Positions 1 to 57,200 of a stretch of 57,200 bases of DNA are shown here, piece after piece. The translations under genes were made by a program, and so were the position numbers. Origin of the DNA: Candidatus Paraprevotella stercoravium (GTDB lineage: Bacteria; Bacteroidota; Bacteroidia; Bacteroidales; Bacteroidaceae); the NCBI GenBank assembly GCA_944320795.1, contig CALUIU010000021.1:1-57200 (forward strand), given 5' to 3'. Positions within the stretch are counted from its first letter, which is position 1. Each line of letters starts with the position of its first letter. Below the pieces are notes generated by a model that saw only the letters and a list, made by a program, of their open reading frames with translations, was not told the DNA's origin and did not search any database.

Positions 1-22
1 TGGGAGAGTAGGTAGCCGCCAC
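1..22 (+). rRNA. rrf: 5S ribosomal RNA, 3' end only
   Basis: The first bases read GGGAGAGTAGGTAGCCGCC, which is the conserved 3' tail of Bacteroidetes 5S rRNA (the helix I and V side that ends in GCCGCC). Only about 22 bases lie in the window. A factor-independent terminator follows at once, as expected at the end of an rRNA operon. The exact 3' end may differ by a few bases. Confidence 0.8.
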
Positions 23-32
23 TTTTACAGAT

Positions 33-72
33 GAATCCCTTCAGAGAGCAATCTCCGGAGGGATTCTTTTTT
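33..72 (+). terminator. Terminator of the rRNA operon
   Basis: The arms GAATCCCTTC (33-42) and GGAGGGATTC (57-66) pair over ten positions with one G-T wobble. The hairpin is followed by six T residues. It lies directly behind the 5S end. Confidence 0.85.
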
Positions 73-145
73 GTATTAAGAAGGAAAAATGACATCGATT
101 TTAAGGTTTTTCCATATTTTGCATTTTTCCTCATCATAAAGATAT

Positions 146-153
146 TATATTTG
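146..153 (+). promoter_or_regulatory. -7 box of the DUF3575/OmpA/barrel operon
   Basis: TATATTTG fits the Bacteroides -7 consensus TAnnTTTG exactly. A TTTG at 118-121 is about 24 bp upstream, a little farther than the usual 19-21 bp, so the -33 element is uncertain. The predicted transcript start is around 160, giving a short leader before the ATG at 179. Confidence 0.5.
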
Positions 154-178
154 CAGAAATTATAGTGATATATAAAAT

Positions 179-1024
179 ATGAGAATTTTAGGGTTTCTGT
201 TATTAGGGTTTCTGCTATCTGGTATTCCTGTCAAGGCTCAGGAAATATATACGACCAGGAAACAAAAAAAGGCAAAGGAAAAAACAATCGCATTTTCAGA
301 CCGTTGGAGCTTGCGTACCAATACTTTTGATTGGTTGACTACTGTTCCAAACTTGGCGGTAGAGTTTGATGTTTCTGATTCTGTGTATAATCGCTGGTCA
401 TTGGGGGTGGGACTTAAGTTTAATTATATTCCTTTGAATACTGATTTTACATCTAGATTTACTTATAAGACCGCAGATGTCAGACTGGAAGCACGCCGGT
501 ATTTTCGGGCATATCAGATTTTTTCCAATCGTTCTCGAACTCAAAAAAACAGTGCGTGGTGGCGGGCTTATTATGTAGGACCTTACTTGAGTTATTCCAA
601 ATATGCCTTTCAGTTTTTGGGTCCTTCATTTGAAGGAAAAGCCTTGAGCCTGGGTGTAACGGGAGGATATAATATTCCGTTGTATGAAACGCCTAAAGGA
701 CGGGCCATTGATCTGGACTTGGGTTTAAGTGTGGGGGCTCTTTATGTAGACCATGTAAAACAGGATGATAAGACGTGTACACAGATATCCCGTATCTTGC
801 CTTACCCTATGTTGACGGATTTGCGCATCGGACTGGTTTACCGGTGGCGTTCTGTCCGTAAGAAATATGTCGTGCAGAATGAAGAAAAGATATTGAGACG
901 CCACACAGAACGTCTGTTAAAAGAGAAGTTGCGTTTGGAGAAAAAATATCAGGACAGTATTCGGCAAGATTCTGTTTTACGTGCTAAAGAAAGTTTACGA
1001 ATCAAGAAGCAAAAGAAAAAATAA
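179..1024 (+). CDS. DUF3575-type outer-membrane protein (first gene of operon)
   Basis: The 281-residue product starts with a signal peptide (about residues 1-20, ending VKAQ). It carries the DUF3575 pattern: a WSLRTNTFDWLTTVPNLAVE strand near residue 43, then alternating amphipathic strands that suggest a small beta-barrel. The last 60 residues (about 220-281) are very rich in Lys, Arg and Glu and look like a charged helix or coiled coil, which could sit in the periplasm. DUF3575 proteins are common in Bacteroidales, often near OmpA-like or fimbrial genes, and their biochemical role is not known. The stop overlaps the next start (TAATG at 1022-1026), so the two genes are coupled. Outer-membrane location is inferred. 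Confidence 0.8.
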   Translation: MRILGFLLLGFLLSGIPVKAQEIYTTRKQKKAKEKTIAFSDRWSLRTNTFDWLTTVPNLAVEFDVSDSVYNRWSLGVGLKFNYIPLNTDFTSRFTYKTADVRLEARRYFRAYQIFSNRSRTQKNSAWWRAYYVGPYLSYSKYAFQFLGPSFEGKALSLGVTGGYNIPLYETPKGRAIDLDLGLSVGALYVDHVKQDDKTCTQISRILPYPMLTDLRIGLVYRWRSVRKKYVVQNEEKILRRHTERLLKEKLRLEKKYQDSIRQDSVLRAKESLRIKKQKKK

Positions 1025-1572
1025 TGAAAAGAAGAATATTGGGAGTATTGTGCTTGTTCGCGGTTTTTGGTGTTCGGATGCAGGCACAATTGTTATCCGT
1101 TAAAACTAATTTATTGAATTGGGGAGTCTGTGCGCCCAATCTGTCTTTTGAACTGGTTACCGGTGAGCGTCACTCTTTTGTGGTCTCCGGTTCTTATCTT
1201 CCGGGCTTTTACAAGAAGTCTTTTAGCGGCTGGATGCTGATGCCGGAATACCGTTTCTGGCTTAGTGGCCGTCCCTTGGTGCGCACCTATCTGGGTGTGG
1301 CCGCTTTGGGAGGAAACTATCAGGATCAGGAAGGTTTTATCATCAAGGGAAAAGAGCAAAGGGGCAGTTATGCCGGTCTGGCCGCAACGGGAGGTTATTC
1401 TTTTTATCTCGGTAAAAGATGGAATCTGGAATTGTCTGCCGGAGTGGGACTGACCGTGGCGCATCGGAAGGTTTATGAGATGGGGGCCGAGGAACCGGAT
1501 ACATTTGAACCTTTAAAATTAAGTGTGATCCCTGTAAATTTAGGAATAACCTTAGGATATATTATCAAATAA
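1024..1572 (+). CDS. DUF3575-type outer-membrane protein (second gene of operon)
   Basis: This 182-residue protein has a signal peptide ending MQAQ near residue 21. Next comes the same DUF3575 opening as the upstream gene (LLSVKTNLLNWGVCAPNLSF, residues 22-41). Strand-like stretches follow, ending in an aromatic-rich C-terminal strand (LGITLGYIIK). It lacks the charged tail of its neighbour, so the pair looks like a duplication with divergence. The start overlaps the upstream stop by one base and the next gene begins three bases after this stop, so all are surely co-transcribed. Function is unknown; a small barrel in the outer membrane is the likely form. Confidence 0.8.
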   Translation: MKRRILGVLCLFAVFGVRMQAQLLSVKTNLLNWGVCAPNLSFELVTGERHSFVVSGSYLPGFYKKSFSGWMLMPEYRFWLSGRPLVRTYLGVAALGGNYQDQEGFIIKGKEQRGSYAGLAATGGYSFYLGKRWNLELSAGVGLTVAHRKVYEMGAEEPDTFEPLKLSVIPVNLGITLGYIIK

Positions 1573-1575
1573 GCT

Positions 1576-3843
1576 ATGAAAAAGATTTTTATGTTTTTGT
1601 TGCTGGTCATTGGATTGGTCAATACCGTCCAGGCCCAGAACCAGATAACGGTTTCCGGTAAGATTCTGAATGTAGAAGCAAATAAGGAGGGCAAACGCAA
1701 TCTGCCCTTTACGGATGAATTGGTGGAAGTGTTTTCATACGCCAGCAAATCGGATGCGGAAACTTCCCTGAAATTGATGGAAGAACAGGCAAAACAGGGA
1801 CTGACCTATCATGGTTTGAAAGAAATAGATATTGTGGAGGCCGATCCCTATACCGGCTATTATGAGATAAAGGCATATGCCAACGGGTGGCTTCTGGTAA
1901 AAGTGGGTCTCTCGTCGGAATTGCGTGAAGTGAAAAACCAACTGCAGATTAATTTCAATATTCGTGGGGCGGTGGCTTTGGAACAAGTGGTGGTGCAGGC
2001 CACTAACACAACTCCCAATGAGCTTCGGGTGATTCCGGTTGCAACGGCACGTTTTGGAAATGTGCTTCCGCTTACACTGACCCTCCCCATTGGCGAGCAT
2101 TATGGTAAGACCAATGCCCGTTTCGTTTACCAACCGTTTGTGGTGGACTGTACGACGGATTCCATCGAGGCATTCGGGCGCCCTTACGTATTGGAGGGAA
2201 ATGAATATCATCATACTCAGGACCGGAGAATGGGATATGATCTGTCCAGAGATACTTTGCAGATCTTTGTAGATCCTGCCAAAAAGTTAAGTAAGGACGC
2301 TTTTGTCCTGAATTATGCCGATACGATAAAATTAAAACACACGGACCGCAATTATGCAGTATTCGGTTCCTTTGCTTTCATGGATTACAATAACATCTAT
2401 TATTCCAAGACTGCTATGGTGAATACCTGCCGGAATATCCTGTTGATGGATTTCATGGAGATGCCCCGGTTCAAACCCTATTATCTGAATTTTGAAGATT
2501 ATAAAAAGATAGCCGAGCGTAAGGAACGTCCGGTGCCCGGAGAGATACAGATTAATTTTCTGATCAATAAGGCAGAACCCGATATGACGGATTCTTCCAC
2601 AGTCTATCAGTTGGACAATCTGGTCCGTCTGTTGAGTGATATTTCTTCCGGGGCGGTTCTGAAATCACTTTCTATTGAGGGTGTGGCTTCTCCCGATGGA
2701 AGTTATGATTCGAACCTGAAACTGGCACAAAGACGAACGGACTTTTTGCAGAGCTTCATTGCCCAGCGCCTGAATGTGCGTGGATATGAGCGGAAATCCG
2801 GTGCCCGTGTTACTTCCTGGAAGGAATTGGCCGATACGGTGATGGCTTATGATACAATTCTGGCCCAGCGCCTGAATCAGGTTTTGAAGGAAGACAGAAA
2901 TCATAACGCCAATTCTGTAGCCGTAAAGAAAAGCGGATTGATGGAAGAACTGGCACCTTATCTGGAAAAAATGAGAAAGGTGACCTATACTTGTGTGTAT
3001 GTTGTAAACCGTCCGCTTTCTCCTACGGAGATTCTTTTGAAATATCAGGCAAACGCGCATGATACTTTCTTGCCTTATGAATACTGGAATCTCTTCCAGA
3101 TGGTGAAGGATACGGCGCGTCTGGAGGATCTTTACAAACGGGGTGCCGCAACTGCCAAAGCCTATGAGAACGGACGTGCGTGGGTGTTGCCGGAATGTCT
3201 GCTGGCAGCTTCCTATATCAATCGGGATACTTTTGACGTAGATTTGCTGGCTCCATTGGTTGACCGTACACCGATATCAGTATCAGACAAGCGCCCGAAA
3301 CTGAATTACGTAAAGAGAGACTTTAACGGATATGAGACTCTGGTCAATCCGGAAGCTGTTGTTGCCAATTATCTGATCATGTGTATGAAGGCCCGCGATT
3401 ATGAGTCGGCCAGCGTGGCAGCCCAGATTCTGGCAGAGGCACATAACGATAAATATGCGGATCTGATCGCTTTTGCGCTTTGCATGCGCGGCTCTTTTTA
3501 TAACCGTCCGGACGTGTTCAAACGTGTAGCGGCAACTTCGCCGGTCAATGACGTGATTCTGAATCTGATGATGGGAACCAACCGGAACAATGCCTATGCG
3601 CAGAACGCTTTGGAGAAGGTTTCTGACAAGAATCCGCTTTACTGGTATTTGAAGGCGGTGTTGGCCGACCGTCAGGATCAGGGACAGAGTATGTCCTTTG
3701 ACCTGCCGGAGGCGGTGAAATGTCTGGTAACCTGTTTCCGTATGGATGAGAAATTCCTGAATATTGCCTTGCGTGACGGCAGTTTGAAGGAGGCAACAGT
3801 AGATGAAGCGATCGCAGAATATGAAACACAAAAACAACAATAA
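1576..3843 (+). CDS. OmpA-like envelope protein, 755 residues
   Basis: There is a signal peptide (residues 1-20, ending VQAQ). The first 300 residues are mostly beta-rich and I do not recognise a named family. At about 320-480 is an OmpA-like peptidoglycan-binding region: INFLINKAEPD, then IEGVASPDGSYDSNLKLAQR (from residue 367). That is the usual EGxASPxG...NxxLAxxRA motif, here with an insertion before the last strand (VTYTCVYVVNRPLS). The C-terminal 270 residues look helical and may be repeat-like. In this family the OmpA domain binds peptidoglycan on the periplasmic side. Its place between two DUF3575 proteins and a multi-barrel protein suggests an outer-membrane assembly tied to the cell wall. 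The last 40 bases overlap an upstream extension of the next reading frame, but that gene most likely starts after this stop. Confidence 0.75.
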   Translation: MKKIFMFLLLVIGLVNTVQAQNQITVSGKILNVEANKEGKRNLPFTDELVEVFSYASKSDAETSLKLMEEQAKQGLTYHGLKEIDIVEADPYTGYYEIKAYANGWLLVKVGLSSELREVKNQLQINFNIRGAVALEQVVVQATNTTPNELRVIPVATARFGNVLPLTLTLPIGEHYGKTNARFVYQPFVVDCTTDSIEAFGRPYVLEGNEYHHTQDRRMGYDLSRDTLQIFVDPAKKLSKDAFVLNYADTIKLKHTDRNYAVFGSFAFMDYNNIYYSKTAMVNTCRNILLMDFMEMPRFKPYYLNFEDYKKIAERKERPVPGEIQINFLINKAEPDMTDSSTVYQLDNLVRLLSDISSGAVLKSLSIEGVASPDGSYDSNLKLAQRRTDFLQSFIAQRLNVRGYERKSGARVTSWKELADTVMAYDTILAQRLNQVLKEDRNHNANSVAVKKSGLMEELAPYLEKMRKVTYTCVYVVNRPLSPTEILLKYQANAHDTFLPYEYWNLFQMVKDTARLEDLYKRGAATAKAYENGRAWVLPECLLAASYINRDTFDVDLLAPLVDRTPISVSDKRPKLNYVKRDFNGYETLVNPEAVVANYLIMCMKARDYESASVAAQILAEAHNDKYADLIAFALCMRGSFYNRPDVFKRVAATSPVNDVILNLMMGTNRNNAYAQNALEKVSDKNPLYWYLKAVLADRQDQGQSMSFDLPEAVKCLVTCFRMDEKFLNIALRDGSLKEATVDEAIAEYETQKQQ

Positions 3844-3862
3844 AGAAGGAGCTGGCTTAAAT

Positions 3863-6781
3863 ATGATCAAGAAAAGTATAATTGCAGGCATGCTGCTTGC
3901 CGGCTGCCTTCAGGAAATGGCGGCACAGAATTCCGGACAGCTCGCTGACCGTCCGGATTATGGAAATGTATTGGATTACATCCGTGTAAAACGGTATCGA
4001 CCGGCGGATTCCGCTTTTGTGGATACATCGTTTGTGAACAATATTTATTTTTCTGTGTATGGAGCATTGGAGACTCCAAGAGTGAAAAGCTTGTCGTCAT
4101 ATCACAATATTTCTCCGGGCGGTGGATTCAGTATCGGAAAACAGTTCGACAAGTTTAACAGCCTGCGTCTTTCTCTGGCTTATTTTAGAGGAATTTCTCA
4201 AGCTGGACCGGGTATGATGGTCAACAGCCGGTTGGACGCAAAAGCGGACTATCTGTTTGATATCACTTCCTATCTGATGGGGTATCATCCCGGAAGATTG
4301 GGAAGCGTGCATACGGTAGCCGGTTTGGGACTGACGTATATTCCAAATGGCGTGCATCGTTATATGCCTCATTTTCAAACGGGGTTACATCTGCGTTATC
4401 GTGCAGGCGAACGCTTGTCTTTGTATGCCGAGCCCACCATGATGCTTTATCCTTCTGCGGATAACAAAACGTCCTTAAGAAACAGTATGTTGGCCTGGTC
4501 CCCTCGTTTGGAAATCGGAGCTCTCTATAATTTTACCGCTCATCCTTTGTTTAAGCAGGGATACAAAAATCAGAACTGGATGGATCAGGTTTTTATCCAG
4601 GGAGGTATAGGAGCCGGGCTTCAGGCATCGTTTCTCAAAGGAAACGGCTCTCCTGCGAAAGGGGGAACAGCTTTTGTCAATCTGGGCAAATGGTATGGCA
4701 TACTTGGAGGAAGATTAGGTTTGTTTACGCAAGCCTGGCATAACGATGAGAACAAATATGACCGTGTTTACGGTTATCTGGGAGGTCGGGCAGATCTTAT
4801 GCTGAATCTGAACCGTTTGTTTAATCCGTTGAACTTTCAGCCGCGTGTAGAGGTGAATGGTTTTCTGGGATGGGAAATGGGAGCGGTTGGTTATCGTTCC
4901 AATCCGGCCTACAAGGATCGTATCAACTGGTTTCAGGGACCGACTGTCGGAGGAAATCTGGTTTATTATCCGAAGCCTCAGGTCGGTTTGCTTCTGGAAG
5001 CACGCTATCACCGTCCTCAATTTGATCGCACATTAAACAATGGTGCGGAACAGCGGATCACGCAAAACAATATATCTGTAGCTCTTGGTCTGGAAATCAG
5101 ACGACGGGAAACGGACTTCCGTGCATTAAAGGAACAATATGGAAAAGATTTCCGTCCTTATTGGTTTACAGAACTTTCCGGTGGAGTTACTGAAGGTCTG
5201 CAGGCCTTTACTCCGTCTGTTATCTCCAATAACATTGGTGCAAGCGGACAATGGACTTTCGGACGTCAGTTCACACCACAGTCGGCATTGCGTTTTTCTT
5301 TAGGAACCAGCAAACTCAAGTCAAACAACGGTACGACTGCAGCTTATCCGGTTTTTGTGGGCTTGGACTATCAACTGGATCTGTTGAATACCTTGATGGG
5401 ATATAATCCTGAAAGAAAGATGGACTTCAGCTTGCTTTTGGGTGCCAATTATCTGCATAACGCCATGTATGAAGCGGATGCGATTGGCGGGCATCTGGCT
5501 TTGCAGACAGGTGTGAAGCTGGGGCGGCACGTAGACCTTGTTTTGGAACCCGGTATGAAAATCTATCGGGACGATGTGTTTGCCGGAGCCAAGCAAATCC
5601 GTAATCTGAGAGCCATAGCTGATGCGCATTTAGGTTTGCGTTACCGTTTTGAGGAATTCAACGGAACTTTCGGTGAGTCTGCGCGTAAGGACTTCGCCGA
5701 TGGACTCTTTGTCCGTGCAGCCGCAGGCATGAACAAGATTTCTGCTCCTGTTTCTGTCCGGCCGGGAGCCACAGCCTCGCTGTCTTTGGGTAAATGGTTT
5801 AATTTCCTCGGACTACGCCTGACCGGATTTGGTACCTATACCTTCGACGGGCGTGAGTATCCGAAACAGGCAGATCCACAGAAAGAACATACACAGTATG
5901 TAGGAGCACGTCTGGAAGGAATGCTGGCGCTGGCTGACTTCTGGAAAACGGAAGAGGTGGCTCCGGTTGATGTGAACCTGATTGGTGGTTGGGTTACCGG
6001 AGTGGTTCGTAACAACAGCTCTTATAATCTGAAGAATATTACAGGAATGAACGGTTACGCATTCAGTACACAAGTGAAGTGGAACATTAATCCGCATTGG
6101 GGGATTTTTGTCGAGCCAAGATTCCAGCAGCTGTTCTATCATTATGACAAACAGTTTACCGAACAGTCACATGCTGTACATACCGTGCGTTACAAGAATA
6201 ACATGTTTGAACTGGAAGCCGGAGTAGAATTCCAGAACCGCGGAATGGACAACTACCGCCAAACCCGAGAACATTTCATCCCGGAAAATTTTGTGCAGGG
6301 TGAGTATTCTGTATCTCTTCCTTTCAAGTTACAGAACAGAGCCGGTTTGGACCATCGCTTTGGGGTGGGAGTCGGACGTCGGTTTACTCCGCTTTCCGGT
6401 GCCCGTCTGGTTCTGGATTACGGACAGTATGATGCAGGAGTCAAGACTCCGGTGACAACGCTTTCGGCAGACTATCTTTTCTCGCTGAAAAACTGGTTCT
6501 GCGGGTATAGTCCTGAGAGCAAATGGCAACTGGAGGCGATTGCCGGTTTGACCTATTCTTTCTCGAAAGATGCTCTGAACGGAGACTACAAGCCGGTAAC
6601 CGGAGTTCCCGGTATCAAACTGGCAGTACGGGCTGGATACCGTTTTCTGCCTCAATGGGGCTTGTATGTAGAGCCGCAGAATCTGTTCCGTTTCGGCAGG
6701 CTGAATGAAAACTTCTGGATGTATCAGAATCGTTTCTCTGAAACACTGGGACTCAATATTGGGGTGGAGTACAAGTTTTAG
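3863..6781 (+). CDS. Outer-membrane protein of five tandem barrel-like modules
   Basis: I choose the ATG at 3863, twenty codons inside the longest frame, because it begins a good signal sequence (MIKKSIIAGMLLAGCLQEMA) and follows an AAGAAGGA stretch. The product is 972 residues. It is made of five successive modules of roughly 190 residues. Each opens with a G-rich strand and a GRxF or GKWF element (SIGKQFDKF, NLGKWYGIL, TFGRQFTPQ, SLGKWFNFL, GVGRRFTPL). Each closes with an EP or EA strand (LYAEP, LLEAR, VLEPG, FVEPR, YVEPQ) plus a terminal strand of the type IGALYNF, LGLRYRF or IGVEYKF. Modules 1, 3 and 5 share a DYLFxL...MGYNP-like element. This is the pattern of small Bacteroidetes outer-membrane barrels repeated in tandem. 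The signal peptide could be cut at LAGC (lipoprotein) or after AAQ. It ends the operon before a terminator at 6792. Confidence 0.75.
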   Translation: MIKKSIIAGMLLAGCLQEMAAQNSGQLADRPDYGNVLDYIRVKRYRPADSAFVDTSFVNNIYFSVYGALETPRVKSLSSYHNISPGGGFSIGKQFDKFNSLRLSLAYFRGISQAGPGMMVNSRLDAKADYLFDITSYLMGYHPGRLGSVHTVAGLGLTYIPNGVHRYMPHFQTGLHLRYRAGERLSLYAEPTMMLYPSADNKTSLRNSMLAWSPRLEIGALYNFTAHPLFKQGYKNQNWMDQVFIQGGIGAGLQASFLKGNGSPAKGGTAFVNLGKWYGILGGRLGLFTQAWHNDENKYDRVYGYLGGRADLMLNLNRLFNPLNFQPRVEVNGFLGWEMGAVGYRSNPAYKDRINWFQGPTVGGNLVYYPKPQVGLLLEARYHRPQFDRTLNNGAEQRITQNNISVALGLEIRRRETDFRALKEQYGKDFRPYWFTELSGGVTEGLQAFTPSVISNNIGASGQWTFGRQFTPQSALRFSLGTSKLKSNNGTTAAYPVFVGLDYQLDLLNTLMGYNPERKMDFSLLLGANYLHNAMYEADAIGGHLALQTGVKLGRHVDLVLEPGMKIYRDDVFAGAKQIRNLRAIADAHLGLRYRFEEFNGTFGESARKDFADGLFVRAAAGMNKISAPVSVRPGATASLSLGKWFNFLGLRLTGFGTYTFDGREYPKQADPQKEHTQYVGARLEGMLALADFWKTEEVAPVDVNLIGGWVTGVVRNNSSYNLKNITGMNGYAFSTQVKWNINPHWGIFVEPRFQQLFYHYDKQFTEQSHAVHTVRYKNNMFELEAGVEFQNRGMDNYRQTREHFIPENFVQGEYSVSLPFKLQNRAGLDHRFGVGVGRRFTPLSGARLVLDYGQYDAGVKTPVTTLSADYLFSLKNWFCGYSPESKWQLEAIAGLTYSFSKDALNGDYKPVTGVPGIKLAVRAGYRFLPQWGLYVEPQNLFRFGRLNENFWMYQNRFSETLGLNIGVEYKF

Positions 6782-6791
6782 ATCATGATAG

Positions 6792-6822
6792 AGGCCATGT
6801 CTGCGGAAGGCATGGCCTTTTT
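6792..6822 (+). terminator. Terminator after the barrel operon
   Basis: AGGCCATG (6792-6799) pairs with CATGGCCT (6811-6818) and is followed by a T-rich run. Confidence 0.85.
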
Positions 6823-6896
6823 ATATATGTTTTTCTACATTCAGCGTTTTTGCAGATACAATAAAAAGGATGTTTATCCGTTAGAAAAAATAAAAA

Positions 6897-8072
6897 ATGT
6901 ATTGGATTAATCAAATCTCAAGAACTAAAATACTGCTGATATTGCTGGCTATTGCCATCTCGTCGGTTTTTCTGATCTCTTCACAAGCATTGGTGCGCGA
7001 TCTTTCCGAGCAGGAGCGAACCAATATGTCTATTTGGGCCGAGGCTATGCGCACCCTGAACCATGCCGACGAGAATACCGATCTGTCTTTGGTACTGAAA
7101 GTGATCAACAGTAATTCTTCCATTCCGGTGATTGTGCTGGATGCTTATGGAAATGTGCAGACAAGCCGGAATCTGACCTTAAAATCCTCTACTGAGTCAG
7201 ACAGCATTACAGAAATAAAGGTGTTGGCTGAGAATATGAAGCAACAAGGTCATCTTATACGGATCAATCTGGATATAGACAAAACTGAAGGTCGTGATAA
7301 TTTTATAGAGATCTGTTATGACGACTCGATTCTATTGAAACGTCTGGCAGCTTATCCTTATGTACAACTGGCGGTAGTCTGTGTCTTTTTTGTGGTTGTG
7401 CTGCTGGCTCTGCTAAGTTCCAAGAAGGCGGAACAAAATAAAGTATGGGTCGGTCTTTCGAAAGAAACGGCCCACCAGCTGGGGACTCCTATCTCTTCAC
7501 TGATGGCGTGGGTTCAGATTCTGAAGGAAAACTATCCTCAGGACGATCTGATACCCGAAATGGATAAAGACGTGAAGCGTCTGGAGATGATTGCCGAACG
7601 CTTTTCCAAGGTGGGATCGGTACCCGAATTGAAAGAAGAGGATCTGACACAAATAGTCCGTAATGTAGAAGATTATATGAGTATACGCATCTCTTCAAAG
7701 ATTGTGATGCGTACGGAAATGCCTTCCGGTCCTTGTCCGGTAGCCTTGTGTGCTCCGCTTTTTGAGTGGGTGGTGGAAAATCTCTGCAAGAATGCGGTAG
7801 ATGCCATAGAGCGCGAAGGAGAAATACGGATATTGGTGACTGATGTCGAGGGAGGATATTATATTGATGTGTCGGACACCGGAAAGGGAATCCCCAAAAA
7901 GGACTTTAAGGCGGTGTTCCGGCCTGGATTCACTACGAAAAAAAGAGGATGGGGGCTTGGACTGTCATTGGCGAAACGCATTGTTGAGGAATATCATAAG
8001 GGTAAGATTTATGTAAGAAAATCTGAGATAGGACAGGGTACAACATTCCGGATTGAGTTGAAAAAGTATTAA
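6897..8072 (+). CDS. Membrane-bound sensor histidine kinase
   Basis: The 391-residue protein has two transmembrane helices (about 11-30 and 155-174) enclosing a periplasmic sensor segment of about 125 residues. There is no clear HAMP or PAS domain. The H box is KETAHQLGTPISSLMAW with the phospho-accepting His at residue 193. The N box is ENLCKNAVDAIE and the G boxes are DTGKGIP and GWGLGLSLAKRIV, so the ATPase core is intact. No response regulator lies beside it in this window, so its partner is unknown (orphan kinase). It sits just upstream of the yceD-rpmF-fabH operon but is separated from it by a strong promoter at 8096-8127. The ATG at 6897 gives a short charged N-terminus before the first helix. 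Confidence 0.9.
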   Translation: MYWINQISRTKILLILLAIAISSVFLISSQALVRDLSEQERTNMSIWAEAMRTLNHADENTDLSLVLKVINSNSSIPVIVLDAYGNVQTSRNLTLKSSTESDSITEIKVLAENMKQQGHLIRINLDIDKTEGRDNFIEICYDDSILLKRLAAYPYVQLAVVCVFFVVVLLALLSSKKAEQNKVWVGLSKETAHQLGTPISSLMAWVQILKENYPQDDLIPEMDKDVKRLEMIAERFSKVGSVPELKEEDLTQIVRNVEDYMSIRISSKIVMRTEMPSGPCPVALCAPLFEWVVENLCKNAVDAIEREGEIRILVTDVEGGYYIDVSDTGKGIPKKDFKAVFRPGFTTKKRGWGLGLSLAKRIVEEYHKGKIYVRKSEIGQGTTFRIELKKY

Positions 8073-8095
8073 AAAAATTTTTTTTGATTCATTTC

Positions 8096-8127
8096 TTTGT
8101 CTTTATCCTTCATTTTTTATAAATTTG
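8096..8127 (+). promoter_or_regulatory. Promoter of the yceD-rpmF-fabH-era-der operon
   Basis: The -33 element TTTG (8096-8099), a 20-bp spacer and the -7 element TAAATTTG (8120-8127) match the Bacteroides consensus exactly. The expected transcript start is near 8133-8136. That coincides with the ATG at 8136, so the first gene may be translated from a leaderless message. Confidence 0.8.
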
Positions 8128-8135
8128 CAACCCAA

Positions 8136-8690
8136 ATGAGTACATTAAACAGCTATAGGATTGATTTGAAGAATATGAAATCAGAAAAACAAGACTTCTG
8201 GTTTCATCTTGATGATGTCTTTTTTCAGACTGTTGACGGACCCGAAATAAAAAGCGGTGATTTGAAAGCACATCTGCTCGTCCGCAAAACGAGTGGAGCC
8301 TTTGAATTCCATATTGATGTGGAGGGTTCGATACAGATACAGTGTGACCGCTGCCTGGATATGATGAACTTGCCGGTTCAGACCGAAACCTTGATTAAGG
8401 TCCGTCTGGGCGAAGAATACGATGATGACGGCGAATGGATCACCATTCCTGAAGAAGACGATGTGTTCGATGTTTCCTGGTTGCTTTATGAAATCATTGC
8501 CTTGGAGATACCCCTTCAGCATGTGCACGAACCTGGAGCATGTAATGAGTCCATGATTAGCGCATTAGAGACTCACTGTGCAACGCTTGGGGACCCCGAA
8601 GGAGACGATTCACAAGCCGAAGAAAACGATGCGGACCGACCGATTGATCCTAGGTGGAATGAATTGAGAAAAATATTAGATAATAATTAA
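8136..8690 (+). CDS. yceD: YceD/DUF177 family protein
   Basis: DUF177 proteins lie next to rpmF in many bacteria. They have been linked to ribosome assembly or 23S rRNA handling, but the exact role is not settled. The product has the typical start NSYRIDLKNM, a CDRCLD motif (one half of the family's Cys pair) near residue 75, and an acidic C-terminal half. A longer frame begins at 8097, but that start overlaps the -33/-7 promoter. ATG 8136 keeps the conserved N-terminus and gives 184 residues. A third candidate, ATG 8175, would remove conserved residues. rpmF follows after 13 bases. Confidence 0.88.
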   Translation: MSTLNSYRIDLKNMKSEKQDFWFHLDDVFFQTVDGPEIKSGDLKAHLLVRKTSGAFEFHIDVEGSIQIQCDRCLDMMNLPVQTETLIKVRLGEEYDDDGEWITIPEEDDVFDVSWLLYEIIALEIPLQHVHEPGACNESMISALETHCATLGDPEGDDSQAEENDADRPIDPRWNELRKILDNN

Positions 8691-8703
8691 AGATTAAGTA
8701 AAA

Positions 8704-8889
8704 ATGGCACATCCTAAAAGAAGACAATCAAAAACGAGAACTCTTAAAAGAAGAACTCATGATAAGGCAGTAGCTCCTACTTTGGCCGTATGTCCAAATT
8801 GTGGTGAGTATTACATCTATCATACAGTATGCTCTGCCTGTGGTTATTACAGAGGCAAGTTAGCTGTTGAAAAAGAAGCAACTGTCTAA
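8704..8889 (+). CDS. rpmF: Ribosomal protein bL32
   Basis: This 61-residue basic protein begins MAHPKRRQSKTRTLKRRTH and contains a four-cysteine zinc ribbon (CPNCGEYY...CSACGYY, residues 30-48). Length and motif are those of bL32 of the large ribosomal subunit. The Cys-containing form depends on zinc; no Cys-free paralogue is visible in this window. It is co-transcribed with yceD upstream. A hairpin in the 73-base gap to fabH may cut down read-through into the lipid gene. Confidence 0.97.
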   Translation: MAHPKRRQSKTRTLKRRTHDKAVAPTLAVCPNCGEYYIYHTVCSACGYYRGKLAVEKEATV

Positions 8890-8914
8890 TTAGCGAATAG
8901 AAGAGTAATAGCCA

Positions 8915-8948
8915 GAGAGTCAGCAGACTCTCCTGCTACTTTTTTTTA
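8915..8948 (+). terminator. Hairpin between rpmF and fabH (terminator or attenuator)
   Basis: GAGAGTC (8915-8921) pairs with GACTCTC (8926-8932) around a four-base loop. Seven T residues follow after a short gap (8941-8947). It lies within the operon, so partial termination is more likely than a full stop. Confidence 0.6.
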
Positions 8949-8962
8949 GAAACTTCTGTGAA

Positions 8963-9964
8963 ATGGAAAAGATAAATGCAATTATTACCGGTGTCGGAGG
9001 ATACGTTCCTGATTATGTACTGAACAATGAGGAATTGTCTCGTATGGTGGATACCAACGACGAGTGGATCATGACACGTATCGGTATCAAGGAAAGAAGA
9101 ATCTTGAACGAAGAAGGTCTGGGTACCAGTTATCTGGCACGTAAGGCTGCCAAGCAGCTGCTTCAGAAGACCGGTGTGAGTCCGTTGGATGTGGATTGTG
9201 TCATCGTTGCTACGACCACTCCTGACTATCACTTCCCGTCAACTGCTTCTATTGTGATCGGTAAACTGGGAATGGAGAATGCCTTTGCTTATGACTTGCA
9301 GGCCGCATGTAGCGGTTTCCTGTTTGCCATGGATACGGCTTCAGCTTTAATCACCAGCGGACGATACAAGAGAATCATGGTGATCGGTGCCGACAAGATG
9401 TCTTCCATGGTTGACTATACAGACCGTGCCACCTGTCCTATCTTTGGTGACGGTGCCGCTGCTGTATTCGTTGAGCCGACCACAGAAGATTTGGGATGGA
9501 AAGATTCTTATCTGCGTACAGACGGAAAGGGATTGCCTTTCCTGTGTATGAAGGCAGGTGGTTCTGTTTGCCCTCCTTCTTATTTCTCTTTGGACAACCG
9601 TATGCACTATCTGCATCAGGAAGGAAGAACCGTGTTCAAGTTCGCTGTAACCAATATGAGCGATACCTGTGCTCTGATCGCCGAGCGTAACGGACTGACC
9701 AAGGATAATATCGCATGGGTAATCCCTCATCAGGCAAATGTGCGCATCATCGAGGCTGTGGCTAACCGTCTGGAACTTCCGATGGATAAGATGATGATGA
9801 ACATTCAGCGCTATGGAAATACCAGTGCGGCAACACTTCCGTTGGCTCTTTGGGATTATGAAAAGCAGTTGAAGAAGGGAGATAATCTGATCTTTACCGC
9901 TTTCGGAGCAGGATTTACCTGGGGAGCAGCCTACATGAAGTGGGGATACGACGGTTCCAAATAA
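8963..9964 (+). CDS. fabH: Beta-ketoacyl-ACP synthase III
   Basis: FabH starts fatty-acid synthesis by condensing an acyl-CoA with malonyl-ACP in the cytoplasm. The 333-residue protein has the catalytic triad in its usual setting: Cys116 in [13 protein letters not shown], His in [12 protein letters not shown] (near 255) and Asn in [11 protein letters not shown] (near 285). The C-terminal [13 protein letters not shown] is also typical. It follows yceD and rpmF, an order shared with many bacteria, which ties lipid synthesis to ribosome genes. A terminator hairpin lies directly downstream, although the era frame continues in the same direction. Confidence 0.97.
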
Positions 9965-9998
9965 AGAAATGTCTGTTCGATACCATTTTAAATAACAG

Positions 9999-10030
9999 AA
10001 AAACGCATCGTTTTCAAGGTGCGTTTTTTT
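9999..10030 (+). terminator. Terminator after fabH
   Basis: AAAAACGCA (9999-10007) pairs with TGCGTTTTT (10020-10028), followed by more T residues. It could separate fabH from era or only reduce read-through, because no strong promoter is evident between it and era. Confidence 0.8.
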
Positions 10031-10043
10031 ATTCAATAAAATC

Positions 10044-10934
10044 ATGATTATGACACATAAAGCCGGATTTGTAAATATTGTGGGAAATCCGAATGTCGGA
10101 AAATCCACGCTGATGAACCTGTTGGTGGGAGAGCGCATATCCATTGCCACGTTCAAAGCCCAGACTACGCGTCATCGTATTATGGGTATCCTGAATACAG
10201 AGGACATGCAGATTTGTTTTTCAGATACGCCTGGAGTGCTGAAACCGAACTACAAGTTGCAAGAATCCATGTTGAATTTCTCGGAGTCCGCTTTGCAGGA
10301 TGCCGATGTTCTGCTTTATGTGACCGATATGGTAGAGACTCCAGACAAGAACGAATCTTTTCTGGAACAGGTATCCAAGATGAATGTTCCGGTGCTGGTG
10401 CTGATCAATAAGATTGATCTGGCAGACCAGAACTCTTTGGGCGATAAAGTAGCGGTATGGCATGAGGTGCTGCCACAGGCGGAAATCATTCCGATTTCGG
10501 CCAAGTGCAAGTTTAATGTGGATGTGGTTCTGAAACGTATCAAGGAACTGTTGCCGGATTCGCCTCCATATTTCGGAAAAGACCAGTGGACCGACAAGCC
10601 GGCCCGATTCTTCGTCACAGAGATTATCCGGGAGAAGATTCTGCTTTATTATGACAAGGAAATACCTTATTCGGTAGAAGTAGTGGTGGAATCTTTCAAG
10701 GAAGACAAAAAATCCATTCATATTCATGCTGTCATTTACGTGGAGCGTGAGTCACAGAAGGGAATCATTATCGGGCATCAAGGCGTGGCTTTGAAGAAAG
10801 TTGCTTCGGAAGCCCGTAAGGAATTGGAACGTTTCTTTGGCAAGAGCATCTATCTGGAAACCTTTGTCAAGGTGGATAAGGATTGGAGAAGCTCGGACAA
10901 GGCTTTGAAGAACTTTGGTTATAACTTAGATTGA
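10044..10934 (+). CDS. era: GTPase Era
   Basis: Era is a GTPase that binds the 3' end of 16S rRNA and helps 30S subunit maturation. Visible are the P-loop [12 protein letters not shown] (near residue 14), the switch region AQTTRHRIMG, DTPG (G3) and NKIDL (G4). The C-terminal KH domain has the GIIIGHQGVALKKVASEAR loop (near residue 238). Length (296 residues) is normal. The ATG at 10044 is two codons before a second in-frame ATG (10050); either could serve. It precedes der, a second ribosome-assembly GTPase, by 33 bases. Confidence 0.97.
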   Translation: MIMTHKAGFVNIVGNPNVGKSTLMNLLVGERISIATFKAQTTRHRIMGILNTEDMQICFSDTPGVLKPNYKLQESMLNFSESALQDADVLLYVTDMVETPDKNESFLEQVSKMNVPVLVLINKIDLADQNSLGDKVAVWHEVLPQAEIIPISAKCKFNVDVVLKRIKELLPDSPPYFGKDQWTDKPARFFVTEIIREKILLYYDKEIPYSVEVVVESFKEDKKSIHIHAVIYVERESQKGIIIGHQGVALKKVASEARKELERFFGKSIYLETFVKVDKDWRSSDKALKNFGYNLD

Positions 10935-10967
10935 TTAATAGGCTGTGAAGCCAAAACAAAATAAAAT

Positions 10968-12281
10968 TTGGGAAATTTAGTTGCTATTGTAGGACGCCCC
11001 AATGTCGGGAAATCTACTTTGTTTAATCGTCTGACCAAGACGCGCCATGCGATAGTCAGCGATGAGGCCGGAACCACACGCGACCGTCAGTATGGCAAGT
11101 CGGAATGGGTTGGCCGTGAGTTCTCTGTTGTGGATACCGGAGGATGGGTTGTCAATTCAGATGATATTTTTGAAGAAGAGATCAGAAAGCAGGTTACTTT
11201 GGCTACCGAGGAGGCTGATGTAATTCTGTTTGTTGTGGATGTGCATAATGGTGTGACCGATTTGGATGAGGCTGTTGCCGGTATTCTGCGCCGCACCAAG
11301 AAACCGGTAATTCTGGTTGCCAATAAGACGGATACTAATGATTTGATATACAGTGCAGCCGAATTCTATGCGTTGGGATTAGGAGACCCGTATTGTATTT
11401 CTGCCGCTACTGGAAGTGGTACCGGTGATTTGTTGGACTATGTAGTTTCCAGATTCCCGAAGGAAGCTAAGGAAGAGGCTGATGAAAATATTCCCCGTTT
11501 TGCTGTCGTAGGTCGTCCGAATGCCGGAAAGTCCAGTCTGGTCAATGCGTTTATCGGTGAGGAGCGTAATATTGTGACCGATATAGCCGGAACAACCCGC
11601 GACTCTATCTATACTCGTTATAATAAGTTCGGTTTTGATTTCTATCTGGTGGATACAGCCGGTATTCGTCGTAAGAATAAGGTGACCGAGGATTTGGAGT
11701 ATTATTCCGTGATGCGTTCTATCCGTTCCATCGAAAATTCGGATGTTTGTATTCTGATGATCGATGCTACCAGAGGAATAGAGGCCCAGGACCTGAATAT
11801 TTTCCAGCTTATTCAGCGTAACAACAAGAGTCTGGTGGTTGTGGTGAACAAGTGGGATCTGGTGGAAGAGAAAACCACTATGGTAATGAAAGAGTTCGAA
11901 CTGGCTATCCGTAATCGTATGGCACCGTTTGACGATTTCCCGATTATCTTTGCTTCTGCATTGACCAAGCAACGTATCTTCAAAGTGCTGGAAACTGCCA
12001 AAGATGTATTCTTGAGCCGTAAGACCCGTGTGTCTACAGCAAAACTGAACGAAGAGATGCTTCCGCTGATTGAGGCTTATCCGCCACCATCAATCAAAGG
12101 TAAGTATATTAAGATCAAATATTGTATGCAGTTGCCGAATACACAGATTCCTTCTTTCGTATTCTATGCCAACCTGCCTCAGTATGTCAAGGAACCGTAT
12201 AAGCGCTTCCTGGAGAACAAGATCCGCGAACGCTGGAATTTCTCTGGAACTCCGATAAATATATTTATTCGTCAGAAGTAA
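10968..12281 (+). CDS. der: GTPase Der (EngA)
   Basis: Der carries two GTPase domains and acts in 50S ribosome assembly. The first domain has [19 protein letters not shown] and NKTD. The second has [21 protein letters not shown] and NKWD. A KH-like domain closes the 437-residue protein (about 350-437). The start is TTG at 10968. The N-terminus it gives ([16 protein letters not shown]) matches the family exactly, and no in-frame ATG or GTG is suitably placed upstream. A TTG start may keep translation low. The stop overlaps the start of the following lipoprotein gene (TAATG). Confidence 0.96.
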
Positions 12282-12679
12282 TGAAAATCAGTCGGCTGTT
12301 TGTTGCAATATCGGTTGTGTTGTGTGTGTGTTTGGGTGTGTTGTCTTGCAAAAAAGAAGCACCGGAAGATGCTGCGGCACAAATGGCTTTGACATGCTAT
12401 CAGCATTTGATAGCAGAGGAGTATGATGCTTATCTTCAGGCAATGGTGGATTATGAACACATGCCGGCATCATACCGCGAGGAACTGAAAGCCTTGTTGG
12501 CTCAGTATGTCCGGAAGGAAATAACCGAGCGTGGAGGGTTTTCCAATGTAACGGTTAATTCTGATACAATAATAGGAACGCGGGCCAATGTATTCCTGCA
12601 ATTGAAGTTTAAAGATGGCTCAACAGAAGAAATATCAGTTCCCATGATCTATGACGGTAATGTTTGGAAATTGCAATAA
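12281..12679 (+). CDS. Small lipoprotein, DUF4878-like
   Basis: The 132-residue product has a lipoprotein signal (hydrophobic stretch 6-21, then LSCKKE with the lipid-carrying Cys at 23). The rest has the size and build of NTF2-like DUF4878 lipoproteins: a helical start (AAQMALTCYQHLIAEEYDAY) followed by beta strands (ANVFLQLKFKDG, VWKLQ). The family assignment is by overall pattern only and the function is unknown. It overlaps the der stop by one base and ends the operon before a terminator at 12706. Confidence 0.75.
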   Translation: MKISRLFVAISVVLCVCLGVLSCKKEAPEDAAAQMALTCYQHLIAEEYDAYLQAMVDYEHMPASYREELKALLAQYVRKEITERGGFSNVTVNSDTIIGTRANVFLQLKFKDGSTEEISVPMIYDGNVWKLQ

Positions 12680-12705
12680 ACGGAACAGATATAGAATTTT
12701 TATTT

Positions 12706-12751
12706 AAACGCAATAGAGGGTGTGTCAGTGGACATACCCTCTATTGCGTTT
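12706..12751 (+). terminator. Terminator of the der operon
   Basis: AAACGCAATAGAGGGT (12706-12721) pairs perfectly with ACCCTCTATTGCGTTT (12736-12751). The stem is 16 bp. A U tract is short, but the stem is strong. Confidence 0.85.
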
Positions 12752-13359
12752 GAATATTTCTCTTGAGTTTGTTTATGGAAATAAAGATATTGAAGCATTT
12801 GTTTTTATTTCCAGTAGATATGGATTTTGGGAAATTAAATGCTTTAATATTACAGGGTTATGAAGCTGTTTGCAAGAACATATTTTTAGTAATGGGTTAA
12901 TCTTCTATAAACTGTTGTTTTGCGTCATTGTTATAGTTGTGTATTCATTTCATTTTTGTATTTTTGCAAAAGAAAAATATTAGGCAGTATAACCAACTGC
13001 AGAGATAAACTAAGCCGAACTAAACTAAACCAAATGCAAATTAATCATGTGTAGGGAAAAATCTTGTTTTTGATGAATCGTTTATTTTGACCAGCCGTGG
13101 CAACTTATATCATGAGTTGCTGAAAATTTTGTCAGTTCTTTATGTCAATGTGTATGCTGATACTGTTAGTAAACAGATTTAGCATACAGCAACCGTGTGT
13201 GACTGTTTCTCTTGTGTTATAACATTTGGGGCATATTGGATTTGTTTGGACAAAGTGTGACTGAATTTTTAAGTGATTGAAAAACTGGCTTTGGCCGATT
13301 TGATTGTTTAACTTTTATTCTTTCGGTAAGGAATACCGAAATATCGGATAACAAAAGTA
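12752..13359 (+). other. Intergenic region with a long 5' leader
   Basis: No gene is visible. It contains a weak hairpin (12777-12785 with 12804-12812), the promoter at 12937-12966 and then a leader of about 390 bases. Just before the ATG at 13360 is a small stem, TTTCGGTA (13321-13328) with TACCGAAA (13334-13341), whose position could affect ribosome access. I do not recognise a riboswitch. Confidence 0.5.
12937..12966 (+). promoter_or_regulatory. Promoter of the giant secreted-protein operon
   Basis: TTG at 12937-12939, a 19-bp spacer and TATTTTTG at 12959-12966 fit the Bacteroides promoter pattern. Transcription from here would give an unusually long untranslated leader of about 390 bases. 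Confidence 0.65.
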
Positions 13360-16300
13360 ATGAGAAAGAAAGCTATACCTTTATTTTTACTGATTCCGGC
13401 AGTTGCGTGGTCTATAGCTGGAAATTTGAGTGATGATCACCTTACTGCGATCAAAAATAAATTGAACTCCATTCCTGATTCCATGTTTTCATCTGTGAAA
13501 AAGGAAGACTTGTTAGCAGATGAAGTATATATGAAGTTGGCACGTGACGGGTGGAGTCAGAATGAAATCAAGTCAATCTTTGGGGATTACCTGAAGCGTA
13601 ACAGAAGTAAGGTCAGAGGATCATTGGAATATGGCAGATATGCAAAGCAATGGTTGCCGACCTACGGCTATATTCCAGGCGGAGATACTATATATCAATT
13701 TGCGGACACTGCCTACAACGAAAATATGATGCGTGCGGTAAAATCTTTTGCCTTGACAAAAGATGGCAATGATTTTAACGATTATTATTTGTCGGAAGAA
13801 TATTCTCCAGAGCCAAGATTACGTGGAGAGCGCCAACCGGGAGTGTTCAGACCGGCAAAGCCAAAGCCGTCATCCGGTAGAATCCATTGGATTCAGGTAC
13901 ATCCGACAGATCCGGATAAACTTATGGTAATTCCCGACGGTTCCGGTATATGTCGTACTGATGACGGCGGAAAACATTGGGAGTTGATTACTGATCGTAT
14001 TCCGGAGAGATATCATCGAAACACGGCGACTCATTCTGCCATACCGGTTGATCCGGATGACTGGAATCATCTGTTTGCCTTTATGTCCAATGGAAATCCC
14101 GTCTATGAGACCATGGATGGCGGTAAGACATGGACAAGAGTAGAGGGAGCTACCCATAAGGGATTTAAGCGTGGACATGCTTTCAGAGACAGCGAGGGGA
14201 CGCTTAAGTTCATCGGCGCGGTACAGAATGGTGGAAACAATTACTGGTCAAGTGAATTATGGATCAGTGAAAATAAGGGAGTAACATGGAGTCGCGTGCA
14301 GATTCCGGATTCTTTGATTGATGTCCGCCCGGAGAATAACGTAAAGGGTGCCTGGTTCCAGGAAACGGCCTTTCATCCTAAAAACCGTGATCTGATATTC
14401 TTCCCGACTTCCAGAGCAATTTATTACTTTGACAATGGTGGCAGACCCGAGGTAGTCAATGGAGTAAAGAAATATGTTCTGAAGAAGCTGCATTTTAAGG
14501 TGTATAATGCAGACAGTACACAATTGCGCAGTGAGGGATATAATTTCCCGTTTGAGGCAACTACTCAGGCTTTCCTGAATATCAATCCGAACAATCCGAA
14601 TGAAATGTGGTTTGCAACAGGTTCGCGTAACGTCAGTTTTGGAAGCTATTCGGCTTTATACCGAACAAGAGACGGAGGAAAGACCTGGATTACTTTGCAG
14701 GAGCCCTATCATGGAATCGGTAGCGGAAGAATCTACGGAAATGAATGTCCTTGGGGATGGCTTGGAGGCTTTGGCGTAAACTATGCAGATACAAGATATC
14801 TCTATGGATGTTCCATGAGTTCTGGATATAGCGAAGACGGAGGTGTGAATTTTAGAGAGTATGCATGGGGTAACCGTCTTAAGTCATTGCAGGCTGACGG
14901 CAATTATTACCATGTAACGAATTCACGTCACAATGCGGATAATCATGCTATTGTATCGCATGCATCCGGCCGAGTGTTCAGGGCCTCAGATAGCGGTATT
15001 CTGATGAAAGACAAGAATATCAATAATCACGAGTGGACCAATATCGGAGGTGATATGGGACAGATGCTGTTCTATTGTATCCGCGTGAATGAATTCGGCG
15101 ATCAAATGATGCACGGAAATACCCAGGATATTGATGTACAGACTTATCGTGAAGGAAGATGGGGAAATTGGCGAGGATATGAAGGAAGCACTGCCTTTAT
15201 TAATCCTTACAGTAACATGGGCTATTATCCGTCAGGTGGTGGAGGAATTGACGGTCTTGACTATGGCAGCTGGGTTGGTCATGATGTTAAAGCTGATGTT
15301 TGTACCGGCAACTGGTATGTGCAGCAGAATGAAAAACTGTTTATCATAGAGGATTTCGGAAAGAAGTCACGCCGAGTGAAGATTCAGAGTGCAGCTGGTG
15401 AGGACCAGAACGTGAACTCATATGTGCTTTCCCGAAACAACCCTTCTAATGATGGCTCTACAGTCTGGGTAAGAACCGGAGGAAGCTGGTTCAGATATTC
15501 GCATGACAACGGAAATACCTTTACTTATGCCTATCAGGTGGCTAATTTGAATAATGTACAGACTTTTGCCGCTGATCCGAATGATTGGACAAAGCTGTAT
15601 ATTGTGGCGAAGTCTGGATCTGATTCAAAAATATATTTGTGTGATATGGTGAAGAAAACCATATTGCAGGATCTGACATACAATCTGCCTAAGAATATGA
15701 CTTGCAATACACTCTTCTTGCATGAAGGTAGCGGAGATTTGTATTTTTACAATAGCTCAACCGGTATCTTTATTCTGGAGAACGGTTCTACGGAATGGAA
15801 ATTCTGGATGAAGGGGTATAATGCGGCTAAATCAGGAAGTGTGATCATTAACTATACAACACAGGAGATGGTGCTTCATGATTATGGTCGTGGCATTTAT
15901 GTGGCAGACCTGGAGAACCCGTCTGACCGCTATTTTGATGATGGATTTCAGCTGAAGGTATTGTCTTGCCATTCCGGCAGACTTACTTTAGGTATCAATA
16001 CTCATTGGACCATACCATTCTATTATAACTATGTTTGGACTGTAAATGGAGTGGATGTGAACAATCCTTATCAGTATCTGACGCATTCTCTGAAGGCTGG
16101 AGATAAAGTGCAGCTTAAGCTGACTCTTAGAGAGTCGCCGGATGTATCGACATTGTCCGAAGTTTATGTGGTGAAAGATTCAGATTTAAACGGGTCGTCT
16201 GCAACAAAACAGAGCAAAGCGGCAGGCAGCCGTCCGAAGGCCTTGTATTCTGATGGAAACGGACGTGTGGATCTGGGATATGTCGACTTGTTCCTGAATG

Positions 16301-19300
16301 ACTTTAGTATAGATCTGTGGGTTTGTCCGGAATCATCAACCGGAGTTATATTGGCTAATGGCCAGAAAGTACAGACCAGAGATGGAAGAGGCTGGTGGTT
16401 AGGTCTGGATAACGGAACACTGAAGTTTAATTACGTGCCGACCAATAAATTTGATCAGCCGACTTACGAAACCAGAGTGGATCAGGAAAGAACGCTTCAG
16501 GCAGGAACCTTACCGTTGAAGAAGTGGAGTCATGTCGTATTGACCCAGGAAAGAAGCGGTTCCATTTCCATCTATGTAAACGGAGTCAAGAAAGTAACCG
16601 GTGAAAGAATACTTCCAAAGCATTCTTTGAACAATGCCCTGTATCTTTCTTTGTTTGCTGATGGATATGAGCAGGCTCCTCTTGCCGGTACTGTAGACGA
16701 ACTCAAGATCTGGAAATATTCGATGAATGAAGTTGATGTAAGAAAGGCTATGAATTCGCAGATTACATCGAATACAAATGCTCTGGTATATTATCATTCA
16801 TTCGATGCGGACAAACTGGAAGATAACAGAGAAGCATTTTCACAAGTGGCTCCGCATTCCAGAATTTTGGCACGTACTAAGGCGATGTTGTCTCCTGTTG
16901 CAGGTAAGGCTGAAACGGTAGATCATGGGATTCCTGTCTCTGGAGGATGGATTGGTGATGAGGCTTCAGCCAAAGTATCTCTGAGTGGTGTGAATGATCA
17001 GGTTTTTGTAAACTCTGATTTATATGCCTATTCGTTCAGACATAATTTCCTGGAGGATACATTGTCGAATCTGAATCCAAAATATTACACCGTTGCGCCG
17101 TATGCCTATATCCTAAGAGACTTTACTGCAACAGACTTGTCTCAAAAGGTAAATATCATTTTCAGAAAGAATGATCATATGAACTCGGCAGAATATCGTT
17201 TGTATGCGGCTGCAGCCGACATGCCTTCATCTTATTGGGCCGAGATTGCAAAATTAAAGCTCAATAATGATGGAAACTATATGGCAGAAGGTCTGACACT
17301 TCAGCAGATTCTGAATAACAAGCTGATTATTGTCAGTCTGGACAACGGTATTGAGATTATTCCGGATGAAGGAAGCAATATGAAGGCCGGTAAGGTAACC
17401 GTAACTGAAAGCGGATATACGGAGGTTCCGTTTACCGCTTATCTCCGTGGTGGAAATGAACCGGAAGACGAATGCAAACTGAAGGCTTCTTCTGCGGCTG
17501 TGAGATTTGATGGTCCGTTGAACTTTGTTCAAGGAAAGGCTACTGGCAAGATCATTATCGATTCTGACAAACTGGATAATTTGACTTCCAATATGGTTAG
17601 TATATCGTCAGATGATGCACCGGTCGTTCCGTTCTCATTTGCAATCAGCGATCAGCGTATATCAAAAGATGAGCGAAATGCTGTAAGAGGAAATTGGGGA
17701 GGATTCTATGTAGGTGATGCTTCTACGTTCAGCTCGTTGAACTCATCGAATACGATGACATTCATGACTTGGGTACGTATAGAAGACAAATCCGTTTTGG
17801 AAAGAATGGTTGGTCTGATGATGTTCCGTAGCAGTAGCGGTGCAACAGGTTTACATATTGACAGAGGAAATGTACGGTGTCATTGGAATGAGGAATCCTG
17901 GAGCTGGAGTACGGCGTCAGATCTTAACATTACGGCGTCAGACCTTGGCAGATGGATGCATATCGCTATGGTGGCCCGTCCGGATGGTATGGATTACTAT
18001 CTCAATGGACGTAAATTTACAATAGCCCGTAGCATAAGCCGAACCAGGATAGCTTCTGAGATGATGTTGGGTATGACCTCTTCAGGAGAGAAGTATTTTA
18101 AAGGTTCTTTTGATCAGATGATGGTTTGGAACCGTTCCCTGACGCAAGATGAGGTATTACATTATATGCATCATCCGGCAGAGTTGGGCAATAGCGGATT
18201 GATTGCATATGCCAACATGGATATGAAGGATTCCAATGGTATGCCGATTGAATTGGTTTCCGGTAAATCATTTAGAACAAATGGTGGAACGGAATTAACG
18301 GTTTTATCGGAATTTCCATATAATCCTGTCCATTCAGTATCTCATACTTCGGTTGACAATAAGGCATGCATACATGTTTCTTCGAATGGTAATCCTGTTG
18401 ATTATGCGTTGAATGTGTTTCAGGAATATTCTTACAATTATATTCAGAATGCACGGTCTTTGGAACTTCCGTTAACAAAGGAAAGCTATTCGTTAGTACC
18501 ATTGAATAATGTTGCCTATGGAGAATCAGATATCTTAAAATTAGATTATACAAGTACGATTTTGGTGTCTGGTGATTCTGTTAAACTGGCCATACGTCCG
18601 TTGGGTTCTTTAGAGCCTTATAGTATGTTTTATGCGAATGCTGCAGATACTGACGGTCACGTATCTTTTGAGATTCCGGCACAAAGCATACAAAGAGCTG
18701 TTGAAGTGATGTTCTTCTCAACACAAAGTGTATCGGAGCGTCCAGTGAAGGCCAGTCTGTCCTTGTACGATAAGGAGCATCGTCCGGCAAATGCCTTTGT
18801 TCTTCATGATGAAGAGAAAGAAATTCATTTTGATGTCACATTGCGTTCTGGAAACCCGTCAGTAAAGGTTCCTGTATATATTAAGGAAACTTCTTACGCA
18901 AAAGCACTCACAGACTCGGTAGATCTTTCTGTGAAGAATCCTAGAGTAACAGTAGTTCTGGATTACAATCTGATGAATAAGTTGGCGTGGAATCCGGTAA
19001 CAGTAAATCTTTTGGGCGTAGATTCTGAGCCGATAGAGCTTCAGGTTGCTTTTGAGCCTAAAGTCAGACTTTCTGTGGATGGTGCAGAGAGAGCACTTCA
19101 TAGTGCTACATCTTTGGTTCCTACGTATCCGGTAAAGGTTGAGTTGGTACAGGGTATTCTGGATGAGGATGTGAAATTAGAAGTTGTATCAGAGGTACCG
19201 GGTGTGGTGAATGGAATGGCTGGTGTTATGTTTAACAACACCAATGTCAAATATTCCGATTTGAACTTCTTTGGTGTAGAGAATCAATTGGATGATGGAT

Positions 19301-20232
19301 GGAACCTTATCGGTAATCCTTATCTTGCCTCTGTGAATATCACCAAGAGCCAGAACTACAATGCTACAAATATCGCACGATATGTATATCATTATGATAA
19401 CATTACGCGTAATTATGTAGTTTCAGATATGATGACCTTTGAGCCGGAGAAATTAATTAATCCATTCTCGTCGTATTTTATTCAGACGATGGCTTCGGAT
19501 GCTCACTTTGAACTGACTCCGATATCCAAGTCAAGAGCCATAAACAGAAAGGTCTTGGATTATGATGTTGCTGCCGAGCAGGTTGCCTTGACAATGCAGT
19601 TATGTGAAAACGGCAAACCTCTTGATGAACTTAAGTATATGTGGGAGAACGGTGCGTCAACTGATTGCGTCTTTAATGAGGATGCCTTGAAAATGTGGAG
19701 TTTATCTCAAGATGCGATACAGGTTTATTCTTATGATAAGGCAAAGAAAGCAATGGCTGTAACTACGTTGCCATTGTCAACTGTTGAAGCACCCTTAGCA
19801 ATATCTGCCGGACATACAGGCAAGATGACCTTGAAAGTAAAGAAAATGACTGGTTTTACCGGTTCTGATCGAATATTGCTTGTAGACAAACTCAAAGGTC
19901 GTAGCATTGAACTTGACGATGATACGGAATATGAGTTTGATTTGGATCGGAAGGGTGTTATGGATTCTCGTTTCAGCATACGTTTTGTAAGAGAAACTAC
20001 CGGAATTGCAGAAACCACTATGGGCTATCCTGTAACGGTGCGCGATGGTGAGTGTATTATTTCTGGATTAAAAGGAAATGCTGATATTAAAATCTTCGAT
20101 ATGTCTGGCCGTATGGTTGTGACCGAGCATACTTCGGATGCCGAATATTCCGTTCGTTTGAATGACGGATACTATTTGGTCAGAATAAAAGAGAACGGCA
20201 AAGAGTTTGTAACTAAGATTTCTATGAAATGA
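13360..20232 (+). CDS. Giant secreted Asp-box/LamG protein (2290 residues)
   Basis: The signal peptide covers about residues 1-21. Residues about 175-740 hold BNR/Asp-box motifs (RTDDGGKHWE, ETMDGGKTWTRV, RTRDGGKTWITL, YSEDGGVNF, SHDNGNTFTYA), the mark of sialidase-like or VPS10-like beta-propellers. Two concanavalin A-like LamG domains follow at about 961-1135 (DFSIDLWVCPE...GTVDELKIWKYSMNEVDVR) and 1444-1605 (TFMTWVRIED...GSFDQMMVWNRSLTQDEV). Later comes GWNLIGNPYLASVNI, common in Bacteroidetes surface proteins. The C-terminal 70 residues (IKIFDMSGRMVV...GYYLVRIKENGKEFVTKI) resemble a type IX secretion sorting domain. A role in binding or cutting glycans or glycoproteins is inferred; I see no proven catalytic residues. 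The stop overlaps the next start (ATGA). Confidence 0.8.
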   Translation: MRKKAIPLFLLIPAVAWSIAGNLSDDHLTAIKNKLNSIPDSMFSSVKKEDLLADEVYMKLARDGWSQNEIKSIFGDYLKRNRSKVRGSLEYGRYAKQWLPTYGYIPGGDTIYQFADTAYNENMMRAVKSFALTKDGNDFNDYYLSEEYSPEPRLRGERQPGVFRPAKPKPSSGRIHWIQVHPTDPDKLMVIPDGSGICRTDDGGKHWELITDRIPERYHRNTATHSAIPVDPDDWNHLFAFMSNGNPVYETMDGGKTWTRVEGATHKGFKRGHAFRDSEGTLKFIGAVQNGGNNYWSSELWISENKGVTWSRVQIPDSLIDVRPENNVKGAWFQETAFHPKNRDLIFFPTSRAIYYFDNGGRPEVVNGVKKYVLKKLHFKVYNADSTQLRSEGYNFPFEATTQAFLNINPNNPNEMWFATGSRNVSFGSYSALYRTRDGGKTWITLQEPYHGIGSGRIYGNECPWGWLGGFGVNYADTRYLYGCSMSSGYSEDGGVNFREYAWGNRLKSLQADGNYYHVTNSRHNADNHAIVSHASGRVFRASDSGILMKDKNINNHEWTNIGGDMGQMLFYCIRVNEFGDQMMHGNTQDIDVQTYREGRWGNWRGYEGSTAFINPYSNMGYYPSGGGGIDGLDYGSWVGHDVKADVCTGNWYVQQNEKLFIIEDFGKKSRRVKIQSAAGEDQNVNSYVLSRNNPSNDGSTVWVRTGGSWFRYSHDNGNTFTYAYQVANLNNVQTFAADPNDWTKLYIVAKSGSDSKIYLCDMVKKTILQDLTYNLPKNMTCNTLFLHEGSGDLYFYNSSTGIFILENGSTEWKFWMKGYNAAKSGSVIINYTTQEMVLHDYGRGIYVADLENPSDRYFDDGFQLKVLSCHSGRLTLGINTHWTIPFYYNYVWTVNGVDVNNPYQYLTHSLKAGDKVQLKLTLRESPDVSTLSEVYVVKDSDLNGSSATKQSKAAGSRPKALYSDGNGRVDLGYVDLFLNDFSIDLWVCPESSTGVILANGQKVQTRDGRGWWLGLDNGTLKFNYVPTNKFDQPTYETRVDQERTLQAGTLPLKKWSHVVLTQERSGSISIYVNGVKKVTGERILPKHSLNNALYLSLFADGYEQAPLAGTVDELKIWKYSMNEVDVRKAMNSQITSNTNALVYYHSFDADKLEDNREAFSQVAPHSRILARTKAMLSPVAGKAETVDHGIPVSGGWIGDEASAKVSLSGVNDQVFVNSDLYAYSFRHNFLEDTLSNLNPKYYTVAPYAYILRDFTATDLSQKVNIIFRKNDHMNSAEYRLYAAAADMPSSYWAEIAKLKLNNDGNYMAEGLTLQQILNNKLIIVSLDNGIEIIPDEGSNMKAGKVTVTESGYTEVPFTAYLRGGNEPEDECKLKASSAAVRFDGPLNFVQGKATGKIIIDSDKLDNLTSNMVSISSDDAPVVPFSFAISDQRISKDERNAVRGNWGGFYVGDASTFSSLNSSNTMTFMTWVRIEDKSVLERMVGLMMFRSSSGATGLHIDRGNVRCHWNEESWSWSTASDLNITASDLGRWMHIAMVARPDGMDYYLNGRKFTIARSISRTRIASEMMLGMTSSGEKYFKGSFDQMMVWNRSLTQDEVLHYMHHPAELGNSGLIAYANMDMKDSNGMPIELVSGKSFRTNGGTELTVLSEFPYNPVHSVSHTSVDNKACIHVSSNGNPVDYALNVFQEYSYNYIQNARSLELPLTKESYSLVPLNNVAYGESDILKLDYTSTILVSGDSVKLAIRPLGSLEPYSMFYANAADTDGHVSFEIPAQSIQRAVEVMFFSTQSVSERPVKASLSLYDKEHRPANAFVLHDEEKEIHFDVTLRSGNPSVKVPVYIKETSYAKALTDSVDLSVKNPRVTVVLDYNLMNKLAWNPVTVNLLGVDSEPIELQVAFEPKVRLSVDGAERALHSATSLVPTYPVKVELVQGILDEDVKLEVVSEVPGVVNGMAGVMFNNTNVKYSDLNFFGVENQLDDGWNLIGNPYLASVNITKSQNYNATNIARYVYHYDNITRNYVVSDMMTFEPEKLINPFSSYFIQTMASDAHFELTPISKSRAINRKVLDYDVAAEQVALTMQLCENGKPLDELKYMWENGASTDCVFNEDALKMWSLSQDAIQVYSYDKAKKAMAVTTLPLSTVEAPLAISAGHTGKMTLKVKKMTGFTGSDRILLVDKLKGRSIELDDDTEYEFDLDRKGVMDSRFSIRFVRETTGIAETTMGYPVTVRDGECIISGLKGNADIKIFDMSGRMVVTEHTSDAEYSVRLNDGYYLVRIKENGKEFVTKISMK

Positions 20233-22217
20233 AAAAAATATCTTTTGTTTTAACTGTTGTATTTACAATTCTGGGTTTCCTTAAATTGGAAGCCCAGAAT
20301 GTAAATGAATCTTCAAAGGCGCAGTCTGATTGGTTTACCGATGCCAGATTGAAACTTTTGGGAGGGGAGAAATCGGCTGACGGAAAGTATTATGCCTATA
20401 TATCAGTCAATGCTGCCGATAAGGAAATCAAGTCCCTGTCAATAACAGGGTATGATAATGTTTTGACTCTGAATAAGAAAGAAACTGTAGAATTGACTGA
20501 TATGCTCCTTTTGAGTACATCTTCAGACACCGGCATATCTATTTATTCGGCTCCGATTGCTGAATCTTCGGTTTATCGTATAAATGCAGAGCTGAAAAAT
20601 GAAGATGCTTCGTCTGAAGTCTTGAAGTCATATTATTATGAAATAGAAAATGGCAAGGAGCATGCTTTTGAATACGTTTCTGATATGCCTTATGAAGGAA
20701 AAGCTGGTTGGGGTGATATCAAAATAGACTGTTCTCCTGATAATCTTGTGATTAACTTGTTGGGACAGACTTATGCAAAAGGTATCGGTTTGCATTCTCA
20801 GGGATGGATTATGTTTGCTTTTGATACGGGTAAATATCATCGTTTTGTATCTGATGCAGCTATCCAGAAGAATTATAGTGGACGTGCGGATGCCCAATTG
20901 AAGTTTAGTATGGAGGGTGTTGCAAAAGAAGAGGTTGTCAGCTATTTTACTGAAGTCACTCAAAATAAGAAAGTAAGTTGGGATTATGAGTTACCAGTTA
21001 ATATCAAGGCAGTAATTGTAGACTTTTTCAAGGCCAGTTATGGTAATGGAGAGGCACACTCATGCTTGGGAGGAGCCCGGCTCTATTTGACTCCTCACTC
21101 AAGGAAAGCGCAGAGTATTCATTGGAACCAAAGTCAGGAAATTTATGCTTATCGCCCGGTTACAATAGACCTTAATGCAACGTCTTCTTCTGGTTTGCCG
21201 GTATATTACCGAATTGCCCAAGGAAAATCTAATGCTGAGATTGTTGATGGCTCGGTGTTGAGAATCAATAAATTCAGTTCGGATATTGTTGTTGAGGCCT
21301 ATCAGGCTGGAAACGAAGAGTGGGAGTCTGCACCGTTTAAAACCTCTGTGTTCAAAATCTATAGTGGTTCTAAGGTTGATGCAGGAAGTACGGTTGAATT
21401 GTCTACCGGGGATGTTCTGGATGAGTTGATCGTGTATGGTAATGGAGTGAAGACTGGCGAGGTAAATGTAAAAGGACTTCCTCAGGTTAAAAAAATAATA
21501 TATAAATGCAAATTCAAGCCTTCAGAATGGAATTTTGTTTCATTTCCGTCTAACGTGAATATTGATGAAGTAAGTAATTTACGCGATTTGGGTTATGAGC
21601 TGAACGCTCCTTTGGGTAAGCCGTCATATTATATTTTGGAATATGACGGAAAGAACAGAGCAGAGAATCCGTCTGCGTCTAGTTGGAAAAGACTGAAGAC
21701 ACCTTATCTAGAAGCTAGAAAAGGGTATATTATGGGAATTAATAATGTGGCTGCCACCGATTCAGTTGAAGTGACCTTTAATATTGACAACACGGCTATG
21801 GCTCTGTCCGGAAATTCTACAGAGTTTCATGTAAGTGTAGATCTGTCTCAATGCGAGCCACAGTCTGTGCAAACATTCTATGTTAGACCGACAAATGTTA
21901 AGGGCAATGCTTTAAAAATGGATGTAGAGTTTAATCCTTCCGATTATTCGGAACTACCGGTAAATCATGAGATTGCTTTGAAAAATGCCAGAGTGACTCA
22001 CACTCCTGGCTATGAGGGTATTCGTATAACTTTACCTGATGCGACACCGGCAAAAGTGGCTATTTTTGATAGTAAGGGTAAGAAACTCATTAAGGCTGTT
22101 CATTATGTATCACCAATGATGATTGATGTTTCAGATCTGAAAGCGGGTGAGTATAAGGCGTTCATATCTTATGGTAATGCCTATGCAGAAAAAGGTTTTA
22201 CTATACCCAAAAGGTAA
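20229..22217 (+). CDS. Secreted protein with NPCBM carbohydrate-binding domain
   Basis: The start overlaps the stop of the giant protein (ATGA at 20229-20232), so the two are translated together. The 662-residue product has a signal peptide (1-22, ending LEAQ). At about 146-292 is an NPCBM-like domain: YAKGIGLHSQGWIMFAFDTG is the typical core strand pair, and CLGGARLYL closes it. NPCBM modules bind galactose-containing glycans in known enzymes. A central region is followed by a C-terminal segment (VAIFDSKGKKLIK...LKAGEYKAFISYGN) similar to the sorting domain of the partner. No catalytic domain is recognised. It may form a surface complex with the upstream protein. Confidence 0.75.
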   Translation: MKKISFVLTVVFTILGFLKLEAQNVNESSKAQSDWFTDARLKLLGGEKSADGKYYAYISVNAADKEIKSLSITGYDNVLTLNKKETVELTDMLLLSTSSDTGISIYSAPIAESSVYRINAELKNEDASSEVLKSYYYEIENGKEHAFEYVSDMPYEGKAGWGDIKIDCSPDNLVINLLGQTYAKGIGLHSQGWIMFAFDTGKYHRFVSDAAIQKNYSGRADAQLKFSMEGVAKEEVVSYFTEVTQNKKVSWDYELPVNIKAVIVDFFKASYGNGEAHSCLGGARLYLTPHSRKAQSIHWNQSQEIYAYRPVTIDLNATSSSGLPVYYRIAQGKSNAEIVDGSVLRINKFSSDIVVEAYQAGNEEWESAPFKTSVFKIYSGSKVDAGSTVELSTGDVLDELIVYGNGVKTGEVNVKGLPQVKKIIYKCKFKPSEWNFVSFPSNVNIDEVSNLRDLGYELNAPLGKPSYYILEYDGKNRAENPSASSWKRLKTPYLEARKGYIMGINNVAATDSVEVTFNIDNTAMALSGNSTEFHVSVDLSQCEPQSVQTFYVRPTNVKGNALKMDVEFNPSDYSELPVNHEIALKNARVTHTPGYEGIRITLPDATPAKVAIFDSKGKKLIKAVHYVSPMMIDVSDLKAGEYKAFISYGNAYAEKGFTIPKR

Positions 22218-22642
22218 ATCTTGATCAAAACTACTTTTATTTTTAAATTAAATGTTTCATTAAAAAGGAGATAGAATACAGTTACTTTCAGGATAGCTCT
22301 TATTTTCAGTGAAGATACAGTTGGTGAAGCATGATGGTATTATTGGTTGCTTGCCGATAGGCTGTATCTCCTGGAATGTAAGACCACGTTTTTAGCCTTA
22401 TGAATACTCTTTCCTGCCATTTATCAGGTAAAAGCAGCCTTTGATTCTTGTAAGGGATTCCTAAAAGCAGTATCTTTGGAATCAAAGATAAATATTTTTT
22501 CTGGAGATTGGAATACGGGGCAATTTAATTTTTTATCATTGAGAGCTTTGTACAGATCCGCTTGCATTTTGGAGTTTTTCCTTCAGGCTATCAGAAGAAA
22601 TTATAGATTCTGGAATTTCTGTTGAATATTAAAACAACGTTT
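22218..22642 (+). other. Intergenic region before the sulfatase gene
   Basis: No gene is visible in these 425 bases. The only clear signal is the promoter at 22448-22478. An imperfect pair of GGAGATA...CTGTATCTCC stretches (around 22268 and 22361) may form a weak structure. No terminator is obvious after the NPCBM gene. Confidence 0.4.
22448..22478 (+). promoter_or_regulatory. Promoter of the sulfatase gene, -7 box inside an inverted repeat
   Basis: TTG (22448-22450), a 20-bp spacer and TATCTTTG (22471-22478) fit the consensus. The -7 box is the left arm of an inverted repeat, TATCTTTG with CAAAGATA (22483-22490), which straddles the expected transcript start. A protein bound there would block initiation. 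The leader to the ATG at 22643 is about 155 bases. Confidence 0.65.
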
Positions 22643-24100
22643 ATGAGAATTGTTTCTTTACCTTCTTTCCTTCTGTTTTGTTCTGCTTTGCCTTGGGTAC
22701 AGACTCGGGCAGAACAGGGCGGTCGTCCGAATCTTCTGGTTGTGATGGCCGATCAATTTCGTGGTGATGCTTTCGGATTCCGTGGTCGTGAAATGGTTCA
22801 GACACCTTCTTTCGATGATTTTGCCCGGAACGCGGTTGTGTTGAATCAGGCGGTGAGCGGTTATCCGGTATCTTCGCCGGCGCGAGGTATGTTCCTTTCG
22901 GGTGCTTACCCTCACCGTAATGGCGTGCTTACCAACTGCCAGTCGCAATCGGCTGCTCAGGATGTGGAACTGCGTGAGGATATGACCTGTTGGTCGGACG
23001 TATTGAAATCCGAAGGCTATCACACCGCCTATATCGGCAAATGGCATCTGGACAAACCGGTAGAACCATTCATCGACTGTTACAATAACCGTGGGGCCGT
23101 AGCCTGGAATGAGTGGTGTCCGCCACATCGGCGTCACGGTTTTGATTATTGGGTATCTTATGGCACTTATGACTATCATTTGCGCCCCATGTACTGGAAT
23201 ACGGATGGCGGGCGGCAGGATTTCTATTATGTAGACCAGTGGGGACCGGAATATGAGGCCGATCTTGCCATTGACTATATCGACAGTATGGCGCACAGCG
23301 AAGAGCCTTTTGCGTTGATGGTGTCCATGAATCCTCCACATACCGGCTACGAGCTTGTTCCCGAAAAATATAAGCGTTATAAGCATCTCAATGTAGATTC
23401 CATCGTGCAGACCATGCCTCAGTTGCGTGATGCAGACCCTAAGTTTGTGGAGTATTTCAAGCGTAGCCTGCCCGATTATTATGCCTGCATCGCCGGAGTG
23501 GACGAACAGTTCGGGCGCATCATGATGAGTCTGAAGGAAAACGGCCTATTGGAGAATACCATAGTGGTGTTTGTATCCGATCACGGTGATAGTATGGGGA
23601 TGCACGAAAATATCGGAAAGAATATTTTTTATGAGGAAGCGATGCGAGTGCCCTTTATGGTATCCTGGAAAGGACATCTCAAGCCTCGTATGGATGATGA
23701 CCTTCTGATCTCGCTCGAGGATTTCTGTCCTACAATCCTTTCCCTGATGGGACTGAAGGAAAAGATTCCGGCCACGGTGCAGACGCGTGATCTGAGCGAG
23801 CAGATCCGCGGTAGCCGTAAGAAGATGCCACACGAACAGCTCTATATGCTTTACAGTGAGGTGAACAAGAAGGGTAAGCATCTTACCACCGGTGCCCGTG
23901 GCTTGCGTGATGCCCGTTATACCTATGCAGTACGATTCAAAGACGGTGTGATTACCGAGCGTCATTTGTATGACCGTAAGAAGGATCCGGCACAGATGGA
24001 GAATCTGGCAGAAAAGCAGAGTAAGCGTGTGCTGAAGATGCACCGCAGATTGAAGGAACTGCTTACCGAAAAGCAGGATCCAGTAGCCGGAGTACTTTAA
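22643..24100 (+). CDS. Serine-type sulfatase
   Basis: The protein (485 residues from ATG 22643) has a signal peptide of about 24 residues. The alkaline-phosphatase/sulfatase fold shows in PNLLVVMADQF with metal-binding Asp37, and in VVFVSDHGDSMGMHENIGK. The active-site motif is SSPARGMFLSG with Ser77 in place of Cys. In gut Bacteroides such serine sulfatases are activated to formylglycine by the anaerobic sulfatase-maturating enzyme. It would remove sulfate from a glycan in the periplasm or at the surface; the substrate cannot be told. A longer frame starts at TTG 22622, but ATG gives the better signal peptide. It follows the LamG/NPCBM pair, with its own promoter. Confidence 0.92.
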   Translation: MRIVSLPSFLLFCSALPWVQTRAEQGGRPNLLVVMADQFRGDAFGFRGREMVQTPSFDDFARNAVVLNQAVSGYPVSSPARGMFLSGAYPHRNGVLTNCQSQSAAQDVELREDMTCWSDVLKSEGYHTAYIGKWHLDKPVEPFIDCYNNRGAVAWNEWCPPHRRHGFDYWVSYGTYDYHLRPMYWNTDGGRQDFYYVDQWGPEYEADLAIDYIDSMAHSEEPFALMVSMNPPHTGYELVPEKYKRYKHLNVDSIVQTMPQLRDADPKFVEYFKRSLPDYYACIAGVDEQFGRIMMSLKENGLLENTIVVFVSDHGDSMGMHENIGKNIFYEEAMRVPFMVSWKGHLKPRMDDDLLISLEDFCPTILSLMGLKEKIPATVQTRDLSEQIRGSRKKMPHEQLYMLYSEVNKKGKHLTTGARGLRDARYTYAVRFKDGVITERHLYDRKKDPAQMENLAEKQSKRVLKMHRRLKELLTEKQDPVAGVL

Positions 24101-24221
24101 ATCTAGGTTTTAGAATCAGAATACGGATTTAAAAGTCCGGTCGGAATATCTGAATCAAGTCCTCTACGTAAGGAGAGTAGAATTATAGGCCGGAGAAGTA
24201 ATGTATCAAGAAAATTAAGTG

Positions 24222-24722
24222 ATGAAAGATTTTGCAGCAATAGATTTTGAGACCGCTAATTTTGAACGCACCAGTGTATGCAGTGTGGGTGTGGTGATTG
24301 TGCGCGACGGTGATATGGTAGATTCCTTCTACTCCCTCATTCAACCCGAACCGAATTATTATACTTATCGTTGCACTCAGGTGCACGGACTGACATGTGC
24401 CGATACGGATGATGCTCCGCTTTTTCCTGAAGTTTGGGCTCAGGTAGCTCCTATGATTGAAGGGCTGCCTCTGGTGGCCCATAACAAGTCTTTTGACGAG
24501 GGCTGTCTCAAGGCTGTGTTCCGTTGCTATCAGATGGACTATCCCGATTATGTGTTTTATGATACGCTGTATGTGGCGCGCAGGGCTTTCCCGAAAGCCC
24601 CCAATCATCAGTTGCATACGGTGGCTGCATTGTGTGGTTATGATCTGACAAACCATCATCATGCTTTGGCCGATGCGGAGGCCTGCGCCTGTATTGCCTG
24701 CAAATTGTTTGCCTCGCTCTGA
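24222..24722 (+). CDS. DEDDh 3'-5' exonuclease, DnaQ-like
   Basis: The 166-residue protein is a single exonuclease domain of the RNase T/DNA polymerase III epsilon type. Exo I is AAIDFETA (Asp8, Glu10), Exo II is LVAHNKSFDEGCL, and Exo III is HHHALADAEA, with the catalytic His and Asp. It has no polymerase-binding tail, so it is probably a stand-alone proofreading or nucleic-acid trimming enzyme rather than the replicative epsilon subunit. The frame can be extended one codon to a GTG at 24219; ATG 24222 is preferred. A terminator follows directly at 24724. Confidence 0.9.
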   Translation: MKDFAAIDFETANFERTSVCSVGVVIVRDGDMVDSFYSLIQPEPNYYTYRCTQVHGLTCADTDDAPLFPEVWAQVAPMIEGLPLVAHNKSFDEGCLKAVFRCYQMDYPDYVFYDTLYVARRAFPKAPNHQLHTVAALCGYDLTNHHHALADAEACACIACKLFASL

Positions 24723-24723
24723 G

Positions 24724-24746
24724 TACTCCGTTACGGAGTATTTCTA
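24724..24746 (+). terminator. Terminator after the exonuclease gene
   Basis: TACTCCG (24724-24730), loop TTA, CGGAGTA (24734-24740), then TTTCTACTT. The arms begin right at the stop codon. Confidence 0.65.
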
Positions 24747-24785
24747 CTTAAAGGAAAATATACCGCATATTCAAAATGTCTGATA

Positions 24786-24849
24786 TTTTTATAGTGTGCA
24801 GATAGGTTTTGGGTAATTTACCCCTCCTTATTATAAAGCACTATAAAAA
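24786..24849. repeat. Nested inverted repeats upstream of the VWA gene
   Basis: An outer inverted repeat, TTTTTATAGTG (24786-24796) with CACTATAAAAA (24839-24849), encloses an inner palindrome GGGTAATTTACCC (24811-24823). It ends 17 bases before the VWA start, so it could form a leader structure or bind a regulator. Confidence 0.6.
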
Positions 24850-24866
24850 GAGAAAGGATTTTGATT

Positions 24867-25991
24867 ATGAAAACATTCAAGAGTAACGAGAAAATAACCG
24901 TTTTGGGAGTAACATTTATCGGAGTTGAGGAAATCATTCAGTGTGCTTTGGAGAAAAAAGCCAAACATGGAATTTATGTGGGTTGCGATTCTGAGCGGTA
25001 TCCTTGTTTTGACAGTTCTGATTATGCTTCTGAAAACCGTTCATATTGGAATTTTGTTTTTGCAACGAGTATTTTTGAACTTGACCGCAAGCTGTCTGTT
25101 TTGAAGGACATGAAGCCTTTGGATTCCAATTATAATAAGTTGACGGAAGATTTGCATCCAATGGCTTATTGGATGGGGGACCCATATTATCCGGTTTATC
25201 TGACTGATGCGGTAGAGAAACCTCTGGATGAACCGAAAAAGGAAGAAAATAATGGAAAGAACTGGCAGGAGGTAACTTCCAAGGCTGTGGGCATGCTGGA
25301 TATGGTCATTGCTTTTGATACGACAGGTTCCATGGCAGCCTATATAGATGCCGTGCGGCAAGAAGTTGCCGAGATGGTTCCCCGCCTGCTTCATGAGAAC
25401 AAGGAACTTCGTATCGGTATTGTAGCTTTTGGAGACTATTGTGACATGAAGAATGCGCAGGAGTTTGGAGATGCTTATCAATGTCTGATGCCTACGGACA
25501 ATGAGAATGAAATCATCAGATTTATCCGTAACTCAAAAGACACCAGTGGTGGAGACGGAGATGAGTTCTATGAACTGGTTATCCGGAAAATTGTAGATGA
25601 AACACCGTGGCGCGAGAATGCAACCCGCACTATTCTGCTCATTTCCGATGCAAATCCCCATCCGTTGGGTTATACCTATGGGACATATGTGACAAATAAT
25701 CAGATAGACTGGCGAAAAGAAGCGGAAAAGGCAGCAAGCAAGAAAATTAAGATTGATACGGTAACCATAAGTAATAACAAATGGTATAAGGAACTCTCCA
25801 GAATGACTAATGGAGTCAGTGTACCTTTCAGAAGCGGTCAGAAAACAGCCCATCTGGTGGAGATTGCAGCCATGGCCAGAGGTTCTATGGATTCCAGACA
25901 CCGTTTTGACAAGCTGGCGGAAAGTTGTATGGACAAGGAGATGTCAGGAATCTTTTCCAGCTATGCACACGAACGGAACAAATTAGATTGA
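24867..25991 (+). CDS. VWA-domain protein
   Basis: The ATG at 24867 follows a GAAAGGA stretch and is preferred over an upstream TTG (24861). The 374-residue protein has no signal peptide, so it is probably cytoplasmic. Residues 1-140 are of unknown type. From about 145 a von Willebrand A domain starts: MVIAFDTTGSM (MIDAS DxTGS, 151-155), RIGIVAFGDYCDM, SGGDGDEFYE and RTILLISDANPH. MIDAS domains bind a metal and a protein ligand. It has no MoxR-type AAA ATPase or other usual VWA partner nearby. The N-terminal half may hold the specific function; I cannot name it. Confidence 0.75.
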   Translation: MKTFKSNEKITVLGVTFIGVEEIIQCALEKKAKHGIYVGCDSERYPCFDSSDYASENRSYWNFVFATSIFELDRKLSVLKDMKPLDSNYNKLTEDLHPMAYWMGDPYYPVYLTDAVEKPLDEPKKEENNGKNWQEVTSKAVGMLDMVIAFDTTGSMAAYIDAVRQEVAEMVPRLLHENKELRIGIVAFGDYCDMKNAQEFGDAYQCLMPTDNENEIIRFIRNSKDTSGGDGDEFYELVIRKIVDETPWRENATRTILLISDANPHPLGYTYGTYVTNNQIDWRKEAEKAASKKIKIDTVTISNNKWYKELSRMTNGVSVPFRSGQKTAHLVEIAAMARGSMDSRHRFDKLAESCMDKEMSGIFSSYAHERNKLD

Positions 25992-26454
25992 TCAGATTCT
26001 AGACCTGTGATTTGTCAAAGAATGACATCTTTGTGACTATCTGAATAACCTTTGGATCTAAGAAATATTTTTAATAGTGTCCCTATCATAAATATAAAGC
26101 AGGTAGATGTCTACTGTATTATAAGACTTGTCAGTCTGTACGAAAGAAAGGATGGTGAGGCATGTACTCTCTGACATCCGGAAATAAATATTATTTGTAC
26201 CAGACCCGTTGGCGAAATTAAATAAGCTCATATTTAACTCTGCCAATGGGTTTCACATTTTTATAGTCGCATAAAAAAAACTTACAGAAATAATCTTTTA
26301 TACAAAAAAATATATAACCTTGCTTTCAATAATTAAAGAGTTTACAAATTTGGGTATTTGAGCATGATAAAGAAATAGTTTATTTTATTATTTCTTCCAT
26401 GTTTAAATATTGATAATTTGTCGTACATGTGTTATTCTTTAGAATATATAAATT
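25992..26454. other. AT-rich intergenic region with a hairpin
   Basis: No supported gene is present. A 62-codon minus-strand frame (26058-26246) is probably chance. A long imperfect hairpin, ACCCGTTGGC (26204-26213) with GCCAATGGGT (26242-26251), also pairs inside (TTAAATA with TATTTAA). It could be a terminator for the VWA gene or the remnant of a small element. Confidence 0.4.
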
Positions 26455-27345
26455 ATGAAGCAGTTAATTTCATTTAATGGTACAATCCTATTTATTGTAT
26501 GCTGTTGTTTGTTTTCACTTTTAAGTTGTCAGACTGAAGAAAGTGATAATTCTATTGAAATGTCAGAAATAGTAGGTAGTCAATGGACTTCATCTTATGA
26601 ATGGATTGAAGATAATGGTAGTATGGAGTCAGGAAATGAGGTCCTTGATTTTATATCCTCTACCCAAGCAAGGAAAACAACAGAATATAGTGGTCGCGGA
26701 TGGGAATTTAATTGTTCGACAGGAGAAAATGAATATAAATCTTATAGTGGTACAAGATATCAGTTTTATGAGTACTCGGTATCAGGAAGTACGATTCTTT
26801 TGACAAATGTTGATGGTGGATATTCTAGCGAATTGCAAATTTCAGGAAACAAGCTGATAGATGCCAATGAGGACCAAATATGGAATTTGAGTAAATATGG
26901 AGATGGAGTTGGAAGTGGTGCTGTTACTTCTTATACTTGGGATGAAATGAGTGGATTTTGGATGGCAGATTATCCTTATGAGATGTATAATGAAGAAATG
27001 AATCGATTGGAAAGAATGAATGCACCGAGCAGTTCATATTTTAATAATCCTAGCTATGGCTATTTTAGATGTTGGGGTATTCATTTTAATAAAAGCGGTC
27101 AGCAAAAAGAGATAATCTTGGAAACTCGGGCATTTGCTAACCAACAGACTTTAAGGAGTATCTATGCTTCTGATAGAAAAACAGTTTATTGGACTAATAC
27201 TTATACAAATAGTTATTCTGGGATAGAATATACTATTTGGGGTGATACAATTTATTACGCTGGAGAACCTATGTATGCGATTAAGAACCGTAATACTATA
27301 GTAGACAATAATGGAACTCTTTATGTAAGAGGTATTGCTGATTAA
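26455..27345 (+). CDS. AT-rich hypothetical lipoprotein
   Basis: The 296-residue protein has a lipoprotein signal (hydrophobic 9-24, LLSCQTEE with Cys25). The mature part is polar and rich in Ser, Tyr, Asn and Trp. It has a repeat-like series of strands (GSQWTSSYEWIEDNGS, YTWDEMSG, RSIYASDRKTVYWTNTY) that resembles lipocalin-like or DUF-type surface lipoproteins, but I do not recognise the family. Base composition is clearly more AT-rich than the neighbouring core genes, which fits recent acquisition. It stands alone: a terminator lies 50 bases downstream. Product and surface location are inferred. Confidence 0.65.
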   Translation: MKQLISFNGTILFIVCCCLFSLLSCQTEESDNSIEMSEIVGSQWTSSYEWIEDNGSMESGNEVLDFISSTQARKTTEYSGRGWEFNCSTGENEYKSYSGTRYQFYEYSVSGSTILLTNVDGGYSSELQISGNKLIDANEDQIWNLSKYGDGVGSGAVTSYTWDEMSGFWMADYPYEMYNEEMNRLERMNAPSSSYFNNPSYGYFRCWGIHFNKSGQQKEIILETRAFANQQTLRSIYASDRKTVYWTNTYTNSYSGIEYTIWGDTIYYAGEPMYAIKNRNTIVDNNGTLYVRGIAD

Positions 27346-27675
27346 AGTTATATAAGAAATCTATTGTTGAAGATTTTGAATTATGTATAAAAAACAAACC
27401 TGTATCAAACATGAACCAGTTTGATGCAGGTTTGATTTTTCTGTGATTAATGGATGTAATGAAAATTACCGCTTGGTGCATACTTTAAAAAATCTGCGAG
27501 ATACTATGGGGGAATAGCATATCTCAGAAATAGACTTTTTAAGGAACGGCTAAATAATATTTGTCAAATTCTATTTATTTGGGGCAAAGGATTATAAGTC
27601 AGTTTGATTATCTTTGTTGGATATAAAGGTTTATAAGAGAAAAAGATTATTTCTATCCACAAAAGAGTATTGAAT
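27346..27675 (+). other. Intergenic region before the helicase gene
   Basis: It holds the lipoprotein terminator at 27395-27440 and a possible -7 box TATCTTTG at 27609-27616 with no clear -33 partner. A plausible leader of about 55 bases would follow. No gene is visible. Confidence 0.4.
27395..27440 (+). terminator. Terminator after the lipoprotein gene
   Basis: CAAACCTGTATCAAAC (27395-27410) pairs with GTTTGATGCAGGTTTG (27419-27434), with one mismatch, followed by ATTTTT. Confidence 0.85.
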
Positions 27676-30600
27676 ATGGCAGAGCAATTTGGAAAGACAT
27701 GGTGGGGGCGTGAATGGTTACGTTCCCTATCCCATATAGACTATGAGAATCGTCTCCCAAGAGGAGCGGTATATGCCCGTAAAGGGAATGTTGAAGAGAT
27801 TAATCTGAAGGAGCGTGTAATAACGGCGAAGGTTTCCGGTAGCCGGCCAGTTCCCTATAAAGTTAAGATTGCGATTCCCTCTTTTCTTCCGGATCAGGTA
27901 AACCGTTTTGTGGATGAACTGGTGAAGTGTCCGGGAATCATCTCACGTCTGTTGAACAGAGAATTGGCTCCCGAAATTATTTCGGTAGCCCGTATGAGTG
28001 GTCTTAAGATTTTTCCGGAGCGTTGGTCTGATTTGCAGATGCATTGTAACTGTCCGGATTGGGCTGTACCCTGTAAGCATCTGGCTGCTGTGGTTTACAT
28101 GTTTAGCCGAGAAATCGATAACAATCCTTTTATTGTTTTTCAAATGCACGGCATAGATCTGTTGGAAGAGTTGAAAAAACGTGGAATATTTTTGGAAGAA
28201 AAGTTGCATGAGGGTACGGTATCACTTATTCAGGATGTGGTGCGTTACAAGTCCAATAAGGAGATATGTTATGATGTACCGGAATTCTATAGAATTGATT
28301 TTTCAAAATTGGAAGACTGTTCCGAGGCTTTGTTTAAATTACTTCCAGCCAATCCGCCTTTTTCGGAAAGAGGTGATTTTAAGGAACGCTATGTGGCCGA
28401 ACTGCGTCGTGCCCAAAAAGGTGCACAGCGCTTTTTCTCAGGGAAATTGAATGCCGGTCAAATGTTTTCGGAAATATATGTTTCTTTCGGTACGGGAAAT
28501 ATGATTACTACAGAACATGAATTCCGCTTGCGTTTCAACGGAAGTTTCGAGTGGTCGTTGTCTCAAGTTTCCCGGGGAATGAGCCATATGAAACTGGCTT
28601 ATATCACCTCAGACGCGCTTCCTTTTGCTTTATTACAAATCCACCCCGATTTTCTGCCGGATTATCATCCCACAGTCATTGCCTTGCATCAGGGATTGAT
28701 GTGCGCTCTGCACCTGCTTTCCAAAGGTATGGTGGCCCCCCAAATCCTGTTGTTGGAAAATGATCAATATGTTGTCCGTTGGCTTCCGGCTTATATGGAT
28801 CAGAGGGTACGCGAAATTATGGACATGCTGGAAAAAATCATTCCGGATACATTAATCGAATGGGTGCCTTCCGGAAAAAAACTACCGAAGTATATTTTTG
28901 ATAAGGGAGAGTGGATTGTTTCGTATTTTCTGGAAAAGCTGATGAGGCGTTTCACCTTAGATAGCAATTGTACTTCTTTGGAAAGATTGTTTTTCAAGGG
29001 AGCACATGAGCCATTCCATGAAGCAGGAGAGAAAGAAATTCCCGGTGGCATTAAATCCTGGATAGCTTCCTACACATTAACCCAGTCTGATTATCGTCCG
29101 GTGCTTTATGTAGAAGAAGGCAAGACGGATGGGTTTGATCTGACTCTCGGGGTGGAAGACAGGCGGCAGGCTGATTTGCGGGTTATTGCTTTGGCAGATG
29201 TTCTTTCCCTGTCAGATTTTGAAGCAGATCGTTTCCGTATTCTGCGAAGTTTTACGCTTCTGACCAGTTTGATTCAGGAAGTGAACTCCTACATTTCCGA
29301 AGGTGCCCAAACGCCGATTCATTATACGGATGTTACTTTTCTACCTTTTTTGCTTCAAGTAATTCCCGCAATTCGTATGCTTGATATAAAGGTCTTTATG
29401 CCTAAATCCCTGAAAGACTTGATCCGTCCGAAAGCATCGTTTACTCTGAAACGCAAATCCGGCAGTGAAAAAGGCTTTTTCAGTCTGGCCGATCTGTTTG
29501 CCTTTGATTGGGAAGTGTCTTTAGGCGATGAGTTTGTTTCACTCGATGAATTTATAGCATTGCAACAGAAAGCCTGTGGGTTGATTCGCTTCAAACAGAA
29601 ATACATCTATACTGATGCGGATACGCTGAATCGTTTGCAGGAAGCATTTTCCAAAATGGACACGCTATCACCGGCACAAATGCTTCAGACAGCCCTGACG
29701 GAAGAGTATAATTCGGTACCGGTACGTCTCTCGGATGAAGTGCGTGAACTGATTCGAGAGCTTACTTTACAGGAAAAGATAGAATTGCCCAAAGGTCTTC
29801 AGGCTCAGCTTCGACCTTATCAGGAACGGGGATTCTCTTGGATGTACCGGAATATGCGCGTCGGCTTCGGTTCAATTCTTGCGGACGATATGGGATTGGG
29901 AAAGACTTTACAGTCCATAACGCTGATTTTGAAACTGAAAGAGGAGGGGCGATTGGAACAAGAAAAGGTTCTGATTGTGGTTCCAACCGGTCTGTTGACC
30001 AACTGGCAGGCTGAGATCAGCCGTTTTGCCCCTTCACTTTCCGTGTTTGTTTATCATGGTGCGAGCCGTGAATTGAAACATTTTGATGCGGATATCTTGC
30101 TCACTACTTATGGTATACTCCGTTCGGATCAGATTAAATTGAAACGTCGCAAATGGCTGGTTATGCTGATTGATGAGGCGCAAAACATCAAAAATCAGGA
30201 TACGGCACAAAGCAAGGCTGTGCGGGGCATTCCGGCTGCAACGCATATTGCATTGAGTGGCACTCCGGTTGAAAATCATCTTACGGAGTTTTGGTGTATC
30301 ATGGATTATGCCAACAGGGGTTATCTGGATACATTGAAAGTCTTTAAGGAACACTATGCCAATCCGATACAGTTGTTTAATGACCTTGACTGTGCTGAGC
30401 GTTTCCGTAAGGTAACAGCTCCCTTTATGATGCGCCGTATGAAGACGGATAAGAGTATCATATCCGATCTTCCGGATAAAATAGAATTTGATGATTATGC
30501 TTCCTTGAAGCCGGAGCAGGCAGCGTTGTATGATTCAACGCTGGAAGCAGCTATGGCCGAAATTGAAGAAATTACGGAAACCGACCATGAGTCCTTGTTT

Positions 30601-31215
30601 AAACGTCAGGGACTGATTTTGCAAATGATTCTGGCATTAAAACAGATTTGCAATCATCCGGCTCAATTCTTGAAAAATGGAGATTGTCGTCCGGAACTCT
30701 CCGGTAAAGTAGAGATGCTTCTGGATCGGGTGGAAAGTATAGTGGCTAATGGAGAGAAAGTTCTGATTTTTACTCAGTTTACCGAGATGGGAAAAATGTT
30801 GGTCGGTTTTATTGCAGACAGGACTGGCCGCAAACCATTATTCTATCACGGAGCATGCAGTATCGCTGAACGTCAGGAAATGGTAGATCGTTTTCAGACC
30901 GTACGTCAGGATGCGGTTTTTGTGCTGTCTTTGAAAGCGGCTGGTACCGGATTGAACCTGACAGCCGCTTCCCATGTTATTCATTATGACTTGTGGTGGA
31001 ATCCGGCTGTAGAGGCTCAGGCAACGGACCGGGCCTATCGTATCGGACAGAAGAAAAATGTTCTGGTGCATCGTTTTATTACGAAAGATACTTTTGAGGA
31101 ACGTATCAACGATATGATTCAGAAGAAGAAGGCTTTGGCAGATTTGACCGTTTCCAGTGGTGAAAGTTGGATTGGTAAGTTGAGTAATAAAGAATTACGG
31201 GATATTTTCGGGTAA
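27676..31215 (+). CDS. SWIM zinc-finger SNF2-family helicase
   Basis: The 1179-residue protein is a DNA-dependent ATPase of the SNF2/Rad54 group. Near residues 115-135 is a SWIM zinc finger (MHCNCPDWAVPCKHLAAV, CxCx(n)CxH). A long middle part of about 500 residues follows. Next is the SNF2 core: QLRPYQERGFSWM, Walker A DDMGLGKTLQS, the DEAQ box LIDEAQNIKN, ALSGTPVENHL and the C-terminal QATDRAYRIGQKKNVLVHRF. It would remodel protein-DNA complexes, perhaps in repair or transcription. The frame can be extended by two codons to TTG 27670; ATG 27676 is chosen. It has no obvious operon partner here. Confidence 0.93.
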   Translation: MAEQFGKTWWGREWLRSLSHIDYENRLPRGAVYARKGNVEEINLKERVITAKVSGSRPVPYKVKIAIPSFLPDQVNRFVDELVKCPGIISRLLNRELAPEIISVARMSGLKIFPERWSDLQMHCNCPDWAVPCKHLAAVVYMFSREIDNNPFIVFQMHGIDLLEELKKRGIFLEEKLHEGTVSLIQDVVRYKSNKEICYDVPEFYRIDFSKLEDCSEALFKLLPANPPFSERGDFKERYVAELRRAQKGAQRFFSGKLNAGQMFSEIYVSFGTGNMITTEHEFRLRFNGSFEWSLSQVSRGMSHMKLAYITSDALPFALLQIHPDFLPDYHPTVIALHQGLMCALHLLSKGMVAPQILLLENDQYVVRWLPAYMDQRVREIMDMLEKIIPDTLIEWVPSGKKLPKYIFDKGEWIVSYFLEKLMRRFTLDSNCTSLERLFFKGAHEPFHEAGEKEIPGGIKSWIASYTLTQSDYRPVLYVEEGKTDGFDLTLGVEDRRQADLRVIALADVLSLSDFEADRFRILRSFTLLTSLIQEVNSYISEGAQTPIHYTDVTFLPFLLQVIPAIRMLDIKVFMPKSLKDLIRPKASFTLKRKSGSEKGFFSLADLFAFDWEVSLGDEFVSLDEFIALQQKACGLIRFKQKYIYTDADTLNRLQEAFSKMDTLSPAQMLQTALTEEYNSVPVRLSDEVRELIRELTLQEKIELPKGLQAQLRPYQERGFSWMYRNMRVGFGSILADDMGLGKTLQSITLILKLKEEGRLEQEKVLIVVPTGLLTNWQAEISRFAPSLSVFVYHGASRELKHFDADILLTTYGILRSDQIKLKRRKWLVMLIDEAQNIKNQDTAQSKAVRGIPAATHIALSGTPVENHLTEFWCIMDYANRGYLDTLKVFKEHYANPIQLFNDLDCAERFRKVTAPFMMRRMKTDKSIISDLPDKIEFDDYASLKPEQAALYDSTLEAAMAEIEEITETDHESLFKRQGLILQMILALKQICNHPAQFLKNGDCRPELSGKVEMLLDRVESIVANGEKVLIFTQFTEMGKMLVGFIADRTGRKPLFYHGACSIAERQEMVDRFQTVRQDAVFVLSLKAAGTGLNLTAASHVIHYDLWWNPAVEAQATDRAYRIGQKKNVLVHRFITKDTFEERINDMIQKKKALADLTVSSGESWIGKLSNKELRDIFG

Positions 31216-31390
31216 CTGGGATTGGTTGCTGTGTGATGGAGTATCTGTTTTTAGGGAAGCGATATTTTGTGCGATGTATGCGTTTAAGTACATATAAATT
31301 GCGAAAACGCAGATTACATTATGTGCTTCATTTTTATTGTTATATTAGCCAAACAGGTGTCTGTATGGATCTTTGCAATTCTTTTTTGTT

Positions 31391-31438
31391 TTCATCTACT
31401 TTTGAAATATAATAATTCATCTATATAAAGTAGGTGAA
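31391..31438. repeat. Inverted repeat overlapping the tlpA-cluster promoter
   Basis: TTCATCTACTTT (31391-31402) is inverted as AAAGTAGGTGAA (31427-31438), with one mismatch. The right arm covers the place where the -33 element would lie for the -7 box at 31455, so an operator role is possible. Confidence 0.5.
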
Positions 31439-31454
31439 GAAAATATTATTTTTT

Positions 31455-31462
31455 TATATTTG
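31455..31462 (+). promoter_or_regulatory. -7 box of the TlpA-like cluster
   Basis: TATATTTG matches TAnnTTTG. No good TTTG lies 19-21 bp upstream, so activation by a bound protein is possible. Confidence 0.5.
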
Positions 31463-31551
31463 TAGAATAGAAATCCTTGTTTCGGACAGATAAAGGGTTC
31501 TGCTGTCCGGCACGTGAAAATCCATGAATAGAACTCACAGAAGACAAGACC

Positions 31552-32202
31552 ATGAAAACGCTATGCAGACTTTTTACGCTGTTGTTGCTCTGCCTTTGGG
31601 GGCAGACTTCCTTGCTTTGGGCCGATGACGGCTATGAATTCCGGAGCGGTACGTGTGTACTTAGGGGGCAGATAAAGAATATGGGCTGGATGCCCAAGCA
31701 TCTTACCCTTCATCTCAGGAATTTGTTTTTAAACCAAGATGCCAATTATCTGGTGCAGGTTCGTCCGGATGGCAGCATTCAGGAAAACATTCCTTTGCCT
31801 CACAGTCAGTTTGCTTATTGGAGCGGATTGAACGGACACTTTTTCTTAATGGCGGACGATACGATTGATATGGTTTATGATGCCGAGAAGGGAGTGGAAT
31901 TTATGGGGAATAATGTTACCGCACAGGTCAATCGTTACTATCCCGCTCTGAGAGAAAAGTTCTTGTCGGAATACAGAACTTCCCCCGGAGAGAACGATTC
32001 CAAAAAGGTCTATGAAGATTATATAGACTTTAAAATTCAGGTATTCGAGAAAATCAGAAAGGAGATAGAACGGTCGCTTCCTGCGGACTGTCTGCCGCTG
32101 ACTCGCAAAATACTCCGAGCTTCTTTGCTGAACAAGCCGGTTTCTGATATTTTAGACTTGATGCTTTATCAAAAAGTTATGCCTACTCTTGGAGGATGGT
32201 GA
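31552..32202 (+). pseudogene. TlpA-like thioredoxin gene, 5' part (split by frameshift)
   Basis: The 216-residue frame has a signal peptide (1-24, ending LWADD) and the beta-rich N-terminal domain that precedes the thioredoxin fold in Bacteroidetes TlpA-like proteins. It stops at TGA 32200, within ATGGTGA, where the next frame opens. The next frame carries the helical middle part and the thioredoxin domain but has no signal peptide. Together they would make about 530 residues, close to the intact 502-residue paralogue just downstream. I therefore read them as one gene broken by a frameshift. Alternatives are a sequencing error, or two coupled genes whose second product would be stranded in the cytoplasm. 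Confidence 0.65.
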
Positions 32203-33143
32203 GTGAAGAGAAACCTTCGCTGGATAATAAGAAACTCTTTCATTTTTTAAGAAAGTATAAAGATGATTTTTTGGACAACTCTTATTCTATCATGGGCGAT
32301 AATGCCATGATACCTCAGAACAGAATGACTTATTACTATGCCCTTTTTCTGCCTTTTGGCGGAGTGGCCAGAGAATGTCTGATAGATTTCGATAATCCGA
32401 GCCAGGATCTGGTTGGGTATGACAACGATTACCTTTTGCCCCAGCATTATGATTCCGGTTTTCTGAAGCAGGCCAAAGCGTTACGGGATGGTGCGCTTTA
32501 TACATATAGTGACTTTGTTGAGGAGCAATTCCAGAAGTATCAGAAACGTACGGGTATGGACAATAATTTCTCCTTTCAGGTTGCGCTCTGCCAACATTTC
32601 AGAAATGCGTACAAGAATCTGGATGCGTTCAATATAGACCGTCTGACCGAACGGCTTCTTGCCATTATGCCCTATATCACTTATCCTCAGGTGCGTTTCC
32701 ATCTGTTGCAGTTCTATCGTCAGTGCGTTCGGGAGCAGGCGGTTGAGGTGGAGAAAGCGTTGGAGAACGACAGTGTGTTCCAGCGTATCATCCGTCCCTA
32801 TGCGGGCAATGTGCTTTATATCGACTTTTGGGGATTGGGTTGCGGCCCTTGCCGTGCCGGAATGCTGCAACAGCGCGAAATCGTAGAAGCCCTGAAAGGC
32901 AAGCCGGTAAAGTTCCTGTATATCTGTAACGAGGCGGCCTCTCCCCGTGAATCTGCCGAGGCTTGGTTGAAAGAGAATAAGATTCAGGGTGAGCATATCT
33001 TTATCCATCCGGAAGACTGGGCCTATTTGGAGGCTCATTTCCAGTTCTCGGGCATTCCATTTACCTTGATTATGAATAAGAAAGGAAAACTGCTGAAGCT
33101 CTCAAGTTATGATCTGACTTATAAACCATATTATATTGTATGA
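32196..33143 (+). pseudogene. TlpA-like thioredoxin gene, 3' part (split by frameshift)
   Basis: The 315-residue frame starts at ATG 32196 inside the end of the upstream frame and lacks a signal peptide. Residues about 1-195 are helical. From about 200 a thioredoxin fold begins (VLYIDFWGLGCGPCRAGM, CGPC active site), with SGIPFTLIMNKKG as the cis-Pro loop (here Ile-Pro). Such domains reduce or shuffle disulfides in periplasmic proteins. The active site is intact, so loss of function, if any, comes from the frame break. The stop overlaps the next gene's start (ATGA at 33140). Confidence 0.65.
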
Positions 33144-34648
33144 AAAAAATTTGGATATTATTTTTGTTGATGATGACTGTGCTTTCCGTTGGGGCACAAT
33201 CTTTGCTTCCTGTTCCCGAGTGGACGAATACTCCGGCTATTCTTAAAGGACAAATTATCGGTTATGAGAAGAACGCTCCGGAGATGAGGGTGCAAACTTT
33301 TGCTTATATGCCTTATGATGACCTCGGAACCATTACTGCAGAAATCCATGAGGATGGTTCTTTTCGTATGGAAGTTCCCATGTATGCCACTCGCCAGGGA
33401 TATTATTTCCGGATTGGTCCGTGGTATGGTATTCTGATACTCACAGCCGGTGATTCTGTATCCGTTACGTTGGATTTGAAATCCGGAATGCCCGGAGTGG
33501 AATATTCGTTGGAATGCCGTGGACCGTTGGCTGAACTGAATAATGAATTGGTAAGATGCTCTACGCTTGACATATGGAAGTCTTATAGAAATGTACATAA
33601 TAAAGTCAGTCCGATGTCGCCTGCCGATTTTTATGATTCGGTGCGTAAATACTATCGTGAGCTAGCGCTTCAGGCGGATTCGATGGATCTGAAGCCCATA
33701 ACCAAAGAATGGCTAAAGTTGCATTTTCAATCTGATATGGTTAATGTCCTGCTGCTTCCCGAAAAATTGGTGAATACGGAAAATTTGGGAGCAGACTTTT
33801 TGCGTCGGGTTACTTCAGAGGTTGGAGGAAATACTTTGATGCAGGCTTATTCGGCTCAGTTACCGACTGTGGTGAATCGTTATGAGTATGCCTTTTTGGG
33901 CGATTCTCTGTTCGTCGATCAGATAAGACGAAAGTGTGATGACCTTGCTGCCCGGGGATATAATAGCGATGTCATTACGGATTCTACGAATCAAATGAGA
34001 TGGCGGTATATTTTTTCTTTGCTTGGAGGAGAGCAGGGAGTGGTTCAGGATGCCATTAGGGGTAACTATTATTCCGTAATTCTGAGCCAGGATACACCGC
34101 TTACAGAGAAAGAACTGAAATCGTTGTCGCAGCTGGAGAATGCTTCTATCCGGAATTATTTCCAGAAGAAGAATGAAAGGCTCAAACAGACCCTTGAAGA
34201 ACGCAAAAGGAACAAACAATTCGTTTTTCAGGAAACGACAGCCAAGGAAAGTGAAAAATTTTTGGTTGAAATCACGAAAAAATATGCGGGCCAAGTGATT
34301 CTGATTGATTTTTGGGGTACCTGGTGCGGACCGTGTCGTCAGGCAATCAAGGATTTTAAAGAGAATCATGAGAAATTGTCTCAAAAAGGATTGGTAACCA
34401 TATATGTAACGGATGAGCTTTCGCCGGAAGCTGTTTGGAAGAATATGGCTACGGGGATACCCGGAGTGCATTATCGGATAGAAGAAACCCTGTCAAATGA
34501 AATCTTTTCCCAATATGGACTGACCGGATGGCCTTCCTATCTGATTATAGACAAGAACGGTCATCTTATTTATAAGAAGACAGCATTCCATGAAGATGAA
34601 ATGGTGGAAACCATTCTTCGGGCAATAGATGAAGATGTCAAGAAATAA
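33140..34648 (+). CDS. TlpA-like periplasmic thioredoxin protein
   Basis: The 502-residue protein has a signal peptide (1-19, ending VGAQS), a beta-rich N-terminal domain (about 25-130) and a helical middle. The thioredoxin/TlpA domain follows from about 375: VILIDFWGTWCGPCRQAIKD with the CGPC active site, and GWPSYLIIDKNG with the cis-Pro. It is the best-preserved copy of the cluster and serves as the length standard for its neighbours. Bacteroidetes encode many such proteins next to outer-membrane barrel genes. They are thought to act in periplasmic redox or envelope stress, but targets are unknown. Translation is coupled to the upstream frame by ATGA. Confidence 0.88.
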   Translation: MKKIWILFLLMMTVLSVGAQSLLPVPEWTNTPAILKGQIIGYEKNAPEMRVQTFAYMPYDDLGTITAEIHEDGSFRMEVPMYATRQGYYFRIGPWYGILILTAGDSVSVTLDLKSGMPGVEYSLECRGPLAELNNELVRCSTLDIWKSYRNVHNKVSPMSPADFYDSVRKYYRELALQADSMDLKPITKEWLKLHFQSDMVNVLLLPEKLVNTENLGADFLRRVTSEVGGNTLMQAYSAQLPTVVNRYEYAFLGDSLFVDQIRRKCDDLAARGYNSDVITDSTNQMRWRYIFSLLGGEQGVVQDAIRGNYYSVILSQDTPLTEKELKSLSQLENASIRNYFQKKNERLKQTLEERKRNKQFVFQETTAKESEKFLVEITKKYAGQVILIDFWGTWCGPCRQAIKDFKENHEKLSQKGLVTIYVTDELSPEAVWKNMATGIPGVHYRIEETLSNEIFSQYGLTGWPSYLIIDKNGHLIYKKTAFHEDEMVETILRAIDEDVKK

Positions 34649-34686
34649 AGATGATTGTAGAATATTTACACCTAAATTGATACCAG

Positions 34687-36450
34687 ATGATACATGTTTC
34701 TTTTTTTACAAAAAATACCCTTGCCGTGGGTATAGCCGTTCTTTTTATGACAAATGCAGCGGCGCAGACTGTGGTGGACTATCCCGACAGTCAGAATCAC
34801 GAAGACTATATCGAGGTTTATCGTACAGCGACGGACCATAAGCAAACGGTTTTTGATGTTACCGTATATAATCGGCCCGGCTATTGGATTCAGTTGTCCT
34901 CTGCCGGAGTGTTGCGCGGATGCCAGACCGGCAAGACCTACCGTATGGTTAAGGCAGAAGGTTTTGAACTGGATAAGCAGGTGGTCATGCCCGATTCGGG
35001 TTGCCGTGATTTCAAATGTTACTTTGAGCCTATTGATGCCCGGGACCGGACTGTGCATTGGATAGATCGGAAAAATGATACATTGTTTACAGCGTTGAAT
35101 GTGCGCCCGGTTTCTCGTTCCAAAGAGATGTTCGCCTGTCGCATCAAGGGGACGGTTGCAGGCGAACGCCCTTGTGTGCGTCTGTTGTTTTATGATTTTG
35201 ACCAGGATAATCGTGTGCGGCCACCTTTGTCCATACCGGTGCGTGGTAATCGCTTTGACTATACTTATTACACGGACAAGCCGGAGGTGAAAATGCTGAC
35301 GAAATGGAATGAGTATATGGAGGGCAGCTGGTATGTGATTCCTTTCTTTGTGGAGCAGGGAGAAAATGAAATTACCATCCTTCCTAAGGGAACGGATCTG
35401 GAGTTATGTCGTACCACGGCTGCGAATCAGGAATGGAAGCGAATCAGACTGGAAACGGATCGAAGGGGAGACGAATGTCGGTTGGACGAGTATTACAAAA
35501 CCATGAGAGAAATGTCACCGAAGCAGAAACTGACTCCTGAAGCGTTCGCCTTGCATGAGCGGTTGCAGGCTCTTTATGCCCAAAAAGAGAAGCAGGGAGA
35601 AGATCAAGCTTTGGACGACAGTATCGATCAGATTTATAAGCAACGCGCTCAGTTGAAGGAGGCACAGAAAATGTATTCACCCGAATATACCCAGCTTCGT
35701 GAAAACGTAGACGGTATCTGGTCACTGATTAATCGGACGATGGTCACTCAGATGGCCAAGTCTCCTTCGCTGCCGGCACTTTACCGGTTATATCAGTTGA
35801 TCGCCGAGGCTATAGATGAAAATTCGCCGGAACTGCGGCCTTACTATCAGATTTATCAAAGGAGCTTTGCCCCTCTTTGGAGCGAACATCCTTTGGGAAA
35901 GCATCTTGAATATATGACGCAGGCCGGAATACAGATGAAAGTAGGGGAGCAGTATCCGCTTTTTGAGGCCAGAGATTTGGACGGAAAACAGGTTTCTGTG
36001 AATGGACTGATCAAAGGGAAATGGGCGTTGATTGACTTGTGGGCTTCCTGGTGCGGTCCGTGCCGTCAGCATTCGAAGGATATGATTCCCGTTTACCGGA
36101 AGTATGCCGGTAAAGGTTTTACAGTGGTAGGCATTGCCCGCGAACAGAATGTCTCTGATGCGTTGGAGGCAATCCGTGAGGACGGCTATCCCTGGACGCA
36201 GTTGATTGATCTGCGCGACGAGTTCTGTATCTGGTTAAGACATGGCATCGGAAATTCCGGTGGTTGCCTGTTCCTGGTGGATCCTGAAGGGAAAATTGCG
36301 GCCATTCATCCTTCGGCTGAAGAAGTAGAAGCTATTCTGGAGCAGCATCTGGGGGACCAAGTACGATATCCAGTATATGTATCTTGCCAATCACAGTCCA
36401 AAAGACACTTGGGAGAATGTGATCAAAGAGTACAACGTGGCGGGGGATAA
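34687..36450 (+). CDS. TlpA-like thioredoxin protein with aberrant C-terminus
   Basis: The signal peptide is residues 1-26 (FMTNAAAQ). A DUF4369-like N-terminal domain and a charged helical middle follow. The thioredoxin domain has LIDLWASWCGPCRQHSKDMI (CGPC) and NSGGCLFLVDPEGKIAAIHP. The normal end of the domain is VEAILEQHLG, at about residue 555. After this the frame runs on for 32 residues of Arg- and Gln-rich sequence. That tail is an out-of-frame reading of the remnant of another thioredoxin gene (36360-36628). The original stop was evidently lost in a deletion or recombination. The domain itself seems complete, so the protein may still work. Confidence 0.85.
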   Translation: MIHVSFFTKNTLAVGIAVLFMTNAAAQTVVDYPDSQNHEDYIEVYRTATDHKQTVFDVTVYNRPGYWIQLSSAGVLRGCQTGKTYRMVKAEGFELDKQVVMPDSGCRDFKCYFEPIDARDRTVHWIDRKNDTLFTALNVRPVSRSKEMFACRIKGTVAGERPCVRLLFYDFDQDNRVRPPLSIPVRGNRFDYTYYTDKPEVKMLTKWNEYMEGSWYVIPFFVEQGENEITILPKGTDLELCRTTAANQEWKRIRLETDRRGDECRLDEYYKTMREMSPKQKLTPEAFALHERLQALYAQKEKQGEDQALDDSIDQIYKQRAQLKEAQKMYSPEYTQLRENVDGIWSLINRTMVTQMAKSPSLPALYRLYQLIAEAIDENSPELRPYYQIYQRSFAPLWSEHPLGKHLEYMTQAGIQMKVGEQYPLFEARDLDGKQVSVNGLIKGKWALIDLWASWCGPCRQHSKDMIPVYRKYAGKGFTVVGIAREQNVSDALEAIREDGYPWTQLIDLRDEFCIWLRHGIGNSGGCLFLVDPEGKIAAIHPSAEEVEAILEQHLGDQVRYPVYVSCQSQSKRHLGECDQRVQRGGG

Positions 36451-36628
36451 CGTGGTTCACTTTAATCTCCCTCCGGAGCAGCAACAAGCTGTTGAAAGCT
36501 ATCTCGAGGTTTCCTCGTTTCCTACTTATAAGGTGATTGATCCGGAGGGCCGGGTGCTCGATGTCAAGGTAGACCCTCGCAATCTGGATTCTACCGAAAA
36601 GTTGTTCCAGCTGCTCACCGGCAAATAA
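36360..36628 (+). pseudogene. C-terminal remnant of a fourth TlpA-like gene
   Basis: The frame starting YDIQYMYLANHSPKDTWENV and ending DSTEKLFQLLTGK is the second half of a TlpA thioredoxin domain. The cis-Pro loop is SSFPTYKVIDPEGRV. It lacks the signal peptide, N-terminal domain and CXXC half, and it overlaps the 3' end of the upstream gene in another frame. An ATG at 36377 exists but is unlikely to be a true start. It is best read as what remains after recombination between neighbouring paralogues. Confidence 0.8.
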
Positions 36629-36741
36629 TATCCCGAAGTTTTTTGTATGATGAAAAGTGCGTAACACACTGGAAATAGGAATATTAAAAGAAATTTTTCT
36701 CTTTCAGGAGCCTTTCTGATTGAAAAAACGAAAGGTAGAAA

Positions 36742-36794
36742 AAAGTCTCCAATTCTTTCCAATCTTTGCAAAATTGGAAAGAATTGGAGACTTT
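36742..36794. repeat. 45-bp palindrome, copy A
   Basis: Arms of 22 bases (36742-36763 and 36773-36794) pair perfectly around CTTTGCAAA. The arm core is CCAATTCTTTCCAAT. Two more copies lie near the fic gene (42641-42686 and 44030-44074). This one lies between the 3' ends of convergent genes, where it could also act as a two-way terminator. Confidence 0.85.
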
Positions 36795-36898
36795 GCATAG
36801 ATACGCAGATAAGAAATGGACCGACATCCAATAATGTTTTCTAATAGTTCCTTTTGGGCAAGCGATTGGTTTAAATATATGTAAAGAGTCTATTTACA

Positions 36899-37642
36899 TT
36901 AACGTTTTATGTACTTTTTCCCGTTTTGTATGAAGATTTCTCCTTTCATGATGTTACTCTGTTTTCTTCCTTGCAGGTCATACAAGGTGTTATCTTTTAG
37001 GATAACTATTTGAGGTATGGTTAGTCCGTTTGTTTCCTCCTTAGGAAAGTCAGCTGCCGAGAATATACATTTACCGTAGTCGTAGCAGGCTATTAAACGG
37101 TGAAAATAAATATTTTTGTCTATCAAACCCGTGTTCACGAACTCATCCTTGCTCAGGCCGATACCTTCCACAATATAATAAATGTATTCACCATGGGGGT
37201 GGTCAATTCCGGAATCAATCATCAGCCACTTGCGTATTGTTCTGTCAATCACGATGTAATCTTCTTTTAATACGACATTTATATCGTCAAATGCATCTCC
37301 TTTGTGAAGATTCATGTCCATGACAAGATCTTCTTCTCCGTCCTCATCTATCCGATACACTTTGCCATTATTTTCGTATGCTACAATATATTGGGGATAA
37401 ATAACTTCTGCTATGTTCCGATAATCAACAAGCAACTTTTTACAAACCTTTCCATTTACAATGGAGTCACCGTTCACTGTTATGGTCATATAAGCATCCG
37501 GTATATCTTGTCTTGAATCCCTATATGATAAGGATAGTTTCCACATCCTTCCTTCAGTCAGTACAGATTGATACACCTTTTGGCTGAGAATATTTTCCGT
37601 TGAGAAAAACAGCATTATCGCTAATATCATTATCTTCTTCAT
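36899..37642 (-). CDS. Secreted protein of unknown function, last gene of the sigma-barrel cluster
   Basis: The ATG at 37642 overlaps the stop of the preceding oxidoreductase gene (ATGA), so it is coupled to it; the frame's earlier ATG at 37654 is less likely. The 247-residue product has a signal peptide (MKKIMILAIMLFFSTENILS). The body alternates strands (YMTITVNGDSIVNGKVCKKL, YIVAYENNGKVYRIDEDGEE). The C-terminus, LYDLQGRKQSNIMKGEIFIQ, is the common Bacteroidetes ending found on secreted and surface proteins. I recognise no catalytic domain. Its linkage to the sigma-barrel, radical SAM and oxidoreductase genes makes it a possible substrate or effector of the group; this is inference. Confidence 0.75.
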   Translation of the reverse strand: MKKIMILAIMLFFSTENILSQKVYQSVLTEGRMWKLSLSYRDSRQDIPDAYMTITVNGDSIVNGKVCKKLLVDYRNIAEVIYPQYIVAYENNGKVYRIDEDGEEDLVMDMNLHKGDAFDDINVVLKEDYIVIDRTIRKWLMIDSGIDHPHGEYIYYIVEGIGLSKDEFVNTGLIDKNIYFHRLIACYDYGKCIFSAADFPKEETNGLTIPQIVILKDNTLYDLQGRKQSNIMKGEIFIQNGKKYIKR

Positions 37643-38676
37643 TTCTTGATACATTTATTGATCTCGTCTATTAAAATATAAGTATTATACATTGAGTGAA
37701 AACCGCTATTTGGAGCGAATAGGCTTCCTCTTTGCGCGACTTCCACAAAGAACTTTATTTCATCAAAATATCCTTGAGTGTATATTTGATTGTTGACGTT
37801 TGTGGGTACAAAGTTATTTCGGGAGAAGAGGGTTTCTGTTAGAGCTCTTTTTCGCATCACCTTTTCTAATGGAATGCCAAAGGCTTGTCCCTGCTTGGGG
37901 ATAAACGTCAATGTTTCCATTTGGTTCAACTCGTATATGCCTCTTTCAGTATTAACGGTCAATGTCTCGTTGGCATTCTGCCAAGAATAGGCGGTGGAAA
38001 GTTCCAATATCCCTGTTACGGATTCATGTTTTAATGTCAACAATAGACTTTCTCCGTTTTTACTATGGATATATTCACAACTGCGAATTTCTGCTTTGCC
38101 GAAGATATAGCATACATAGTCCAGAGGATGGATAAATAGATCTATCAAAGGGTTTCCTTCTGGATAGCCACCTGTCAGATATCTCATGTTGTAGGTAAGT
38201 AATGTTTCTTTTTTAAGTCGTTTAATCAGAATTTTAGTTGCCGGTGCATAGCGCTTTTGCATCCCTGTCACAACAAAACTTTGTTCCAAATCCATTAGCT
38301 GTTGCAACTCTGTTAAGAATGAGCAAGGAGGCTTTTCTATAAAGAGGGCTTTTCTACTTTTCAGTACCTTTTTAGCATTGGAAAAATGAGCAGAAGGATT
38401 GATAGAGATAAAAACGCCTGTTACTTCCTCGTCTGCAAGTATTTCATCAAGAGATGTTGTAATTTGAACTCCTCTCCATGTTTCTTTCACCAATGGCAGT
38501 TTGCTTTCCGATTTGCAGCAGATATATTTCAGATGAACATGAAGATAGTCAAGCACAGGATATAGGTTGTTTGTACTGTGATTACCGATGCCTACAAAAG
38601 CAAATTTACCATCGTAAGTATGTTTTAGTTGATGGAGATTGCGCAGTCGTTTATATTGTTCTATGATTCGTTTCAT
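37639..38676 (-). CDS. Gfo/Idh/MocA-type oxidoreductase
   Basis: I place the start at ATG 38676, which overlaps the stop of the radical SAM gene (ATGA at 38673-38676). A longer frame begins at 38742 but lies inside that gene. The 345-residue protein has a Rossmann start (FAFVGIGNHSTNNLYP), the NP region FISINPSAHF and the family signature EKPP at about residue 116. Downstream is a typical C-terminal alpha/beta domain (RYLTGGYPEGNPLIDLFIHP). These enzymes use NAD(P) to oxidise or reduce sugars and related compounds. The rather divergent nucleotide loop leaves the substrate open. The coupling suggests it acts with the radical SAM protein. Confidence 0.85.
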   Translation of the reverse strand: MKRIIEQYKRLRNLHQLKHTYDGKFAFVGIGNHSTNNLYPVLDYLHVHLKYICCKSESKLPLVKETWRGVQITTSLDEILADEEVTGVFISINPSAHFSNAKKVLKSRKALFIEKPPCSFLTELQQLMDLEQSFVVTGMQKRYAPATKILIKRLKKETLLTYNMRYLTGGYPEGNPLIDLFIHPLDYVCYIFGKAEIRSCEYIHSKNGESLLLTLKHESVTGILELSTAYSWQNANETLTVNTERGIYELNQMETLTFIPKQGQAFGIPLEKVMRKRALTETLFSRNNFVPTNVNNQIYTQGYFDEIKFFVEVAQRGSLFAPNSGFHSMYNTYILIDEINKCIKK

Positions 38677-39731
38677 TTTCTGAAAAATTGTTTGTAAGTA
38701 CACTTTTTGTTTGCCGACCATTGATATTTTCCATAAGTCCATTCAATCAGTCTCTTGGGTAGCACTTTCTCAAAGTTGCGAAGCAGGATAATGTCGTATT
38801 TTCTATGGAAGTTTATCCAGCATTTATTGCATTGATGGGAATATTGGCATTGTAACTTTACTGATTTTCTGGCATTGAATATTTCATCCAAAGATTGCTT
38901 ATGAATATTGCCCAACACAACACTTAAGTTTTGGCATAGCGGTACATTACCATTGGAATGAATGACCAGTTCGCTGAGTATGCTTTGGCAGCGCAAGTGC
39001 AGATCCCCCTTACGCCATTCGTTATAGAGGGCCACAAAATCATAATTTTCATCTGTATCATGGATGTTTACCGGTATTTGTTCTATGTAATTCTCCATCT
39101 CCACAGCCAGCAGGTCTGCGGTAGTGTCGAAGAAGTCCATTGTGCCGTAAATACCTATTCTGATATCTATGTCATATTGTTTTGCCACATTTATTACATA
39201 TTCCATATCTTTGAAAGAATTCCAAGGAGATAGGCAAAACATTAGTGATATGGGCACCTCGTCTTTCAAAGTTTCCACTACTTCAATTACTTTGTCATAG
39301 CCATTACAGCCTCGCATGTGTTGATAGGTCTCCTTATTCCCATCAAGTGATACATACAAGTGTTTGGGACTGTAAGCCTTCACTGCATGGACGACTTTTT
39401 TGGGTGCAAGGCAGTTGGACAACAGTGTATAGCAGGGGTGGTTCTCCTTTAACCATTCCATGATGGTATCGGCTTCCGGGTGAAGCAGAAATTCTCCGCC
39501 TTCCAAGCCAATAACAGTATTCTTTGTTACACATTTGCTCTGCACTATAGCCTTTATGTCTTCCAATGAAAGATGTTCTTCTGGCTTTTTCCAAATTGAA
39601 CAATGCTTGCAGCGTGACTGGCACTGGGTAGTTGCATAAATCATTAACTGACTTAATTTTTTATGATGAGGACGTAGCATATTGTTTACAAACAGTACCC
39701 CATTAAATAGATAATCTTTTACTTTATACAT
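38673..39731 (-). CDS. Radical SAM/SPASM-domain protein
   Basis: The 352-residue protein has the radical SAM cluster motif CQSRCKHC (Cys37, 41, 44), which binds a 4Fe-4S cluster and S-adenosylmethionine. GLEGGEFLLHPE and LYVSLDGNKETYQHMRG are typical of the MoaA/AlbA-like branch. The C-terminal part is SPASM-like, with Cys in LRCQSILSELVIHSNGNVPL, the next Cys just after it, and CQYSHQCNKCW, for extra iron-sulfur clusters. Such proteins modify peptides or small molecules. No precursor peptide gene is obvious beside it. It follows the sigma-barrel gene by 73 bases on the same strand and is coupled to the oxidoreductase gene downstream. Confidence 0.88.
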   Translation of the reverse strand: MYKVKDYLFNGVLFVNNMLRPHHKKLSQLMIYATTQCQSRCKHCSIWKKPEEHLSLEDIKAIVQSKCVTKNTVIGLEGGEFLLHPEADTIMEWLKENHPCYTLLSNCLAPKKVVHAVKAYSPKHLYVSLDGNKETYQHMRGCNGYDKVIEVVETLKDEVPISLMFCLSPWNSFKDMEYVINVAKQYDIDIRIGIYGTMDFFDTTADLLAVEMENYIEQIPVNIHDTDENYDFVALYNEWRKGDLHLRCQSILSELVIHSNGNVPLCQNLSVVLGNIHKQSLDEIFNARKSVKLQCQYSHQCNKCWINFHRKYDIILLRNFEKVLPKRLIEWTYGKYQWSANKKCTYKQFFRK

Positions 39732-39804
39732 CTTAATCGGATTTTTGTTCTATATTTATATAGATTCAATATTCATCCGATAGACTGCGTGAGAATTTAT
39801 TTAA

Positions 39805-41463
39805 TTACCATGTAAACCTGATACCAAATGGTATAGAGAACATTATAGGATGCTCTGTCCAGATAGTATGTGTACTGCTACCGTTAGGGATATGCCAATA
39901 TAATGTCGGTTCAACATATAACGCCCATTTTGATAAAAATTTGTATTGTATTCCGATGCTGAAATCGGTTGTCCATTGCACAGAAGGTGTTATATTCCAG
40001 CTGTCCGTATAGGCAGACATATTGTTTACAATATAGTCGCAGTTCACTTTCCCGTATATAGGAATCTGTAGAGACATGGCAATAGAACTATATGTCGACA
40101 GGTGTTTATAATCTGCTATACGATAAGAGATTCCGAGAGGTATGCCGAGGTAATGTATCTTCTGTTGCTTACCTATATAATAAGATCCGTTACCCATTGT
40201 GCTTTTCGACTTCAAGAGAGAGTATTGCAGACCAATCTCAATACTCCATCTTTCAGCAATGGATTTATTTAAAGATAGATTAAACGTAATAGGACGATCA
40301 TGCTGCTCTTTTTCTATGATTTCGCCTTGGTTGTGGTCGGCAATCTCCATCAGGGTGAGTTTATCTTGTGGAGTTTGGTCATGAACGGTCATGTGCAGAT
40401 AGCGGCTGTAGTCTTCCCAAGTATTTATATTCTCAGGGAACGTCGGACCGTCAATATCTGGGATAAATTTATCGATGGCAATAAGTTGGTAAATATTCTG
40501 AGCCAATGTTGGACCGACGGAACCTGTGGTAAGTATATGCCATTCTGCCGACTTCTTCTTGGTATCATTGAATGCAAATTCATTATCGGATAGTATAAAC
40601 TGTGGTTTTATGCTATCTACATATTCTGTGCTGTCCTGCTTGTATTCCACAATTTCCATGTCAGATATGGGCGTTTCAACTATGGTAGTGTCTAACAGCT
40701 GCGTGGCGTTTTTTTCTTCTTTTTTGTTGGCATTGGAAGGATTTACATTTTTATGTGCAGATATCTGAGCATAAGTTTTTTCTTTTACGATTGAAATATT
40801 TTCCTTATTTGTGATGTTTTTTCGTTCTTTATCGTCTTTTACAATAATTGAAGAGTGCTGTGGTTGCAACGTTTTTTTTCTTAAAATAAAATAGCAAAGA
40901 GGTATAGCCATAATAATAAGCAAGACGATAGCCAAAAGTTGTCCTTTTGCTATTTTTTGGAGCATTGCTTTGGCTCTTGACAATTGGGACGAAGAACTAT
41001 GCGGTTCTATTCCCAAAATTTCTGCAATTTCCTTGTGTGAAAAACCTTCTATGGCATATAATCTTAAAATCTTTCCATATCCATTCGGTAATTCGTTTAC
41101 GAGATTAAGAATGTCTTGTATATTTACAATTGAATCTGCCGAGACGTTCGTATCAACTATTTTTTCTCCTTCATTAATTATTGGGCCGAAACATATTCTG
41201 TTCTTTCTCTCCATATATTTCAATGCCACATTTCTGACAATACTGGTTAGCCACTCGCTGAATCGTTCTGGAGTATTGAGATTCTGCAAGGAGGAAAAGG
41301 CAAGTATAAAAGCATCATGGACGAGGTCTTTTGCTGTTTCCTCATCTTCTTTTGTTATTTTAATACACAGCCCTAACATTTTAGGATAGTACATATTGTA
41401 TAATGTTTCAAGAGCGTGTGAATCTTTTGTCTTCGCCCTTTTTACCAGCGTTTTTAAGTCCAT
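39805..41463 (-). CDS. ECF sigma factor fused to an outer-membrane beta-barrel
   Basis: One uninterrupted 552-residue frame joins parts that normally work in different compartments. Residues 1-85 are sigma region 2 (EETAKDLVHDAFILAFSSLQ). Residues 113-172 are sigma region 4 with its helix-turn-helix (GFSHKEIAEILGIEPHSSSS, LSRAKAMLQK). Residues 175-194 are one transmembrane helix (QLLAIVLLIIMAIPLCYFIL). Residues 195-305 are a polar Lys/Asn/Thr linker fit to cross the periplasm. Residues 306-552 are strand-rich, end in an aromatic (FSIPFGIRFTW) and carry the WALYVEPTLYW strand shared with Bacteroidetes outer-membrane barrels. The topology implied is sigma in the cytoplasm and barrel in the outer membrane. 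Dual-membrane anti-sigma factors are known in Bacteroides; here the sigma itself carries the barrel and no anti-sigma gene is present. Confidence 0.88.
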   Translation of the reverse strand: MDLKTLVKRAKTKDSHALETLYNMYYPKMLGLCIKITKEDEETAKDLVHDAFILAFSSLQNLNTPERFSEWLTSIVRNVALKYMERKNRICFGPIINEGEKIVDTNVSADSIVNIQDILNLVNELPNGYGKILRLYAIEGFSHKEIAEILGIEPHSSSSQLSRAKAMLQKIAKGQLLAIVLLIIMAIPLCYFILRKKTLQPQHSSIIVKDDKERKNITNKENISIVKEKTYAQISAHKNVNPSNANKKEEKNATQLLDTTIVETPISDMEIVEYKQDSTEYVDSIKPQFILSDNEFAFNDTKKKSAEWHILTTGSVGPTLAQNIYQLIAIDKFIPDIDGPTFPENINTWEDYSRYLHMTVHDQTPQDKLTLMEIADHNQGEIIEKEQHDRPITFNLSLNKSIAERWSIEIGLQYSLLKSKSTMGNGSYYIGKQQKIHYLGIPLGISYRIADYKHLSTYSSIAMSLQIPIYGKVNCDYIVNNMSAYTDSWNITPSVQWTTDFSIGIQYKFLSKWALYVEPTLYWHIPNGSSTHTIWTEHPIMFSIPFGIRFTW

Positions 41464-42071
41464 ATATTTTAGAAAGTGACATATTACTTCCCTATTATTA
41501 ATATAGATACTTACAAGGACAAAAAGACTGCACGAATAAAGTATTATAATGTAATTTCGCTATTGTAAGTTTCTTTCTTTATTGTCTTTTGCATTCTTTT
41601 TCTTTAACGGTAGTCGAAGCAAATTCTTATTTGTCAGACATCTTTTTCTGATTGGGTCACTCTTAAAGCCACGTCTACGGATTTATTGACGTATCTATCA
41701 GACCATCTATCAGATGATCGTTTCCAATTTATTTTTATCAAAAGCAGTCTGGTGGCAGACTTATCCATTTCCGGCTGCAAAACAACTGTCTGGTAGAAAA
41801 TGAGGCCACATTTTGGGTGTAATTACCGTCTTCCAGCTTAATAGTAACAAACCATTCGAAATCAGATGTATGGAACAACAACTCAATATTACAGTCGTGC
41901 CCACTCATTTTTTATGCGCTTATATTCCAACGGAAGAGAAATCATGTTTCTTCAGGAATAAATTTTCTAACAATGGTAAATCTCTTTTTCTGCGATGTAC
42001 ATTCTTTTTTATAAAATCAAGCAGATATGCTTCCTTGAACATAAATCGTACAGTAGTTTGTAAAAACAGAT
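41464..42071 (-). other. Region upstream of the sigma-barrel gene with decayed coding traces
   Basis: No intact gene is supported. A poor -7 candidate (TACTTTAT on the minus strand, about 90 bases before the start) is all I see of a promoter. A direct repeat, ATCTATCAGA, occurs twice (41693-41702 and 41705-41714). A 56-codon minus-strand frame (41738-41908, MSGHDCNIELLFHTSDFEWF...) and a second short frame near 41940-42050 look coding-like but match no family I know. Confidence 0.4.
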
Positions 42072-42334
42072 TCATTGGATGAGCATTTTCCGTTCCGCCA
42101 CAAATCTTTTCAATAAGAAGGTTAGAAAATATGGGAAAGTATAGAATTGACCATTAAAACCAATATTTTTATAACACAACTTAATGCCATATTTTACGTC
42201 TGGATATTTGTCCTCTTTTAACAGTTTGTTCAGTGATGCTGTTGCTCTGGTACTATACGGAGCATGTACTTGTAAAAACCCTTTATGAAATCCTCAGAAT
42301 ATCCTTTGGCCCAAAGAAATTCCTTAAAGTTCAT
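42072..42334 (-). pseudogene. Decayed small gene with a frame break
   Basis: Two frames join to give a coherent peptide. The first is MNFKEFLWAKGYSEDFIKGF from ATG 42334. After a -1 step it continues VHAPYSTRATASLNKLLKED and ends near 42072. The step falls at the heptamer GGGTTTT (minus strand, 42275-42281), which is in the right phase for -1 slippage. The peptide of about 85 residues is not recognised. Decay of a mobile or accessory gene is more likely than programmed frameshifting. Confidence 0.45.
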
Positions 42335-42537
42335 GAGTGCATCTCATAATCATTTTTTCACATAATCCGCACTTGTTTTTGCTTCTTATTTCACATAATC
42401 CGTATAATAAATCCTCTATATTTCACATTTTCCTATAGAAAATATGGGAGATTTCTCACCTTTTCCAAGGTGTATTGCTCTCCCAAAAGAGTTTTATTGT
42501 TTTCATCTTCAAGATTATTGTTTAAATACTGTATTAC

Positions 42538-42640
42538 TGTTTTTCAAGAAATGGATGATGCTTTCTTTTCTTCGTATTTTCGTTTTGATATATTGTTGTA
42601 GCTTTTTGAAGGATAGTTCCAAAATCTTCATTTTATAGTT
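42538..42640 (-). pseudogene. Degenerate duplicate of an internal fic segment
   Basis: These roughly 95 bases closely match 42920-43011 inside the intact fic gene, in the same orientation. The shared run includes GATGATGCT, a CTTTTCTTCG run and TTTGATATATTGTTG. The copy has scattered substitutions and an extra T (CGTTTTGATA against CGTTTGATA), so it cannot encode the same peptide. Palindrome copy B lies directly next to it. It points to an old duplication of the fic locus. Confidence 0.8.
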
Positions 42641-42686
42641 CTCTAATTCTTTCCAATCTTTGCAAAATTGGAAAGAATTGGAGACT
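42641..42686. repeat. 45-bp palindrome, copy B
   Basis: Same sequence and orientation as copy A (arms CTCTAATTCTTTCCAAT and ATTGGAAAGAATTGGAG around CTTTGCAAA), with one mismatch in the stem. It ends six bases from the fic stop codon. Confidence 0.85.
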
Positions 42687-42691
42687 TCTTC

Positions 42692-44011
42692 TTATAACTG
42701 GATTACTTTATTGAATTCTGGCCCAGTGATATATCCCTTTTTTACTTTATTTAATGAGATTTCTGCAATAATTCCTCTTTCCATCAATCCTATTAAATCC
42801 GATTTTATGGTAGTAGGGGTTACCTGAAGTCGTATTTGCAGGTCTTTGACTGTGAGGACTTCTTGTGGGGCTTTCTCCAATAATTGGATGATTTCGGCCT
42901 GTCGGGAATTCAGGTTTCCGATTTTCAGGAAACGGGATGATGCTCTCTTTTCTTCGCATTTCCGTTTGATATATTGTTGCAGTTCTTTGAAAGATAATTC
43001 CAGAACTCTCAGATTGTAGGTAATGAAATATCCCATATCATTATGGTCCTGTTCTGTATAGAGAAATGATTTTTCATATGATTTTTTCCCTTTATAGATG
43101 ATTCGGGATATGGAAAGATATTCCATGAGCCAATATCCCTGCCGGAGCATATACCAGTAGAACAAGGCTCGGGCTGTGCGCCCGTTACCGTCTACAAACG
43201 GATGCATATAAGCCAGCATGAAATGAATAATGATGCCTCGAATAATAGGATGAATAAAAACAATGGTCCGCGTTTCATTGAAGAATCGGCAAAGTTCATC
43301 TACAAATTCCGGAATCTCCTCGAAAGAAGGGGGAGTATGAACGATTTCGTGTGTGATACCGTCTTCTACGACCACTTCATTGTTTGTACGGAATCGTCCG
43401 GCGTCCTCTTCCCGTTCAAGCGTCTTTTCTGTCATTAAGGCATGCACTTTCTGGAGCATCTCCCGAGTCAGCGGCTCATTTTTATGTTCCACAATAAAGC
43501 GGATGGTTTGATAATTATTGTAAATCATCTGTTGCGACTTGTCCTTGGGAGTAATTTTCTTACGGAGCATTTCCTTGGCTACTTTTCGAGTGGTTGAGGC
43601 TCCTTCCATCTGACTGGAAGAAATGGCTTCTTCCATTAGAGAGCTGACCAGATACTGTTCCCGGTATTTATCTTGCAGTATGGAATTAGCTCCCCAGGAA
43701 CCGCCAAAATTCATGTCCATTTCATGACACAGACGTTGCATCTTGTTGGTAAGTCCGAAATGGATTCCGTATTTATTCCATGCTGTGGTCTGATGTTTAA
43801 GTCTTTCCAAAACAACATATGTCCAGAGTAGTTTGGGGGAATAGGGGGCTGGTACTTGTTTGTACTTTACCGTATTCCAATATTCGTAGTTGTCGTTAAT
43901 TCCTTCTACAATGGATTTCAATGTTTCCGGTAATGGTTGCTGTAGTGCTTCGAATAATTGTTCCGGTGTGATGTAGGGAGTCTGTTCCATATTCTGTTGC
44001 GTTTTGTTCAT
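42692..44011 (-). CDS. fic: Fic-domain protein with C-terminal winged helix
   Basis: I choose ATG 44011 (MNKTQQNMEQTPYITPEQLF) because the longer frame to 44167 would run through the promoter and palindrome. The 439-residue protein has the complete Fic motif HPFVDGNGRTAR (about 269-280), which transfers AMP from ATP to a target protein. An inhibitory-helix motif of the (S/T)xxxE(G/N) type appears in EAISSSQMEGAST, so activity is probably self-restrained. The last 75 residues form a winged helix (SRQAEIIQLLEKAP...LTVKDLQIRLQVTPTTIKSD) that could bind DNA. The gene is flanked by two copies of the 45-bp palindrome, one in its promoter, so the protein may control its own transcription. Targets are unknown. 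Confidence 0.93.
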   Translation of the reverse strand: MNKTQQNMEQTPYITPEQLFEALQQPLPETLKSIVEGINDNYEYWNTVKYKQVPAPYSPKLLWTYVVLERLKHQTTAWNKYGIHFGLTNKMQRLCHEMDMNFGGSWGANSILQDKYREQYLVSSLMEEAISSSQMEGASTTRKVAKEMLRKKITPKDKSQQMIYNNYQTIRFIVEHKNEPLTREMLQKVHALMTEKTLEREEDAGRFRTNNEVVVEDGITHEIVHTPPSFEEIPEFVDELCRFFNETRTIVFIHPIIRGIIIHFMLAYMHPFVDGNGRTARALFYWYMLRQGYWLMEYLSISRIIYKGKKSYEKSFLYTEQDHNDMGYFITYNLRVLELSFKELQQYIKRKCEEKRASSRFLKIGNLNSRQAEIIQLLEKAPQEVLTVKDLQIRLQVTPTTIKSDLIGLMERGIIAEISLNKVKKGYITGPEFNKVIQL

Positions 44012-44023
44012 TTCAATACATCG

Positions 44024-44055
44024 CAAAAGTATCCAATTCTTTCCAATTTTGCAAA
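44024..44055 (-). promoter_or_regulatory. fic promoter with its -33 element in the palindrome loop
   Basis: On the minus strand, TTTG (44052-44055) lies at the centre of palindrome copy C. A 20-bp spacer follows, and then TACTTTTG (44024-44031), a perfect -7 box. The transcript would start around 44017, only about six bases before the ATG. Anything that binds the palindrome would cover the promoter. Confidence 0.7.
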
Positions 44056-44074
44056 GATTGGAAAGAATTGGATA
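44030..44074. repeat. 45-bp palindrome, copy C
   Basis: Arms TATCCAATTCTTTCCAAT and ATTGGAAAGAATTGGATA pair perfectly around TTTGCAAAG. The off-centre loop shows that its orientation is opposite to copies A and B, so B and C bracket fic as inverted copies. Confidence 0.85.
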
Positions 44075-44181
44075 TTTTATAAACGTTTGTTTTGTGGAAT
44101 AGAATAGGAAAAGATTCCTTATAAATACATAACCTTTATTGTTTTTTGAGCTCCAATGACTGATCATTCCGGTTGAAACTG

Positions 44182-44739
44182 CTGGATGGAGGTAAGGCAG
44201 GTCGCAAGACCGAGTATAGTGCTAAAATCGGTGTCAGCTTGGTGAATGGTTTTACCTACATTGACCATCTCAGCAGGAATACCTACAACGAAGGTTCAGA
44301 CCTGATGCTTCAAATCATGACTTACAAGGAGTGATTTGGATACTACCCACAGGAGGTTCAGGCGGACAAAATATACCTGAACAAGGAAAAACGTAAGCTA
44401 TTCAAGAAATTGGGCATTGCATGTCATTGTCTGTCATTGGGACGTCCAAAGAAGAATCCTGGTCTGGAAGAAGAAAAGCTAAGGCGCAAAGCTTCAGGTG
44501 AGCGCAACGGTGTAGAAGCAACGTTCGGTACTGCCAAACGCGTCTACAGGGCAAACAATATAAGAGCCAAGCTAAGGGAAACGGCTCGGACATGGATTGC
44601 TGCCTGCTTCTTTGTCAAGAATTTGAAGAAGTTCTTGATGGGACTTCTTTGTCTTCTTTTGGAAAAAATCCTCCGATTGCAGCAAATTCACAATACTATT
44701 GGTAATGGTGGCTATCGGGTGAAACCATGTGCAATCTGA
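44182..44739 (+). pseudogene. IS5-type DDE transposase remnant
   Basis: The C-terminal part of a DDE transposase is readable in one frame. It contains LDGGKAGRKTEYSAKIGVSL, ADKIYLNKEKRKLFKKLGI and the conserved end GERNGVEATFGTAKRVYRAN. It is broken by an in-frame TGA at 44332-44334. The N-terminal half, with the first catalytic Asp, is missing, and no terminal inverted repeats are evident. The motif set suits IS5 or IS1182-like elements. The element is dead but shows past transposition next to fic. Confidence 0.82.
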
Positions 44740-44762
44740 GGAGGATGTTGGATAGATTTATT

Positions 44763-44782
44763 TAGTAAAGCCTAATTTACTA
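44763..44782 (-). terminator. Possible terminator behind the barrel gene
   Basis: TAGTAAA (44763-44769) pairs with TTTACTA (44776-44782) around a six-base loop, 17 bases beyond the end of the minus-strand barrel gene. The stem is AT-rich and weak. Confidence 0.4.
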
Positions 44783-44798
44783 TAGAGATTTAGGAGGA

Positions 44799-47738
44799 TC
44801 ATCTGTTTTGTGTTTTTGGCTTTATGTTTAAGCGATAGATGGCATGGAACATTACGTATCTTGGGGTTACGTCGCGGAAAGTTTCGAAGCGGCCTTGAGA
44901 GTTAACCGTTTGTGTGAGGTTGGAAAGCTGTCCCAATATGTCAAAAGCATCTACAGAGAATGTGAGTCCTCCCTTCAGAATCCGTTTGGATAGACGAGCG
45001 TTCCACACAACATCGTTCGTATTAGCAGCAGGATCATCATATCCACGACGGCTGTAAAGCGTCAGGTCGCTTACAAACTGCATGTTCCAGGGCAGTTCTA
45101 TCTGAACGGTAGGTCCATAATTGAAATCCCACACAGTAAATGGGACGAAGCCTTCACGTTCGCTTGTAGCACGGTTCCAGGAACAATAAGCCTTGGCTCC
45201 AAACGTGAACTGCCCCATGCGGTAATCCAACTTCATCGTTTCTGTTGCCCAATAGGTATTTACTGTGGAACGCGATGGAGACACGTCGGTTTCAGTAGAG
45301 ATAAGGTCCACACCATGGTAGAGTTGGGCAAAAGTATAGGTGGTGAAAGTCAATCTCTTTTTAGAATCAAGAGGCATGGAATAGTTTATCCCTCCATAGA
45401 CATAATAGTTTCCATTCACATTTTCAGGACTATAATTTCTGATACCGGTTGAGCGGTCATAAACATAGCTCATAGCTTTGGCATTTTGTGTTATGCTGTA
45501 GGCGGCGTATGCCCCAAACGTGCGTTGCTTGAGTGGGCTATTATTACTATGGTCAAAACGAAAGGTGTGTACGGTAGTGTTTTTTAAATCAGGATTGCCA
45601 TGATATATGTTGAGCGGATCCTCATTGTCAACTATGTTCAGCAGGTCAAGCATGTCAGGAGTGGATTGATGCATGTTGTAGTTGAATGAAACACTACGTT
45701 TGGAATTGTGCCATTTATATTCTACTTTGGCCGATGGTTGGAAGAGTATCGTGTTGCGTGTCGTCACGTCATCGTAATTAGCTCGCATATAATCGAAGCG
45801 ATTGTTTGTCATGGTCAAAGGGAGTTTTATATCGAAATGGAAGTAGTTATTTGTCTTCTCTGCCCAATAGTCGTCTTTGATGAAGATTCCCACCTCATGC
45901 CAGGTTTCGATTTCTCTTCGTTCATAGCTGTTTTGTCCATCAATAGCTGCAGTCAGTTGCTCTTGTTCTGACGGAAGCATACCAAGTGGTTTATCTGTGC
46001 CAATTCCCCAGCCGGCCAACCGTTCCAACCGATAAATGGTGTTATCCTTGTGCGTATAGATTTGTCCGAATGTGTAGCTTGGTTGTATCAGCCACTGGCC
46101 GGCAGGCCAATAGTTGTAAGCCGCACGTATTTTATAATTCAGAGAACGGTCGGGTCGGCCTTTTGACCATCTGTTACGGAAGTCGGTTGAGTATAGTGGA
46201 TTGGAAGGATAGTCCAGTTGGTAGTGGTCAAATATATTACGGCGGTTGTCATATCCATTGATTGCTCCGTTTACTTCGATCATGTCGACTCCACACTTGA
46301 TCATATTGGAGAAAGAAAGTCCTCCCTGATATCGTCTGCTATTACTGAGGCTTTCGGTTAACGTGCGATTCACTGCAAGGCGACGTAACAAGTTTCCGGC
46401 CTGTGGGTTACGTATGCTGTCGATGAGGGATTCCGTTGAATATGCTCCGGGATCCGCCATGAACGTAGCACCAGCATAGTAACCTTTGTTCTCCCGATTT
46501 CTGTAGCTGAATGTAGGAGAAAGCACGAGTCTGTATTCTTCACAAGGCGTGAATGTGAATTTATGGTTAGAACTAATGCTCACATTGTGATTCTTCGTTT
46601 GATTCTCGCTCCGTTCGAACGTATTACCGGCAGGCAGGAAGGTCTCGCTGGCCGTACGTGTCAGATTGGACGCGTCGGAGTGGTTCACATCGGCGTTGCC
46701 AGATAATTCATAACGGCGAAACTTATCTTTCACCAAATAGTCGGCAGCCAACATCCGCGTGGTCAGTTTGCCACTTGGCATGTTTTCTGGTGTCCATTCG
46801 CTATTCTGCCCCGGTTTGCGGGTATCGTTTACATTATTGATATTACCCAAAACGGTTAATCGCGACTGAGGAGTGAAGCGTAAGGCAAAGAGGCGTCCCA
46901 TGTAGTGATTCTCTGTACTGTATCCAGCCTCAGCATTGGCTATCCATCCTATGCTATATTGCTTTTTTAATTTAACGTCCATCACATATTGTTCGTCGCC
47001 TACCTTCTTGCCCATCATCTGACCTATGTCACCTTGTTTTTCATATACCTGTATATTCTTAACTGTGTATGAAGGTAGGTTGTCGAGCATGATACGGTTA
47101 TTACCCCTAAAGAAATCTTCGCCGTTAAGCAAAAGGCTTTCCACCTGACGTCCGTTCACCAGAATGCGTCCGTCATCCTTTAATTCGGCTCCTGGGAGCT
47201 GCTTTATGAGTGCATCCAACATGGAACCTTCTGCCAATTGGAATGCGTCAGCATTAAATACGAGCGTGTCTTTTCTCATGTAAAACTTTACTTTAGTAGC
47301 TACCACTGTAACTTCTTTTAGGTTACGATCCATTCGTGAACGTGGAATTCTACGTGTATAGGCATCGAAGCGTTTCATATCATTGCGACCTTTGAAGGTA
47401 TGAGCAGGTATTTCAAGATAACATGTTTCGTAACCGTCATATTCGAACTTTACAATACTTTTCTCCAGTTTAAAAGGTACTTCGAAACACCAAGCTCCCC
47501 AAATATTGTTAACGCAACTACTCTTATTTGTTATTATTGAGTCCACTGCTATACTGTCTTCCGTGAGGAGTGTAACTTTCGCTCCAATTAATGATTCACG
47601 AGTAAAGTTATCAAGAAGTTCTCCCCAAATCATGGCTTTTTTGGTCTTTTGAGCATGGAGTGGAAGGCATATTAAGAATGTAAATAAACAAATGATTATT
47701 GAATGTATGTTGGTTTCCTTCGTTTTTATAAAATTCAT
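44799..47738 (-). CDS. Large outer-membrane beta-barrel protein, TonB-receptor-like
   Basis: The 979-residue protein has a signal peptide (about 10-29, PLHAQ). A carboxypeptidase-regulatory-like domain follows (MIWGELLDNFTRESLIGAKV, 36-125). Next is a plug-like segment (LPGAELKDDGRILVNGRQVE). From about 270 to the end is a 700-residue barrel (GYSTENHYMGRLFALRF...PRYVMFHAIYRLNIKP), the layout of the OMP_b-brl_3 family. There is no SusD partner beside it, so it is not a classic SusCD pair. Related proteins often lie near TlpA-like thioredoxin genes, as here. Substrate unknown. The promoter holds homopolymer tracts. Confidence 0.88.
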   Translation of the reverse strand: MNFIKTKETNIHSIIICLFTFLICLPLHAQKTKKAMIWGELLDNFTRESLIGAKVTLLTEDSIAVDSIITNKSSCVNNIWGAWCFEVPFKLEKSIVKFEYDGYETCYLEIPAHTFKGRNDMKRFDAYTRRIPRSRMDRNLKEVTVVATKVKFYMRKDTLVFNADAFQLAEGSMLDALIKQLPGAELKDDGRILVNGRQVESLLLNGEDFFRGNNRIMLDNLPSYTVKNIQVYEKQGDIGQMMGKKVGDEQYVMDVKLKKQYSIGWIANAEAGYSTENHYMGRLFALRFTPQSRLTVLGNINNVNDTRKPGQNSEWTPENMPSGKLTTRMLAADYLVKDKFRRYELSGNADVNHSDASNLTRTASETFLPAGNTFERSENQTKNHNVSISSNHKFTFTPCEEYRLVLSPTFSYRNRENKGYYAGATFMADPGAYSTESLIDSIRNPQAGNLLRRLAVNRTLTESLSNSRRYQGGLSFSNMIKCGVDMIEVNGAINGYDNRRNIFDHYQLDYPSNPLYSTDFRNRWSKGRPDRSLNYKIRAAYNYWPAGQWLIQPSYTFGQIYTHKDNTIYRLERLAGWGIGTDKPLGMLPSEQEQLTAAIDGQNSYERREIETWHEVGIFIKDDYWAEKTNNYFHFDIKLPLTMTNNRFDYMRANYDDVTTRNTILFQPSAKVEYKWHNSKRSVSFNYNMHQSTPDMLDLLNIVDNEDPLNIYHGNPDLKNTTVHTFRFDHSNNSPLKQRTFGAYAAYSITQNAKAMSYVYDRSTGIRNYSPENVNGNYYVYGGINYSMPLDSKKRLTFTTYTFAQLYHGVDLISTETDVSPSRSTVNTYWATETMKLDYRMGQFTFGAKAYCSWNRATSEREGFVPFTVWDFNYGPTVQIELPWNMQFVSDLTLYSRRGYDDPAANTNDVVWNARLSKRILKGGLTFSVDAFDILGQLSNLTQTVNSQGRFETFRDVTPRYVMFHAIYRLNIKPKTQNR

Positions 47739-47770
47739 ATGCTTTATATTTTTTATAGATTTTATTTTCT

Positions 47771-47778
47771 CAAAATTA
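47771..47778 (-). promoter_or_regulatory. -7 box of the barrel gene, with C8 and A8 tracts upstream
   Basis: On the minus strand TAATTTTG matches the -7 consensus. The next 23 bases upstream include eight A and eight C residues on the plus strand (47782-47789 and 47793-47800). No good -33 element stands at the normal distance. A change in tract length would alter the spacing. Confidence 0.5.
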
Positions 47779-48152
47779 ACGAAAAAAAATCACCCCCCCC
47801 ATTTTTACAATAATTAACCATAAAAGATGTTCAAAAAGTAATAGGTACATTGAGTATTTGGAAAAAATAAGGTTTCCAAATGCTTAATTTTACGTTTCCA
47901 TTTTGTTTTTGGGCTGCCAATATTGCTTTTCTGGGTCAGAAAACGGCTTTATCAGGTCGGTATTTATATTTTGACGTTTTTCATTATTTAAGAATAATTG
48001 TGGGGACAACAAGGGAGCTTAAAAGAAAAGTCCGGTACTTATATTTTTTCTTGTATCTTTTTTATAGGAGCAGACATCTCTATATCTTCACTTTTATTCA
48101 AGGAAAAATCCATTTATAGAGGCTCCATTTACAGAAGAATAAGCCCGAATCT
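47779..48152 (+). other. Intergenic region between the barrel gene and etfB
   Basis: The two genes diverge. I see a hairpin, ATTTGGAAA (47856-47864) with TTTCCAAAT (47873-47881), and the etf promoter at the right end. Short frames here (for example 47880-48119) have no coding character. Confidence 0.4.
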
Positions 48153-48183
48153 TTTGTTTTCTGAATTTATATTTCTACATTTG
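48153..48183 (+). promoter_or_regulatory. Promoter of the etfBA operon
   Basis: TTTG (48153-48156), a 19-bp spacer and TACATTTG (48176-48183) match the consensus exactly. The leader to etfB is about 70 bases. Confidence 0.8.
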
Positions 48184-48261
48184 TGGGATGTAGGATGCCT
48201 GCGTGCAGGTGAAATCTTATGCATTACTAATCTTTTACCATTATATAGAAAAAACTAAATT

Positions 48262-49134
48262 ATGAGTTTGAAAATCGTTGTACTTGCCAAGCAAGTTCCC
48301 GACACACGCAATGTGGGACCGGATGCGATGACCCCGGAGGGTACCATCAACCGTTCTGCGCTGCCGGCTGTGTTCAACCCCGAAGACTTGAATGCCCTGG
48401 AACAGGCTCTTCGCCTGAAAGACCAGAATCCGGGTTCTACCGTAACTATCGTGACCATGGGACCTCCGCGTGCCGCAGAGATCATCCGTGAAGGTCTGTA
48501 TCGTGGTGCCGATAACGGTTACCTGTTGAGCGACCGTGCCTTTGCCGGTGCCGACACTTTGGCTACATCTTATGCTTTGGCCCGCACCATTGAGAAGATT
48601 GGTGTGCCTGATTTGGTCATTGGCGGTCGTCAGGCTATTGATGGAGATACCGCACAGGTCGGTCCGCAGGTGGCTCAGAAACTGAATATGCCACAGGTGA
48701 CTTATGTAGAAGATGTGCTGAGCTGTGCCGACGGAAAAATCGTCGTGAAGCGTCATATCGACGGTGGTGTGGAAACTGTTGAGGCTCCGCTTCCGGTAGT
48801 GCTTACCGTAAACGGAAGCGCCGCTTCATGTCGTCCGCGCAATGCCAAGTTAGTGATGAAATACAAGCGTGCCATGGCTCCGATGGAGATGCCGGCCGAG
48901 GGTCTGCCTTATGCCGAGGAATATGAGAAGAAGCCATACCTGACCTTAGGTCAGCTCAGTGCCGCCGATGTAGAGGCCGATCTGGCACAGTGCGGTTTGA
49001 GCGGCTCACCGACCAAGGTGAAGGCTATTGAGAACATCGTGTTCAAGGCTAAGGAGAGTAAGGTGCTCACTGCTAGCGATGCCGATGTAGAGAGTTTGAT
49101 TCAGGAATTATTGGCTAACCATACCATTGGATAA
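48262..49134 (+). CDS. etfB: Electron transfer flavoprotein, beta subunit
   Basis: EtfB pairs with EtfA to carry electrons between acyl-CoA dehydrogenases and the respiratory chain or other carriers. The 290-residue protein opens MSLKIVVLAKQVPDTRNVG and contains NPEDLNALEQALRL, VTIVTMGPPRAAEI, ADTLATSYALA and GRQAIDGDTAQVGPQVAQ, all typical of EtfB/FixA with its AMP-binding fold. The C-terminus extends to helices that pack on EtfA. It leads an operon with etfA six bases downstream and an acyl-CoA dehydrogenase farther on. A strong promoter lies at 48153. Confidence 0.96.
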   Translation: MSLKIVVLAKQVPDTRNVGPDAMTPEGTINRSALPAVFNPEDLNALEQALRLKDQNPGSTVTIVTMGPPRAAEIIREGLYRGADNGYLLSDRAFAGADTLATSYALARTIEKIGVPDLVIGGRQAIDGDTAQVGPQVAQKLNMPQVTYVEDVLSCADGKIVVKRHIDGGVETVEAPLPVVLTVNGSAASCRPRNAKLVMKYKRAMAPMEMPAEGLPYAEEYEKKPYLTLGQLSAADVEADLAQCGLSGSPTKVKAIENIVFKAKESKVLTASDADVESLIQELLANHTIG

Positions 49135-49140
49135 AGAAAC

Positions 49141-50163
49141 ATGAATAACGTATTTGTATATTGTGAACTGGAAGGCACAACTGTTGCCGAGGTAAGTCAG
49201 GAACTGTTGACCAAGGGACGTAAGTTGGCCAATACGCTGGGCGTTCAGCTCGAAGCTGTTGCTGCCGGCAGTGGTATTGTAGGTAAGGTAGAGGCACAGA
49301 TCCTGCCTTATGGAGTAGATAAACTGCATCTCTTTGATGCTCCGGGACTGGCTCCTTACACTTCATTACCTCATACTTCTATTTTAGTGAATCTGTTCAA
49401 GGTCGAGCAACCCCAGATCTGCCTGATGGGTGCCGATGTGGTGGGCCGTGATTTGGGTCCGCGCGTATCTTCAGCCCTGCATTCCGGTCTGACAGCCGAC
49501 TGTACCGCATTGGAAATCGGTCCGCATGAGGACAAGCGTGCCGGAAAGACTTATGAGAATCTGTTGTATCAGATCCGTCCGGCTTTCGGCGGTAACATTG
49601 TAGCAACCATCATCAATCCGGAAAACCGTCCGCAGATGGCTACCGTGCGTAGCGGTGTGATGAAGGCCGAGATTCTGGATCCGGACTATAAGGGTGAAGT
49701 GATTGTACACGATGTGGCCAAATTTGTTCCGGAAACGGATTATGTGGTTAAGGTGCTCGACCGTCATGTGGAGAAGGCCAAGAATAACCTGAAGGGCGCT
49801 CCGATTGTGATTGCCGGCGGTTATGGTATGGGTAGCAAGGAAGGTTTCGATATGCTGTTCGAACTGGCCAAGGAATTGCATGCAGAGGTAGGAGGCAGCC
49901 GTGCGGCTGTGGATGCCGGATTCTGCGACCACGATCTGCAGATCGGTCAGACCGGTGTGACGGTACGTCCGAAGGTATATATCGCCTGCGGTATTTCCGG
50001 AGCTATCCAGCACATTGCCGGAATGAAGGAGAGCGGTATCATCATCTCCGTAAACAGCGATCCGAACGCACCGATCAACGCCATTGCCGATTATGTGATT
50101 AACGGTACTGTAGAAGAGGTGGTTCCGAAACTGATCAAATACTACAAACAAAACAGCAAGTAA
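49141..50163 (+). CDS. etfA: Electron transfer flavoprotein, alpha subunit
   Basis: The 340-residue EtfA has the N-terminal alpha/beta domain (NNVFVYCELEGTTVAEVSQE...VEAQILPYGVDKLHLFD). Its C-terminal FAD-binding domain has PIVIAGGYGMGSKEGFD, VGGSRAAVDAGFCDHDLQIG, TGVTVRPKVYIACGISGAIQ and INSD-like VNSDPNAPINAIADY. It forms a heterodimer with EtfB and holds one FAD. The gene is six bases behind etfB. A TonB/MORN gene lies between it and the acyl-CoA dehydrogenase that would be its redox partner. Confidence 0.96.
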   Translation: MNNVFVYCELEGTTVAEVSQELLTKGRKLANTLGVQLEAVAAGSGIVGKVEAQILPYGVDKLHLFDAPGLAPYTSLPHTSILVNLFKVEQPQICLMGADVVGRDLGPRVSSALHSGLTADCTALEIGPHEDKRAGKTYENLLYQIRPAFGGNIVATIINPENRPQMATVRSGVMKAEILDPDYKGEVIVHDVAKFVPETDYVVKVLDRHVEKAKNNLKGAPIVIAGGYGMGSKEGFDMLFELAKELHAEVGGSRAAVDAGFCDHDLQIGQTGVTVRPKVYIACGISGAIQHIAGMKESGIIISVNSDPNAPINAIADYVINGTVEEVVPKLIKYYKQNSK

Positions 50164-50172
50164 GATTTAGGT

Positions 50173-51000
50173 ATGAAAAAACGTATTTCGATTTTCAGCT
50201 TGGGATTATTTCTGATGATGAGTACCTTTTCAGTTGGTGCTCAGGAAAAAATTTGGGTAGACAGTCGGGAGCGTCCTGTACAACAGAATGAAGCTTGTGC
50301 TTATCTGATTGTCGGAAAGAAAGATACCTCGGTACTGGTGAGCCGGTTTACTTTGGATGGTCGTAAGACCGCTGAAACCAGTTACTCCCGTTTCGGCGCT
50401 CAAAAACATGAGCGCACGAAGGAGGGACGCCATACGGTATATTACAGTAATGGAAAGGACAGCCTGGTGGAGTATTATCATCAAGGAAGGCTTCAGGGAA
50501 AGCAGACTGTTTTTTATCCCGACGGCTCGGTATTCCGGGAGTGTCCTTATCAGAAGGGACGTCTGGATGGTGACGTAATTCAGTATCACCCGAACGGCCG
50601 TGTCTTTCGGAAAGAGCTCTATATTGGAGATGGTGGAGAATGTGAGGTTGCGGAATATTTTGACGAGAAGGGAACAGAGATTTTCGGTATCACTCCTTAT
50701 TATGTTCCGGCAAAGATCCGCGCTCAAGAGCCTTTTTCAGAGCTATGTCTTCGTTTGTTGAAATATCCTGAAGAAGCCGCCAAAAAGAAAATCGAAGGGC
50801 AGGTACGAGTGGAGCTTACGGTGGATGAAAACGGTTGCGTGACCAAGATCCGTTTGTTGAACAAGGTCCATCCTTTGTTGGATGCCGAAGCTTTGCGTGT
50901 GGCCCACCTTCTTGCTGATAATTATGAATGGGATGCCATGCGAATGGATAACAAGCCTCAGAGAGTACGTTTTGCATTACCTATAACTTTTAAACTTTAA
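50173..51000 (+). CDS. Secreted protein with MORN-type repeats and a TonB C-terminal domain
   Basis: The 275-residue product has a signal peptide (1-23, ending VGAQ). MORN-variant repeats follow (GRHTVYYSNGKDSLVEYYHQ, GKQTVFYPDGSVFRECPYQK, GDVIQYHPNGRVFRKELYIG, about 95-150). The last 80 residues are a TonB C-terminal domain (YPEEAAKKKIEGQVRVELTV, DENGCVTKIRLLNKVHPLLD, ALPITFKL). It lacks the usual N-terminal membrane anchor and proline-rich arm of an energy transducer, so it may not couple to ExbBD in the standard way. It sits nine bases after etfA and 18 before the dehydrogenase, in the same direction. Function unknown. Confidence 0.85.
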   Translation: MKKRISIFSLGLFLMMSTFSVGAQEKIWVDSRERPVQQNEACAYLIVGKKDTSVLVSRFTLDGRKTAETSYSRFGAQKHERTKEGRHTVYYSNGKDSLVEYYHQGRLQGKQTVFYPDGSVFRECPYQKGRLDGDVIQYHPNGRVFRKELYIGDGGECEVAEYFDEKGTEIFGITPYYVPAKIRAQEPFSELCLRLLKYPEEAAKKKIEGQVRVELTVDENGCVTKIRLLNKVHPLLDAEALRVAHLLADNYEWDAMRMDNKPQRVRFALPITFKL

Positions 51001-51018
51001 AATACGGAAAAAATAATT

Positions 51019-52728
51019 ATGGCTAATTATTATTCAGATATTCCGGAACTCAAGTATCACTTGAACAATCCGATGATGGAGCGCATCTGTCAGTTGAAAG
51101 AGCGCGACTACCGTGACAAGGACGAATTTGACTATGCACCGAGCGACTTTGCCGATGCGATGGATTCATATGACAAGGTATTGGAGATCACCGGCGAGAT
51201 TACTGCAGACGTGATTGCCGCCAATGCCGAAAGCGTGGACGAGGAAGGACCGCACTGTGCCAACGGACGTGTGGAATATGCTCAGGGCACCAAGCAGAAT
51301 CTGGAAACCATGGTAAAGGCCGGACTCAACGGTATGACTATGCCGCGCCGTTTCGGTGGACTGAACTTTCCGATCACTCCGTATACCATGTGTGCTGAGA
51401 TCGTGGCTGCTGCCGATGCCGGTTTCGGTAACATCTGGTCTTTGCAGGACTGTATCGAAACTTTGTATGAGTTCGGTAACGAGGACCAGCACAGCCGTTT
51501 CATCCCGCGTATCTGCGCCGGAGAGACCATGTCTATGGACCTGACCGAGCCGGATGCCGGTTCCGACTTGCAGAGCGTGATGCTGAAGGCCACCTATGAT
51601 GAGGAAAACCAGTGCTGGCGATTGAATGGTGTGAAGCGATTCATCACCAACGGAGATGCTCAGCTGCATCTGGTCCTGGCCCGTTCAGAGGAAGGAACCA
51701 AGGATGGCCGCGGACTGTCTATGTTTATCTATGACAAGAACGATGGCGGTGTAGACGTGCGCCGTATCGAAAACAAGATGGGTATTCATGGTTCACCAAC
51801 CTGTGAGCTGGTTTACAAGAATGCCAAGGCCGAGCTTTGCGGTGACCGCAAGCTGGGATTGATCAAATATGTGATGGCATTGATGAACGGTGCCCGTCTG
51901 GGTATCGCGGCCCAGTCTGTCGGATTGAGCCAGGCCGCTTATAACGAAGGATTGGCTTATGCCAAGGACCGTGAGCAGTTCGGTAAGGCGATTATCAACT
52001 TCCCGGCTGTGTACGACATGCTTTCTATCATGAAGGCCAAACTGGATGCCGGCCGTGCGCTGTTGTATCAGACTTCACGCTATGTAGACATCTATAAGGC
52101 ACTGGATGATATTGCCCGCGAGCGCAAGCTCACTCCGGAAGAACGTCAGGAGCAGAAGAAATATGCCAAGCTGGCCGACAGCTTCACTCCGCTGGCCAAG
52201 GGTATGAACTCCGAGTATGCCAACCAGAATGCCTACGACTGTATTCAGATTCACGGCGGTTCCGGTTTCATGATGGAGTACGCTTGTCAGCGCATCTATC
52301 GTGATGCCCGCATCACTTCAATCTACGAGGGAACCACCCAGTTGCAAACTGTTGCCGCTATTCGTTATGTAACCAACGGATCGTATGCCGCTACGTTGCA
52401 TGACTATGAACTGATTCCTTGCGCTGCCGAGTACGAGGATCTGAAGGACCGTATCAAGAACATGACCCGCAAGTTCGAGGCTTGCACCAATGCCGTGAAG
52501 GAAGCTGCCGATCAGGAGCTGCACGACTTTGTAGCCCGTCGCCTGATGGAGATGGCTGCTGTATGTGTCATGTCACACCTGTTGTTGCAGGATGCTACCC
52601 GCTGTCCGGAGCTCTTCGAGAAGAGTCTCAAGGTATATGTAAACTATGCCGAGTCGGAAGTGGAGAAGCACTTCAATTTCATCCGCAAGTTCGATGCCAC
52701 TCAGCTGGAGGCATACCGTCAGCTGTAA
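51019..52728 (+). CDS. Acyl-CoA dehydrogenase with C-terminal extension
   Basis: The 569-residue flavoenzyme has the family signatures MDLTEPDAGSDLQS (FAD/substrate loop), HGSPTCELVYKNA, YAKDREQFGKAIINFPAVYD and the end of the catalytic fold IYRDARITSIYEGTTQLQT, with the usual Glu base. Ordinary acyl-CoA dehydrogenases are about 380 residues. The extra 130 C-terminal residues (after about 440) are helical, as in the long-form enzymes of this class. It passes electrons to the EtfBA encoded upstream. Acyl-chain preference cannot be told. A strong two-way terminator follows at 52751. Confidence 0.95.
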   Translation: MANYYSDIPELKYHLNNPMMERICQLKERDYRDKDEFDYAPSDFADAMDSYDKVLEITGEITADVIAANAESVDEEGPHCANGRVEYAQGTKQNLETMVKAGLNGMTMPRRFGGLNFPITPYTMCAEIVAAADAGFGNIWSLQDCIETLYEFGNEDQHSRFIPRICAGETMSMDLTEPDAGSDLQSVMLKATYDEENQCWRLNGVKRFITNGDAQLHLVLARSEEGTKDGRGLSMFIYDKNDGGVDVRRIENKMGIHGSPTCELVYKNAKAELCGDRKLGLIKYVMALMNGARLGIAAQSVGLSQAAYNEGLAYAKDREQFGKAIINFPAVYDMLSIMKAKLDAGRALLYQTSRYVDIYKALDDIARERKLTPEERQEQKKYAKLADSFTPLAKGMNSEYANQNAYDCIQIHGGSGFMMEYACQRIYRDARITSIYEGTTQLQTVAAIRYVTNGSYAATLHDYELIPCAAEYEDLKDRIKNMTRKFEACTNAVKEAADQELHDFVARRLMEMAAVCVMSHLLLQDATRCPELFEKSLKVYVNYAESEVEKHFNFIRKFDATQLEAYRQL

Positions 52729-52750
52729 TCTGTGCCGAAATATGAAATGA

Positions 52751-52785
52751 AAGCGGGCTCTCTGAATTTCGGAGAGCCCGCTTTT
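52751..52785. terminator. Bidirectional terminator after the acyl-CoA dehydrogenase
   Basis: AAGCGGGCTCTC (52751-52762) pairs with GAGAGCCCGCTT (52772-52783), with T residues after it. The convergent minus-strand gene ends at 52815. Confidence 0.85.
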
Positions 52786-52814
52786 TGCAATTGATTGAAG
52801 CGTTATATGAAGAG

Positions 52815-53450
52815 TTAGAAAGTGATACCGGTGCGGAATCCGTAGTTTTGTGTATGCTTGTTATGATACCATAATACACCATGTTCATTGGTGGCAAAAC
52901 TGTAATAACAGGCCAGATGAAGACCGAAGCGTTTTTGGGCAAAAGGATAGATCTCCACTCCGATTTCCGGAGAGATGTAAAAGCCCCAGTTGTTCTGATA
53001 CACACACGTACGATGGATGTAATCTTCGCTTTGTGTATATTGCGCTCCTATTTTGGCTCCTATATAGGGTATGGCATATTGGCCAGACAGTCGGTAGCGG
53101 GCAGATATTCCGAAAGGGATTTGGAAAAGGGAGTGTTGTTGTTCGGTACTCAAAGCGGAATTTTCCCAAATGAAGGTTTGATAAGGGAGATATTCATTGT
53201 TGGTATGGTAGGATATAAAACCACCTATCGCAAAATTGGCTGTTTGATAATGCCCCATCTCGAAATGAGCTCCCCATCCGCTGATCTTATCTACAAAGTC
53301 ACTGCCGATCAGTCCGTTGGCTTGCCAGTCTATATTAAAATACGAGGATTTCCAGAATGAAGCTTTATTGATTTGCTTTTGTGCATGGCCGGGTAATGGA
53401 AGCAGGCAGCATGATGAGGCCAGCAATATCTGATATATTTTTGATTTCAT
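52815..53450 (-). CDS. Outer-membrane beta-barrel protein
   Basis: The 211-residue protein has a signal peptide (1-23, PGHAQ) and strand-rich sequence of the small-barrel type: FGISARYRLSGQYAIPYIGA, FYISPEIGVEIYPFAQKRFG and a C-terminal strand ending FRTGITF. Eight to ten strands are likely. It lies 26 bases behind the DUF4136 lipoprotein gene on the same strand, so they form an operon. The function is not known. Confidence 0.78.
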   Translation of the reverse strand: MKSKIYQILLASSCCLLPLPGHAQKQINKASFWKSSYFNIDWQANGLIGSDFVDKISGWGAHFEMGHYQTANFAIGGFISYHTNNEYLPYQTFIWENSALSTEQQHSLFQIPFGISARYRLSGQYAIPYIGAKIGAQYTQSEDYIHRTCVYQNNWGFYISPEIGVEIYPFAQKRFGLHLACYYSFATNEHGVLWYHNKHTQNYGFRTGITF

Positions 53451-53476
53451 GATAATTCTTTTTTAATGTTTTTGTT

Positions 53477-54130
53477 TTATCGGTTTTCCTTTTTCAGATA
53501 ACTGCTTTGCCGGAAAGCCTGATCTATACCACGTTGCATACGGTTACTGTCAAAATGCCGGTAGCCGGAAGGTTCCCCATTGATATACATATTCCAGGCA
53601 ACAGGCAGATGACTCCCTTCTTCTTTAGGAACAGTCAAGTCTACCAGTTCTCCCAGCAGAGAGTTTTCCGAATAACTGTAACTGATGGGGAAACTGTATC
53701 CCCAGCCATTCCAATAGCTTCCCCAATAATACGGATCCCAATAGCCGGGATATCCCCACCACCAGTAAGGAGGGTAAGATGGATAACTGGTAAAATAGTA
53801 TGTATCGAAGATATAGCTCAATTGCAGTCCCAAATCGGCATTTTCTTTATCGTTGACCCGATGATATCCTGAACGGTCCATGTTTTGGGCCACTTTGGAG
53901 ATTATTTTTTCTGCTTCCTGACTTTTCAGGTATTTGGGTTCTGCTGTATCATCGATCAGCAAAATGCTGTCGGCAATGAAATAGTTGTGGTGCTGGTTGG
54001 CATCAAATGAGGCGTCTCTTTGGGTGTAGACAAGATATTCATTGCTTTGTTCTGTCCAGTCCGGTTCTTTTTGACAGGAATGGCAGAAAGAAGTTAAGGC
54101 CACCAGGCATAGAGAGAGTCTGTAGTTCAT
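53477..54130 (-). CDS. DUF4136-type lipoprotein
   Basis: The 217-residue product has a lipoprotein-like signal (hydrophobic 5-17, then SFCHSCQK; Cys19 is the likely lipid site). The mature part fits the DUF4136 pattern of outer-membrane lipoproteins: an ASFDANQHHNYFIADSI start and an ADLGLQLSYIFDTYYFTSYP strand. It also has an unusual aromatic patch at about 125-155, very rich in Trp, Tyr, Gly and Pro (YPPYWWWGYPGYWDPYYWGS). The motif RGIDQAF near the end is also typical of the family. The -7 box TATATTTG is at 54154-54161. Function unknown. Confidence 0.85.
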   Translation of the reverse strand: MNYRLSLCLVALTSFCHSCQKEPDWTEQSNEYLVYTQRDASFDANQHHNYFIADSILLIDDTAEPKYLKSQEAEKIISKVAQNMDRSGYHRVNDKENADLGLQLSYIFDTYYFTSYPSYPPYWWWGYPGYWDPYYWGSYWNGWGYSFPISYSYSENSLLGELVDLTVPKEEGSHLPVAWNMYINGEPSGYRHFDSNRMQRGIDQAFRQSSYLKKENR

Positions 54131-54153
54131 AAGCTAATTGTTTTTGTTCAGGA

Positions 54154-54161
54154 CAAATATA
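54154..54161 (-). promoter_or_regulatory. -7 box of the DUF4136/barrel operon
   Basis: TATATTTG on the minus strand, 24 bases before the ATG at 54130. No clear -33 element at the normal distance. Confidence 0.5.
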
Positions 54162-54200
54162 AGGTGTGTTCGGAAGAAATAAGAGGTGAAAGATGATAAA

Positions 54201-54235
54201 GCCTGAAAAGTCAGCTCCCAAGTGACTTTTCAGGC
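54201..54235 (-). terminator. Terminator after cysK
   Basis: GCCTGAAAAGTCA (54201-54213) pairs perfectly with TGACTTTTCAGGC (54223-54235). On the minus strand TTTATCATC follows. Confidence 0.85.
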
Positions 54236-54268
54236 TAATGAATAGGTTTTTATATTTTAATTACGTTA

Positions 54269-55231
54269 TTATGAACGTGTTGTTTCCAGTGGAAAATTCT
54301 CAAAATCAAAGAGTGGGGTAGAGAGATAGCGTTCTCCGGTATCCGGAAGGAGTACCACGATATTCTTGTTTTCATATTTTGATTCCCTGGCTATCTGTAG
54401 GGCGGCAAAGGTGGCTGCTCCCGATGAGATGCCCGTAAGCAGTCCTTCACGAAGTGACAGACGGCGTCCCATGCGTAAGGCATCCTCGTCTGTAACACGG
54501 ATAATCCGGTCAATGATATTGCGTTCCAGAATACTGGGGATGAATCCGGCACCGATACCCTGAATCTTGTGCGGACCGGGTTGTTCTCCGGAAAGGACTG
54601 CAGAAGCATCCGGTTCTACGGCAATGATTTCAATATCCGGATTCAGTTCTTTCAGTCGGCGGCCCACTCCGGTAATGGTTCCTCCGGTGCCCACACCGGC
54701 TACAAACACGTCCACCTGTCCTTCCGTGTCGCGCCAGATCTCTTCGGCAGTGGTACGGTAATGTTTCTGTGGGTTGGCCGGATTTTCAAACTGTTGCAGC
54801 AAAACGGCGTTTTCCAAGGTGGAAGCCAGTTCCTGTGCCTTGGCTATGGCTCCCTTCATTCCCTGTGTTCCGGGAGTGAGCACCAGTTCGGCTCCTCGGG
54901 CACGCAACAGATTGCGCCGCTCGATACTCATGGTTTCAGGCATGGTCAGTATGGCACGGTATCCTTTGGCACGTGCTATCCAGGCCAGTCCGATGCCGGT
55001 ATTGCCGCTTGTCGGTTCCACGATAATGCTTCCGGGGCGCAGAATGCCTCGTTCTTCAGCGTCTTCAATCATTCCCAGCGCAATGCGGTCTTTTACACTG
55101 CCACCCGGATTCAGATATTCCAGTTTGGTCATGATGTTGGCTTTTGCCTGTTCCTCCTGAGGCAGATTCTGTAATTGTACTAAAGGAGTATTCCCTACAA
55201 GGTCTGTAAGTTGTCTGTATATTCTTTTCAT
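54269..55231 (-). CDS. cysK: Cysteine synthase A
   Basis: O-acetylserine sulfhydrylase makes L-cysteine from O-acetylserine and sulfide, using pyridoxal phosphate. The 320-residue protein has the PLP lysine in [11 protein letters not shown] (Lys47), the substrate loop PTSGNTGIG (near 73) and the phosphate-binding loop [10 protein letters not shown] (near 180). [14 protein letters not shown] follows. Length is normal. It is a single gene with its own promoter and terminator. Sulfide-assimilating enzymes of this type are standard in anaerobic Bacteroides. The neighbouring K+ channel gene diverges from it. Confidence 0.96.
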
Positions 55232-55257
55232 AATCTGAGCATTTTATGGTTACTTTG

Positions 55258-55288
55258 CAAAGGTAAGGGGAAAGCCTTGGGCAGGCAA
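55258..55288 (-). promoter_or_regulatory. cysK promoter, facing the channel gene's promoter
   Basis: On the minus strand TACCTTTG (55258-55265) is a perfect -7 box, and TTG at 55286-55288 is the -33 at a 20-bp spacing. On the plus strand the adjoining TTACTTTG (55250-55257) resembles a -7 box for the channel gene. The two boxes share a near-palindromic TTACTTTGCAAAGGTAA. Confidence 0.6.
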
Positions 55289-55325
55289 TACCCTTTTTAT
55301 GGGATATTTTAGAATAGGAAAGGAT

Positions 55326-56210
55326 ATGATTACATTAGAGAAAGTGAAACGCTATCTGAATCGCGAAAAACTTTATCAGATTATATTTGAGTCGGATACT
55401 TATGCCGGACGCATGTTCGACACGGTGCTTATTATTACCATTCTGCTCAGTGTTTTGGCGGCCATTATCGAAAGTCTGCCGTTTGTCAGTGATGGTTGGC
55501 GTCTGGTTTTGCAGATATTTGAGTACGTATCCACTTTTTTCTTTACAGTGGAATACGTGTTGCGTATCTATGTGTCCGACAAACCGAGAAAATACATCTT
55601 CAGCTTTTTCGGTATCGTGGATCTGTTGGCCACTTTGCCTCTTTATCTGGCTTTCTTTTTTCCTTCTGTGCGCTATGTGCTGATCATTCGTGTTTTTCGT
55701 TTGATCCGTGTATTCCGTGTGTTCAAGCTTTTCAGTTTCTGGACTGAAGGAAACCTCTTGTTGCGTTCGGTGCAGAAGAGCATGCGCAAAATTCTAGTAT
55801 TTTTTCTCTTTGTACTGATTCTGGTCATTTCGATAGGTACGATTATGTATATGGTAGAGGGGGAGCATCCCGAGTCCGGCTTCACGGATATTCCGACCAG
55901 CATTTATTGGGCTACTGTGACACTGACCACGGTAGGTTATGGCGATATTACTCCGCTCACGGCCGTGGGACGTTTTATTTCCGGTGTGGTGATGCTGTTG
56001 GGTTATACCATTATAGCCGTGCCTACCGGTATTGTTTCCGTAACCTTGATGGACGAGCAGAAAAAAGCCGGGGGCACTTGTCCTAATTGTGGACGTCCAT
56101 TGGATATTGATGCCCGTTACTGTAAATATTGCGGTACTCCAATTGATATTTCAGAACAGGGCAAGAAAGGGGAGCCAATTAAAAAATCAGGAAAAACAAC
56201 CAAAGTTTAG
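55326..56210 (+). CDS. Voltage-gated K+ channel with C-terminal zinc ribbon
   Basis: The 294-residue protein (ATG 55326; an upstream in-frame ATG at 55299 is possible) has six transmembrane segments between about 30 and 240. The S4 segment IIRVFRLIRVFRVFKLF has Arg at 122, 125, 128, 131 and Lys at 134, the pattern of a voltage sensor. The selectivity filter is TVGYGD (202-207). The tail carries a four-Cys zinc ribbon (CPNCGRPLD...CKYCGTPI, Cys252, 255, 266, 269), which is not part of standard KvAP-type channels. The subunits would form a tetramer in the inner membrane. The ribbon could sense metal or redox state, or help assembly; that is inference. Confidence 0.92.
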   Translation: MITLEKVKRYLNREKLYQIIFESDTYAGRMFDTVLIITILLSVLAAIIESLPFVSDGWRLVLQIFEYVSTFFFTVEYVLRIYVSDKPRKYIFSFFGIVDLLATLPLYLAFFFPSVRYVLIIRVFRLIRVFRVFKLFSFWTEGNLLLRSVQKSMRKILVFFLFVLILVISIGTIMYMVEGEHPESGFTDIPTSIYWATVTLTTVGYGDITPLTAVGRFISGVVMLLGYTIIAVPTGIVSVTLMDEQKKAGGTCPNCGRPLDIDARYCKYCGTPIDISEQGKKGEPIKKSGKTTKV

Positions 56211-56221
56211 GATATTCTTTG

Positions 56222-56229
56222 TAAATTTG
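56222..56229 (+). promoter_or_regulatory. -7 box of the small barrel gene
   Basis: TAAATTTG, 25 bases before the ATG at 56255. No strong -33 is seen at the normal distance. Confidence 0.5.
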
Positions 56230-56254
56230 CGCAATTTTTAAAATAAGTTTTCAA

Positions 56255-56761
56255 ATGAAAAAGTTTTTATTGATTGCCGTAATGGCTGTTTTGGGAGCTG
56301 TATCTGCTCAGGCGCAGGTAAGACTCGGTGGTGAATTCTCTGTGTGGTATAATAGTGATGCAGAAAACACATCTTATATGTTTATGCCTGAAATCGGATA
56401 TAAACTGAATGATAAATGGGAAGTAGGTACTCATATTGGTTTCAGTGGAAATTCTGATCAGGAAGGTCTGGATTTTAAGTTAGCTCCATTTGCCCGTTAT
56501 ACATTCCTGAGAGCCGGAATGTTTTCCATGTTCGGAGAGGGAGGTTTTGGTGTAGCTACCAGAAAACATCATAATACTGCTTTTAATATTGGCTTGCGTC
56601 CAGGTATTGATGTTGAGTTGAGCGAGCATTGGAGTTTGGAAGCTCACTTGGGATTCCTGGGATTTGTGGCTAATGATGATGGTATTGGAGAAATGGGACC
56701 TTCTGGCTTTGGTTTTGATTTTAAGAGTGGAACCTCTTTTGGTCTGATTTACCAGTTCTAA
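56255..56761 (+). CDS. Small outer-membrane beta-barrel protein
   Basis: The 168-residue protein has a clean signal peptide (MKKFLLIAVMAVLGAVSAQA, cut before QVRLGGE). Eight amphipathic strands follow (LGGEFSVWYNS, MFMPEIGYKLNDKWEVGTHI, FKLAPFARYTF, MFGEGGFGVAT, FNIGLRPGIDVELSEHWSLE, GTSFGLIYQF). The final FGLIYQF, with a C-terminal Phe, is a typical signal for insertion by the Bam complex. Families of this kind (OMP_b-brl) are structural or sensory; the function is unknown. The terminator at 56806 is where a group II intron has inserted. Confidence 0.85.
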   Translation: MKKFLLIAVMAVLGAVSAQAQVRLGGEFSVWYNSDAENTSYMFMPEIGYKLNDKWEVGTHIGFSGNSDQEGLDFKLAPFARYTFLRAGMFSMFGEGGFGVATRKHHNTAFNIGLRPGIDVELSEHWSLEAHLGFLGFVANDDGIGEMGPSGFGFDFKSGTSFGLIYQF

Positions 56762-56805
56762 ATTCACGAAGAGAATTGAATGTAATATAAAATCGTGTAA
56801 AACGA

Positions 56806-56846
56806 AACGCCCCCTGAAAGTATGATCAAGACTTTCAGGGGGCGTT
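56806..56846 (+). terminator. Strong terminator behind the small barrel gene
   Basis: Arms AACGCCCCCTGAAAGT (56806-56821) and ACTTTCAGGGGGCGTT (56831-56846) pair perfectly. The intron begins six bases after it. Confidence 0.9.
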
Positions 56847-56851
56847 GCTTT

Positions 56852-57200
56852 GTATGCTCGGCATGAGTATTAGCTAACGGGTGCAAGTCCCCAATGAGCC
56901 CTAATAGCGGGAATCATACAGCCAATAGCAAGGGTGTCCATCGCGAGTTGGAATCTGAAAGAAGCTGGCGGCAAACATCTGGTCTGACGAACAGAAACTT
57001 CATATAAGGCATATAACCGTGGGTAAGGTTGCAAAGCAAACCAAAGCCCTATAGCTATTCGGAACGGTTGATGTAAATGAAGCAGACCTAAGATTGAAAG
57101 TTAATACCCTTATCCGAGGAGGTCTCACGGACGCATGAGAATAGTGAAAAAGAAAACGAAAGTAGGAAGAAAACTACTTCGTTTTCCTCCTACTCGATTA
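56852..57200 (+). mobile_element. Group IIC intron, 5' part (domain I onward)
   Basis: The sequence from GTATGCTCGGCATGAG onward follows the domain I layout of bacterial group IIC introns such as the Oceanobacillus one. It has an AAGGGTGTCC block, TGGAATCTGAA, a CGGCAAAC block, GGTCTGA, GAACTTCATAT and AAATGAAGCAGA. The 5' end reads GTATG where most introns have GTGYG. It is placed straight after a terminator stem, as is normal for this class. The window ends before the reverse-transcriptase gene and the catalytic domains V and VI, so activity cannot be judged. Confidence 0.85.

Follow-up and report, generated by a model that had tools for sequence, protein, structure and literature searches.

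Split systems, in which a separate sigma factor is paired with a dual-membrane anti-sigma factor, have been described as Dma1/Das1 and Dma2/Das2, and as M0N98_03760-61 of Phocaeicola vulgatus (PMC13088901, PMC9308784). The phenotypes of dma1 or dma2 deletions are ascribed to, or depend on, the separate sigmas (PMC13088901). In P. vulgatus the antibacterial toxin BcpT switches on the pair, and the same treatment also induces other genes that respond to a BamA inhibitor; envelope stress was suggested as the signal by the authors (PMC9308784). A sigma factor and a barrel joined in one protein are also already known: in Dma3 of Bacteroides thetaiotaomicron (bt_2778) a sigma domain stands at the N-terminus of a Dma-type protein (PMC13088901; J Bacteriol 2026), so our preliminary description of the present locus was wrong to hold that no system of this form had been described. 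According to the accessible text of that report Dma3 is little characterised, its locus (bt_2778-2779) does not lie beside a separate cognate sigma gene, it is induced upon deletion of dma1 or dma2, and it is dispensable for the hypervesiculation of dma1 and dma2 mutants; BT2778 is elsewhere catalogued as a sigma-70 family factor (PMC10434189). In Pseudomonas putida, IutY is a hybrid of a sigma factor, a transmembrane segment and a periplasmic part that is activated or released via Prc and RseP (PMC5411451).

The DNA analysed here, which we call the window, is a stretch of 57,200 nt from Candidatus Paraprevotella stercoravium. It carries a Dma3-type gene at 39805-41463 on the minus strand, identified from its open reading frame, Pfam and AlphaFold, which runs for 552 codons without an internal stop. 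From the N-terminus, and all on the minus strand, the protein consists of sigma region 2 (residues 1-89; 41197-41463), sigma region 4 (residues 114-172; 40948-41124; Pfam Sigma70_r4_2), which contains an HSSSSQL motif, a transmembrane helix with Pro188 that runs on from the sigma4 helix (residues 175-196; 40876-40941), a disordered and presumably periplasmic tether (residues 197-303; 40555-40875; pLDDT below 50 at 199-303), and a predicted outer-membrane beta-barrel that ends in Trp (residues 304-552; 39808-40554). Pfam finds both sigma regions within residues 1-170, while its match to the barrel is weak and below the cut-off; the barrel is assigned from the structure model and from structure comparison. 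No FecR-like periplasmic anti-sigma domain appears among the nine Pfam families that match the protein at E ≤ 1. The long frames adjoining the gene encode a Fic protein upstream and a radical SAM protein downstream, neither being a separate cognate ECF sigma, and a search of the genome itself gave no second sigma match on contig 21. A short frame at 44410-44739 (+), beside the Fic gene (42692-44167), resembles by eye the end of an IS transposase.

The layout is widespread. In a scan of contigs from one genome per species, at least 526 stretches encode a relative, and in 79 of the best 80 of these loci (the best, not all, chosen with two patterns that both lie within the sigma part) the sigma and the barrel share a single frame. 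A frameshift or an assembly fusion is thereby ruled out for the fused gene, and the preliminary description was right about an intact 552-residue frame with sigma regions 2 and 4 in front; the domain order, for which it had proposed a search, is widespread in Bacteroidales. At the sole other locus among the best 80 (L096:1689-3383) sigma and barrel are two adjoining frames of 272 and 273 aa. The alignment used below has 79 rows, the window protein and 78 loci, leaving out L096 and also L066, where the match starts at residue 62; neighbouring genes were counted over 79 loci, i.e., all of the best 80 except L096.

By their record titles the loci come from, among others, Bacteroides faecis, B. 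salyersiae, Xylanibacter muris, several Prevotella species, Hoylesella timonensis and Muribaculaceae. An intact fused frame occurs in at least 8 of 61 related genomes, in at least 10 copies, and a search within the genus gave five fused copies in 4 of 18 genomes. A search of 392 genomes of the phylum, which scored at most three candidates per genome and hence gives no prevalence rate, turned up a 591-aa frame, from a different family of this order, that combines the two parts. One of the closest relatives (L054:4183-5904), 64-65% identical and with the same neighbours, comes from a record labelled "Roseburia MAG" and is probably a misbinned Bacteroidales contig. At another locus (L018:1489-2981, in genome G019) the sigma with its transmembrane segment (228 aa) and the barrel (269 aa) are overlapping frames, and the barrel frame is without the usual end; judged from these frames, the locus is a broken or split fused gene. 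The window genome itself has a second fused gene, a paralogue of 560 aa on contig 14. Its contig 8 carries a Dma-like barrel frame of 223 aa (L010:3815-4486, minus strand) without sigma, anti-sigma or transmembrane segment, adjoined by what looks by eye like a DUF4112-like gene. A near relative (genome G003, contig 7) has a complete split pair, and the barrel-only frame looks like a remnant or reduced form.

A tree of sigma domains (41 of the 86 fused rows, 13 split partners and 8 other ECFs) shows the window sigma to be related to the sigmas that pair with split Dmas. The fused sigma domains used fall on one side of a branch, with support 85/99 and in 87% of 200 bootstrap trees, and this branch adjoins most of the split partners. 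Since the fused sigmas lie together on one side, the tree fits a single fusion, and the family probably arose that way.

In the AlphaFold model, built on an alignment of 79 rows, the predicted sigma domain leads into a helix (154-197) that combines the end of sigma4 with the membrane segment; residues 199-303 are disordered, and everything from 304 onward forms a barrel. Structure prediction had been named as a check on the earlier proposal of one transmembrane helix, a tether and a C-terminal barrel, and that proposal holds up as a set of predictions. Confidence in the barrel is good from about 351 to 540 and lower in the first strand; the placement of the domains relative to each other is meaningless, because the pTM is 0.46. 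Structurally the front part aligns with E. coli sigma-E, and the barrel part with OprF, NspA and OmpA among others; a C-terminal Trp is present in 77 of the 79 rows. The first long loop of the barrel (residues 326-383; 40315-40488, minus strand), recognized from the model and from conservation, carries W349, Y352 and N378 and is predicted to form two short helices, 349-358 and 366-376. If the barrel is oriented like small barrels generally, this loop presumably faces the cell surface. The equivalent loop is shorter in 13 split Dmas, about 23-51 aa, and is without the TWxEY-type motif; these 13, used for all comparisons with split pairs, do not include Dma1/Das1, Dma2/Das2 or the P. vulgatus proteins.

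The junction between sigma4 and the membrane is constant in length: residues 155-175 span 21 aa in 79/79 rows, with no insertion or deletion between sigma4 and the membrane helix, and H155, S157-S159, Q160, L161, A164 and K165 are invariant. Proline is found at position 188 within the membrane helix in 69 of the 79 rows; a proline in a transmembrane helix is weak evidence, and the rows are related by descent. The charge before the helix exceeds that after it in 75/79 rows, which would place the positive charge on the presumed cytoplasmic side. The tether, 107 aa in the window protein, ranges from 96 to 136 aa across the rows, and its sequence is variable (mean column maximum 0.33); it thus drifts in sequence and keeps its length, as would a cable.

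The split Dmas have 44-68 residues, the anti-sigma domain, ahead of the membrane helix. From these N-terminal domains of the 13 split Dmas we built an HMM, which in a leave-one-out control recovers 13/13 of them at E ≤ 0.021 and 12/13 at E ≤ 2.6e-5. With this model a Dma-type anti-sigma domain is found in 0 of 88 fused rows (at least two loci, the window and a copy in G008, being included twice), the best E value being 0.26. The idea that the fused chain conceals a Dma-type anti-sigma domain is therefore rejected, and the constant 21 residues at positions 155-175 leave no room for one between sigma4 and the membrane.

Directly downstream lie genes that we regard as a cassette, all on the minus strand: a radical SAM/SPASM protein of 352 aa (38673-39731; Pfam Radical_SAM and SPASM) and a Gfo/Idh/MocA-type oxidoreductase (37639-38742; Pfam GFO_IDH_MocA). 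The oxidoreductase gene is overlapped at its end by a gene for a 251-aa protein (36899-37654, minus strand), possibly the last member of the operon. This protein has no Pfam or NCBIfam match; its start looks by eye like a signal peptide, and it ends in a DLQGRK...NGKKYIKR tail, which we take to resemble the tails of exported Bacteroidales proteins. A relative of the radical SAM/SPASM gene is found at 49 of 79 loci, each time downstream and on the same strand, and is missing at 30. A Gfo/Idh relative is found at 42 of 79, each time together with a radical SAM gene. A small lipoprotein family occurs at 26 of the 79 loci, and seven of the loci that lack radical SAM carry a methyltransferase, in some cases on the opposite strand; at 11 of 78 loci, some of them at contig ends, all five recurrent neighbour families are missing. 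Among these proteins, CxxxCxxC is present in 38/38 of the radical SAM proteins of 340-375 aa (49 in total), EKP in 40/40 of the oxidoreductases longer than 320 aa (42 in total), and a lipobox-like Cys in 24 of the 26 lipoproteins. A model of the radical SAM protein (pLDDT 90) resembles peptide maturases (5wgg, SuiB, SkfB), BlsE and anSME at 13-19% identity, and a comparison with PDB sequences gave no match at 1e-3. That the lipoprotein is the substrate of the radical SAM enzyme is a guess.

The fused gene and the cassette share a promoter-like motif. In the window, GCAGTCTTT-N14-ATCTAT lies ahead of the fused gene (41503-41531, minus strand) and GCAGTCTAT-N14-ATCTAT ahead of the radical SAM gene (39760-39788, minus strand), with an identical gap of 14 bases. 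Across the family, exact TGCAGT occurs within 300 nt upstream of 73 of 79 fused genes, mostly followed by CTTTT, and a second block stands about 15 bases past GCAGTC, which is GTATCT in the branch of the window and GGACT and others elsewhere. The commonest upstream 8-mer is shared by 68 of 79 fused genes, compared with 7 for the best in one Markov simulation. Allowing one mismatch in its nine bases, the core GCAGTCTTT is present within 150 nt upstream of 76/79 fused genes, and also within 150 nt past the stop codon in 69/79, where the Markov expectation is 1.25/79. Seven further fused genes from outside the set behave alike: 6/7 carry exact GCAGTCTTT, the one at L016 being without it.

Counted by class, the upstream core is found for 75/78 fused genes, 40/49 radical SAM genes, 20/26 lipoprotein genes and 3/7 methyltransferase genes, and for 2/4 of the c10 family and 2/3 of a FUT-like family. 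It is rare elsewhere, at 1/42 for Gfo/Idh, a gene that follows radical SAM, 0/10 for a second lipoprotein family, and 13/413 for other neighbours. These counts imply that the motif marks the starts of the fused gene and of the cassette, not the region at large. The c10 family, whose members are large (935 aa in L059) and preceded by the motif at L059:4070 and L061:7538, is a possible further target.

The window genome, which is 97% complete, contains exactly three perfect matches to GCAGTCTWT-N14-ATCTWT: the two sites in the window operon and one before the fused paralogue on contig 14. Between that paralogue and its methyltransferase there is no site with one mismatch or fewer, the best by eye having two. 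The looser GCAGTC-N17-ATCTWT gives five matches, the same three promoter sites and two inside long frames, and GCAGTCTTT-N(9-15)-GTATC gives three, one of them the window site; the short TGCAGTCTTT is uninformative in this genome (12 matches versus 9 for the reversed control). A wide regulon is rejected, as the GCAGTC-N17-ATCTWT form has just those two matches besides the three promoter sites. Further weak targets are not discernible, since a scan at up to two mismatches is near background (28 matches versus 19 for the reversed control). TGCAGT also occurs upstream of 4/13 split sigma partners, so the promoter specificities of fused and split sigmas may overlap, and a different sigma could be the reader of the motif, although the motif tracks the fused gene.

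We favor, with a probability of roughly 0.6, the reading that this Dma3-type protein is a sigma factor spanning the envelope in one piece, kept silent by its attachment and freed by proteolysis to transcribe its own gene and the cassette. The sigma domain would lie in the cytoplasm, anchored in the inner membrane by a helix that prolongs the recognition helix of sigma4. The tether of about 107 residues would connect this helix to the small barrel in the outer membrane. The fused protein would thus stand in for the pair of a free sigma and a membrane anti-sigma, and attachment itself most likely silences the sigma. The trigger could be a disturbed barrel, a failure of barrel assembly, or the binding of something by the surface loop. 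The periplasmic part would then be cut first, after which an RseP-like intramembrane protease would cleave the Pro-containing helix. The freed sigma would transcribe from promoters of the GCAGTCTTT type, i.e., those of its own gene and of the adjacent cassette, which comprises a radical SAM/SPASM protein and a Gfo/Idh oxidoreductase here and often a small lipoprotein elsewhere. Proteolytic release, which the preliminary description had proposed beside a mechanical signal from the outer membrane, is a good inference by analogy with IutY. Dma1/Dma2, the P. vulgatus pair and IutY combined make it most economical to suppose that cleavage would follow damage to the outer membrane or a failure of the barrel to assemble. 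The window genome has one gene of the RseP family (PF02163), which says little, as the family is near-universal and present in 14/14 control genomes. An extended version of this reading, possible though doubtful as a whole, is that the protein is a self-contained envelope alarm, in which the signal is the failed assembly of the barrel or its loss from the outer membrane, registered by cleavage of the very chain that begins with the sigma. One gene would then be sensor, cable, inhibitor and transcription factor at once, needing no anti-sigma as a partner and having a promoter almost to itself, and would command little beyond itself and an adjacent lipoprotein/radical SAM/oxidoreductase cassette that would alter a surface lipoprotein or glycan.

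Other readings of the same data have to be considered. ToxR and CadC are one-piece membrane-bound regulators that act while attached, and the fused sigma might likewise stay attached and work at the membrane, with the barrel merely modulating its position or folding. Sigma4 is indeed complete and strongly conserved beside the membrane, and no cleavage site has been identified in the protein; however, sigma4 and the membrane segment are joined in one uninterrupted helix, which makes promoter binding and escape awkward for an attached sigma, and we regard this alternative as unlikely. The conservation also bears on the idea that the sigma half is a functionless passenger of what is chiefly an outer-membrane anchor or porin. 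Over the 79 rows the mean column maximum is 0.76 for region 4, against 0.65 for region 2 and 0.59 for most of the barrel. Neither this better conservation of region 4 nor a promoter-like motif that follows the gene family would be expected of such a protein, and we find this idea scarcely credible.

Alternatively, the sigma could be held in trans by a split Dma or some other anti-sigma, with the barrel as a second layer. Some genomes (G003 and G008) do have split sigma/Dma pairs alongside fused genes, and the induction of dma3 upon deletion of dma1 or dma2 indicates crosstalk of some kind (PMC13088901). In the window genome, however, a search with the window protein gave only the fused paralogue and the 223-aa barrel-only frame as other Dma-like matches, and fused and split sigmas separate in the tree, which makes control in trans quite improbable. 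A sigma silenced by its own attachment and released by proteolysis remains the reading that we prefer.

Dma3, reportedly first named by Pardue et al. in PNAS in 2024, resembles the window protein, as far as its accessible description goes, in having a sigma and a Dma-type part in one chain and no adjoining cognate sigma. A relative in Bacteroides faecis MAJ27 is 42% identical to the window protein over its full length and has the same radical SAM and Gfo/Idh neighbours. Among the papers accessible to us, we came upon no description of the fused layout other than that in PMC13088901, and on no paper that links radical SAM proteins to an ECF sigma; the promoter, the link to the cassette, the breadth of the family and the loss of the anti-sigma domain appear to be additions, though Pardue et al. 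2024 or supplementary material may contain parts of them.

The split Dma pairs share with the window protein the transmembrane helix, the disordered tether, the C-terminal barrel and a related sigma, but there an anti-sigma domain opens the barrel protein and a separate gene encodes the sigma, whereas here the sigma takes that place and there is no anti-sigma domain of the Dma type. IutY, an ECF243-type hybrid, likewise combines a sigma, a single transmembrane segment and a periplasmic part in one chain; as described in the accessible text, its periplasmic part is an anti-sigma domain and its outer-membrane receptor, IutA, is a separate protein, whereas the window protein has the barrel within the chain. 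The ECF48, ECF52 and ECF53 sigmas also carry a C-terminal extension, with transmembrane helices, but they are actinobacterial, their extension is described with a zinc-finger domain that is likely an anti-sigma, and the accessible text mentions no outer-membrane barrel (PMC8999054). Compared with Dma3, which in the accessible text of PMC13088901 is one odd protein, the gene described here belongs to a widespread Bacteroidales family with a testable promoter and target cassette. The family thereby gives a direct route to how an ECF sigma stays silent without an anti-sigma factor, and to how a signal passes both membranes within one chain.
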